44,982 nucleotides of DNA from positions 1-44,982 of the forward strand of contig JAOAGP010000029.1 of NCBI GenBank assembly GCA_026415695.1, in the 5' to 3' direction. A model generated the notes under the pieces. That model saw only the letters and a program-made list of their open reading frames with translations. It ran no database searches and had not been told where the DNA came from. The first letter of the stretch is position 1. Every line of letters starts with the position of its first letter. The DNA is from Thermodesulfovibrionales bacterium (GTDB lineage: Bacteria; Nitrospirota; Thermodesulfovibrionia; Thermodesulfovibrionales; Dissulfurispiraceae). This document shows, piece after piece, positions 1-44,982 of this stretch. The position numbers and the translations under genes were made by a program.

Positions 1-791
1 CCCGGAATGTTGATGGTCTTAAACATTGAGAATATCCTTTGTGATGCCTCTGCTGGCGATACCACGAGCCAACCATTATCTACAAGCGTTAAATAGAGTG
101 TATCTGCTAAAAATAACCTCATGCCTTCGTTGAAATACATAATCACATTCCTACAAAACACGATGTCCATTGGAGGAAATACCTTATACAAAGGTTTATT
201 TATATCTGCAATATTAAAGACCTGAAAATCAACACATTCTCTTATCTGCTGATTTATCTTAAAGTGATTATCTTCTGTCTTTTCAAAATACAACTCCATG
301 AGCCATTTTGGTGCATTTCTAAAAGACCACTTTTTATATATACCCATTTTAGCCTTCTGTATTGAGTCTTCATTTATGTCTAACCCTATTATCCTTGCTT
401 TTATGTATGGCATGTATCTCTGAATGGTTATGGCTATAGAATAGGGTTCTTCACCAGTTGAGCAACCAACACTCATAATGTTGATATTGTCAATCCCCTT
501 ATTCTTTATCACATCTGGCAAGATAACATCCTTTAGACCTGTAAATATGTCTGGATCCCTATAAAAATATGTCTCACCTATGGTGAGGTGTTTGATTATC
601 ACATTCCTTTCGGTATCTGTTAGTTGGTTTGAGATAATCCGTGCTACTAAATCCTCTGGGTTTTTTATCATTAGATGCTTACATATAGATTGTAGGGCAA
701 GTTGCAATTCATTGAGGCGCGTTTCGGTAAAGAATATGCCAAAAGACCTGCTTATTGCATCATTTAGTTGTGTAAGGATTTCAACCTTCAT
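1..791 (-). CDS. cheR: CheR-type protein-glutamate O-methyltransferase, C-terminus cut by window edge
   Basis: CheR methylates glutamates on chemoreceptors using S-adenosylmethionine. The 263 codons visible run from the ATG at 791 to the window start without a stop, so the C-terminus is missing. An N-terminal helical domain (residues about 1-70) is followed by the GETYFYRDP motif (72-80), the SAM-binding glycine loop SVGCSTGEEPYS (107-118), the ribose-binding acid in GLDIN (about 138) and DIVFCRNVIMYF (209-220), all typical of CheR. The gene lies 74 bp downstream of cheW on the same strand, so the two are probably co-transcribed. Whether a TPR extension follows, as in some CheR proteins, cannot be seen. 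Confidence 0.93.
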   Translation of the reverse strand, partial: MKVEILTQLNDAISRSFGIFFTETRLNELQLALQSICKHLMIKNPEDLVARIISNQLTDTERNVIIKHLTIGETYFYRDPDIFTGLKDVILPDVIKNKGIDNINIMSVGCSTGEEPYSIAITIQRYMPYIKARIIGLDINEDSIQKAKMGIYKKWSFRNAPKWLMELYFEKTEDNHFKINQQIRECVDFQVFNIADINKPLYKVFPPMDIVFCRNVIMYFNEGMRLFLADTLYLTLVDNGWLVVSPAEASQRIFSMFKTINIP

Positions 792-865
792 CTTGCTATA
801 GATTATATCTTTTATCTAAAGGATAACTCCACAGAGATAAAACCTTCTTGAAGGATTTAAACATC

Positions 866-1354
866 TTACCTTGTATCTTCTTCATGGACAAAGTCTTGTA
901 AACCATTGAGTATCTGCCTATCTGATCCTGATATAAATGTCTCTACACTATGGATTACTATCAAACCGTCATCAAGTCTTATGCAACCCTTTAGTGCATC
1001 TAAAACATGCTCATCGCTTTTTAAGGTCTTTGAGGTATTGACTATATCATCAATGGGATATTGTTCTATGTTTATCACCTCGTCAATCCATAAGCCTATT
1101 GTCCTTTCCTCTGTTCTAACTATCAGGATTTGGTCTGAAATATCAATATCCCTTTGCTTGAGATTAAGCACTATCCTCATGTTAATAATTGGCACTACCT
1201 CGCCGTAATAGTTTATTATCCCCATAATCTTATCAGATGCTTGAGGTATGGGCGTTATCTCTACCATTCTTATAACCTTTTTGACTAAATGGATTGGTAT
1301 GGCATACCTAATTTCGTCAATCCTATAAACCAACAACGAGATCTCCTTCATCAT
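866..1354 (-). CDS. cheW: CheW-like chemotaxis coupling protein
   Basis: This 162-residue protein matches the CheW SH3-like fold along most of its length. CheW bridges chemoreceptors and the CheA kinase in the cytoplasm. Supporting stretches are YAIPIHLVKKVIRM near residues 17-30, IMGIINYYGEVVPIINMR near 43-60 (the usual GxxNxRGxxxPVxD region, with Tyr replacing Arg) and GLWIDEVINI near 107-116. The length is normal for CheW. The ATG at 1354 follows a GGGAG Shine-Dalgarno sequence at good spacing. cheR is directly downstream. The Arg-to-Tyr change lies in a conserved loop; it may reflect divergence, or a CheW-like protein of a non-flagellar (for example twitching) pathway. Confidence 0.9.
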   Translation of the reverse strand: MMKEISLLVYRIDEIRYAIPIHLVKKVIRMVEITPIPQASDKIMGIINYYGEVVPIINMRIVLNLKQRDIDISDQILIVRTEERTIGLWIDEVINIEQYPIDDIVNTSKTLKSDEHVLDALKGCIRLDDGLIVIHSVETFISGSDRQILNGLQDFVHEEDTR

Positions 1355-1693
1355 TGCTACTCCCTGTTTATTTCATAGTATTGTCAAGAAACAACCGTTA
1401 ATTTGGTATCAAGGTTTTCCCCTTAAATCTTGGTATTAACCCTATAATCTACCCCTTAAGTCTCGTAACAATTAACCTATCACATTGGGTTCAAGGGTTC
1501 AAGGGTTCAAGGGTTCAAGGGTTCAACCATCTTAACTTCTCTCCTCTGTGTCTATGAGTTTAATGTATTTTAAAATTTTTGACATCACTTCAATAGTATA
1601 CAAAAATGTTGTCATTAAACATAAGTATTTAATCACCAAGGTCTCTAAAAAATGGAATAAAACTATGCTGATGTGGTAATATCACTGATATTT
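1355..1693. other. Divergent intergenic region between cheW and the SRP RNA gene
   Basis: No gene is visible in these 339 bases. They should contain the promoters of cheW (minus) and of the SRP RNA (plus). The only obvious structure is a perfect 8-bp tandem repeat, listed separately. A possible -10 box TAATAT at 1677-1682 sits about 12 bases before the SRP RNA, but no good -35 box is visible. Confidence 0.6.
1487..1526. repeat. Five perfect tandem copies of an 8-bp unit (gggttcaa)
   Basis: Five uninterrupted copies of gggttcaa fill exactly 40 bases in the non-coding gap between cheW and the SRP RNA gene. There are no spacers, so this is not a CRISPR array. The unit length is not a multiple of three and it lies outside coding sequence. 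It looks like a simple-sequence repeat whose copy number could vary by strand slippage. Confidence 0.95.
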
Positions 1694-1821
1694 GTGTAGT
1701 CAGGGGCTGGCCCTGCGCAACAGAGCGGTGTGAACCCCGTCAGGTCCGGAAGGAAGCAGCGGTAAGCATTTTCTCTGTGTGCCGCAGCAAGCCGGTCCTA
1801 TGAGCCAGTCGCTGACTACAC
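1694..1821 (+). ncRNA. ffs: Bacterial small signal recognition particle RNA (4.5S RNA)
   Basis: SRP RNA pairs with Ffh to target nascent membrane proteins. The apical domain carries the diagnostic bases GTCAGGTCCGGAAGGAAGCAGC (within about 1739-1760), which form the GGAA tetraloop hairpin and asymmetric Ffh-binding loop. The ends pair perfectly: tgtagtcag at 1695-1703 with ctgactaca at 1812-1820, extended by one pair on the outside. The gene sits immediately upstream of dnaX, a common bacterial arrangement. The exact 5' and 3' ends are estimated from the closing stem. Confidence 0.95.
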
Positions 1822-1837
1822 AAAAAACATATCAAAC

Positions 1838-3463
1838 ATGTCATATCTGGTATTAGCAAGGAAATGGAGACCTCAGAGGCTTTCTGAACTTGTTGGACAG
1901 GAGCCAATATCAAATATTTTATACAAGGCAATAGAAACCAACAAGGTCGCCCATGCCTACATTTTTTCTGGTCCAAGAGGGGTAGGAAAGACCTCTACAG
2001 CACGGATACTTGCTAAAACGCTTAATTGTCACAACCCTCAAGACAGAGACCCATGTGAAAAATGCCAGTCTTGTATTTCTATAAAAGATGGCTCTTCATT
2101 GGATGTAATTGAGATTGACGGTGCCTCAAACAATAGTGTGGATGATATAAGGGAGTTAAGGGAATCTGTAAGATACGCCCCATCCTCATCAAAATACAAG
2201 ATATACATAGTGGATGAGGCACACATGCTATCGGTTTCTGCTTTTAACGCATTCTTAAAGACCATTGAAGAACCGCCACCTCATGTAATCTTTGTGCTTG
2301 CAACCACAGAACCAAGAAAGATACCAATAACCGTTATGTCAAGATGCCAGCACCTTCCCTTTAAAAGAATCCCTACATCAAAGATAAAGGCAAGATTAAA
2401 AGAAATTTGCCTTGCAGAATCCTTTTCAGCAGAGGACAGGGCATTAGATATCATATCCAAGATGGCAGAAGGTAGCATGAGGGATGCCTTGACTATCCTT
2501 GATCAGATATTCTCCTTTTCTGATGACCTAAAGGTATCAATCCTCAAAGACCTCTTTGGCTTTACAGATGTAGAAATACTTCAGTCACTTGTCTTATCAG
2601 TCTTAAAAGGTAACACTGATGAGATTATAAACAAGATAAAGGAATTAATTGATGCAGGCACAGACATAAAAGGCTTTACAAAGGATTTGATATTCTTTGT
2701 CAGGAATGTCCTGTTAAGGCTTTCTATTGGGGATACCGATGCCTTTGATGTATTAGAACTTACAGAGCAAGAGACATCCGCAGTGCAGACGGTGTCGGAG
2801 TCTACATCCCTACCACAGATTGCACTCATGATGAATGAACTTATAAAGGCTGAATATACTATCAGACAGTCTCAATACCCAAGGGTCATACTTGAGATGA
2901 CACTCATACGATTAGCACTTATGAGTCATTTTAAGAGCATTGACTCCATTCTAAGAAGTCTATCAGATAAAGCAAAAGATGAAGACATAGTCAAGATAGT
3001 TGATACCTCTACTGCAAAACCTCCCTTAACAAAAGATAAAACAGAAGACCTAATTGTAGATAAATCATCTCCTAATACTGCTGACACCAAGATTGATATG
3101 AAACAAATCTGGAATGCTGTAGTAAACGAAATAGAAACCAAAAACGGTTTCCTCAAGACAAGACTTGATGAGGCAATAGTGGAGTTTCCCGATGAAAATA
3201 CTGTAACTCTTACTTTTAGAGGTGGCAATGCTGTGCATGGAGAGGCAGTAAGAGAGTCTGTGCCTATGATTAAAAAGATTATGAAGGATTTGTATAACCG
3301 TGAATACACAATAGATATCAAGACTGAAAAAGACAAAAGGGCTAAAAAAGATTTAAGGCAAGAGGCACTAAATAACCCGTTTGTACAAGATGTCTTAAAA
3401 CTTTATGATGGTATCATCATTGATGTAAAAGAAAATAAATCAGGAGGGAAAGACGATGTCTAA
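1838..3463 (+). CDS. dnaX: DNA polymerase III subunits gamma and tau
   Basis: This is the AAA+ clamp-loader ATPase of the replicative polymerase, 541 residues. The P-loop GPRGVGKT lies at 45-52, the zinc-binding cysteines at C64, C73, C76 and C79, and the Walker B box DEAH at 126-129. Domain III and a variable charged C-terminal region follow. The N-terminus (YLVLARKWRP) is canonical, which fixes the ATG at 1838 although no strong Shine-Dalgarno precedes it. The gene follows the SRP RNA by 16 bp and overlaps ybaB by 8 bp, giving the usual dnaX-ybaB-recR unit. I see no convincing programmed frameshift site for a separate gamma form. Confidence 0.97.
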   Translation: MSYLVLARKWRPQRLSELVGQEPISNILYKAIETNKVAHAYIFSGPRGVGKTSTARILAKTLNCHNPQDRDPCEKCQSCISIKDGSSLDVIEIDGASNNSVDDIRELRESVRYAPSSSKYKIYIVDEAHMLSVSAFNAFLKTIEEPPPHVIFVLATTEPRKIPITVMSRCQHLPFKRIPTSKIKARLKEICLAESFSAEDRALDIISKMAEGSMRDALTILDQIFSFSDDLKVSILKDLFGFTDVEILQSLVLSVLKGNTDEIINKIKELIDAGTDIKGFTKDLIFFVRNVLLRLSIGDTDAFDVLELTEQETSAVQTVSESTSLPQIALMMNELIKAEYTIRQSQYPRVILEMTLIRLALMSHFKSIDSILRSLSDKAKDEDIVKIVDTSTAKPPLTKDKTEDLIVDKSSPNTADTKIDMKQIWNAVVNEIETKNGFLKTRLDEAIVEFPDENTVTLTFRGGNAVHGEAVRESVPMIKKIMKDLYNREYTIDIKTEKDKRAKKDLRQEALNNPFVQDVLKLYDGIIIDVKENKSGGKDDV

Positions 3464-3794
3464 AAAGATGCTTGGTGATATTATGCGGGAGGCTCAAAAA
3501 CTACAAGCAGAAATGCAGAGGATACAAGAAGAGGTAAAGTCAAAAACGGTTGAGGCAACATCTGGTGGTGGTATGGTGAGTGTATTAGTAAATGGTGGTG
3601 GAGAGTTGGTCTCAATAAAGATAGAAAAGGATGTTGTCAATCCTGATGATGTTGAGATGCTACAGGATCTCATTTTAGCTGCGGTAAATGAAGGGATTAG
3701 AAAGGCTCAAGAGATGATGAATGAAAGTATGTCAAAGTTTACTATGGGTATGCAGATACCAGGATTAGGTGGATTAGGTAACATTTTGAGGTAG
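3456..3794 (+). CDS. ybaB: YbaB/EbfC-family nucleoid-associated protein
   Basis: This 112-residue protein matches the YbaB/EbfC family of small dimeric DNA-binding proteins. It has the expected long N-terminal amphipathic helix (GDIMREAQKLQAEMQRIQEE), a glycine-rich turn (TSGGGMVSVLVNG), then a second helix and a Met/Gly-rich tail ending PGLGGLGNIL. The start overlaps the end of dnaX by 8 bp and has a strong GGAGG Shine-Dalgarno. recR follows after 2 bp. Family members bind DNA and are usually linked to recR; the exact role here is not shown by the sequence. Confidence 0.95.
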   Translation: MSKKMLGDIMREAQKLQAEMQRIQEEVKSKTVEATSGGGMVSVLVNGGGELVSIKIEKDVVNPDDVEMLQDLILAAVNEGIRKAQEMMNESMSKFTMGMQIPGLGGLGNILR

Positions 3795-3796
3795 AG

Positions 3797-4390
3797 ATGG
3801 CACAAAATATAATTGAGGAATTAATCACTAACCTCACTAAACTACCGGGTATAGGTAGAAAGACTGCACAAAGGCTCGCATTTTTCATACTTTCAATGCC
3901 CAAAGAAGATGCCCTTTCTATCTCCGAATCTATAAAAGCAGTCAAGGAAAAGGCAAGGTTTTGTTCGGTTTGTTTTAATATCAGCTCTGATGACCTCTGC
4001 AGTTTTTGTTCAGATACTACAAGACAAAGAGACAAGATTTGTGTTGTAGAAGAACCAAGCAACATAGTTATAATCGAAAAAACAGGCGCATTTAAGGGTT
4101 TGTATCATGTGCTAATGGGTGTCTTGTCACCCGTTGATGATATACAGCCACAGCAATTAAGGATAAAGGAATTGTTGGAGCGTGTTGCAAACGGTAATAT
4201 TGAAGAGGTCATCATTGCCACAAACCCAAACACAAAAGGGGAATACACTGCAAAATACATCGGAGAACTTTTGAAACCCTTTAAGATAAAGGTTACTCGG
4301 ATTGCATATGGGTTACCAATCGGAAGTGACATTGAGTTTGCAGATGAGGTAACACTTGCCAAGTCTCTTGAAGGACGAAGAGATATCTGA
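3797..4390 (+). CDS. recR: Recombination mediator protein RecR
   Basis: RecR works with RecO (and RecF) to load RecA on gapped DNA. At 197 residues it has the normal length. A helix-hairpin-helix (LPGIGRKTAQRLAF, about 16-29) is followed by the zinc finger C56, C59, C68, C71 and then a Toprim domain from about residue 80 (ICVVEEPSN, then EVIIATNPNTKGEYTA). The start codon is 2 bp after the ybaB stop, so this is the third gene of the dnaX operon. A new promoter lies just downstream, which separates it from the PilZ-type gene. Confidence 0.97.
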   Translation: MAQNIIEELITNLTKLPGIGRKTAQRLAFFILSMPKEDALSISESIKAVKEKARFCSVCFNISSDDLCSFCSDTTRQRDKICVVEEPSNIVIIEKTGAFKGLYHVLMGVLSPVDDIQPQQLRIKELLERVANGNIEEVIIATNPNTKGEYTAKYIGELLKPFKIKVTRIAYGLPIGSDIEFADEVTLAKSLEGRRDI

Positions 4391-4413
4391 TATCCCCGAT
4401 TATCACTTTGATA

Positions 4414-4442
4414 TTGTTTTTATTAGTCAATTGATTTATAAT
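4414..4442 (+). promoter_or_regulatory. Predicted sigma-70 type promoter of the PilZ-type gene
   Basis: TTGTTT at 4414-4419 and a perfect TATAAT at 4437-4442 are separated by 17 bases, the consensus arrangement. It lies in the 81-bp gap after recR and would start transcription near 4449, about 23 bases before the ATG at 4472. Confidence 0.6.
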
Positions 4443-4471
4443 CATTAATTAAATAAGCAAGATGAGGTTAA

Positions 4472-6490
4472 ATGGGACTTTTTGATTATTTTTCTAAAAA
4501 AGAAGTAAGCGAACCCAAAAGGGCTAAACCCACTCAAGGTGTAGTGTGTGACCCTAAACAATCCAACTCAAAGACTTGCCTGATTTTCAATCAAAGGAAG
4601 GACATCCGTTATCTCATCTTACCAATAGATACCCCATTAGGAGAAATCATACAGATGAGCAAATCTGGTATTAGGGTTAAAAAGAAAAGGGGTACAAACA
4701 TTGATTACACCGAATTACTGATATCAATAGATACATCAGCAAAACCAGTAAAGGCGGAAATCATCTGGCAGAACAACGAGTTTTTAGGAATCAGATTAAT
4801 TGATACATTTGACAGTGGTTTATACATAAAGAAAAATCTGCTCACATTGATTGAGGGAGAATTCCCTCCTGATATGACATTAACATTTTTAGACATATCA
4901 AGATACAAACAATACGACTTCTTAACACCTCTTACAAATCTTATGGCTGAACTTGAATACGAAGATACAAATATGCAGAGGTTAAAGATCTATGTTGACA
5001 ATCTTCATGAGGTAAGACAAAAGGTCTTAAATGATGAGGCAATAGAGGAAGAAAAAAGAAAAAAATCAAAGACCGCAACACAAACCCAGATTGACCCCAA
5101 ATATACCAATATCCCTGATTTAAAAGAACAACTCATGGATCGTGCTATGTCAGGCATGAAATACGATATAAACACTGCTGATATAAACCTTGCCATCGCA
5201 AGATTAGGGGTTGACAATGTAAAAAAGATATCCAGTGACTTTGTCAAGAAAAACATCTCAAGGTTTGAGATAAGCATATCAAGCTTCAAGAGTTATCAGA
5301 TTTTTAACATCCTTAAAACCGTGATGTTTAAAAAACTTGCAATGTATTTCGGTTACAAAAACGAAGGCGGTGAGGGAAGCTCACTACTATCACTTGAGAC
5401 TACAGGGATTAGGATATTAACTCAAAAGAGAGAAAAGGAGTTGGGTAATTATTATACCTCACCATTAAGATTGTATTCCGATATCTCAAGGATTTACGAA
5501 AGCCTCTTATTTGGGCATGATTTCTTACATGTGACAAAGACCTATTTTGAAAAGGTGGTTGGCGTTTTTCAGAAGATATTAGATGGATATCTGATATCAC
5601 ATCAGACACTCAATCCTCAATACAGGATGCCAAAGGCACAAAAGATGGTTATTACAAAAAACAACCTCAATTTTGGCTTTGTTGCATACCTAACCATGCT
5701 CGGGACAACATTCATCATGGATAACGACAGAGACAACGGTATCGTATTTATAAAGAAACTTCTCCGCACAGGTATTGAGGATTCAAAGGTCATGGAACTT
5801 TTAAACGAAATCATCACCGATGCCAATATCGTGGCTTCTGAAATGGGTATTAGAAGCAACATGAGACTACCTGCTTATCCTATGTCTAATTTCAAGTTGG
5901 ATAGTTTTATCCCTCAAGACAAATACTTTGAGTATCTACTTAAAAACTTCAGAAACTTTGCATCATACAATGCCACACGAATAGTCTTACGATATGATGA
6001 TGATGTTTATTGTCATTATGTATTGGGTAAATTTTTAAACATACCTGATTTCGGTTTTGACAGTAAGATATTTACTGTGATACCTTGCGAAAACCTTGCA
6101 GACAAAGAGATACTGCTTGAGGACATAGAAAAATTTGATATTGTAGTATTTAAAAATATTGATAGGTTACCCTACTTTCATTTGAGATCTTTCATGAGGC
6201 TATGGACAAACTTTGAAGGAAAGATAATTGCAACCATTGGAAACGATAGATTCATAGATTTTGACAATCAAGACCTCTTTAAGATGGTAAACCCAACCAT
6301 AGTTGATTTCCCTTCATCATTTATGAACCTTAATGTTCAGAAAAAGATGATAGTCCAAACTCTATTAAGACTCAAACCCTTCATCCACAAGCCTGAATTT
6401 GACCCAACTCCTTATCTAAAGGACAATGTATCATCGTTATACATACTAAAAAACGAATTGTTCAATAATCCACCCTTCATGTTTATTTAG
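4472..6490 (+). CDS. Large PilZ-type signalling protein with degenerate HDOD-like and AAA+-like regions
   Basis: The protein has 672 residues. The N-terminus looks like a PilZ (cyclic-di-GMP receptor) domain: R42-x3-R46 followed by Q61-x-S63-x2-G66, close to the RxxxR and [D/N]xSxxG signature, then beta-strand-rich sequence to about 120. The middle (about 210-340) contains ADINLAIARLGVDNVKKISSD, which resembles the HDOD motif of an 'AI..LG...' helix, but no catalytic HD pair is visible. The C-terminal part (about 540-650: CENLADKEILLEDIEKFDIV, VFKNIDRLP, GKIIATIGNDRF) reads like a sigma-54-activator AAA+ core without a Walker A motif. The domain names after PilZ are inference. It has its own promoter and abuts an L,D-transpeptidase gene with no gap. 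Confidence 0.6.
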   Translation: MGLFDYFSKKEVSEPKRAKPTQGVVCDPKQSNSKTCLIFNQRKDIRYLILPIDTPLGEIIQMSKSGIRVKKKRGTNIDYTELLISIDTSAKPVKAEIIWQNNEFLGIRLIDTFDSGLYIKKNLLTLIEGEFPPDMTLTFLDISRYKQYDFLTPLTNLMAELEYEDTNMQRLKIYVDNLHEVRQKVLNDEAIEEEKRKKSKTATQTQIDPKYTNIPDLKEQLMDRAMSGMKYDINTADINLAIARLGVDNVKKISSDFVKKNISRFEISISSFKSYQIFNILKTVMFKKLAMYFGYKNEGGEGSSLLSLETTGIRILTQKREKELGNYYTSPLRLYSDISRIYESLLFGHDFLHVTKTYFEKVVGVFQKILDGYLISHQTLNPQYRMPKAQKMVITKNNLNFGFVAYLTMLGTTFIMDNDRDNGIVFIKKLLRTGIEDSKVMELLNEIITDANIVASEMGIRSNMRLPAYPMSNFKLDSFIPQDKYFEYLLKNFRNFASYNATRIVLRYDDDVYCHYVLGKFLNIPDFGFDSKIFTVIPCENLADKEILLEDIEKFDIVVFKNIDRLPYFHLRSFMRLWTNFEGKIIATIGNDRFIDFDNQDLFKMVNPTIVDFPSSFMNLNVQKKMIVQTLLRLKPFIHKPEFDPTPYLKDNVSSLYILKNELFNNPPFMFI

Positions 6491-6988
6491 ATGATAAACT
6501 TGTTTGTCGTGTTGGTCATCATATCTTGTCTAATCACACCTATAACTGCATATTGTAGCAGTGTAACAGCCGACTTAATCGTTGTGTTGAAGTCCTACAG
6601 GCTCATGTTTCTTATGAATCAAGGAGAAATAATCAAGACATATCGGATATCACTTGGCAAGGATCCAGTAGGTCATAAAACAAAAGAAGGTGATAAAAAG
6701 ACCCCTGAAGGTTTGTATTTTATTGAATCAAGAAAATCAGATAGCAAGTATTACAAGGCTCTTAAGATCTCATACCCCAATGATGCAGACAGACAAAGGG
6801 CTCAATCAATGGGCTTTTCACCCGGCGGTATGATAATGATACATGGACTACCAAAAGAGCTTGAAACCGTTGGCAAGATGCACCGAAGATTAGACTGGAC
6901 GGATGGATGTATTGGTGTTACAAACGAAGAAATAGATGAGATTTGGAATTTAGTCCCTGACGGTATTCCAATTTATATTAAGCCTTAA
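6491..6988 (+). CDS. L,D-transpeptidase (YkuD/ErfK family), secreted
   Basis: L,D-transpeptidases cross-link peptidoglycan or attach proteins to it in the periplasm. This 165-residue protein begins with a hydrophobic signal sequence (about residues 1-20, ending near PITAYCS). The catalytic domain follows, with KTKEGDKKTPEG near 58-69, the active-site histidine in MIHGLP near 116-121, and the cysteine motif WTDGCIGVTN near 136-145. This is the variant with TDGC in place of SHGC. The cysteine after the signal sequence could mark a lipoprotein, but the lipobox is poor. The ATG follows directly on the stop codon of the PilZ-type gene, so the two are probably translated together. Confidence 0.88.
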   Translation: MINLFVVLVIISCLITPITAYCSSVTADLIVVLKSYRLMFLMNQGEIIKTYRISLGKDPVGHKTKEGDKKTPEGLYFIESRKSDSKYYKALKISYPNDADRQRAQSMGFSPGGMIMIHGLPKELETVGKMHRRLDWTDGCIGVTNEEIDEIWNLVPDGIPIYIKP

Positions 6989-7920
6989 CCCTTGAATTCC
7001 TTTATTAATCCGCATAACAATGGAAACATAATCTCGTGGTGACCTGTGAGGGCATAGTGCCTACCTCCACATTGTGTTGGCCTTTGCAAAACATTTACCG
7101 TTGGACGATAATGTTGGATAAAATCCATATTTGCTGTTGTGAAGTCTTTTACCTCAAACCCTAAATTCCTTGCTACTGTAATAGCCTTCAGGAATACTTC
7201 TGGAAGTATGACTGATGAGCCAAGATTTATATACACACCACCGTTTAGATTAGACACTGCCTCTACTAATGCCCTAAAGTCTCTTAGACTGCCCTCCCCT
7301 ATTGACTTCCCATCAGCAGTGGGATGCATATGAATGATATCTGTGCCGATTGCAACATGAACCGTTGCAACTTTAGAACCTTCATAACAATTAGCAAAGA
7401 TACTCAAATGTTTGTATGGTAGGTTTCCCTCAAAGATTGACCTTCCTATTGAATAGCCTAATCCGTATCCTTCATCCACACCCTTAATAATGGCGGTGTT
7501 TAGAAATTGGGCAGTCTCTTGAGCCATTCCGAAGGTGCCAGTATCAATCTCCCTTGCAACATCCTCTGATGTCTGCCCATGATACGCAATCTCAAAATCA
7601 TGGATGATGCCTGCACCATTTGTTGCAAATGCCGTTACTATGCCACTTTTTATGAGGTCAATGATCAAGGGCGAAAGTCCTACCTTTATCGGATGTGCTC
7701 CCATACCTAATATCACTGGTTTATCATTGGTCCTTGCTATGACTATATCATTAGCAAGAGCCTTAAGACTTTTTACAGCAAGGAAGTCTGGAAGGCTATC
7801 AACAAATCCCTTAAAACTCATCCCCCTTGAATATACCTTCCCAAAGGCATCAACTGAAACCTTGCTCTGCCTATCCCTCAAGGAGTATGTCTTTATCTTT
7901 GATATATCAATCCTTGGCAT
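6985..7920 (-). CDS. Conserved protein of about 310 residues, function not recognised
   Basis: I recognise this as a conserved bacterial family but cannot assign a reaction. Visible conserved-looking stretches are KPVILGMGAHPIKVGLSP, ATNGAGIIHDFEIA, EIDTGTFGMAQETAQF, HMHPTADG, LGSSVILPEVFLKA and TANMDFIQHYRP. Glycine-rich loops and several histidines suggest an enzyme with a nucleotide-binding Rossmann-type fold. A relationship to deoxyhypusine synthase-like proteins is possible, but I do not see that enzyme's catalytic-lysine motif. The ATG at 7920 is preferred over the TTG three bases upstream. The gene overlaps the end of purB by 14 bp and is the last gene of the hemB-purF-purB run. Its stop overlaps that of the convergent transpeptidase gene. 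Confidence 0.75.
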   Translation of the reverse strand: MPRIDISKIKTYSLRDRQSKVSVDAFGKVYSRGMSFKGFVDSLPDFLAVKSLKALANDIVIARTNDKPVILGMGAHPIKVGLSPLIIDLIKSGIVTAFATNGAGIIHDFEIAYHGQTSEDVAREIDTGTFGMAQETAQFLNTAIIKGVDEGYGLGYSIGRSIFEGNLPYKHLSIFANCYEGSKVATVHVAIGTDIIHMHPTADGKSIGEGSLRDFRALVEAVSNLNGGVYINLGSSVILPEVFLKAITVARNLGFEVKDFTTANMDFIQHYRPTVNVLQRPTQCGGRHYALTGHHEIMFPLLCGLIKEFKG

Positions 7921-9208
7921 CAAAAACCCTTTTGTAGATGTAATCTACATGCCTTAAGTAGTAATCAAGATTGAATATCTCATCTATGTCTTGAGGTGAT
8001 AGGCGTTTTGATACTTCTGTATCTGAAACAACCAACGACTTAAAATCCAGAGATTCCTGCCAACTCTTCATCGCCAATGACTGAACGATGATGTAGGCAT
8101 CTTCCCTCGTCATCCCCTTTTCAGTAAGTGCAAGTAGTAGCCTTTGAGAGTTAAAAAGCCCAAAAGACTTGTTGAGGTTATTCTTCATGTTTTGTGGATA
8201 TACATGCAGATTTTTGAGTATGTTTGTCAGACGATTAAGCATGTAGTCAACAAGGATACAAGAGTCTGGTATTATGACCCTCTCCACAGATGAGTGTGAG
8301 ATATCCCTTTCGTGCCAAAGTGCTATGTTTTCAATGGCTGCAATGGCATTTGCCCTAACAACCCTTGCAAGACCTGACAGGTTTTCACATCCAACAGGGT
8401 TTCTCTTATGAGGCATCGCTGATGAGCCTTTTTGTCCGTGTGTAAATGGTTCTTCAGCCTCCCTGACCTCTGTCCTTTGAAGGTGTCTAATCTCAATAGC
8501 GATCTTTTCAATCATGGCTGAAAGTATGGCAAGTGTGGTCATAAATTCGGCGTGTCTGTCTCTTTGAATAACTTGGGTGGCAACAGGTTCAGGTATCAAT
8601 CCCAACCTCTTACAAACCTTCTCTTCAATTTCTGGAGGTATATTTGAAAATGTCCCAACCGCACCAGATAGTTTCCCAACCCTTACCGTCTCTTTAGCCT
8701 TTTTTAGTCTCTCAAGATTCCTTCTTGCCTCTTCATACCAAAGCACAAATTTTAGACCAAAGGTCATAGGTTCTGCATGAACCCCATGACTCCTGCCGAT
8801 ACAGGGGATTTCTTTGTAGCGTAGTGCTTGTTCCTTAAGCACTGACATCAGGTCTTTGACATCATCAATGATAATGTCTATAGATTGAACCATCAAAAGA
8901 CACATCGCAGTATCTGTCACATCAGAGGATGTCAATCCCTTATGCACATACCTTGAGGCATCACCAACATTTTCAGCAACTGATGTAAGGAAGGCTATGA
9001 CATCATGTTTTACAACCTGCTCTATTTCATCAATCCTCTTTACATCAAAATCAGCCCTTGATTTTATAATCTCAAGGTCTGATTGACTGATCTCTCCAAA
9101 TTCTGCCCATGCCTCACATACTGCTATTTCAACCTCAAGCCATTTGCGATACTTGTTTTCAAGACTCCATAGATTACCCATCCTTTGCAAAGTATATCTT
9201 TGTATCAA
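7907..9208 (-). CDS. purB: Adenylosuccinate lyase
   Basis: PurB acts twice in purine synthesis: it splits SAICAR to AICAR and adenylosuccinate to AMP, releasing fumarate. At 433 residues it is the size of the Bacillus/Thermotoga type. The fumarase/aspartase superfamily signature GSSAMPHKRNPVGCEN is present near residues 262-277, and the TSSDVTDTAMC loop and SHGVHAEPMTFG carry the other active-site motifs. purF lies 22 bp upstream on the same strand, which fits a purine sub-operon. The 3' end overlaps the next gene. Confidence 0.97.
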   Translation of the reverse strand: MIQRYTLQRMGNLWSLENKYRKWLEVEIAVCEAWAEFGEISQSDLEIIKSRADFDVKRIDEIEQVVKHDVIAFLTSVAENVGDASRYVHKGLTSSDVTDTAMCLLMVQSIDIIIDDVKDLMSVLKEQALRYKEIPCIGRSHGVHAEPMTFGLKFVLWYEEARRNLERLKKAKETVRVGKLSGAVGTFSNIPPEIEEKVCKRLGLIPEPVATQVIQRDRHAEFMTTLAILSAMIEKIAIEIRHLQRTEVREAEEPFTHGQKGSSAMPHKRNPVGCENLSGLARVVRANAIAAIENIALWHERDISHSSVERVIIPDSCILVDYMLNRLTNILKNLHVYPQNMKNNLNKSFGLFNSQRLLLALTEKGMTREDAYIIVQSLAMKSWQESLDFKSLVVSDTEVSKRLSPQDIDEIFNLDYYLRHVDYIYKRVFDAKD

Positions 9209-9230
9209 AGCAAAACCTCCTACGGTTTTT

Positions 9231-10652
9231 TTAGGTAAAAATTAACTCTAACTGATCAGATTTTTCAACAGGGAAGCTGATTGGATATTTATTATCAAAA
9301 CAAGCGGTGCAATAGTTTTCCGGATTAGGAACAACACTCTTTAGCCCTTCAAGCGACAGGTAGGCTAAAGTATCTGCTGTGATGTATTTTCTGATCTCCT
9401 CAATGAGATGGCTTGATGCAATGAGTTCTTGCCTTGTAGGTGTGTCTATGCCATAAAAACATGGACCTATCGTAGGCGGGGAACATATCCTCATGTGAAC
9501 CTCTTTTGCACCGCCGACCTCCCTAATCATCTTTACTATCTTTTTACTTGTAGTGCCACGGACTATTGAATCATCCACAACAACAACCTTTTTATTCTTG
9601 AGGAGGTCTCTTACAGGGTTGAGTTTAATCTTTACCCCAAAATGCCTAATGCTCTGTTTAGGTTCAATAAATGTCCTGCCAACATAATGGTTTCTTATTA
9701 AACCAAAGTCAAACCTAATCTTGCTCTCTGTTGAATAACCTATTGCTGCAGGGACACCGGAATCCGGAACAGGTATTACAATATCAGCATCAATCATTGA
9801 TTCCCTTGCAAGTTGTCTCCCTAATTCATTCCTAATAGTGTTTACACAAGTATGTCCAAAGATGTAGCTATCAGGACGAGAAAAATAGATAAACTCAAAT
9901 ATACAGAATGACTTCTTATTACTATTTGAGAATATAAACGACTCCAAGCCATTCTTATTTACACACACGATCTCACCCGGCTCTACATCTCTGATATACT
10001 CTGCACCAATCAAATCAAATGCTGAAGTCTCTGATGCAAAGACATAAGCACCATCTACAGAACCTAACACGAGGGGTCTTACACCAAAAGGGTCTCTCGC
10101 AGCAATGAGTTCATTTTGTCCTAAAAACAAGAGACTGAATGCCCCAGATACCTTTTTCAGTGTCTCTACTATCTTTGCAATCTTTTGTGATTGTTGACTC
10201 CTTGCAATTAGATGGAGTATTACTTCTGTATCTGAAGATGATTGAAAGATTGCCCCTTGAGATTCTAATTCCCTTCTTATAGGCTCTGCATTGATAAGAT
10301 TTCCATTGTGTGCAATAGCGATAGTGCCATAGGCATAATTTGCAATGAGTGGCTGGACATTTTTAAGGGAGCTCCCACCAGCAGTAGAATACCTGTTGTG
10401 TCCTATTGCTGAAAAACCGGGTAGTCTTTTAAGCCTCTTTTCAGAAAAGATATCAGCAACAAGCCCCATAGATTTTTCAATATGCAGTGTGTCACCGTCA
10501 CAAGCACAAATACCTGCACCTTCCTGCCCTCTATGTTGAAGGGCGTATAGACCTAAATATGTAAGGTTTGATGCCTCAGGATGTCCAAATACCCCAAAGA
10601 TACCGCATTCTTCTTTGATGTTATAAAAGGGCAAAAAGACATCTCTTGACAT
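9231..10652 (-). CDS. purF: Amidophosphoribosyltransferase
   Basis: PurF makes 5-phosphoribosylamine from PRPP and glutamine, the first committed step of purine synthesis. A 15-residue propeptide precedes the N-terminal nucleophile C16 ([10 protein letters not shown]), so processing is expected. The glutaminase domain (for example [11 protein letters not shown] and IAHNGNL) is followed by a phosphoribosyltransferase domain with the PRPP motif [13 protein letters not shown]. Cysteines in [24 protein letters not shown] and YCTACF match the Bacillus-type 4Fe-4S cluster sites, suggesting an oxygen-sensitive enzyme. The start codon abuts the trpS stop with no gap. Confidence 0.97.
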
Positions 10653-11639
10653 CTAAATCAACCCCATTGTTTCCTTCATAATACTCATAGTCTCAGATGC
10701 CGCTTTTTGTGCCCTCTTTGACCCTTCATATGCAATATCCATCAACAAGTCTGGCTTTGATGTGAGTTCCTGCCTTTTATCCCATATTGGTTGAAGCCTT
10801 GATACCACATTATTGACCAGAATCTTCTTACAATCAATACACCCAATTCCAGCTGATACACATCCTTGAGATACTTGTTTGAGTTCATCATCAGAGGAGA
10901 AAAACTTGTGTAGTTGATATGCTGGGCATATATCGGGGTTGCCCTTATCAGTTCGCCTTTTTCTTGCAGGGTCAGTCATCATGGTCATTATCTTTTGCCT
11001 TACAACATCAGGTGAATCAGATAGGTATATAGCATTGTCATAACTCTTTGACATCTTTCTGCCGTCAACACCAAGCACCTTTGGAAACTCTGTTAGTAAC
11101 GCCTCTGGTTCAGGGAAGACCTCACCATACAAATAGTTAAACCTCCTTGCAATCTCTCGTGATATCTCTAAATGAGGCACTTGGTCAATGCCTACAGGAA
11201 CATAGTTTGCCCTGTATATGATTATATCTGCCGTTTGAAGCACAGGGTAGCCTAAAAACCCGTATGTGTTTATATCCTTGTCCTGAATCTCCTGTTGCTT
11301 TTCCTTATAAGTAGGAACCCTTTCAAGCCATCCAACCGGTGTAATCATAGATAGTATTATGTGAAGTTCTGCATGTTGAGGCACCATTGACTGAATAAAT
11401 ATTGTTGATTTGTTTGGATCTAACCCTGCAGATATAAAATTCATCAAAAGGTCAATAGTGTTTTCCTTTATAACCTTTGGATTTACATACCCTGTGGTAA
11501 GTGCATGCCAATCCGCAACAAAGTAATAGCATTCATAGTTATCTTGGATGTCAACCCAGTTTTTTAAAGCACCAATAAGATTCCCTAAATGAAGTTTACC
11601 ACTTGGCTGCATGCCACTAAGCACCCTTTTTTGCTGCAT
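10653..11639 (-). CDS. trpS: Tryptophanyl-tRNA synthetase
   Basis: This class I aminoacyl-tRNA synthetase charges tRNA-Trp. At 328 residues it is the compact bacterial form. The ATP-binding HIGH-type motif is PSGKLHLGN (about 12-20) and the second signature is KMSKS. The sequence DWHALTT and the interior GIDQVPHLE are typical of TrpS. A good Shine-Dalgarno (GGAGGGAAG) precedes the ATG. It lies 17 bp after the M50 protease gene and is directly followed by purF, so it belongs to the same long minus-strand transcript. I see no T-box or trp attenuator in the short upstream gap. Confidence 0.97.
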   Translation of the reverse strand: MQQKRVLSGMQPSGKLHLGNLIGALKNWVDIQDNYECYYFVADWHALTTGYVNPKVIKENTIDLLMNFISAGLDPNKSTIFIQSMVPQHAELHIILSMITPVGWLERVPTYKEKQQEIQDKDINTYGFLGYPVLQTADIIIYRANYVPVGIDQVPHLEISREIARRFNYLYGEVFPEPEALLTEFPKVLGVDGRKMSKSYDNAIYLSDSPDVVRQKIMTMMTDPARKRRTDKGNPDICPAYQLHKFFSSDDELKQVSQGCVSAGIGCIDCKKILVNNVVSRLQPIWDKRQELTSKPDLLMDIAYEGSKRAQKAASETMSIMKETMGLI

Positions 11640-11656
11640 CTTCCCTCCTGTATATC

Positions 11657-12325
11657 TTAAAGCAATTCCAAAAAACCCAAGACCAACTTAACCAATGGAT
11701 AAACAAAAAAACTGGTCAATCCAGTAATAATTAACAACAACACTATCACAAAACCAAAGGGTTCAATCTTATCAAAGATCATGGAATATCTGTATGGCAA
11801 AATACCTGCTACTACCCTTCCTCCATCAAGTGGGGGTATGGGTAGCATGTTGAAAACCGCAAGTATGACATTTACCAAAACACTCGTCTTGAGCATCAAA
11901 GCAATTGGTTTCAGAGTCTGCTCAAAAACATCATCTGATATAAGAACTGATGACGGTATGAGCACATACTTAAGTAAAAGAATGCTTATTGTTGCGATGA
12001 TGAGATTGCTTATAGGACCTGCAGCTGCACATAATGCCATATCCCTTGAAGGATTAGCAAAATTCCTTGTATTTATAGGGACGGGCTTTGCATATCCAAA
12101 TACAAACTGACCACTCGTCATCACAAAGAGGGCAAGAGGCATGATAACGGTACCTATGATATCAATGTGGGCAAGAGGATTTAATGTGAGTCTGCCCAAC
12201 ATCTTTGCAGTTGGGTCTCCTAACTTGTATGCCATGAGCCCATGAGAGAGTTCATGAATTACAACAGCAAAAAGTATAGGCAACGCTGATATTGCAATCT
12301 GTCTGATAACGCTATCAAATTCCAT
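11657..12325 (-). CDS. Site-2 protease family (M50) membrane metalloprotease
   Basis: This 222-residue integral membrane protein has the zinc-binding HELSH motif (H24, E25, H28) in its first membrane segment and the second signature [11 protein letters not shown] near 159-169, which supplies the third metal ligand. Several hydrophobic segments complete the core. There is no PDZ domain, so it is a minimal member, as found in many bacteria next to trpS or scpA. Such proteases cut membrane-embedded substrates; the substrate here is unknown. Its start overlaps the end of hemB by 11 bp, which implies translational coupling. Confidence 0.92.
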
Positions 12326-13295
12326 CTTCAGACAATACCTTTACAATATCCTTTGCAAAATAAGTGATGATGATGTCTGCACCTGCTCTTTTGATAGATG
12401 TTACAACCTCCATCATTACCCTATATTCATCTATCCACCCTAACCTACCCCCTGCCTTTATCATTGCATATTCACCACTTACATTATAGGCTGCAACAGG
12501 AACTGAAAAATACGACTTCACATCAGAAATCACATCAAGGTAACTTAAGGCTGGCTTTACCATCACAATATCTGCACCTTCTTCAATATCAAGTGCTACC
12601 TCTCTTAATGCCTCCCTCCTGTTAGAGGGATCCATCTGATAGGATCTTCTATCACCAAACATAGGGGCTGATTTTGCTGCTTCTCTAAAAGGACCATAGA
12701 AAGCGGATGCGTATTTTGCTGAATAAGACATAATCGGGATGTCTATAAATCCCTCTGAATCTAATGCGTTTCTAATAGCCTTCACCCTACCATCCATCAT
12801 ATCTGATGGTGCTACGATATCGGCACCTGCCCTTGCATGACTTACTGCACTCATTGCGAGGATTTGGATGGTCTTGTCATTGTCAATCATACCATTTGAG
12901 ATAATGCCACAATGTCCGTGATCAGTGTATTCACACAGACAAACATCAGTGATAATCAGTATATCCTTTACCTTAGACTTTATCTCTCTTACCGCTGTCT
13001 GAATAATACCTTCATCACTGTAGGCATCACTGCCAAAAGGGTCTTTGTGATCTGGTATACCAAAGAGTATAACACCAAGGATACCCAACGACCTAACGCT
13101 CTCAACCTCTTCAACAATACAATCAATGGACATCTGGTAACAACCGGGCATGGCGTCTATTTCTTTTTTAATGCCATGTCCAGTTGTTACAAAGAGTGGA
13201 TAAATGAGGTCTCTTTTATTGATAGAGGTCTCCCTGATCAGAGCCCTTAAAAACTCTGTTTTGCGGAGCCTTTTAGGTCGGTGTATCGGAAACAT
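12315..13295 (-). CDS. hemB: Delta-aminolevulinic acid dehydratase (porphobilinogen synthase)
   Basis: HemB joins two 5-aminolevulinates to form porphobilinogen in haem synthesis. Counting from the ATG at 13295, the protein has 326 residues. The catalytic zinc cysteines are C119, C121 and C129 in [13 protein letters not shown], marking the zinc-dependent class. The two substrate lysines are K194 ([14 protein letters not shown]) and K247 ([10 protein letters not shown]). A TTG one codon upstream also reads in frame, but the ATG is better spaced from the AGGAG. The gene is 6 bp after the HesB-like gene and overlaps the M50 gene, so iron-sulfur and haem genes share this run. Confidence 0.97.
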
Positions 13296-13301
13296 CAACT
13301 C

Positions 13302-13646
13302 CTAAACAGCAGACGGACCACAACTGCCAGGATTACATGATGAGGAACCGCTGGCACAAGATGGGATACCTCCTGTCATTATAAAGCCCTCTCTTTCGTC
13401 ATCTTGGTAGTAATCAAGTTCCATCCCTGCAAGTCCATAAAAGATGCTGTTGTCTATGAAAACCTTCAATCCATCCTTTTCAATAACCTGATCTGTGGCA
13501 AGAGACTTCTCGTCTATGTCTAATCCGTATGAAGGACCACAACAACTCTCACCAATCTTATAAATCCTCAATCCCCAATCTTCCTTTCCTTCAGCAGAAA
13601 GTATCTCCTTTGCCTTTAATGCTGCCTTTGAAGAAACTGTTAACAC
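13302..13646 (-). CDS. HesB/IscA-like iron-sulfur protein with a cysteine-rich tail
   Basis: The protein has 114 residues and starts at a GTG with a strong AGGAGGG Shine-Dalgarno. The first 90 residues resemble the HesB/IscA/ErpA A-type fold (helix AALKAKEILSAEG, then LRIYKIGESCCGPSYGLDI, then GLKVFIDNSIFYGLAGMELDY). Instead of the usual single Cys it has adjacent C35-C36. The C-terminus is a Ser/Gly/Cys-rich tail with C97, C104 and C109 in place of the family's CGCG motif. It probably binds or delivers iron-sulfur clusters or metal, but the residue pattern differs from true IscA. It leads the minus-strand run ending at 6985, directly before hemB. Confidence 0.75.
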   Translation of the reverse strand: MLTVSSKAALKAKEILSAEGKEDWGLRIYKIGESCCGPSYGLDIDEKSLATDQVIEKDGLKVFIDNSIFYGLAGMELDYYQDDEREGFIMTGGIPSCASGSSSCNPGSCGPSAV

Positions 13647-13734
13647 AATATCCCTCCTGATTTTTTTGATGATTTTAGGATAATTGACTAATGACTAAAA
13701 AAGCAAATTTATAGTGGTTTAGTTTATACTTTTA

Positions 13735-14799
13735 ATGATGCTTTTAATAAACAAATCAATACTCAAAGAACTCATCATAGCGTTCCTTATTGCACTTGTG
13801 TTTTTAAACTTCACTATAATGACGGAAAAGCTCCTGCGTCTAAGCAAGTTATTCGCCACTGTGGGTATCAACATCTTTGACATATTGAAGATAATCCTTT
13901 TTATACAGCCTGAATTACTTATCATCACCTTGCCTATGTCACTTTTACTTTCAACACTTGTAGTCTATGGAAGGATGAATGCCGACAATGAGATTACTAT
14001 CCTTAAGACATCTGGCATTTCTTTTTTTAACATCTCACGACCTGTTATGTATCTCGGGTTAGGATGTCTTGTAATATCCTTCGTTATGAGTTTTTATTTA
14101 GGACCAAAGGGAAGTGTAGCACTAAAAAGGATGATTACAGAGATACTCACCATACGCGCCCCGCTTGTAATAGAAGAAGGGATATTCAACACCGCATTTA
14201 AAGACATCCTAATACTTGTAAAAGAAAAACCTGACCCCACATCCCTAAAGGAGATATTCATAGTTGACGATAGAGATGCAACAGAACAAAAGATCCTCAT
14301 AGCCAATGAAGGCAAGGTCTCAATCGTAGGTGACTCCATAGGATTCTCTCTAAAGCAAGGAAGAATATACATAATCAAGGCAGATACAACCACTGAGATA
14401 CAGTTTGGGCATTATTTCTTCAAGTTAACACCTCATGTAGAATATCACAAGGTGTCTCCTACTGAGATGACTCCAGCCCAACTACTACAAGAGGCAGAAA
14501 AAAACCCTGATAAAAGGAATATCTATCTTATTGAATACCATCGGAGGTTTTCACTGCCTTTGATGTGCCTGATAATCATGCTACTTGCACCATCGCTTGC
14601 CCTTAAAGCAGGTAAGGTAGGAAGATTAGGTGGTTTATCCATCGGATTACTGGTATTTGGGGTCTATTACACCCTTATGATATACACTGAAAATCTTGCA
14701 GTAAGTAAAAAGATACCAACCATAGTTGGTTCATGGACAGCCTTCACTGTCTTTACCATATTCTCAATACTAATCGTAGTAAGGGTGAATAAAAAGTGA
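13735..14799 (+). CDS. lptF: LPS export system permease LptF
   Basis: LptF is one of the two inner-membrane permease subunits of the LptBFG transporter that extracts lipopolysaccharide. The 354-residue protein has the family topology: N-terminal membrane segments (about 10-30, 45-75 and 95-120), a periplasmic beta-rich domain (about 130-255), then three C-terminal segments from about 265 onward. The sequence MNADNEITILKTSGIS is the conserved cytoplasmic coupling region of LptF/LptG. It overlaps lptG by 4 bp. Its start is divergent from the HesB-like gene, with 88 bp between them. The F/G assignment rests on gene order and could be swapped. Confidence 0.93.
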   Translation: MMLLINKSILKELIIAFLIALVFLNFTIMTEKLLRLSKLFATVGINIFDILKIILFIQPELLIITLPMSLLLSTLVVYGRMNADNEITILKTSGISFFNISRPVMYLGLGCLVISFVMSFYLGPKGSVALKRMITEILTIRAPLVIEEGIFNTAFKDILILVKEKPDPTSLKEIFIVDDRDATEQKILIANEGKVSIVGDSIGFSLKQGRIYIIKADTTTEIQFGHYFFKLTPHVEYHKVSPTEMTPAQLLQEAEKNPDKRNIYLIEYHRRFSLPLMCLIIMLLAPSLALKAGKVGRLGGLSIGLLVFGVYYTLMIYTENLAVSKKIPTIVGSWTAFTVFTIFSILIVVRVNKK

Positions 14800-15893
14800 A
14801 ATTGATCCAACGCTACTTTATTTTCGAATTCTTAAAGACACTATCTGTTATTGCATTGGGTTCATCAATAGTCTTTAGCATCGTTGGTTTTGTAGATAGA
14901 ATGGCTTCCTTGATGGCACACAATCCCCCAAACTATCTTCTCCTAAAATACATACTTTTTAGCGTGCCTAAATACATTTACTACTTATTACCCATGTCCG
15001 TTTTGTTTAGTGCCTTGATCGTTTTTTCAAGGGCAGTAAATACATTTGAGATTACGGCTATAAGGTCTGCAGGAGGGAACATAAAGGCGCTGCTTAAGCC
15101 ATTCTTTGTAATAGGTCTGATACTGACAATTCTTGGCTTCTTAATAGGTGAGGTAGTAAGCCCAAATTCAAATAAAAAAATCCATGCTATAAGAGACAAC
15201 ATCATAAACAAAAAAAAGACCATCACCATGAAGGAAGGCGTGTTGTATATGAGAGGTAAAGATGGGTCAATCATAAGGATATCCTTGTATCTCCCTGAAA
15301 TTAAGACCTGTAAAGGTATTACCATATTTTCACTTAAGGACGGTCTGTTGCATCAAAGGATTGATGCAAAAGAGGCGATATGGCAGGAAAACTCTTGGCT
15401 TCTAAAGGATGTATTCATTAATGATGTCCAGAACAGCAGATTTACAACCCTAAAAGAAATGAGCCTTACAAATATAGACTCGCCAAATATCTTTCAAGAA
15501 GAGATGTGGACACCAGAAGAACTAACACTCAAGGAATTAATAGACTTTAGAAGCAGGCTTAATTCAGCAGGGTTTAAAAACATGAGGCTTGATGTGGACA
15601 TCTCCTCAAGAATCATCTACTCATCCATAAACTTTATAATGCTCATGCTTGGGATTTCATTGCCACTTTGCGGTAGTAGTTTATACCTCAAGATCTTATC
15701 AATCAGTCAAAAGCACAGCAACGCTATCACAGCAGGCATAGGTGTGGTGATAAGTGTTTTTTACTGGCTCGGCTATACACTGAGTCTGTCTTTAGGCTAC
15801 GCTGGGGCACTACCACCATTTCTGGCACCACTAATAATGCCTACATTTTTCTTGGCATTTTCATTAACGCTATTTAGACACATAAAAGAATGA
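14796..15893 (+). CDS. lptG: LPS export system permease LptG
   Basis: This is the second permease subunit of the LPS exporter, 365 residues, with the same layout as LptF: membrane segments at the N-terminus, the conserved coupling motif (NTFEITAIRSAGGNIKA, about 87-103), a periplasmic domain and C-terminal membrane segments. It starts with GTG, overlapping the lptF stop (GTGA). The pair implies an outer membrane with lipopolysaccharide. lptB and lptA are not in the window. The archease gene follows after 14 bp. Confidence 0.93.
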   Translation: MKLIQRYFIFEFLKTLSVIALGSSIVFSIVGFVDRMASLMAHNPPNYLLLKYILFSVPKYIYYLLPMSVLFSALIVFSRAVNTFEITAIRSAGGNIKALLKPFFVIGLILTILGFLIGEVVSPNSNKKIHAIRDNIINKKKTITMKEGVLYMRGKDGSIIRISLYLPEIKTCKGITIFSLKDGLLHQRIDAKEAIWQENSWLLKDVFINDVQNSRFTTLKEMSLTNIDSPNIFQEEMWTPEELTLKELIDFRSRLNSAGFKNMRLDVDISSRIIYSSINFIMLMLGISLPLCGSSLYLKILSISQKHSNAITAGIGVVISVFYWLGYTLSLSLGYAGALPPFLAPLIMPTFFLAFSLTLFRHIKE

Positions 15894-15907
15894 TTAGGTA
15901 GGTAATC

Positions 15908-16330
15908 ATGGCAACAGAGATGTTAAACATAAGTGGTGATGTGGGAATAAAGGTAAGTAATTCAGATATTGTGAGCACCCTACAGGAAACATGTGTAAGC
16001 ATGTATAACCTGATAACAGACATACAAAACATTGAAATAAGTCAGTCAATAGAGATACATCTTGAAGAAGACAGCATAGAAGCATTAGTAGTATGCTTAC
16101 TAAATGAATTGTTGTTTATCTTTGACACAAACGGTTTTGTTGGACGATTAGTAAACATTGATTTATCTGAAACAGGCGGGATATTTAAGATTAAGGCATC
16201 AGTAAAAGGTGAAATCTTTAATCCACAAAAGCATCAAAGGAAACTCCTCATAAAGGCTGCTACATACCACAACCTTTCAGTGATAATTGAAGAGGATTAT
16301 TGTATGATTCAGGTTGTCTTTGATATATAA
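15908..16330 (+). CDS. Archease family protein
   Basis: The 140-residue protein matches the archease family (PF01951), compact proteins that activate the RNA ligase RtcB. Supporting features are the central helix IEALVVCLLNELLFIFDTNGF (compare the family's 'ALL..WLNELLYLFD'), the strand IFKIKASVKGEIFN, and the C-terminal LLIKAATYHNLSVI stretch followed by an acidic strand. The length is typical (about 140). No rtcB gene is present in the window. The gene sits 14 bp after lptG and 18 bp before mscS, so it is probably co-transcribed with envelope genes, which says little about its partner. Confidence 0.85.
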   Translation: MATEMLNISGDVGIKVSNSDIVSTLQETCVSMYNLITDIQNIEISQSIEIHLEEDSIEALVVCLLNELLFIFDTNGFVGRLVNIDLSETGGIFKIKASVKGEIFNPQKHQRKLLIKAATYHNLSVIIEEDYCMIQVVFDI

Positions 16331-16348
16331 ATACTGTTATATTTTGAT

Positions 16349-17377
16349 ATGCAAGACATCGGTTTAGTAACTCTTTCACTCCTTATAACAGTTGCCTCCT
16401 TTGTCATACTACTGATTATCAGGTCTTTAATCTTAAGACAAATCAAGATTATCGTCTCAAAAACACCATATCAGATAGATACAATAATACTGAAATCCAT
16501 CAAGATGCCTTCAATCTTTTTATGCCTTGCGTTGTCAATATTTATCGGTCTTGAGGTCATTAACCTACCTGTTAAACAACATGAAACTGCAAATAAGGTG
16601 CTTTATATCTTGATAATATTCTCTGTCTCTCTTGCTATAGCAAATGTGGTAAGTCGTTTATTTAAAAACTATGTGGACAGATTAGAAATTCCATTCCCCT
16701 CAACAAAACTCTTTTATGGCATCTTAAAGGGCGTCATCATTGCAATAGGACTTGTTATCATCCTGTCGGTCCTTGGTATATCAATAGCCCCTGTCTTGAC
16801 TGCACTTGGTGTTGGTGGTTTGGCAGTAGCACTTGCCCTCAAGGATACATTAGAAAACCTTTTTGCTGGGATGCACATACTCTTTGAAAAGACCATACGA
16901 GTGGGTGACTTTATCAGACTTGAAAACGGGCAGGAAGGTTTTGTAGAGGATATAACTTGGAGAACCACGAGGATAAAGACTGTACAAAATAATATGGTCA
17001 TCATTCCAAATAGTAAATTATCTCAAAGTATAGTGCTAAATCTTTCATTACCTGATAACAAGATGTCGCTAAACATCCCGATAAGTGTTAGTTATGATTC
17101 AGACATCAAAAAGGTGGAAGACATCTTAATAGATGAGGTCAAAAAGGCTATGACAGAGGTCAAAGATATCGTTGAGGACTTTGAACCTATTGTGAGGCTT
17201 AATCCGGGTTTTTCAGAAAGCTCAATAGATTTTACATTGATATGTCAGATAAGACATCCCGACAAACAATACATCGTTGCCCATGAATTGAGAAAAAGGA
17301 TATTTAAGAGGTTTAAAGAAGAAGGCATAGAGATTCCCTATCCTCAAAGGGTCGTTCATTTAGTCACACCAAGATGA
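16349..17377 (+). CDS. mscS: MscS-family small-conductance mechanosensitive channel
   Basis: This is an inner-membrane tension-gated channel that relieves hypo-osmotic stress. The 342-residue protein has N-terminal membrane helices (about 5-25, 50-70 and 85-105), then the pore-lining helix region PVLTALGVGGLAVALALKDTLENLFAG (about 147-173). The cytoplasmic beta domain follows, with the conserved RVGDFIRLENGQEGFVEDI and NNMVIIPNSKL stretches, and then the alpha/beta vestibule. It has two more membrane helices than E. coli MscS may have at the N-terminus; the boundary is approximate. The 3' end overlaps the glycosyltransferase gene by 4 bp. Confidence 0.93.
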   Translation: MQDIGLVTLSLLITVASFVILLIIRSLILRQIKIIVSKTPYQIDTIILKSIKMPSIFLCLALSIFIGLEVINLPVKQHETANKVLYILIIFSVSLAIANVVSRLFKNYVDRLEIPFPSTKLFYGILKGVIIAIGLVIILSVLGISIAPVLTALGVGGLAVALALKDTLENLFAGMHILFEKTIRVGDFIRLENGQEGFVEDITWRTTRIKTVQNNMVIIPNSKLSQSIVLNLSLPDNKMSLNIPISVSYDSDIKKVEDILIDEVKKAMTEVKDIVEDFEPIVRLNPGFSESSIDFTLICQIRHPDKQYIVAHELRKRIFKRFKEEGIEIPYPQRVVHLVTPR

Positions 17378-18168
17378 AGATATCCATCATAATAAGCACA
17401 TACAACAGAACACATTATCTGCAAAAAACATTAGAAGGCTACCTCAATCAAACATATCCACCAAATGAGATAATAATTGCAGATGACGGTTCTACATCAA
17501 ACACTGCTGATGTAATAGGTACAATCTCTAAAACAACCAATATACCAATTATACATGTATGGCATGAGGATAAAGGTTTCAGACTCTCAAAGATACGGAA
17601 TAAAGCAATCGCAAAAAGCACTTCAGATTACATAATACTAAGCGATGATGATTCCGTTCCATGCATATACATGGTGCAAGACCATAATAGATATGCAGAA
17701 GAGGGTTATTTTATACAGGGTCATAGGGTCTTATTGGCTGAATCTGTCTCCCAACAGTTTACATACAAACAATGTGACTTTAAAAGCGCATTAAATATGT
17801 GGTTTAGAAAAGATGCCAAAAACATTACAAATGCAATGAGACTACCTATACCAATCATACGAAAATCAGTCTCTTTGAGGGGGATTAGGAGTTGTAACAT
17901 GAGTTTCTTCAAGAAGGATTTTATTGCAGTAAATGGTTTTAACGAAGACTTTGAGGGGTGGGGGAAAGAGGATTCAGAACTTGTAGTGAGATTTTACAAA
18001 TACGGACTTAAGAGAAAGGATATCAAGTTTAGATTGTACTGTTTTCACCTTTATCATAAGGAATACAGTAGAGATAAACTACAGAGAAACATTGATATGT
18101 TTGAAAATGCAAAGAGAAATGATAGTTATTATTGTCTTAACGGCGTAGATAAATATCTAACCGATTAA
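17374..18168 (+). CDS. Family 2 glycosyltransferase
   Basis: The 264-residue GT-A fold enzyme has the nucleotide-sugar binding start IIISTYNRTHYL and IIIADDGST (about 4-41), a metal-binding DDDS motif near residue 92 and a C-terminal GWGKEDSEL motif (near 190) with the presumed catalytic base. That last motif is typical of galactosyl- or chondroitin-polymerising-type GT2 domains. There are no membrane segments, so it is a cytoplasmic or membrane-associated transferase, perhaps for lipopolysaccharide core or surface glycan. The 4-bp overlap with mscS suggests co-transcription after lptFG. The sugar donor and acceptor cannot be told from the sequence. Confidence 0.88.
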   Translation: MKISIIISTYNRTHYLQKTLEGYLNQTYPPNEIIIADDGSTSNTADVIGTISKTTNIPIIHVWHEDKGFRLSKIRNKAIAKSTSDYIILSDDDSVPCIYMVQDHNRYAEEGYFIQGHRVLLAESVSQQFTYKQCDFKSALNMWFRKDAKNITNAMRLPIPIIRKSVSLRGIRSCNMSFFKKDFIAVNGFNEDFEGWGKEDSELVVRFYKYGLKRKDIKFRLYCFHLYHKEYSRDKLQRNIDMFENAKRNDSYYCLNGVDKYLTD

Positions 18169-18224
18169 ATATAAACCTCAAACCAAACTCAAAATAAGAA
18201 ATTCATTACATACTAAATTTTTTG

Positions 18225-18253
18225 TTGACTAAAATATGATTGTCTGATAAGCT
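18225..18253 (+). promoter_or_regulatory. Predicted sigma-70 type promoter of the histidine kinase gene
   Basis: TTGACT at 18225-18230 and TAAGCT at 18248-18253 are spaced by 17 bases. The site lies in the 177-bp gap between the glycosyltransferase and the kinase gene, about 90 bases before the kinase ATG, leaving an untranslated leader with no obvious structure. Confidence 0.5.
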
Positions 18254-18345
18254 TAAGTCAAGAAGTCTTTGGACGGTTTGCTCTATCAATCCTCTACAAA
18301 CCACACCTTATTAACAACAAAACCAGTATCACAGGAGAAATACAC

Positions 18346-19941
18346 ATGCAACCGCAAAACCCAACTTACAGTGAATTACAAAAAAGCCTAACAGAGGCAA
18401 GGCAAGAAATATCTACATTAAGAAAAATCAATGAGTCTATGTGTCAAAACCAAGCTGAGTATAAGTCTATGATTGATAACTTCCCAAAATGTGCGATGTT
18501 TTTATTTGATAAGGACATGATTTGTAAATTTTACGGCGGTGAAGCTGTTAATTTCATCACAGATGAAAAGTCAGATATTATAGGTTCAAAGATATCAGAT
18601 ATCTATCCTGAAGAGGTTACAAAGACGGTAGAACCTATGTTTGTTGAGATGTTAGAAGGAGGGAAGAAGGTAAAATGCACCTTCTTTTACAAAAAAAAGG
18701 CATTTGAAGGTTACATAGCTCCATCAAAGATGGATGATGAAAAGGTTTCGGAATGGGTCGCATTCTTCTTAGACCAGACAGACCAGAAGATACTTGATGA
18801 ACGATTAAGAGAAACACAGAGATTGGAATCACTTGGAAGGCTTGCTGGGGGTATTGCTCATGACTTCAATAATATGCTCAGCATAATCTTTGGAAATGTT
18901 CAAATGGCAATCACAATGGTTGACAAGGACTCTAAGATATATCAATACCTAAGCCAAATAGATATGGCAGCACATCACTCGGCAGATATTACAAAACAAC
19001 TGTTAGGTTTTGCAAGAAAACAGACCATATCGCCAAAGGTAATAAACTTAAATCAAACTATTAAACAGAGGTTGGCAATATTACAAAGACTAATAGGTGA
19101 ACATATAAGCATCAAGTTCATACCCTCAAAGGAAAACTGTAACATCTACATTGACCCTCTTCAAATAGACCAGATAATGCTCAATCTTTGCACAAACGCA
19201 AGGGATTCCATAAAAGACACTGGAAATATAATCATAGAAACATCTTTTGTTAAGGTCAATGACGACTACTGTTTAAGCAGACCTGATGCCACTGCTGGTA
19301 ACTATGTAATGCTTTCAATAAGTGATGATGGTTGTGGGATGGATAATGGTGTGTTGTCCAATATATTTACACCATTTTTTACAACAAAGGATACAGGCAA
19401 AGGAACAGGATTAGGTTTGTCATCCGTATATGGCATTGTCAGACAAAATAAAGGATTCATAAATGTCTATAGTGAGGTAAACAAGGGATCAACCTTTAAG
19501 GTGTATCTCCCAGTTCATACTGTAGCCCCTGATAACATTAAACCGTCAAATAACCAAAATGTATGGCAAAAGGGTAATGAGACCATACTCCTTGTTGAAG
19601 ATGAAAACACATTATTACAGATGATGAAGACTATGCTTGAGACACTTGGTTATAAGGTTTTAGATGCAAACACGCCAAATAAGGCACTTGAAATCGCAGA
19701 TAGTTATAAAGGCAGTATTGATCTCCTTATCACCGATGTTGTCATGCCCCAAATGAACGGGCGAGAACTCTCAAAAAAGATATCGGTTTTACAACCAAAG
19801 ATGAAGACCCTGTTTGTTTCAGGATACACTACAAATGTCATATCACACCAAGGTATCCTTGATGAAGGCTGTAACTTCCTTCAGAAACCGTTTAATATTG
19901 GTTTCTTTTCTAATAAGATTAGAGAGGTTCTTAATGGATAA
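18346..19941 (+). CDS. Hybrid sensor histidine kinase with PAS and C-terminal receiver domain
   Basis: The 531-residue soluble protein begins with a coiled coil (about 5-35) and a PAS-type sensor domain (about 40-145). The HisKA domain follows with the phospho-accepting histidine in GGIAHDFNN (about 171). The HATPase domain shows the N box (MLNLCTNARDSI), the G1 box (DDGCGM) and GKGTGLGLS. A receiver domain (about 405-525) has the phospho-acceptor aspartate in LLITDVVMPQMNG and the conserved lysine in FLQKPF. No membrane segments are seen, so it should sense a cytoplasmic signal. No partner regulator is nearby. It has its own promoter and ends 9 bp from the convergent thiC. Confidence 0.95.
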   Translation: MQPQNPTYSELQKSLTEARQEISTLRKINESMCQNQAEYKSMIDNFPKCAMFLFDKDMICKFYGGEAVNFITDEKSDIIGSKISDIYPEEVTKTVEPMFVEMLEGGKKVKCTFFYKKKAFEGYIAPSKMDDEKVSEWVAFFLDQTDQKILDERLRETQRLESLGRLAGGIAHDFNNMLSIIFGNVQMAITMVDKDSKIYQYLSQIDMAAHHSADITKQLLGFARKQTISPKVINLNQTIKQRLAILQRLIGEHISIKFIPSKENCNIYIDPLQIDQIMLNLCTNARDSIKDTGNIIIETSFVKVNDDYCLSRPDATAGNYVMLSISDDGCGMDNGVLSNIFTPFFTTKDTGKGTGLGLSSVYGIVRQNKGFINVYSEVNKGSTFKVYLPVHTVAPDNIKPSNNQNVWQKGNETILLVEDENTLLQMMKTMLETLGYKVLDANTPNKALEIADSYKGSIDLLITDVVMPQMNGRELSKKISVLQPKMKTLFVSGYTTNVISHQGILDEGCNFLQKPFNIGFFSNKIREVLNG

Positions 19942-19950
19942 GAATCAACA

Positions 19951-21231
19951 CTACTGCCCTAATGCCCTTTTTACCGTCTTTATTGCACAGAGTTCACCAC
20001 ACATGCTACATACCTCACTGTCTTTTGGGGGACGCAAATTCCTTGAAGACTTTACCTTTTCAGGGTCAAAACTCAAACTTATCTGACCTTCCCAGTCAAG
20101 GTTCTTTCTAAAATAAGCCATATCCCTATCCCTTTTTATAGCCGAAGGAATGCCCTTTGCAATATCACCTGCATGGGCAGCAATCCTTGCTGCTACAATC
20201 CCCTCTCTGACATCATCTACATCAGGCAGTCTTATATGTTCTGCAGGTGTGACATAACACAAAAAATCCGCACCTGCCATTGCAGCCACTGCCCCGCCAA
20301 TAGCAGTTGCAATATGGTCATAACCCATCGCACAATCTGTCACAAGCGGACCTAATACATAAAACGGCGCCCCCTTGCAAATCTCTTTTTGTATCTTGAT
20401 ATTCATCTCCACCTGATTAAGTGGCACATGGCCAGGTCCCTCAATAATTGACTGCACACCATATTCCAATGCCCTTTCATGAAGTTCTCCAAGTATGAGG
20501 AGTTCTTCCAATTGACTCCTATCGGTTGCATCTGCCAAACACCCGGGTCTAAAGCCATCACCAAGACTTAATGTCATGTCATATCTTTTTGCAATCTCAA
20601 GAAGCCTGTCAAAATCCTCATAGAGTGGATTTTCCCTGTCGTTACAAACTATCCACTCAAGCAAAAATGAACCTCCACGGCTTACTACATCAAGTATCCT
20701 TTTGTCCTTCTTCAATCTTTCAATTGATGCCTTTGTAACACCACAGTGAACAGTTATGAAATCTACCCCATCCTCTGCATGCTCTTGTATCGTCTTAAAG
20801 ATGTCATCGGGTTTCATCTTAATAACGCTTCCGTGTTTTTCAACGGATTGAACTACTGCATCATATATAGGCACAGTTCCAATTGACAATGGAGACCTTG
20901 ATATAAGTAGTCTTCTAAATTCCCTGATATTACCACCTGTAGAAAGATCCATCACTGCATCTGCACCATATCTAATACATACATCTAACTTTTCTAACTC
21001 TTCTTCATACGATATGCTATCTTTAGATGTGCCGATATTGGCATTTGTCTTGGTCCTCAAACCCTTTCCAATTCCTAATGGCTTTATATCTCTCTTCTTA
21101 TTTTTTGTTATTACAACAGTGCCTTCTGATATTGCCTTGGCTATATCTTCAGCACTTACACCCTCATCTTGGGCAACTTGTCTCATTTCATCAGTGATTA
21201 TTCCCTTACGGGCATATTCTATCTGTGTCAT
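19951..21231 (-). CDS. thiC: Phosphomethylpyrimidine synthase ThiC
   Basis: ThiC is a radical-SAM-like iron-sulfur enzyme that rearranges aminoimidazole ribotide to the hydroxymethylpyrimidine phosphate of thiamine. This is the shorter form (426 residues), without the N-terminal extension of the E. coli enzyme. Conserved stretches include VDFITVHCGVTK, EGPGHVPLNQVE and LGPLVTDCAMGYDHIATAIGG. The C-terminal cluster motif has cysteines at 408, 411 and 415 (CSMCGELC), a CX2CX3C spacing. It is the last gene of the riboswitch-controlled thi operon and overlaps thiE by 4 bp. It ends 9 bp from the convergent kinase gene. Confidence 0.97.
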   Translation of the reverse strand: MTQIEYARKGIITDEMRQVAQDEGVSAEDIAKAISEGTVVITKNKKRDIKPLGIGKGLRTKTNANIGTSKDSISYEEELEKLDVCIRYGADAVMDLSTGGNIREFRRLLISRSPLSIGTVPIYDAVVQSVEKHGSVIKMKPDDIFKTIQEHAEDGVDFITVHCGVTKASIERLKKDKRILDVVSRGGSFLLEWIVCNDRENPLYEDFDRLLEIAKRYDMTLSLGDGFRPGCLADATDRSQLEELLILGELHERALEYGVQSIIEGPGHVPLNQVEMNIKIQKEICKGAPFYVLGPLVTDCAMGYDHIATAIGGAVAAMAGADFLCYVTPAEHIRLPDVDDVREGIVAARIAAHAGDIAKGIPSAIKRDRDMAYFRKNLDWEGQISLSFDPEKVKSSRNLRPPKDSEVCSMCGELCAIKTVKRALGQ

Positions 21232-21848
21232 AGGTCTTCTCCTAAAATCTCTAAATACCTCCTTGTTGTAGCATAAACATCTTCTGATGCTAATATGCCA
21301 CTTATTAGGGCAACGCCTTTTGGTTTGATTTTTTTTATCTCTGAGAGGTTTTCTAATTTTATACCACCAATCGCATAAACTGGGATTTCAACTGTTTTAA
21401 CCACCTCTTGTAGTTTTTTGATACCAACTGGTGCACCATAAGCCCTCTTTGATGGTGTATCAAACACAGGACCAAATGTTATAAAATCCGCTGATCTTCT
21501 CTGTGCATCTAATGCCTCATCAAGACTATGAGTTGATACCCCTATTTGCATCTTTTGTTGACTTGTATCCCTCACCACATCTGCATAAATACTACTTTGC
21601 CCTAAATGTATGCCATCTGCTGATACAATCATTGCAATGTCAAGCCTATCATTGACAAATAGCCTTGCAGAGTATCTCGAGGTAATATCCCTCAACCTAT
21701 AAGCCAAATTTAACATCTGTCTATCTGGCAAGTCCTTTTCCCTCATCTGTAACATCCTTACCCCACCTCTTAATGCATCTTCAACCGCCCTTAAAAACTC
21801 ATCCTCACTGTTAAATATCTTTCTGTCAGTGATAAGGTATAAATGCAT
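21228..21848 (-). CDS. thiE: Thiamine-phosphate synthase ThiE
   Basis: ThiE joins the pyrimidine and thiazole halves to give thiamine phosphate. The 206-residue TIM-barrel protein shows LYLITDRK at the N-terminus, the pyrophosphate-binding RMLQMREKDLPD (about 31-42), LFVNDRLDIA (about 63-72), ADGIHLGQSS, FGPVFDTPSKR and VYAIGGI near the C-terminus, all standard for the family. It begins 5 bp after thiG and overlaps thiC by 4 bp. Expression is expected to be repressed by TPP through the upstream riboswitch. Confidence 0.97.
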   Translation of the reverse strand: MHLYLITDRKIFNSEDEFLRAVEDALRGGVRMLQMREKDLPDRQMLNLAYRLRDITSRYSARLFVNDRLDIAMIVSADGIHLGQSSIYADVVRDTSQQKMQIGVSTHSLDEALDAQRRSADFITFGPVFDTPSKRAYGAPVGIKKLQEVVKTVEIPVYAIGGIKLENLSEIKKIKPKGVALISGILASEDVYATTRRYLEILGEDL

Positions 21849-21853
21849 CTTTA

Positions 21854-22630
21854 TTACGACAACATCCCGTCATAAGGACTGCTTGCAGTAGCATAGAGTT
21901 TCTTTGATATCCTACCAGCCTTATAAGCAAGCCTGCCTGCTATGGTTGCATGTTTCATGGCAGTTGCCATAGCAATTGGGTCTTTTGCACCGGCAATTGC
22001 AGTATTAATCAATACTGCATCACAACCCAATTCCATTGCAATGGTCGCATCTGATGCAGTACCAACGCCTGCATCCACTATAATTGGAACCTTGGCATTC
22101 TCAAGGATTATCTTAATGTTGAAAGGATTCCTTATTCCCAATCCTGAACCAATGGGTGCCCCAAGTGGCATCACTGCAGCAGCCCCAGCATCCTCAAGCC
22201 TCTTTGCCATTATTGGGTCATCGTTGGTGTATGGGAAGACAATAAAACCTTCCTTGGCAAGTATCTCTGTTGCCTCAAGAAGCCCTATAACATCAGGGAA
22301 AAGTGTCTTTTCATCTCCGATGACCTCTAATTTAATCAGATCAGACACACCAGCCTCTCTTGCTAGTCTTGCATACCTAAGTGCATCTTCAACTGTGTAA
22401 CAACCTGCAGTGTTTGGCAATATCTTGTATTTCTTGGGGTCTATGTAATCCAAAAGATTTTCTGATCTTCTGTCAATTATATTTACCCTTCTTACTGCCA
22501 CAGTTACTACATCAGCACCGGATGCCTCAATTGCCCTTGCAGTCTCTTCAAAGTTTTTATACTTACCAGTGCCAACCCAAAGTCTTGATTTAAACTCAAT
22601 GCCCCTGATTATGAGTTTGTCATCATCCAT
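21854..22630 (-). CDS. thiG: Thiazole synthase ThiG
   Basis: ThiG builds the thiazole ring from deoxyxylulose phosphate, dehydroglycine and the sulfur carried on ThiS. The 258-residue barrel shows [15 protein letters not shown] (about 15-29), the Schiff-base lysine region [44 protein letters not shown] and [13 protein letters not shown] prefer the ATG at 22630 to the GTG nine bases upstream. It is preceded by GGAGG, which is itself the coding sequence of the last glycines of ThiS, and only one base separates the thiS stop from this ATG. Confidence 0.97.
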
Positions 22631-22631
22631 A

Positions 22632-22829
22632 TTAACCACCTCCTACAAATCTTACTATCTCAATGTTGTCTTCATCAGCAATTGATGTTGATGAAAGATC
22701 ACACCTCTTTATTATCCTTCTGTTTAATTCTACTGCTACAAACTCTGGTTTGATATCCAATTCCTGTAAAAGTTCTTCAATATTTGAACATGCAGTCTCA
22801 TAAACCTCTCCGTTTAATCTAACCCTCAT
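22632..22829 (-). CDS. thiS: Sulfur carrier protein ThiS
   Basis: ThiS is a ubiquitin-like protein (65 residues) whose C-terminal glycine is converted to a thiocarboxylate that donates sulfur to the thiazole ring. The sequence begins MRVRLNGE, has the central [21 protein letters not shown] region, and ends in the required diglycine (VGGG). It is the first gene of the operon, with a GGAGGG Shine-Dalgarno, about 20 bases after the intrinsic terminator. thiF and thiH/thiO, needed for ThiS activation and glycine oxidation, are not in the window. Confidence 0.97.
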
Positions 22830-22849
22830 AGTATCAAACCCTCCAAACT

Positions 22850-22881
22850 AAAAAAGCCCCTGTCAACAATGACAGAGGCTT
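22850..22881 (-). terminator. Intrinsic terminator in the thi operon leader
   Basis: On the minus strand an 11-bp stem (agcctctgtca / tgacaggggct, one G-U pair) with a TTGT loop is followed by a run of Ts. It lies between the TPP aptamer and thiS, the expected position for a riboswitch expression platform that stops transcription when TPP is bound. Confidence 0.92.
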
Positions 22882-22898
22882 ATATAAGGTGTATTAAC

Positions 22899-22988
22899 CT
22901 CCCATTTCCTCCGTCGGCATTATCCGCATCAGGTTCAAGGGGTCTTCCTAATAAGGAACTCTCAGGCAGTTTTGCCTCCCCCATGGGA
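22899..22988 (-). promoter_or_regulatory. TPP riboswitch (THI element)
   Basis: The minus strand carries the conserved TPP aptamer: CTGAGA in the pyrimidine-sensing arm, then CCCTTGAACCTGATGCGGATAATGCC (22916-22937 region) in the pyrophosphate-sensing arm, followed by GGAGG. The closing P1 stem pairs CCCAT (22984-22988 area) with ATGGG (22901-22905). It stands upstream of thiS-thiG-thiE-thiC with an intrinsic terminator between, so thiamine pyrophosphate should cause premature termination. The aptamer ends are set from the P1 stem. Confidence 0.96.
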
Positions 22989-22997
22989 TAATAAATA

Positions 22998-23027
22998 ATC
23001 ATAATGTGAAACCAGACAGAAAGTCAA
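22998..23027 (-). promoter_or_regulatory. Predicted sigma-70 type promoter of the thi operon
   Basis: On the minus strand TTGACT (23022-23027) and TATGAT (22998-23003) are spaced by 18 bases. The predicted start near 22991 falls just before the first base of the TPP aptamer, which supports the assignment. Confidence 0.7.
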
Positions 23028-23063
23028 TTAATGGATATTTTTGTATAACGATTTTATTTATCA

Positions 23064-24422
23064 CTAATTTTTAAAACAATCGTAAATGGCTTTATTTTTA
23101 TGGGGATGTAGTATTTCAATAGCCTCACCAATCAGATACAGTGAGCCTGTTATCACTATTACCGGATCTTTTCCCCCTACTAAATGCGCTGTTTCAATCT
23201 CCTGTTTTTTTACTAACTCATATGCAGTATCTAACGCCTCCTTGACATCCTTTGTGATTACAACATCAAAAAAGCCTAATCCCTCCGATATCTCTTTAAG
23301 ATGCTCTGGTTTTGCTGACCTATTGTAATTTGGAGCAGTAAAAATCACCTTATCAGCAATAGGCAGTATCTTAGCAAGTATCCCCTCCTTATCTTTGTCA
23401 TCCATAATACCAATGACAAAGATCCTAAACCTATTTGATAGATGTTCAGAGATGAAATCATTTAATGTAATTGCCGATTGGACATTATGCGCCCCATCCA
23501 AAAGTATATCAGGATGTCTTGATATCCATTGGAGTCTACCAGGCCACACAGTCTTTGACAGCCCATTTCTGATGACATCCTCAAGATTGATTTTGATTCT
23601 ATGCCTAATTATATATTGATATGCAGCCATTATCGCGGTTGCTGCATTTGATACTTGGTGCCTGCCTAAAAGATTTAACCTTACTCCTTGTATATTTATA
23701 GGTCCATAGAAATCAAATACTGTAAAGTTTGGATAAGACTCTATAATCTTTGCATAGAAATCCTTACCGAAAATAAAAACTGGAGAGTCATTTTCTCTTG
23801 CCTTTTCAACAATCACTCCCATTGCCTCTGATGTCTGATTTGATACTACAAGTGGTATAGATGGCTTAATGATACCAGCCTTTTCGTATGCTATCTTTTC
23901 AATACTATCGCCAAGATACTCTTTGTGGTCATAACCAATTGGCGTAATAACACAAACCTCTGGGGTAATGACATTTGTTGCATCAAGTCTTCCACCCATG
24001 CCAGTCTCAACAACCACACACTGTACCCCTTTGTCCTTGAAATACTTAAAAGCAAGGGCTGTCACAAATTCAAAAAATGTTATACCATAAACATCATTGT
24101 TCTTTATAACATCCATTAGATGTTTTGAGTAATCTATTACATCTGCCTCTGTTATCTCTGTGTTATCAATCCTAATCCTTTCGGTAAAATTTACAAGATG
24201 TGGAGATGTGTATAAACCTACTTTAAAACCTGCCTCTTTTAACATAGAATGAATCATGGCACATGTTGAACCTTTTGCATTAGTGCCTGCTACATGTATT
24301 GAATGAAAAGTCGTATGGGGATTGTTTATTAGATTGAGGACAGTTCTTATCCTCTGTAAGCCTAACTTAATACCAAATCTTTGTAGATTATAAATAAATT
24401 GAACGGTCTCATGATAATCCAT
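23064..24422 (-). CDS. folC: Folylpolyglutamate synthase / dihydrofolate synthase
   Basis: FolC adds glutamate to dihydropteroate and to tetrahydrofolates. The 452-residue Mur-ligase-like protein shows the P-loop VAGTNAKGSTCAM (about 45-57), the TSPHLVNFTERIRID stretch (about 74-88), ETGMGGRLDATNV (about 140-152), VSNAATAIMAA and the C-terminal domain motif LLDGAHNVQSA. It begins 6 bp after accD, in the frequent order trpA-accD-folC. The region after its stop (22989-23063) holds the thi promoter and no clear terminator. Confidence 0.96.
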   Translation of the reverse strand: MDYHETVQFIYNLQRFGIKLGLQRIRTVLNLINNPHTTFHSIHVAGTNAKGSTCAMIHSMLKEAGFKVGLYTSPHLVNFTERIRIDNTEITEADVIDYSKHLMDVIKNNDVYGITFFEFVTALAFKYFKDKGVQCVVVETGMGGRLDATNVITPEVCVITPIGYDHKEYLGDSIEKIAYEKAGIIKPSIPLVVSNQTSEAMGVIVEKARENDSPVFIFGKDFYAKIIESYPNFTVFDFYGPINIQGVRLNLLGRHQVSNAATAIMAAYQYIIRHRIKINLEDVIRNGLSKTVWPGRLQWISRHPDILLDGAHNVQSAITLNDFISEHLSNRFRIFVIGIMDDKDKEGILAKILPIADKVIFTAPNYNRSAKPEHLKEISEGLGFFDVVITKDVKEALDTAYELVKKQEIETAHLVGGKDPVIVITGSLYLIGEAIEILHPHKNKAIYDCFKN

Positions 24423-24428
24423 ATAAAA

Positions 24429-25280
24429 CTAATATGGACTTTGTAGTGGCATTAGATATTGGATTATCTTGTATATAGTCTCCTTCAAGAGTTTCCGCTC
24501 TACTATCATGTCAATCATACCATGCTCAAGTAAAAACTCAGCCCTTTGAAAATCTGGTGGTAGTTGCTGTTTGATGGTTTGCTCAATTACCCTCGGACCT
24601 GCAAAACCAATAAGGCTCTTTGGCTCAGCTATAATCACATCTCCTAACATAGCAAAACTTGCCGTTACCCCTCCAAAAGTAGGGTCTGCAAGGATTGATA
24701 TATATAAAATCCCAGCCTCTTTAAGCCTTGCAACACTTGCAGATACCTTCGCCATCTGCATCAATGAAAACATCCCCTCCTGCATCCTCGCACCTCCAGA
24801 TGCAGACACTGTAACAAGAGGCAACCTTTCTTTTAGTGATAGTTCTGCAGCACGAGCAATCTTTTCACCCACTACAGAACCCATACTTCCACCCATGAAT
24901 GAAAAATCCATTACGCCAATAACAACCTGTCTTTTGTATATACTTGCAGTGCCATAGATAAAGGCATCATTTATCTGATGAGCCTTGATATTTTCCTGTA
25001 TCCTAATTTTGTATGGCTTTGTATCTTCAAATTTGAGAGGGTCTGTTGTAACAAGATTACTATCAATCTCTCTGAAACTACCTTCATCTACAAGTTGATT
25101 TATCCTCTCCCTTGCAACAATCCTAAAATGATACTCACACTTCGGACACACCTTCAAGTTATTTTCAATCTCCTTTTTATAGATAATTTCCTTACAATTA
25201 TCACATTTTACCCACAATCCCTCTGGTATTTTAACCTTCTTTTCAGAATTTGTCTCCTTCTTTTTTTTAAACCACTCCAT
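24429..25280 (-). CDS. accD: Acetyl-CoA carboxylase carboxyltransferase subunit beta
   Basis: AccD with AccA transfers the carboxyl group from biotin to acetyl-CoA for fatty-acid synthesis. The 283-residue protein has the N-terminal four-cysteine zinc ribbon (CDNC near 27-30 and CPKC near 46-49), then the crotonase-type carboxyltransferase core with [27 protein letters not shown] and [12 protein letters not shown] chose the ATG at 25280, which overlaps the trpA stop codon by one base. A GTG one codon upstream is possible. accA is not in the window. Confidence 0.97.
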
Positions 25281-26062
25281 CACTCCCCCTTGATTGCCTT
25301 TGATAACTCAAGCAGATAGTTTTTTATTGTTGAAGGATTATCATTAAACCTCTTTACAATAGCGCTTCCAACTATCACTCCATCTGATGCCTTACAAACC
25401 AATTGAGCCTCCTGGGGTGTTGAAATCCCAAATCCAACTGCAACTGGTAGATTAGTAACTTCTCTTATAGTCTGCATGTTGTGATAGAAATTATCGGGTA
25501 GATTTAACCTTGCCCCTGTTATTCCTGTGATAGAAACATAATAGACAAACCCTTTTGACATATCGCATATCATTTTTATCCTATCTTTTGTTGATGTTGG
25601 AGCAACAAGAAAGATGGTATCAATATCAAACTCCCATGATTTTTTAGCAAATCCTGATGCCTCCTCAATGGTCAAATCTGGGATAATAAAACCATCCACA
25701 CCTGCATCAGCAGCGAGTTTTATAAATTGCTCATCACCTAACTTGAATATTGGATTGTAATAAGACATTATCACTATTGGAATGTTGAATTCATGCCTAT
25801 AGCCTTTAACAAAAGAAAGCACCTTTCTTAAGGTAACACCCTTCTTCATCGCCCTTTCTGAAGCCATTTGAATGGTAGGTCCATCGGCAAGAGGGTCAGA
25901 AAATGGGATACCTAATTCAATGATATCTGCCCCACATTCCTGTAGTATCTTCATCCTTTCATATGTAGATGATAAATCTGGATCCCCCGCCATGATGTAT
26001 GGTATGAATGCCTTTTTGTTAGATGATTTTAGTATATTAAATGTGTCTTTTATCCTTGACAT
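25280..26062 (-). CDS. trpA: Tryptophan synthase alpha chain
   Basis: TrpA cleaves indole-3-glycerol phosphate to indole, which passes to TrpB. The barrel shows [12 protein letters not shown] near the N-terminus, the catalytic glutamate in [17 protein letters not shown], the loop [12 protein letters not shown] and the phosphate-binding VAVGFGIST and GVIVGSAIV. The ATG at 26062 (260 residues) fits the family start and leaves a 7-bp gap from zapA. An ATG nine codons upstream would overlap zapA. It is separated from other trp genes, as trpB is not in the window. Confidence 0.95.
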
Positions 26063-26069
26063 CTTTTTA

Positions 26070-26357
26070 TTAATCCAACTTTTCGTCAAAGAGTTTGATT
26101 ATGGTTTCAGTTTTATCCTCAAATATCTTGAGGCTTTTCTTTGTATTTTCAATCTCACTCTTTGCTCTTTTGAGTTCATCTGCAATAATGATAGAGGTTA
26201 TGATTGCAGCCTTTAGCGGATGTAATGAAGGCATTTTCTTTAATAACTCCGTCAACTTTGAATCCACATACTCCGCAAGCTCAGATATGTAGTCTGGTGG
26301 ATAGTCCGATTTTATCTTATATTTCTTACCGAGTATCGTAACCTCTACTGCTTGCAT
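26070..26357 (-). CDS. zapA: Cell division protein ZapA
   Basis: ZapA binds FtsZ and stabilises the division ring. The 95-residue protein starts with the typical beta-hairpin (VEVTILGKKYKIKSDYPPDYI), followed by YVDSKLTELLK and the long C-terminal coiled coil (about residues 55-95). The length is normal. It lies 13 bp after the zapB-like gene and just before trpA. Placement of zapA and a coiled-coil gene at the head of a metabolic run is seen in several diderm lineages. I see no 6S RNA next to it. Confidence 0.9.
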   Translation of the reverse strand: MQAVEVTILGKKYKIKSDYPPDYISELAEYVDSKLTELLKKMPSLHPLKAAIITSIIIADELKRAKSEIENTKKSLKIFEDKTETIIKLFDEKLD

Positions 26358-26370
26358 TTATTATAAACCG

Positions 26371-26592
26371 TTAATTTCCCTCTACGCCTTCTAACTCTTT
26401 GATGAGATCCTCTATCTGGGATTTTATCTTGAATTTATCTTCAGTTAAAGATTTTATTTCTTCATCCTTTTGACGAATAATCCCCTCAAGTTCTCTAATC
26501 CTTTCTTCAAGGGCTGCCTTCTCATTTTTTAGGGTCTTGATCTTTTCAATCGCAATTGATATCTTTTCCTCAAACATCTTAACAGAATCCAT
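26371..26592 (-). CDS. Small coiled-coil protein, ZapB-like
   Basis: The 73-residue protein is almost entirely a coiled coil: heptads run from about residue 5 to 68 and are rich in Glu, Lys, Ile and Leu (for example ALEERIRELEGIIRQKDEE). There are no cysteines, tryptophans or membrane segments. The ATG has a good GGAGGGAG Shine-Dalgarno. Its position 13 bp before zapA, together with its size and composition, suggests a ZapB-type division protein. Coiled coils are hard to assign by sequence, so the name is inference. Confidence 0.7.
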   Translation of the reverse strand: MDSVKMFEEKISIAIEKIKTLKNEKAALEERIRELEGIIRQKDEEIKSLTEDKFKIKSQIEDLIKELEGVEGN

Positions 26593-26822
26593 TATACTCC
26601 CTCCTTGAAAGTTGCTTTAAAGATATGACAAAAATAATACACAATGAGCGATACAAAATACAAAGATTTTTCTCAAATACTCACTTATTGTTGCCTTTTA
26701 GGATTTTAATAAAAGGTTTAACCATGGTAAGTTCTTTATGATCACATTCCACAAACATCATAAATAAAAATTAGATTATATAGTAAAATATACTTTCTAA
26801 ATCTCTTTAGGAGGCATGGAAT
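26593..26822. other. Divergent intergenic region, zapB-like to PsiE-like gene
   Basis: These 230 bases separate divergent genes and should hold both promoters. No gene is visible. A 7-bp inverted repeat (cctttta / taaaagg) lies at about 26694-26716, and a strong Shine-Dalgarno (taggagg) ends the region in front of the plus-strand gene. Confidence 0.5.
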
Positions 26823-27320
26823 ATGAAGGATTCTGAAAATATTACAGACAATACAAGTAACAAATCACAGGGTGAGTTTTACTTTTGGATACATTCTGCT
26901 TTTAGGAAATATATAGAAGTGATAATGGATCTAATACTTATAAGTCTTGTAATTGTAAACTTTGTTTTCATAATTAAAACCATCTATCTGTTAGGAATCT
27001 CAATCTACAAGGATACTGATATACCACATGTAATCTCAGAGTTTTTGTTTATCTTTATACTTGTGGAGGTCTTAAGAATTCTCATAATTTACATAGAATC
27101 CCACCATGTATCTGTGGATATCATGGTTGAACTCGCAATAGTTGCAATCCTTAGAGAATTGATACTACACGGTGTTTTTGAAATAGAAACCTTGAAACTT
27201 GTAGGGATATCATTGTTGATAGCAATTCTGGGTTTTTTGTTAAAATTTGCTGGACTTCGCCAATGTATAAATATCAAAAGCCCTACATACAAACCATTCT
27301 TTAAAAGTAAGAAGGGTTAG
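26823..27320 (+). CDS. PsiE-like membrane protein
   Basis: The 165-residue protein has a hydrophilic N-terminus (about 1-30) and four predicted membrane helices (about 35-58, 70-90, 98-120 and 125-142). Layout and residues (SEFLFIFILVEVLRILIIYIESHHVSVD, and the ILRELI stretch) match the phosphate-starvation-inducible PsiE family. The function of that family is not known. The gene stands alone between a divergent division operon and the convergent icd gene, which ends 20 bp away. No Pho-box is evident upstream. Confidence 0.75.
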   Translation: MKDSENITDNTSNKSQGEFYFWIHSAFRKYIEVIMDLILISLVIVNFVFIIKTIYLLGISIYKDTDIPHVISEFLFIFILVEVLRILIIYIESHHVSVDIMVELAIVAILRELILHGVFEIETLKLVGISLLIAILGFLLKFAGLRQCINIKSPTYKPFFKSKKG

Positions 27321-27340
27321 TCATATTACTTGCTGACATA

Positions 27341-28558
27341 CTACTTCCCAAGATTGTCAGTCAATCTCTTATAAACCTCATCAATAAATTCCTCTGTTGT
27401 GTAAAACCTATCCACTGGTGGTTGTGATATAGACATCAAATCCTTCGTCATTATACCTGACTCAACAGTTTCTATCACGGATTGCTCAAGTGCCTTAGCA
27501 AATCTAATCACATCAGGAGTGTTGTCTAACTCACCTCTTTTTGCTATAGCCCCTGTCCATGCAAATATGGATGCGATTGGATTTGTGGAGGTTACATTCC
27601 CTTTAAGCCTCTCGTAATAGTGCCTTACAACCGTGCCATGAGCAGCCTCATATTCATAATTTCCATCAGGTGAGACCAATACAGATGTCATGAGTCCAAG
27701 ACTTCCAAACCCGCTTGCAATCATATCAGACATTACATCACCATCATAGTTCATACATGCCCAAAGCATCCCTCCTGATGATTTCATAATCTGAGCAACA
27801 GCATCATCTATTAGAAGGTATCTGTATTGTATGTTTGATGCATTGAGTTGTTCATAGGCATTGTTTATCTCTTGTGAAAATATCTCCTTAAAATATGCAT
27901 GATAGGTCTTTGATATTGTGTCTTTTGCACCAAACCACAGATCAACCTTTTCTGAAACTGCGTAATTGATACAAGACTTGGCAAAACTCCTAATGGATTT
28001 TTCAAGGTTGTGCATTGCCATAACCACACCTTTTGTCTTAAACTCATGCACTGTAACACTAACCGTCTCACTACCGTCGTATGATTTGTATATGAGTTCT
28101 ACAACCCCGGGCTTATCTATCTTCATTTCAGCCCCTTTGTAGATATCTCCGTATGCATGACGACCTATGATGATTGGTTTTACCCATGTCTTTACTGCAG
28201 GTGGGATATTCTTGATTATGATTGGTTTTCTAAAAACAGTGCCATCAAGAATTGAGCGGATTGTGGCATTTGGACTTTTCCATAATTGTTTTAATGAGTA
28301 TTCTTTTAGTCGCTCATGATTAGGTGTGATAGTAGCACATTTTACCCCTACTTTATGTGTCTTGATTGCCTCTGCTGCCTTTATGGTTACCTCGTCGTTT
28401 GTGTTATCACGACTCTTTATGCCAAGGTCAAAATAGACTATTGGGATATCCAAAAACTCAAGGATGAGTCTATCTTTGATCAAACCCCACATAATTCGTG
28501 CCATTTCATCCCCATCTAATTCTACTAAAGGATTTAAAACCTTAATCTTATCTGACAT
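27341..28558 (-). CDS. icd: NADP-dependent isocitrate dehydrogenase, eukaryotic-type
   Basis: The enzyme converts isocitrate to 2-oxoglutarate in the citric acid cycle. The 405-residue protein resembles the homodimeric type found in mitochondria and some bacteria rather than E. coli Icd. Its features include [13 protein letters not shown] (about 12-24), [27 protein letters not shown] (substrate-binding serine region), [24 protein letters not shown] (metal aspartates) and [11 protein letters not shown] (NADP binding). A strong AAGGAGG precedes the ATG. glgP is 13 bp upstream on the same strand. Confidence 0.95.
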
Positions 28559-28571
28559 TAGAAATTCCTCC

Positions 28572-30272
28572 TTACCTTATATATGCCTCTGTAACATATC
28601 TTCTCATCATCCTATGAGAGTTGAAAAAATAGGCGTTTTTTGATATCGCATTCTGCATCACCTTAATCCAATTTTCCCTGTCTTTGTAATACAATGGAAG
28701 TATTATCTTTTCAAGTTTGTAGTAAAGGTCTTCAGCATCTTTATTGGGATCGGCAGAGATATCAACAGGTCCTATAGACCATCCGGTGCATCCTTCAATG
28801 TGTCCTTCAAGCCACCAACCATCTAAAACACTAAAGTTTGGCACCCCATTGTGAGAGGCCTTCATCCCGCTTGTCCCAGATGCTTCAAGTGGTCTTAGAG
28901 GTGTGTTTAACCAGATATCTACACCAGAGACTATCTTGAGGGCAATGTCCATGTTGTAGTTCTTTACATAAACTATCTTGATTTTGTCCTTTATCTTCTC
29001 CTTAATCTCATGTATCTTTTGTATTAACTGCTTGCCCTGTTCATCTTTGGGGTGTGCCTTACCACCATATACAATCTGAATCCTCCCCTCACCAATCTTA
29101 CACAGTCTTTTTATATCTTGAAATAGAAGGTCAGCCCTTTTATACGCCGTAGCCCTTCTGGCAAATCCGATGGTAAATGTGTCGTAATTTAATTCAACAT
29201 TGGTTTCTCTGTTTATATAATCAATGAGGTTTCTCTTTGCCTTTTGATGTGCCTCCCATATTTCATCAGCGGGTATCCTCTCAACCCTCACAAGCATTGC
29301 TGGTTCATTTGCCCAACCCGGAAAGTATTTATTGAAGAGCTGCTTAAATGGCTCGGATGTCCAAGTGTATGAGTGAACGCCGTTTGTTATTGCATGTATT
29401 TCATATCCCGGAAACATGCTCTTTGAAACCTCACCATGTTTTTTAGCAACACCATTTACATAGTTGCTGAGATTAAGTGCAAGCTTTGTCATGTTTAATT
29501 GTTCACTTCCAGAATATTCCTGCAATACACTCAACGGCACAGGTTCTGTGAAGATGTTTTTTACAAGGTCATAACTAAACTTATCATGTCCTGCAGACAC
29601 TGGGGTGTGCGTGGTAAATACACATAGGCTTCGGACCTTCTCTGCATTCCATACAAGCCTTTCATCCCATACCTCTTCAATATCCTTTTTATACATCCGT
29701 AGTAGTTCAACTGTAAGCAGACTTGAATGCCCTTCATTCATATGAAATTTCTTGATGAGAAAGCCTATTTCATAAAGTAATCTCGTGCCACCAATACCTA
29801 ATACCATTTCTTGCTTGAAACGATAGGCATTGTCTCCTCCATACAAATATTGGGTTATCTGCCTGTCCTGCTCTGTGTTTTCTGATAAATCGGTGTCAAG
29901 AAAGATTATTGGCACACTACCGCCCGTTTCACTTCTTACTATGTAAAGCCAGCCACATATGAAGACATCTCTGCCTTCAATGCTGATGCTTACCCTTTCT
30001 GGTAATTGGGTCATAAAATCTGATGGGTTAAAGTCATCGGGGAGCTCGTGTTGTCTGCCATAGGCGTCTATGTCTTGTCTAAAGTATCCTTTTTTGGTAA
30101 GTAATGTGACTGCTACCATTGGAAGTTTTAGATCTGCAGCAGATTTTATTGTATCTCCTGCAAGGACACCAAGTCCCCCACTATATGTGGGTATGTTGCT
30201 TTGGATACCTATCTCCATAGAGAAATAGGCTATCCTCGGTTCTTTCAAAAACTCATCTACAATCTTTGCCAT
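28572..30272 (-). CDS. glgP: Alpha-glucan phosphorylase (GT35), short bacterial form
   Basis: The enzyme releases glucose-1-phosphate from glycogen or maltodextrin. At 566 residues it is the short bacterial form, lacking much of the N-terminal region of 800-residue phosphorylases. It starts with [28 protein letters not shown], contains [12 protein letters not shown] and [10 protein letters not shown], and has the PLP-lysine region [14 protein letters not shown] followed by VLDGWW. The start has an AAGGAG Shine-Dalgarno and overlaps mqnD by 16 bp. It presumably mobilises stored glucan; no glycogen synthase gene is present in the window. Confidence 0.95.
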
Positions 30273-31075
30273 CTATTCACTCCTTCTGCCATTTTTATTA
30301 ATTTATCAAGTGCAAATCTACATTCATCTGTTAGTTGTCTTGTGTATTCATTGACATATAGTGCAATGTGCTCATGTATTACAGAATCTGATAGTTCTTG
30401 AGCATGATTTTTTATGTAGGGCATAACATTATCAATATTTCTATCAGAGTAGTCAATGCTTTGTGCGATAAGATGTTCTATTCTTGAAATCATTTCTTTT
30501 CCGATAGACCTTTTGGCTACAATCCCGCCTAATGGTATAGGTAATCTTGTTGTGTCCTCCCACCACTTACCTAAATCAACTACCTCTTTAAGACCGTATT
30601 GCTTGTATGTAAACCTGCCTTCGTGGATTATCACACCTATATCTACTTGTCCTTTACTAACAGATGACATTATCTCATTAAATGGCATGAATACTACCTT
30701 TTTAACCTTTATTTTGTTTTCATTGCAAAACAACTCAAACAAAAGATATGCGGTTGTTAGTTTGCCGGGCACTGCCACAGTCAATTCATCATCAGGGTGT
30801 ATGACAGCATTGTCCCTTTTTACTACAATAGGTCCACATCCCCTACCAAACGCAGCACCACAAGAGAGAAATTCATAATCGTCTTTTAAAAAAAAATAGG
30901 CATGGCAGGAAACCTTTGATATGTCCAATTGTCTTTGCATTGTGAGGTTATTTAATGTCTCAACATCATCAATAATAAATTGAAAGCGAACCCCCCCCAC
31001 CTCTAACAAACCATTTGCTAAAGCATAAAAAATGTAAGTATCATTAGGGCAAGGAGAAAAACCAAAGGTCAACAT
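30257..31075 (-). CDS. mqnD: 1,4-dihydroxy-6-naphthoate synthase (futalosine pathway)
   Basis: MqnD opens cyclic dehypoxanthine futalosine to give 1,4-dihydroxy-6-naphthoate on the alternative menaquinone route. The 272-residue protein has a periplasmic-binding-protein fold and no signal peptide. Its start FGFSPCPNDTYIFYALANG (about 4-22) is characteristic, followed by DISKVSCHAYF, GAAFGRGCGPIVV, TVAVPGKLTTAYLL and the catalytic-region IGVIIHEGRFTY. It overlaps glgP by 16 bp. Other mqn genes are not present here. It shows that the cell respires with menaquinone. Confidence 0.93.
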   Translation of the reverse strand: MLTFGFSPCPNDTYIFYALANGLLEVGGVRFQFIIDDVETLNNLTMQRQLDISKVSCHAYFFLKDDYEFLSCGAAFGRGCGPIVVKRDNAVIHPDDELTVAVPGKLTTAYLLFELFCNENKIKVKKVVFMPFNEIMSSVSKGQVDIGVIIHEGRFTYKQYGLKEVVDLGKWWEDTTRLPIPLGGIVAKRSIGKEMISRIEHLIAQSIDYSDRNIDNVMPYIKNHAQELSDSVIHEHIALYVNEYTRQLTDECRFALDKLIKMAEGVNRWQRL

Positions 31076-31164
31076 AATATATTTTTATCTTTTAAAATTT
31101 AGACAATAAGCATAACATGAGAAGGTGTTTTTATGGTATATCAGTTAAGAAAGGGTTTTATTGT

Positions 31165-31181
31165 TACTGTTTTTAACAGTA
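31165..31181. repeat. Short perfect palindrome in the mqnD upstream gap
   Basis: A 7-bp inverted repeat (tactgtt / aacagta) around a TTT loop lies in the 117-bp gap between the HDOD gene's stop and mqnD's start. Without a T-run on the minus strand it is not a convincing terminator; an operator for mqnD is possible. Confidence 0.35.
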
Positions 31182-31192
31182 CTCTTACCGCT

Positions 31193-32014
31193 TTATAAGT
31201 CATCATCTTTAAGTGTGTTTACAACCTCTTTGAATATCTGTCTCATTAAATCTTCGTCAATCATTAGGGAATCAAATACTGTCTCTCCTATTTGGTGTAA
31301 AAACCTCTCTCCAGAATAACCGTATGAGACCAGTTTTGTAATCTCATTTGCGAGAGAGACAATACATGTTTCTTTAGAAAGGTCTTTTGTGTTTGCTGTC
31401 TGATGATGGTATTTTATAGCCTCTACAAGTGAAAGCGGAAAGTTCCACCTGTAGATTAACCAAGAACCAACATCTGCGTGTGTTACACCAAATATGCCCA
31501 TCTCTTCATCAGTAAGATAAGTTTGCTTTTGTTCAGAAAGACTGATAACCTTTGCATACTCATTTGAGTATTTAAGTGTGAGAGCAACCTTACCAATATC
31601 ATGTATGAGCGATGCAACGGATACATCTTCTGTGATGTTATTGTTGTTTGTCATTTCGGATATAATCCTTGCAGAGGTAGCACATCCTCGAGAATGTTTC
31701 CACAATCCCACTATAGTTTCAGGCAGGTATTCAAAAACGGTCACCCCCAACAAAAGACCCTTTATAGCGTTAAGACCTAACATCATTATCGCCTGACTTA
31801 CCTTCGTAATCTTTGCAGTGAAGCCATATATAGGTGAGTTTGCAGCCCTTATGACACGAGCAGTAAGGGATGTATCTTTTAGTATAAATTCACCCAACTC
31901 ATCTACTGATATGTTTGGATCCTCAATCAGGATGATGAGTTTCCTTAATGTAGGAGGGATGGTTGGAAGACTGTATATGTTTTCTATTTCGTATCTCAAT
32001 TTCGTTAGATTCAT
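31193..32014 (-). CDS. HDOD domain protein
   Basis: The 273-residue protein is a single HDOD domain, found in bacterial signalling proteins. It shows LPTIPPTLRKLIILIEDPNIS (about 16-36), ARVIRAANSPIYG, VSQAIMMLGLNAIKGL and the retained SLIHDIGKVAL (about 134-144), where an HD pair is still present. GIFGVTHADVGSWLIYRWNFP and AIKYHH follow. It lies between mqnD and rsmI and overlaps rsmI by 4 bp. HDOD proteins often work in stress, chemotaxis or cyclic-di-GMP networks; the role here is unknown. Confidence 0.9.
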   Translation of the reverse strand: MNLTKLRYEIENIYSLPTIPPTLRKLIILIEDPNISVDELGEFILKDTSLTARVIRAANSPIYGFTAKITKVSQAIMMLGLNAIKGLLLGVTVFEYLPETIVGLWKHSRGCATSARIISEMTNNNNITEDVSVASLIHDIGKVALTLKYSNEYAKVISLSEQKQTYLTDEEMGIFGVTHADVGSWLIYRWNFPLSLVEAIKYHHQTANTKDLSKETCIVSLANEITKLVSYGYSGERFLHQIGETVFDSLMIDEDLMRQIFKEVVNTLKDDDL

Positions 32015-32838
32015 CTTATCCTCTGAATCGTCAAGTCGTAGATGTCTTTTGCCTTTATTCCGTATCTACGGGATATAATCTTTGACGCCTCCTTTCTGCT
32101 CATCCCTTCTTTTATTAAATCAATTGCCTCGTTGACAAGATCTCCCATCTCTATACCATTATCCGTTTTGCCTTCGGATATTATGACATATTCCCCTGCT
32201 ATTTTTTGAGTGTTGAGATATTCAATAACATCTGAAACCTTTCCCCTCATAAACTCCTCATGTATCTTGGTCATCTCCTTTGCTACCACGATATGTCTAT
32301 CACCAAATGTTGTCTTTATATCTTGAAGTGTCTCCATCAATCTATGAGGAGCCTCGTAAAATAGAATCGGTCTTTTTTCATGTGATAGTTCTTCAAGTTT
32401 CTTCTTCCTTTCTGACTGCCTATTTGGAAGAAAACCGATAAAGGTAAATTCATGGGTTTCAATACCACTTACTGAAAGTGCAGAAATAAGGGCAGAACAA
32501 CCGGGGATTGGAACTACCTTTATCCCGCTTTTAATCGTCTCACTGACAATGTAAAAGCCGGGGTCAGAGATACATGGTGTGCCAGCATCTGTGATAAGAG
32601 CAACATCTAACCCTGATTTTAAACTATCAAGTATCTCGTTTGATGCCCTTTTTTGTGCCTTTGACCAGCAACTTATAAGTCTTTTCTTTATGCCATAGTG
32701 GTTTAAGAGCTTTAAGGAGTGTCGTGTGTCTTCAGCAGCAATGATGTCAACCTCTTTTAGTATCCTTAAAGCCCTAATGGTTATGTCTTCTAAATTACCA
32801 ATAGGTGTAGAAACTATGTAAAGCACCCCTTGAGACAT
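32011..32838 (-). CDS. rsmI: 16S rRNA (cytidine1402-2'-O)-methyltransferase RsmI
   Basis: RsmI methylates the 2'-O of C1402 in the ribosomal decoding centre. The 275-residue SAM-dependent tetrapyrrole-methylase-fold protein shows LYIVSTPIGNLEDITIRALRIL (about 6-27), IAAEDTRHS, ALITDAGTPCISDPG and GCSALISALSVSGI, with the C-terminal short domain GMSRKEASKIISRRYGI. The ATG overlaps the stop codon of the rhodanese/MBL gene by one base. It overlaps the HDOD gene by 4 bp, so all three are probably co-transcribed. Confidence 0.96.
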   Translation of the reverse strand: MSQGVLYIVSTPIGNLEDITIRALRILKEVDIIAAEDTRHSLKLLNHYGIKKRLISCWSKAQKRASNEILDSLKSGLDVALITDAGTPCISDPGFYIVSETIKSGIKVVPIPGCSALISALSVSGIETHEFTFIGFLPNRQSERKKKLEELSHEKRPILFYEAPHRLMETLQDIKTTFGDRHIVVAKEMTKIHEEFMRGKVSDVIEYLNTQKIAGEYVIISEGKTDNGIEMGDLVNEAIDLIKEGMSRKEASKIISRRYGIKAKDIYDLTIQRIR

Positions 32839-33959
32839 TATTTGTTTTTAGACATCCCACAGAGGTTCTTGCCAATCTCTAATTCTTTAGCCTTCTTTTC
32901 ATCGGGATTTAGCAAGCCAAGATTAACCTTTCTAATCTCTTGATATCTCTCAGGATTTGGAGGAAGGCTTGATGATACCTGCTTAAAGAAGTCTCCAAAC
33001 TCCTTGATCTGATATAAATCAAGTTCTTTTCTTGCCTTACCCATTGTAGTCATTACAATACCTAATTCCTGCTCCCTTATTGATGATGCATGTGTCGGCA
33101 AGATGATAGTATCGTCAGAGAGATGAGCGTACTTCTTAAAAAGGGTATCAAAGAGCATCTTTGTCCACTCTTCTGATGCACCACCAAGGTCTGGTCTGCC
33201 TATGCTTGTCTTCATTATCAGGTCACCAGTGAATAGATACTTGCCATCAAGTAGCAAGGATGTGCTTCCGGGTGTGTGCCCGGGTGAGTGTATAATCTCA
33301 ATCACAGAGTTGCCTATGTGGAGTTTATCGCCATTTTTTAGCTCTTCATACTTGTAATTTGCGTTTTTTGCATCGTGTGGATTTATAAAATACTTTGCTC
33401 CAATCCTTTGAGCAATCTCTCTACCCCCTGATATATGGTCTGCTTGGAGATGTGTGTCTATGACATATTTCACCTTTACATTTATTTCATTAATCTTTTT
33501 TAGTATCACATCAATGTGTCTCATCGCATCAATGACAATACCCTCACCATTTGAGTTGATAAGGTAAGAAATGCATCCTCTTGCAACCCTGTAAAACTGA
33601 TATATTGCAGGATTATCAGATATCTTTGATGTCTCGTAGTATTCAGACCAAAGGTCTATACCGCCTTCTAATGACCTTGCGTTAAAGCCTTTTTCTCGTA
33701 ACCATTCAGCAGTGTATCTTGAAGAATCTCCGTGTGCACATATTGTGATGATAGGTATATCCTTTGGGAACTTATCAATGTGTTTGTCCTCTTCTCCAAC
33801 AAAGTCTTCCTGAGGGAGATTTAAGGTTTGAAACTCATACCTGCCCTCCACCTTACCGTCTTTAAAATCATCCTCGCTTCTTAAATCAAAAACAAACCTT
33901 ACTTCGTTATTATCAAGTTTCTTTTTAAATTCTTGGGGAGAAATGATTATATCTTCCAT
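32838..33959 (-). CDS. Rhodanese-metallo-beta-lactamase fusion, persulfide dioxygenase-like
   Basis: The 373-residue protein starts at the ATG at 33959, which has a very strong AAGGAGGG Shine-Dalgarno; an ATG 15 codons upstream lacks one. Residues 1-105 form a rhodanese domain with the active cysteine C74 in CAHGDSSR. The rest is a metallo-beta-lactamase domain with THLQADHISGG, SPGHTPGSTS and FTGDLIM. Persulfide dioxygenases (ETHE1/CstB-type) use the first His, the PGH His and the GD aspartate to bind iron, and all three are present. The domain order here is reversed relative to CstB. It presumably handles thiol persulfides or sulfane sulfur. A ferritin-like gene precedes it. Confidence 0.85.
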   Translation of the reverse strand: MEDIIISPQEFKKKLDNNEVRFVFDLRSEDDFKDGKVEGRYEFQTLNLPQEDFVGEEDKHIDKFPKDIPIITICAHGDSSRYTAEWLREKGFNARSLEGGIDLWSEYYETSKISDNPAIYQFYRVARGCISYLINSNGEGIVIDAMRHIDVILKKINEINVKVKYVIDTHLQADHISGGREIAQRIGAKYFINPHDAKNANYKYEELKNGDKLHIGNSVIEIIHSPGHTPGSTSLLLDGKYLFTGDLIMKTSIGRPDLGGASEEWTKMLFDTLFKKYAHLSDDTIILPTHASSIREQELGIVMTTMGKARKELDLYQIKEFGDFFKQVSSSLPPNPERYQEIRKVNLGLLNPDEKKAKELEIGKNLCGMSKNK

Positions 33960-33976
33960 AATTTTTAAACCCTCCT

Positions 33977-34441
33977 TTATCTTGTTTTGAATGCAACAAG
34001 CCATCTAATGTGGCTCTTTTCCTCGTTGATTATCTCATCAATTACTTCCTTTTCCTTAACGCTATCCCTTATTCCATAAAAATAAAGCAAGGTCTCCTTT
34101 TCAAAGGATATTGCGTATTTCACGGCATCGTTAATGTCTTTTATGTGTTGCATTGAGGGTAAGGATTTCTCCTTGCCTAAAAAAAACTCAGACTCAACGA
34201 TTGCCCTTAAATATAACGATACCTCATCCCAACCTTCCTCTTGGGAGTCTCCTGTGCTTTGCAGCAGTTCTGTGAATGTCTTTTCGTGTTGGATCTCTTT
34301 TTCTGCAAGTGTCATAAAGAGTTTATTTAGTTCTACATCTTTTTTAAATCTCTCTGACATCGTTGTATAAAACTGATAACCCAATTTCTCCGTCTGTATC
34401 GCCTGTTCAATGACCTCCCTGATACTAAACCTTTCTTGCAT
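33977..34441 (-). CDS. Ferritin-like (rubrerythrin-type) diiron protein
   Basis: The 154-residue four-helix protein has the two expected carboxylate-rich half-motifs: EQAIQTEKLGYQFY (about 12-25) with LAEKEIQHEKTF (about 46-57), and AISFEKETLLYFYG (about 110-123) with IINEEKSHIRWL (about 137-148). There is no rubredoxin domain. Rubrerythrin-like ferritins reduce peroxides or sense iron in anaerobes. It begins with a GGAGG Shine-Dalgarno and ends 17 bp before the rhodanese/MBL gene. The pairing suggests a shared role in peroxide, iron or sulfide stress, which is inference. Confidence 0.88.
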   Translation of the reverse strand: MQERFSIREVIEQAIQTEKLGYQFYTTMSERFKKDVELNKLFMTLAEKEIQHEKTFTELLQSTGDSQEEGWDEVSLYLRAIVESEFFLGKEKSLPSMQHIKDINDAVKYAISFEKETLLYFYGIRDSVKEKEVIDEIINEEKSHIRWLVAFKTR

Positions 34442-34463
34442 AATTATCCTCCAAAGTAGTCTT

Positions 34464-34736
34464 TTATTCTAATTTTAACAATCTCCTTAATCGGTTGTCT
34501 GCCTTCACTATCTCATCTGGATTATCCCCAGTGATATCCCATGTGTATTCCCCCTTTGCATTTCTATGTAGCTTGATACGAATAGGTTTTTTGGGTTTGA
34601 CCTGTTGGATCTGACTATCTTTTGAAAATGATGGTGCTTTAGGTAGTTCTTTCTTATCTGATGCAACACAGGGATTTTGTGTTACAAACATTAGCAATAT
34701 CAGTATGATGGAAATTATTACGGTCTTTAGTCTCAT
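34464..34736 (-). CDS. Small secreted protein, function unknown
   Basis: The 90-residue product has a signal peptide (positive MRLK, hydrophobic to about residue 20, likely cleavage after CVASD near 25). A basic middle with KPKKPIRIKLHR and a C-terminal part NAKGEYTWDITGDNPDEIVKADNRLRRLLKLE follow. The KLHRNAKGEYTWDI pattern looks like a short conserved beta-rich module, but I do not recognise a family. The cysteine C23 is not in a clear lipobox. The ATG overlaps the nadE stop by 4 bp (ATGA), so it is translationally coupled to nadE. The mature protein would be about 65 residues. Confidence 0.75.
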   Translation of the reverse strand: MRLKTVIISIILILLMFVTQNPCVASDKKELPKAPSFSKDSQIQQVKPKKPIRIKLHRNAKGEYTWDITGDNPDEIVKADNRLRRLLKLE

Positions 34737-36484
34737 GGCATGTCCCTACTGTTAAATATATCATACTTGTTTGTTATCGGATATCTTCTATCCCTTCCAA
34801 ATGATCTTTTTGTTATCTTTATACCCAAGGGGGCTTGTCTTCTTTTGTATTCACTCTTGTCTATCATCCTCAACACCCTTCTTAATTCTGCCGTATCATC
34901 TATGATATTTAGTAAACTATGGACATCAACATCGTTTTCAATGTATGCCTCAATTAGTTTGTCGAGTGTATCATAAGGCGGAAGGGTGTCTGTGTCCTTC
35001 TGGTTTTCCTTTAATTCTGCAGTTGGTGCCTTTGTGAGTATGCTTTGGGGTATAAAGTCGTATTGATGTTTTTTATTTAACCATCTACATATACGATAAA
35101 CATTGGTTTTGCTTACATCCTTTATCACAGCAAAACCACCAGCCATATCACCATAAAGTGTAGCATACCCTACACTCATCTCCGATTTATTGCCAGTGGT
35201 AAGGACTAAATTACCAAACTTGTTTGACCATGCCATGAGGATGTTTCCCCTTATCCTTGATTGAATATTTTCTTCGGTAATATCTGGATTTGTGTCTTTA
35301 AAAAATGGTGCAAGTGTCTTTAGGTATGAATCAAAGATATCAGATATTGGTATCTCAATAATGTGAATCCCGAGATTTTTGGCAAGTTGATAGACATCAT
35401 CCCTACTCTGTTTTGATGTATATATTGATGGCATAAAGATACAATCTACATTGTCTTTACCTAATGCCTCAACCGCTATAACCGCAACAATCGCAGAGTC
35501 TATTCCACCACTTAAACCAAGACATACCTTTTTAAAACCATTTTTTAAGACATAATCCCTCGTGCCAGTTATGAGTGCATTAAATATCTCTTCTTCTTCA
35601 CATATTTCAATCGTTATACCTGTATCTTCAATCGCTTTATACTTATCCTTCCTTTGATAATCAGTCTCTATCAAGGTTACATTTTGAGATTGCTCAACAA
35701 ACCTCGGTTTTCTATATCGTGGGTCTTTAAGCCTCTTTGCAATGACATCATCAAGGTTGATGTCACAAATTAACAGATGCTCCTTAAATCTCCCTGCATT
35801 TGATATTATATCGCCTTGAGGGTCAATGACCATGCTTCCACCGTCAAAAACCAACTCATCCTGACCACCTACGAGATTTACATAGGCAATAAAGGATGAG
35901 GCATCGTTAGCCCGAGTGCACAACATCTTTTTCTTGAATTCATACTTACCAATATGAAAAGGAGATGCATTGATGTTTATTATCAACTCAGCAGAATTGA
36001 GGGCTTGTATGTAAGTAGGTGCATATGGATACCAGATATCCTCACATATATTAACACCAAATAAAAAGTCCTTTGCCTTGTAAACAGGGATTCTACTGCC
36101 TGCACTAAAATACCTCTCTTCATCAAAAACACTGTAATTTGGCAGGTGTATCTTGTGATAAACATCTATGATCTGTCCATTGTCAATTACTGCAGCTGCA
36201 TTGAAATTGTCAGCCTTAAAATCTACAAATCCAGCAACCACAATTATATTTTTGCAATATCTTGCTAAAGTCCTAATCCCTCTTACAGAGTCAGCAACAA
36301 ATTGGGGCTTTAAAAGTAGATCCTCTGGTGGATAGCCTGTGATTGCCAACTCTGGAAAAGCCAATATATCCACATCAAGTTTTTGGGATTCATGGATGTA
36401 GTCCTGCATCTTTTGGATGTTGAGATTGATATCCCCTAATGTAGTGTTTATTTGTCCTAATGCTATCCTTAAAGTCCTTTGCAT
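34733..36484 (-). CDS. nadE: Glutamine-dependent NAD+ synthetase
   Basis: NadE converts nicotinic acid adenine dinucleotide to NAD+, taking ammonia from glutamine. Starting at the ATG at 36484, the protein has 583 residues. The N-terminal nitrilase-type amidase domain contains the catalytic Glu in FPELAITGYPPEDLL, the Lys in YHKIHLPNY and the Cys in GVNICEDIWYP. The C-terminal synthetase has the PP-loop GLSGGIDSAIVAV (about 320-332) and LTTGNKSEMSVGY. A TTG eight codons upstream also reads in frame but lacks support. The small secreted-protein gene overlaps its stop. Confidence 0.96.
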   Translation of the reverse strand: MQRTLRIALGQINTTLGDINLNIQKMQDYIHESQKLDVDILAFPELAITGYPPEDLLLKPQFVADSVRGIRTLARYCKNIIVVAGFVDFKADNFNAAAVIDNGQIIDVYHKIHLPNYSVFDEERYFSAGSRIPVYKAKDFLFGVNICEDIWYPYAPTYIQALNSAELIININASPFHIGKYEFKKKMLCTRANDASSFIAYVNLVGGQDELVFDGGSMVIDPQGDIISNAGRFKEHLLICDINLDDVIAKRLKDPRYRKPRFVEQSQNVTLIETDYQRKDKYKAIEDTGITIEICEEEEIFNALITGTRDYVLKNGFKKVCLGLSGGIDSAIVAVIAVEALGKDNVDCIFMPSIYTSKQSRDDVYQLAKNLGIHIIEIPISDIFDSYLKTLAPFFKDTNPDITEENIQSRIRGNILMAWSNKFGNLVLTTGNKSEMSVGYATLYGDMAGGFAVIKDVSKTNVYRICRWLNKKHQYDFIPQSILTKAPTAELKENQKDTDTLPPYDTLDKLIEAYIENDVDVHSLLNIIDDTAELRRVLRMIDKSEYKRRQAPLGIKITKRSFGRDRRYPITNKYDIFNSRDMP

Positions 36485-36557
36485 TTTATTAACCGAATTA
36501 GATATCAAATGTTATATAATACACCACTTGACAAGATAAAAGAAAAAGGGAGGTATT

Positions 36558-37148
36558 TTGGATATGAAACAATTGGTGATATACTGCCATCCAAATCCTA
36601 AAAGTTTTTGTTCTGCAATAAAAGATAAGATTGTAGAGACACTCAAAGGATTTGGGGATGAGGTTGTTGTCAGAGACCTTTATAGTATTGGATTTAATCC
36701 TGTGTTAGGCAGTGCTGATTTTATCGCCTTACAGAATAACAAGGTATTAGATGATACAAGATTAGAACAAGATTTTATATCTACCTCTGATGTTTTAAAC
36801 CTTGTTTATCCTATCTGGTGGACAGGCATGCCCTCAATGATGAAAGGCTACATTGATAGGGTCTTTTTACATGGTTTTGCCTATGCAGTTAATTCGGATC
36901 TAACAATATCGCAACTGCTTAAGGGTAAAAAGGCATTTATCTTTAATACAATGGGCACGCCAAATGAGATATATGAAAATTCTGGGATGATACACTCAAT
37001 GAAGATGACATCAGATAAAGGTATATTTGAGTTTTGCGGGATTGAGGTAGTAAGTCATGTCTTTTTTGGTGCAGTGCCTTATGTTGATGAGAGCAAAAGA
37101 AGGTCTATGCTTGATGAGGTGTCTAATATTTTAAGGTCAAACAGATAA
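36558..37148 (+). CDS. Flavodoxin-fold NAD(P)H oxidoreductase (NQO1/KefF-type)
   Basis: The protein of about 195 residues matches the flavodoxin-like quinone reductase family. The FMN-binding start VIYCHPNPKSFCSAIKD is followed by DLYSIGFNPVL, then the PIWWTGMPSMMKGYIDRVF motif (about 81-99), then GKKAFIFNTMGTP. These soluble enzymes transfer two electrons from NAD(P)H to quinones or other acceptors. The start is uncertain: a TTG at 36558 sits 5 bases after the GGGAGG, and an ATG at 36564 sits 11 bases after it. It is divergent from nadE with a gap of only about 75 bp. Confidence 0.9.
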   Translation: MDMKQLVIYCHPNPKSFCSAIKDKIVETLKGFGDEVVVRDLYSIGFNPVLGSADFIALQNNKVLDDTRLEQDFISTSDVLNLVYPIWWTGMPSMMKGYIDRVFLHGFAYAVNSDLTISQLLKGKKAFIFNTMGTPNEIYENSGMIHSMKMTSDKGIFEFCGIEVVSHVFFGAVPYVDESKRRSMLDEVSNILRSNR

Positions 37149-37212
37149 ATTCTTCTTGATTTGTGATTGATTTTAAGATATTATTGATGAAATAAAAAAA
37201 GGAGGTATAGCA

Positions 37213-37437
37213 ATGATATCAAAAGAATCTGTTGAGTCTGTCATAGAAAAGATAAGACCTAACCTAAAAAGAGAAGGCGGGGACATTGAACTTATTGAGA
37301 TCAAAGACGATACAGTATATGTAAGGTTAAAAGGGGCATGTGGGACTTGTCCAATGTCAACATTAACCTTAAAAAATTATGTTGAGTCAACACTCAAAAA
37401 GGAGATACCAGCAATAAAGTCAGTGCAGGCTGCATAG
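37213..37437 (+). CDS. NifU C-terminal-domain iron-sulfur scaffold protein
   Basis: The 74-residue protein is a stand-alone NifU C-terminal domain (Nfu type), which carries a transferable 4Fe-4S cluster. The cluster motif is CGTCPMS (C42 and C45). The surrounding sequence (IRPNLKREGGDIELIEIKDDTVYVRLKGAC) is the family standard. An excellent AAAGGAGG precedes the ATG. It is directly followed by the amidase gene. Together with the HesB-like protein it points to several iron-sulfur biogenesis factors in this genome. Confidence 0.95.
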   Translation: MISKESVESVIEKIRPNLKREGGDIELIEIKDDTVYVRLKGACGTCPMSTLTLKNYVESTLKKEIPAIKSVQAA

Positions 37438-37456
37438 ATTGTTAACTAAAAAATTG

Positions 37457-38851
37457 ATGATGATTAGATTAAATCATATTAAGGTATTTCAGGTTTTTCT
37501 TGTGCTTGCATCATTATTATTTGCCCTGCTGGCATCGTCATATGCAGAAGACATGAAGGAGGTGAAGGCTGTCAGACATTGGTCAAGTAATGATACGGTG
37601 CGGATTGTGGTGGATTTATCAGGACCTGTTGAGTTTACAAAAGGCAGGCTATCAAACCCAGAAAGATTATTCTTTGACCTGAAGAACTGCAAATTACCAA
37701 AAAACATCCCCTCAAACTACAACATCAATCTCAACATCATCAAAATGGTCAGGCTTGGACAGTTTAATGCAAATACTGTAAGGATTGTATTTGATATTGA
37801 AAAACCTGATTATGACTTCAAGGTCTTTAGCCTTGAAGACCCAGTTAGGCTTGTAGTTGATTTCACCCCCAAAACATCAGGAGAACAACCAAAAGACAAA
37901 ACAACGCCAGAACCTATACAAAAAGAGGTGATACCTGATACAAAAACAGAGGCAAAGTCTCCACCTATTCAGAAAAAGATTGTTGTATTAGACCCAGGTC
38001 ACGGTGGGCATGACCCGGGTGCTGTAGGTCCCTCTGGACTTTATGAAAAAGACATAGTCCTTGATGTTGCACTAAAGGCAGCACAATACATCACAAATTC
38101 ATATCCACACATAGAGGTGCATCTTACCCGCAACAAGGATGTATTTATCCCTCTTGAACAACGGGCTCAGATAGCAAACAGATTAAATGCCGATCTGTTT
38201 GTCTCTATCCATACAAACGCTGCTCCTAACAGATTAGCACGGGGTATTGAAACATTCCTTCTCAATTGGACTGACGATGAGGAGGCTATGAGGGTGGCTG
38301 CAAGGGAAAATGCTATCACAATGAAACAGATGAAGGAACTAAAAAACGAGGTGAGTATCATACTAACATCTCTAGAGAGAGAAACAAAGCGAGATGAATC
38401 AGTGAAGGCTGCTGGATATGTGCAGAATGCACTCATACAAAACATAACAAGTGAATATCCAAAGGTGTCAAACCTTGGCGTCAAGCAGGCACTCTTTTAT
38501 GTATTGGTAGGAGCCAAAATGCCATCTGTATTGACTGAGATATCCTTTATCAGCAACAAAGAAGAGGAGTATTTGTTATCAACAGAGGATTATCGTATCA
38601 AGATTGCACAGTCAATAGGTGATGGCATCAATAGTTATTTTTTAAACCTACCTGCAGATAAGATATCAAAATACGGCAAGATACAGAGGAATGACATTAA
38701 ATCTGTAGAACCAGTCAAGATAAAGACAACAAAAAATGGTGGATATTCATCGTCAGACATAAAAAGCAAAACAAAAAACAAAGAAAAAAAGACCAATCCC
38801 AAAAAGTACATCAAGAAGCCATCAAAGAAGGCACCAGTAAGAAGTGTTTGA
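37457..38851 (+). CDS. amiC: N-acetylmuramoyl-L-alanine amidase with AMIN domain
   Basis: The enzyme cuts the bond between muramic acid and L-alanine in peptidoglycan. A signal sequence (hydrophobic VFQVFLVLASLLFALLASSYA) is followed by an AMIN domain (about residues 35-125) for septal or envelope targeting. A Pro/Lys/Thr-rich linker leads to the zinc amidase_3 domain (from about 175), with VVLDPGHGGHDPGA, the metal Glu in GLYEKDIVLD, VSIHTNAAP and the catalytic Glu in VLTEISFISN. A Lys-rich tail of about 60 residues closes it. The ATG at 37457 is preferred to a TTG at 37439. It overlaps the next gene by 8 bp. The symbol is a family-level guess. Confidence 0.9.
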   Translation: MMIRLNHIKVFQVFLVLASLLFALLASSYAEDMKEVKAVRHWSSNDTVRIVVDLSGPVEFTKGRLSNPERLFFDLKNCKLPKNIPSNYNINLNIIKMVRLGQFNANTVRIVFDIEKPDYDFKVFSLEDPVRLVVDFTPKTSGEQPKDKTTPEPIQKEVIPDTKTEAKSPPIQKKIVVLDPGHGGHDPGAVGPSGLYEKDIVLDVALKAAQYITNSYPHIEVHLTRNKDVFIPLEQRAQIANRLNADLFVSIHTNAAPNRLARGIETFLLNWTDDEEAMRVAARENAITMKQMKELKNEVSIILTSLERETKRDESVKAAGYVQNALIQNITSEYPKVSNLGVKQALFYVLVGAKMPSVLTEISFISNKEEEYLLSTEDYRIKIAQSIGDGINSYFLNLPADKISKYGKIQRNDIKSVEPVKIKTTKNGGYSSSDIKSKTKNKEKKTNPKKYIKKPSKKAPVRSV

Positions 38852-40412
38852 TTATTTCATCGTCAACGCCCTCTGCCTTGATGGAACAGGAAGCACAGCA
38901 TTTAAGGCAAATTTGGGTATTACCAGAGACAAAATATCATACATAGGTGATGAAGTGTATGAATCACAGAATCTAATTAATGCAGATGGTCTTCTTCTCA
39001 CCCCCGGTTTTATTGATACCCACTGTCATTCAGAATTCACACTAATTGCAGACCCCAGAGCACATGGCAGGATTGCTCAAGGAGTAACCACAGAGATAAA
39101 TGGTAACTGTGGTCTATCTGCAGCACCGATTCTCGGGGATTGTATTAAACAAAGAGAACCTGATTTTCTTGAGTATTTGATACCTTACCGATGGAATACC
39201 TTTGACGAATACTTCCAAATCTTAAATGACAATGGCATTGCTATAAACCTTGCAACACTCTGCGGACAGGGTAACATCAGGGCGTCTGTTATGGGATACA
39301 AAGAGGGTAAGGCAAGTGATGTAGAGATGGCTCAAATGTATATGCATATCAAAGATGCAGTAAGGCTTGGTGCCAAAGGATTATCCACAGGGTTAATTTA
39401 TCCACCGGGTGTATTTACAACCACTGACGAATTGATTTCTTTATGTAAGTATTTAGTAAGTATAAAACCAGATGCCTTGTATGTTCCTCACATGAGGAGT
39501 GAAACAGAACATCTCATTGAGGCTATTGAAGAGACCATACAGATTGCAAGACAAAGCGGGATTAGGATCCACATATCACATCTAAAAACAGGTGGGAGGG
39601 CAAACTGGCACAAAATAGATAAGGTAATTGAGATGATTGAAGATGCAAAAACAAGTGGTATTGACATCACTTGCGATAGATATCCATATATTGCATCAAG
39701 CACTGATTTAGATACCATACTTCCAAAATGGGTATTGGAAGGTGGTATTGAGGCAGAGATTAAAAGGCTTAAAGACAGTGCCACAAGGCAGAAGATATCT
39801 AAAGAACTCCAAAAAGAACCAGATGAAGATTGGCAGGGGATATATGTATCAAGCGTTTACAGACAAGAAAATAGGTGGATGGAGGGCTTTTCTGTAGTTG
39901 AGATCTCTGAAAGATTAGGTAAAGATATAATTGACACTGTCATAGACATCATCATTGAGGATGATGCAAAGACCAATGCTATTTTTTTTAGTATGTCAGA
40001 GAACAATCTAAAAAGATTCCTCAAACTACCGTATATGACAATTGGCTCTGACAGTGCTGTTAGATGCTTTGACGGTATTACATACAAGGGCAAACCGCAT
40101 CCAAGGGGTTTTGGCTCTTTCCCCCGTTTTATAGGTAGATATGTTAGGGATGAGGGGATAATCACGATTGATGAGGCTATACGGAGGATAACATCTTTAC
40201 CAGCCAAGATATTTGGATTAGATAGAAGAGGTGAATTAAAGGTAGGATACTATGCGGATATTGTTTTATTTGATTACCACAACATTATTGACAAATCAGA
40301 TTACAACAATCCATTTGTCAAACCAAAAGGTATTGAATGGGTATTTGTAAACGGAGTGCCTGTTTATCAAAAGGGTGATTTTACTAACCTCTTACCGGGA
40401 AGGGTGATTTAG
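38844..40412 (+). CDS. N-acyl-D-amino-acid deacylase (D-aminoacylase) family amidohydrolase
   Basis: The 522-residue protein is an amidohydrolase-superfamily enzyme with the metal-binding motif GFIDTHCHSEF (about 53-63), then GVTTEINGNCGLS (the metal-bridging cysteine of D-aminoacylases), the HISHLKTGG stretch (about 231-239), TIGSDSA with the catalytic aspartate, and the C-terminal PAKIFGLDRRGELKVGYYADIVLFD. The family removes acyl groups from N-acyl-D-amino acids, and some members act on other cyclic amides. GTG start, overlapping the amidase stop by 8 bp. Placement after a cell-wall amidase suggests D-amino-acid recycling from peptidoglycan, as inference. Confidence 0.9.
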   Translation: MFDYFIVNALCLDGTGSTAFKANLGITRDKISYIGDEVYESQNLINADGLLLTPGFIDTHCHSEFTLIADPRAHGRIAQGVTTEINGNCGLSAAPILGDCIKQREPDFLEYLIPYRWNTFDEYFQILNDNGIAINLATLCGQGNIRASVMGYKEGKASDVEMAQMYMHIKDAVRLGAKGLSTGLIYPPGVFTTTDELISLCKYLVSIKPDALYVPHMRSETEHLIEAIEETIQIARQSGIRIHISHLKTGGRANWHKIDKVIEMIEDAKTSGIDITCDRYPYIASSTDLDTILPKWVLEGGIEAEIKRLKDSATRQKISKELQKEPDEDWQGIYVSSVYRQENRWMEGFSVVEISERLGKDIIDTVIDIIIEDDAKTNAIFFSMSENNLKRFLKLPYMTIGSDSAVRCFDGITYKGKPHPRGFGSFPRFIGRYVRDEGIITIDEAIRRITSLPAKIFGLDRRGELKVGYYADIVLFDYHNIIDKSDYNNPFVKPKGIEWVFVNGVPVYQKGDFTNLLPGRVI

Positions 40413-40415
40413 TGT

Positions 40416-41165
40416 ATGAATAGTTTTGTAATTCCTGTGCTTGATTTCTCACCTCATAGTGATTTCAACATCCTTACACTTTTAAAGGATTTAGAAAATA
40501 TTGAAGGGGAAGTCATCTGTATTTTTAACTCAAAAGAGGTATTTGAAAGACTTGAAGGAAATAAGAGGATTGATAAATATTGCTATAACAAGACCAATGC
40601 AGGTGTGAGCAGGTCTTGGAATATTGGGATAAACTTGGCTGAAGGGGATGTCATCTTTGTTATGAATGCAGATTTACACATTACCCAACAATGCGTGAAA
40701 GAGATGAGACAGTATTGTTTAACACTTGAGAAGGCTGTAATCGTTGGACCACAAGGTTCACATCTTGATTTCAGAAATCTCAAGGTGAATCGGTATTTTA
40801 AAAAAGGCACATTTGATAAACCTATTAAGACACATGATGTCTCTGGTTTTTTGTTTGCAATAAATACCGAGAGATTTCGTGAAAATAGATTGTGTTTTGA
40901 TGTGAGATTTAGCCCATGTTTTTTTGAAGAATGGGACATGGGACTACAGATAATGTCTGCAGGACTATACCTTTATGCAGTCCCTGTAACTGGATTTGAG
41001 CATCATTGGGGCATGTCACAGGCAGAGGATGAAAGGATTATCAACTATTTTGGAAGGGATCTAAAAAGGGGAGATGTCATGATTGAAAATCGGAAAAGGT
41101 TTATTAGAAAGTGGTCACATATGATTAGATTTAGTGAAGATTTACTGAAAGAGGCTACAATTTGA
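40416..41165 (+). CDS. Glycosyltransferase-like protein (GT2 family)
   Basis: The 249-residue protein has a GT-A-like fold. NAGVSRSWNIGINLAEGDVIFVMNADLHIT (about 63-92) is the nucleotide-sugar/metal region, with NAD in place of the DxD motif. The SGFLFAINTERF and CFFEEWDMGL (about 169-178) stretches correspond to the acceptor and catalytic parts. No membrane segment is visible. It starts 4 bp after the deacylase gene. The aspartate triad is not typical, so activity is not certain; its acceptor is unknown. Confidence 0.8.
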   Translation: MNSFVIPVLDFSPHSDFNILTLLKDLENIEGEVICIFNSKEVFERLEGNKRIDKYCYNKTNAGVSRSWNIGINLAEGDVIFVMNADLHITQQCVKEMRQYCLTLEKAVIVGPQGSHLDFRNLKVNRYFKKGTFDKPIKTHDVSGFLFAINTERFRENRLCFDVRFSPCFFEEWDMGLQIMSAGLYLYAVPVTGFEHHWGMSQAEDERIINYFGRDLKRGDVMIENRKRFIRKWSHMIRFSEDLLKEATI

Positions 41166-41191
41166 TTTGTTTTCCCTCAATATGTTATAAA
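41162..41191 (+). promoter_or_regulatory. Predicted sigma-70 type promoter of the rpsF operon
   Basis: TTGATT at 41162-41167 is followed, after 17 or 18 bases, by TTATAA (41185-41190) or TATAAA (41186-41191). It overlaps the end of the glycosyltransferase gene. Transcription would start near 41197, about 17 bases before the leader hairpin. Confidence 0.55.
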
Positions 41192-41213
41192 ATAAGTTCT
41201 TTTGATTGTTTAA

Positions 41214-41259
41214 CTCCATGCCCTTTGGAGAGAAAAAGGGCTTAATATCCACATGGAGG
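41214..41259 (+). promoter_or_regulatory. rpsF leader hairpin burying the ribosome binding site (candidate S6:S18 regulatory leader)
   Basis: Two helices stack in the leader: ctccat (41214-41219) pairs with atggag (41253-41258), and gcccttt (41220-41226) pairs with aaagggc (41235-41241). An 11-base bulge (41242-41252, ttaatatccac) lies on the 3' side. The outer stem contains GGAG of the Shine-Dalgarno GGAGG (41255-41259), so folding should block rpsF translation. Known S6:S18 leaders have a similar hairpin with a 3' bulge containing CCG; here the bulge has CCA, so the match is partial. Confidence 0.6.
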
Positions 41260-41265
41260 TTGTGT

Positions 41266-41634
41266 ATGAATTTTTATGAAACAGCAGTAATCCTCAATCC
41301 AAATCTTTCCGATGAGGAAACAAGGTCAGCCATTTCAAAGATTACAAATCTCATCACATCAAACGGGGGTGAGGTGCTTAAGGTTGACAATTGGGGCAAG
41401 AGAAAATTGGCTTATGAACTTAACAAACACAAGATGGGTTTTTACTCTATCCTATTGTTTAAGTCTCCCCCAGATGTCATTAAAAAACTTGAGGCATATT
41501 TCAAAGTATTTGATGTTGTTATCAAGTTTATGGTAATCAAACTGACAAAACATCAAATATCCGCATTGCCAAAGGATCTTACAGGTGATATGCCTGTTAG
41601 CCCTGAAGAAGTGAAGACCCAAGAAGAGGTCTAA
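41266..41634 (+). CDS. rpsF: 30S ribosomal protein S6
   Basis: S6 binds the small subunit platform as a heterodimer with S18. The 122-residue protein starts MNFYETAVILNPNLSDEE, has the conserved NWGKRKLAYELNKHKMGFYSILLFK (about 44-68) and a C-terminal tail of about 20 acidic residues. The ATG at 41266 is 6 bases after GGAGG. An in-frame ATG at 41206 lies inside the leader hairpin and is rejected. It is the first gene of the operon rpsF-ssb-rpsR, whose stop codon abuts the ssb start. Confidence 0.97.
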   Translation: MNFYETAVILNPNLSDEETRSAISKITNLITSNGGEVLKVDNWGKRKLAYELNKHKMGFYSILLFKSPPDVIKKLEAYFKVFDVVIKFMVIKLTKHQISALPKDLTGDMPVSPEEVKTQEEV

Positions 41635-42027
41635 ATGTTCAATAGGATAATCCTCATTGGCAGGTTAACAAGAGACCCTGAATTACGCTATGCCCCAAGT
41701 GGAATGGCTTTTACAAACTTCACACTTGCAGTAAATACAAGGTCAAGACAGGGTGATGAGTCAAAAGAGGAGGTATTGTTTATTGATTGTGTTGTGTTTG
41801 GTAAACAGGCTGAAAGTTGTAACCAATATCTCTCAAAAGGTAGTCTTATTTTAGTAGAGGGCAGATTGAGAGAAAGAAGATGGGAGTATGAAGGACAAAA
41901 AAAGTCTAAGATGGAGGTCTTGGCTAACAATATTCGTTTCTTGCAGAGAAAAGAGGCATCAATACCTGATATCTCTGCAGATGATTTGCCGCCACCTGAT
42001 GAGATAAGCAGGGAAGAACCATTTTAA
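41635..42027 (+). CDS. ssb: Single-stranded DNA-binding protein
   Basis: SSB coats single-stranded DNA in replication and repair. The 130-residue protein has an OB-fold core, starting FNRIILIGRLTRDPELRYAPSG and including LFIDCVVFGKQAE and LIVEGRLRERRWE-type stretches, and a short tail ending in EEPF, a variant of the DDDIPF tip that recruits partner proteins. The tail is short (about 20 residues after the fold). It lies between rpsF and rpsR as in many bacteria, with no gap to rpsF. Confidence 0.96.
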   Translation: MFNRIILIGRLTRDPELRYAPSGMAFTNFTLAVNTRSRQGDESKEEVLFIDCVVFGKQAESCNQYLSKGSLILVEGRLRERRWEYEGQKKSKMEVLANNIRFLQRKEASIPDISADDLPPPDEISREEPF

Positions 42028-42052
42028 TAATATAAAAAGGAGATAAAAAGTA

Positions 42053-42280
42053 ATGATACAGACAAAGAGGTTTCAGAAGAAAAAATTTTGTAAGTTTTGT
42101 GCAGACAAGATTGCCTTTATTGACTACAAGGATATAAAAACCTTAAGGACATTTATAACAGAAAGAGGCAAGATACTTTCAAGAAAGATGACTGGGACTT
42201 GTTCTGTTCACCAAAGAGAATTAACCACTGCTATAAAACGGGCTCGTAATATCGCCCTGTTGCCATTCATGGAAAGATAG
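42053..42280 (+). CDS. rpsR: 30S ribosomal protein S18
   Basis: S18 pairs with S6 on the platform of the small subunit. The 75-residue protein carries a cysteine pair at C13 and C16 ([10 protein letters not shown]) and a further cysteine in [10 protein letters not shown], so it is the zinc-binding form. The C-terminus [13 protein letters not shown] is standard. A Shine-Dalgarno (AAGGAG) precedes the ATG. S6 and S18 made from the same transcript would be consistent with feedback on the rpsF leader. The first DUF507 gene follows after 1 base. Confidence 0.97.
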
Positions 42281-42281
42281 T

Positions 42282-42563
42282 ATGAGGATTCCACGCAGTT
42301 GGTTGCCCATAATTTCAAAGAAAATAATACATAATATTGAGCGAAAAAACCTTGCATCATTAAATGTGCCAAAACAACAGGCAATTGAGGAAACAGAGAG
42401 GATACTATTTGATGAGTTGTCAGTTGAGGATAGGCTAAATGAGGAAGTCAGGGAGTTATTAAAGAAATTTGAATCAGAGATTGAGAGAAATAGGCTTGAC
42501 TACAGGAAACTCTTTGAGATGACAAAAAACAAACTCGTAAAGGAGAGAAACCTCGTTTTATGA
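42282..42563 (+). CDS. DUF507 family protein, first of two
   Basis: The 93-residue protein has the DUF507 layout: a basic amphipathic N-terminus (RIPRSWLPIISKKIIHNIERK), an acidic middle (ERILFDELSVEDRLNEEVRELLKKFESEIER) and a C-terminal helix ending KNKLVKERNLVL. The sequence shows no catalytic motif, cysteine or membrane segment. The family has no assigned function, and is usually found as two adjacent copies. Its end overlaps the second copy by 4 bp. It sits right after rpsR, so it is made together with ribosomal proteins. Confidence 0.85.
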   Translation: MRIPRSWLPIISKKIIHNIERKNLASLNVPKQQAIEETERILFDELSVEDRLNEEVRELLKKFESEIERNRLDYRKLFEMTKNKLVKERNLVL

Positions 42564-42838
42564 TGCTATCTGATGAAAAGGTCAGGCACCTTACCCACCA
42601 ATTATACAAATCCTTGGTGGAAAAACAGATAATAACCCCTATTGAGAACGAGGAAAAGATTCGCAAGGAGATAAAGAGGACGATTAGGGAGGAGTTAAGA
42701 TTAGGTGAAGACATTGATGAGGCTGTCAGGAAAAAGATTGAATCCCTATCCAAAAAGCCAGTAGAAGGCAGTCAAGAATGGGATATCCTATACAGAAAGT
42801 ATTTTGCTGAAGAAGAGTCGCGCAGGGGAAGGAGATAG
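42560..42838 (+). CDS. DUF507 family protein, second of two
   Basis: The 92-residue protein is a paralogue of the preceding one, with the same acidic helical middle (ENEEKIRKEIKRTIREELRLGEDIDEAVRKKIESL) and a basic start (KVRHLTHQLYKSLVEK). It ends with a basic tail (AEEESRRGRR). It overlaps the first copy by 4 bp (ATGA). Its last codons contain the AAGGAG that appears to serve the following HNH gene. A heterodimer of the two is plausible because they are translated together, but this is inference. Confidence 0.85.
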   Translation: MMLSDEKVRHLTHQLYKSLVEKQIITPIENEEKIRKEIKRTIREELRLGEDIDEAVRKKIESLSKKPVEGSQEWDILYRKYFAEEESRRGRR

Positions 42839-42840
42839 GT

Positions 42841-43140
42841 ATTTTTATTACTCAGGTTGACTCATCATTTATAAATAAACAAAAGGCAATTGCAAGACAG
42901 TTAAGACAATCTGGTTGGTGGAAGAGGAAGGTTTCAACTGGAAGGTGTTACTATTGTAACAGTAGTGTATCGCCAAAGGATCTAACCATGGATCATATAG
43001 TGCCTATTATAAGGGGTGGTCAAACAGTAAAGTCAAATCTTGTGCCAGCATGTAAAGATTGTAATAACAAGAAAAAATACCTCCTTCCGTCTGAATGGCA
43101 AGAGTATCTTCAAACACTCAATCATATCAATGAAGATTGA
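42841..43140 (+). CDS. HNH endonuclease, apparently starting at ATT
   Basis: In this frame the sequence encodes 99 residues ending at the TGA at 43138. The HNH/zinc motif is complete: C36 and C39 (CYYC), D51-H52 (MDHIVP), G59-G60, N66 and C71/C74-N75 (CKDCNN). Between the preceding in-frame stop (about 42803) and C36 there is no ATG, GTG or TTG. The only in-frame ATG is at residue 50, past the first cysteine pair. An AAGGAG at 42829-42834 lies 6 bases before the ATT at 42841, which I take as the start; ATA at 42835 is possible. The DUF507 stop precedes it by 2 bases, allowing coupled re-initiation. HNH proteins of this kind nick or cut DNA; the target is unknown. Confidence 0.75.
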   Translation: MFITQVDSSFINKQKAIARQLRQSGWWKRKVSTGRCYYCNSSVSPKDLTMDHIVPIIRGGQTVKSNLVPACKDCNNKKKYLLPSEWQEYLQTLNHINED

Positions 43141-43883
43141 AGACCCTTGACTTCATCAGAGACATACAATTTTACCAACATACAAACGGTTACAGGGTTT
43201 CGGTTGATGCAGTATTATTATACGATTTCGTAAGGCTTCCCCATATTAAAACGATTTACGACCTCGGTGCAGGTTCGGGCATCATAGGTCTTTTACTTGC
43301 AAAAAGATATCCAAACTCAAGGGTAACCCTTGTGGAAATACAATCTGGTCTTGCAGAACTTGCCAATGAGAATGTAACCCTAAATAGATTAAACGATAGG
43401 GTTATTGTCATAAATTCCGACATAAAAAATCTTTCAAAATACACCGACATCCTCGGAAAAATAGATGTCGTTGTATCAAATCCTCCATTTAGAAGATGTA
43501 AAACAGGTTTAATAAGCCCAAACGATGAAAAGGCACTTGCAAGGCATGAGATAAATCTATCGTTAAGCCAACTGCTAAAAACATCTGCAGATATCCTTAA
43601 ACATCATGGACATTTATACATCATTTACTTACCAGAAAGACTTGCAGAGATTACAATCAAGATGAAAGAAAATCAGTTGGAGATTAAAAGGATAAGGTTT
43701 GTACATTCATTCATAGACAGTCCTGCAAAGATGGTGCTTGTAGAGGCGGTCAAGGGTGCAAAGACAGGGCTCAAGGTCATGCCCCCTCTTATAATCTACA
43801 AAGACAAGGATACCTATTCCGATGAGGTGCTTGAGATGTATATGGAAAAAAGCAAGGATCCAATGGCATCAAACTTACCGTGA
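43137..43883 (+). CDS. N6-adenine methyltransferase, TrmN6-like
   Basis: The 248-residue SAM-dependent enzyme resembles TrmN6 (YfiC), which methylates adenine 37 of tRNA-Val. The N-terminus has the family's QHTNGYRVSVDAVLLYDF stretch (about 14-31). Motif I is DLGAGSGIIGLLLA (about 43-56) and the catalytic motif is SNPPFR (about 112-117), an NPP[F/Y] typical of N6-adenine methylation. It starts at TTG, overlapping the HNH stop by 4 bases (TTGA), and no ATG occurs in the first 70 codons. Substrate is inferred from family resemblance. It closes the ribosomal-protein run. Confidence 0.85.
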   Translation: MKTLDFIRDIQFYQHTNGYRVSVDAVLLYDFVRLPHIKTIYDLGAGSGIIGLLLAKRYPNSRVTLVEIQSGLAELANENVTLNRLNDRVIVINSDIKNLSKYTDILGKIDVVVSNPPFRRCKTGLISPNDEKALARHEINLSLSQLLKTSADILKHHGHLYIIYLPERLAEITIKMKENQLEIKRIRFVHSFIDSPAKMVLVEAVKGAKTGLKVMPPLIIYKDKDTYSDEVLEMYMEKSKDPMASNLP

Positions 43884-44046
43884 TTAATGTGCCTTAAACA
43901 GTAATTGCATTTATAGGTTACTTTCCGTAAGTATAATTTTACTCCACTGCTATTTTTCTTTCACCTCTTCATAAACATTTTTTTGAAAACAAGATAGACC
44001 AACATTAAAGGTCTGCATAGGGGGCATCTCTCATAATACCGCACTT
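43884..44046. other. Non-coding segment after the methyltransferase gene
   Basis: I see no gene, RNA or clear terminator in these bases. Together with the degraded transposase that follows, they form about 500 bases without an intact gene. Confidence 0.5.
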
Positions 44047-44369
44047 ACCTGACCGTGTGTCGGATTCTTACGCATAATCCAATACTGCTTGCTCTATCTC
44101 TTGTGATGCTTGGTTGCTTATAAGTAATCACACTTATTGATATTTAGTCTTTTACTTTCCTACAGGCTTCACTGATATTGCCAAGTGTCTTGCCAAGTTC
44201 TAATATACTTATCTTCCAATCAATGTTATACTGTCTCAGTGTCTTAGTTTTTTCCCTCATTAGTTAGTTTTTTTGCATAAACTATCTTAACCATAAGAAC
44301 ATGACCCTTTAAGTCCTTTTCACTACTAAACTGTAAGTATTTTTCTTGATTAATACAGTTAAGGTTCAT
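44047..44369 (-). pseudogene. Decayed transposase remnant, IS481-like
   Basis: The minus strand carries fragments that look like the start of an integrase-type transposase. One reading frame gives MNLNCINQEKYLQFSSEKDL... to KLTNEGK (44369 to about 44250). A single extra A in a run of six As shifts it to TKTLRQYNIDWKISILELG and GNISEACRKV (to 44144), a helix-turn-helix-like start. After an internal loss, QEIEQAVLDYA (44071-44103) and, after another shift, NPTHGQV (about 44047-44070) resemble the 'IEEAV..YA.ENP.HGQ' stretch of IS481-type transposases. No DDE catalytic domain or terminal repeats remain. It lies 12 bp downstream of the PD-(D/E)XK gene. The family name is inferred by eye. Confidence 0.5.
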
Positions 44370-44381
44370 CATGAAAGATTT

Positions 44382-44982
44382 CTAAACTTGCATCCATTCG
44401 TAGTTTAGAATGTTTTTTTCTACACTGTTGAACTCAATGCCAATGAGATATATCGGCAGGTTCTTCAATCGGTATTTCTCATGGTAGTTCTTCTTCTTTA
44501 TCTGCTCAAGGGCTGATGTGTTGTCTTTTATCAAATCAACTACCTTAAACTCAAAGATTAATACCTTGTCATTCATCAGCACCGTCATATCTACTTTCCC
44601 ATGATTTGTCGCATCCTCTACCCTTATGTCAAGCCCTAAGGACGCAAAGTAACTGTAAAACACACTCGCATAATAACCTTCATAATTCGCTATGTCGTTA
44701 TTCCTATACCAATCATGTGGTATCGAGGCAAAATGACTCTGCATTATATCCCTTATCTCCTCTATCTTTGCTCCCTTTAAAACCTCATACAACCTCAGTC
44801 TCTTATTAGTTACTCCTACAGAGTCCGAAGAGTAATACTTAAGTATATACTCATTTAAACTCCTCTTTACTTCCATGTTAGGATATGAAAGTTTGTAGAA
44901 TATCCCTAATTCCATCTGCCTTGCCTCTAATATCGTCAAATACCCTGTCTGAAACAGCAGATTCTCTACCTCTATGTAATCT
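44382..44982 (-). CDS. AAA-ATPase / PD-(D/E)XK nuclease-like protein, N-terminus beyond the window
   Basis: The reading frame is open to the window edge, giving 199 C-terminal residues. It contains the ENLLFQTGYLTI and FYKLSYPNMEVKRSLNEY stretches of the 'AAA-ATPase-like plus PD-(D/E)XK nuclease' family (PF09820/PF08011). The nuclease core shows HGKVDMTVLM, then VLIFEFKV, the D and ExK residues of the fold, followed by a conserved C-terminal IYLIGIEF strand. An ATPase domain is expected upstream, outside the window. The family is common in many copies in some genomes and often linked to mobile DNA. Its biological role is not established. The neighbouring broken transposase supports accessory DNA. 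Confidence 0.85.
   Translation of the reverse strand, partial: DYIEVENLLFQTGYLTILEARQMELGIFYKLSYPNMEVKRSLNEYILKYYSSDSVGVTNKRLRLYEVLKGAKIEEIRDIMQSHFASIPHDWYRNNDIANYEGYYASVFYSYFASLGLDIRVEDATNHGKVDMTVLMNDKVLIFEFKVVDLIKDNTSALEQIKKKNYHEKYRLKNLPIYLIGIEFNSVEKNILNYEWMQV

Follow-up and report, generated by a model that had tools for sequence, protein, structure and literature searches.

Genes that start with ATT are very rare and are known from infC and pcnB in E. coli. Initiation factor IF3 keeps start codons of the AUN type in check. To our knowledge, few genes have a proven non-canonical start, namely infC, pcnB, sigR (GTC), and Borrelia pncA. The start codon of infC is ATT in E. coli and ATC in Streptomyces; infC autoregulates through this codon, and Streptomyces sigR with its GTC start is repressed by IF3 (PMC5472188). 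In sigR, the non-canonical start (GTC or GTT) and the strong Shine-Dalgarno (SD) sequence are conserved across species, and gene callers mis-annotate the gene (PMC5472188). PncA of Borrelia burgdorferi (BBE22) has an experimentally supported AUU start, a truncated public annotation, and a fold that needs the N-terminus (PMC13398362). Among HNH nucleases, Gmet_0936 (Gme HNHE; PDB 4h9d) has been described as a weak Mn-dependent nickase that prefers DNA with abasic sites, and variants of it are toxic in E. coli (PMC3765158).

Here, we analyze a window of 44,982 nucleotides from an uncultured Nitrospirota bacterium (contig JAOAGP010000029.1), in which an earlier note had proposed an HNH endonuclease gene with an ATT start codon. 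The gene lies 3' of rpsF, ssb, rpsR, and two DUF507 half-genes and 5' of a TrmN-like methyltransferase gene. The features of the region are:

42282..42563, + strand: DUF507 N-terminal half (Pfam DUF507, 3.5e-14)
42560..42838, + strand: DUF507 C-terminal half, the upstream gene (Pfam DUF507, 3.7e-19); its TAG stop lies 2 nt 5' of the ATT
42829..42834, + strand: Shine-Dalgarno AAGGAG, found by sequence 6 nt 5' of the ATT; duplex of -8.8 kcal/mol with a generic anti-SD
42835..42837, + strand: candidate alternative start, an ATA that directly follows AAGGAG and shares bases with the DUF507 stop (ATAG), with a weaker SD (-6.5); its position is the sole candidate in L014 and L023
42841..42843, + strand: proposed start codon ATT; TTG at the equivalent codon of L022, homology from the next residue, best SD energy and spacing among the AUN candidates
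42841..43140, + strand: HNH endonuclease gene, 99 codons from ATT to TGA (Pfam HNH, alignment to PDB 4h9d, orthologues across the order)
42946..42957, + strand: first zinc pair Cys36 and Cys39 (CYYC), aligned with Cys38/Cys41 of 4h9d
42988..42990, + strand: first canonical start (ATG) in the HNH frame, too late for a working enzyme
42991..42996, + strand: catalytic Asp-His (D51, H52), aligned with D53/H54 of Gmet_0936 (PMC3765158)
43036..43065, + strand: N66, second zinc pair C71/C74, and N75, aligned with N68, Cys73, Cys76, and N77 of Gmet_0936 (PMC3765158)
43137-43883: TrmN-like methyltransferase gene; its start, a TTG without a Shine-Dalgarno, overlaps the HNH stop

DUF507 (182 Pfam positions) is split at 42282-42838 into two overlapping genes that share ATGA at 42560, an arrangement common to most relatives. 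Translational coupling between the DUF507 C-terminal half and HNH is likely, and the methyltransferase gene is probably coupled to HNH in turn.

The full HNH/zinc motif claimed in the earlier note was found. The Pfam HNH model (PF01844) matches with an E-value of 5.9e-14 (52.4 bits against a curated cut-off of 21.4). The closest solved structure is that of Gmet_0936 from Geobacter metallireducens (4h9d; residues 2-94 aligned, E-value 1.3e-35). All four zinc cysteines (C36, C39, C71, C74) and the catalytic residues D51, H52, N66, and N75 are present, corresponding to C38, C41, C73, C76 and D53, H54, N68, N77 of Gmet_0936, a protein of the same fold family (PMC3765158). Homology to relatives reaches back to the residue directly after the ATT, and substitutions relative to them are fewest at codon position 2. 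An orthologue occurs in 163 of the 176 genomes of the order and in 122 of the 126 good ones. The window protein is a full-length relative of Gmet_0936. Mn-dependent nicking and the preference for abasic DNA are known for Gmet_0936, to which the window protein is likened by sequence; the paper on Gmet_0936 is silent on its start codon, whereas the window gene lacks a canonical one (PMC3765158).

The open HNH frame spans 42811-43140 (+), between a TGA at 42808-42810, which the earlier note had placed at about 42803, and the closing TGA at 43138-43140. As claimed, it holds no ATG, GTG, or TTG before the first zinc cysteine, and none up to the ATG at 42988. This ATG is 3' of the cysteine codons at 42946 and 42955, two of the four zinc ligands; it was rejected as the start, for the product would lose C36 and C39. 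Hence, none of the three canonical codons is usable for the conserved HNH N-terminus, and ordinary gene finders would cut the enzyme in half. The 59 codons without a canonical start are the longest such run among the 47 long open frames of the window. The letters before the proposed start read AAGGAG (42829-42834), ATAGGT, and ATT (42841-42843), which confirms the SD six bases before the ATT and places it at proper spacing from an AUN codon. Among 400 random ATT triplets of the window, 0.75% have an anti-SD pairing at least as strong as its -8.8 kcal/mol, where all SD energies refer to a generic 16S tail, as the metagenome-assembled genome (MAG) has no 16S.

HNH loci of relatives were fetched and anchored on the WW motif, giving 192 unique loci. 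At codons -31 to -23 from this motif, 143 loci have ATG, 16 GTG, 5 TTG, and 28 none of these, so that most relatives carry a canonical codon at the equivalent start site. Longer N-termini or divergent ends account for about half of the 28. The remaining such loci together with L040 make up an AUN set of 16: the window, L014, L023, L031, L032, and 11 Desulfobacterota loci (L038, L040, L041, L043, L044, L046, L048, L050, L065, L166, L168). L030, with a possible CTG start, and divergent f3 loci were left out of this set. In L030, which is from a closed genome (G007), the HNH N-terminus is unlike that of its neighbors and no canonical start is nearby, leaving CTG or a distant ATG as candidates. 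Lentisphaerota-type loci (L053, L064, L069, L093, and others) were rejected as AUN starts and not counted, as their proteins begin further upstream, at an ATG that gives a longer N-terminus.

The ATT of the window stands at codon -25 from the WW motif. L022, from the same genus, has TTG exactly at this codon (GGC TTG TTC ATT compared to GGT ATT TTT ATT in the window), and L004, also of this genus, has TTG one codon before it. The ATT is thus not kept within the genus. The alignment of homologues, which the earlier note had proposed as a check, shows that the frame is kept and that AUN starts recur, with TTG in the same-genus relatives and a canonical start in most others. Conservation of the AUN codon is seen in all 11 Desulfobacterota loci and in both species of the sister genus g13 (L014, L023), where an ATA at -27 is the sole start candidate. 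In g13, this ATA overlaps the DUF507 stop as ATAA. Two loci of genus g7 (L031, L032) likewise have ATA at -27, with the nearest canonical codon at least 19 codons further upstream, and their HNH genes probably start at this ATA, overlapping the DUF507 stop as ATAG.

In the Desulfobacterota, all 11 loci have ATT at -26, except for ATC in L043, and GGAG exactly 8 nt before it (GGAG-N8). Seven lack any canonical start, and the frame of L043 opens just five codons 5' of its ATC. The other four contain a chance canonical codon further upstream with an SD energy of -3.4 or weaker, compared to -6.6 to -11.8 for ATT/ATC. Mean pairwise divergence at codon positions 1/2/3 in this clade is flat over the 13 codons before the ATT (0.38/0.45/0.44), 0/0/0.18 at the ATT codon, 0.16/0.15/0.36 over the 18 codons after it, and 0.11/0.09/0.38 thereafter. 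The ATT is thus precisely where conservation takes on a codon-like pattern. At the corresponding site, other families in this Desulfobacterota order have ATG; hence, the ATT there is a feature of one family. These ATT-started copies lie outside the ribosomal operon, with their own leader and a divergent gene upstream, and coupling is therefore not necessary for an ATT start. The setting among ribosomal genes, to which the earlier note appealed, holds for the lineage of the window and not for these copies; the ATT may limit expression, which would suit a dangerous nuclease. At several Desulfobacterota loci, L041 and L043 among them, the ATT-started HNH gene is followed by a gene named from its sequence as aldehyde ferredoxin oxidoreductase-like.

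Two controls bear on these counts. Among the neighboring genes (rpsF, ssb, rpsR, both DUF507 halves, and the methyltransferase gene), 0 of 240 lack a canonical start, compared to 17 of 191 HNH genes under the same rule, 4 of the 17 being longer Lentisphaerota-type proteins. infC served as a positive control: ATA or ATC follows GGAGGT as its start codon in 21 of the 22 relatives that could be read, and infC of the window's own genome (L141, G000:C99:25733-26224, - strand) has ATA behind GGAGGT. ATA or ATC is thus the rule for infC in this order, as opposed to the ATT of E. coli. In the Desulfobacterota genomes, infC starts with ATT, ATC, or ATA. Both lineages therefore evidently make use of AUN initiation, and the HNH and infC starts of these genomes belong to one codon class.

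Like HNH, infC has an AUN start behind a good SD; however, it encodes IF3 itself and autoregulates, whereas HNH would be at most a target (PMC5472188). The likeness to sigR lies in the pairing of a non-canonical start with a strong SD, which in HNH is kept across species of some lineages, and in the expected mis-annotation, but sigR uses GTC or GTT rather than AUN, and IF3 repression is demonstrated for sigR and inferred for HNH (PMC5472188). Borrelia PncA resembles HNH in its AUU start, its truncated annotation, and a fold that depends on the N-terminus, although it is an unrelated enzyme from a single lineage (PMC13398362).

We are fairly confident that the window encodes a real, functional, and vertically kept nuclease of the Gmet_0936 type, on which ribosomes re-initiate at ATT 42841 after translating DUF507. 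The claim of an ATT start is supported by homology down to residue 2, the TTG of L022, the AUN codons of relatives, and the ATA of infC, and this ATT is most likely a real, weak, and coupled start. The alternative of a start at ATA 42835, where ATAG would join the HNH start to the DUF507 stop as in an ATGA overlap, is improbable, though it retains some chance: its position (-27) is that of the sole candidate in L014/L023 and a likely one in L031/L032, and infC of the same genome uses ATA. However, AAGGAG abuts this ATA without spacing, so that the usable SD is -6.5 against -8.8 for the ATT, and in L022 this ATA is absent and the start lies at the position of the ATT. Moreover, the ATA arises from a K/R codon of DUF507 and a TAR stop, and its presence thus needs no role in initiation.

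The ATT codon of the window comes from one MAG, ATG is one base change away, and same-genus relatives have TTG, all of which would fit a sequencing or assembly error hiding a canonical ATG or TTG at 42841. We consider this quite unlikely, as a canonical start is also missing altogether, independently, in two other lineages, for one of them in 7 separate assemblies; AUN is thus biologically possible at the HNH start site. The HNH frame is otherwise intact. Production of the HNH part as a -1 frameshift fusion to DUF507 would draw on the overlap of the two frames (42811-42838), but is very improbable given that in relatives the two genes are separate, HNH having a canonical start beside the DUF507 stop, that no slippery heptamer was seen at the overlap, and that the Desulfobacterota copies lack a preceding gene from which a frameshift could occur. 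A decaying pseudogene, to which the missing canonical start might point, is just as hard to believe with all zinc and catalytic residues and a perfect SD kept and the fewest changes at codon position 2.

In an unconstrained tree, the window HNH groups with the other members of its genus (98/85), apart from the Desulfobacterota clade (100/94), and the start type changes four times. The tree is based on 98 columns and hence weak, and a tree constrained to group the window with the Desulfobacterota clade is not rejected (p-AU 0.52, likelihood 1.84 higher). The window protein is 65-68% identical to the Desulfobacterota clade compared to 59-60% to its own genus. Its operon setting and the -25 position of its start match the genus. 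A single origin by gene transfer from Desulfobacterota goes against the unconstrained tree but is compatible with the constrained one. Whichever tree holds for the window, g13 is a case apart from the Desulfobacterota clade.

For re-initiation at ATT 42841, we propose that ribosomes fresh from DUF507 would terminate at TAG 42836-42838 and be held by AAGGAG, to re-initiate with fMet-tRNA at the ATT 2 nt further on. The rate would be low and set by IF3; with repression as for infC, the nuclease level would follow IF3 activity. Translation of HNH, its low yield, the coupling, and the repression by IF3 are what we infer for this gene. The toxicity of Gmet_0936 variants offers, by analogy, a plausible reason for holding the nuclease at a low level.

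ATT starts are a known phenomenon, while their recurrence within an HNH nuclease family is apparently new and, in the open-access literature searched, apparently undescribed. As a tentative extension, which we hold to be possible rather than probable, a near-core, repair-type HNH may have repeatedly taken AUU, AUC, or AUA in at least two phyla through selection for weak, IF3-gated initiation, forming a small IF3 regulon with infC. If true, recurrent AUN starts where infC shares the codon type would make non-canonical starts a selected control device, and gene callers would truncate or miss enzymes started in this way. With natural TTG, ATT, and ATA versions of one site, the HNH family offers a comparative handle on such starts.
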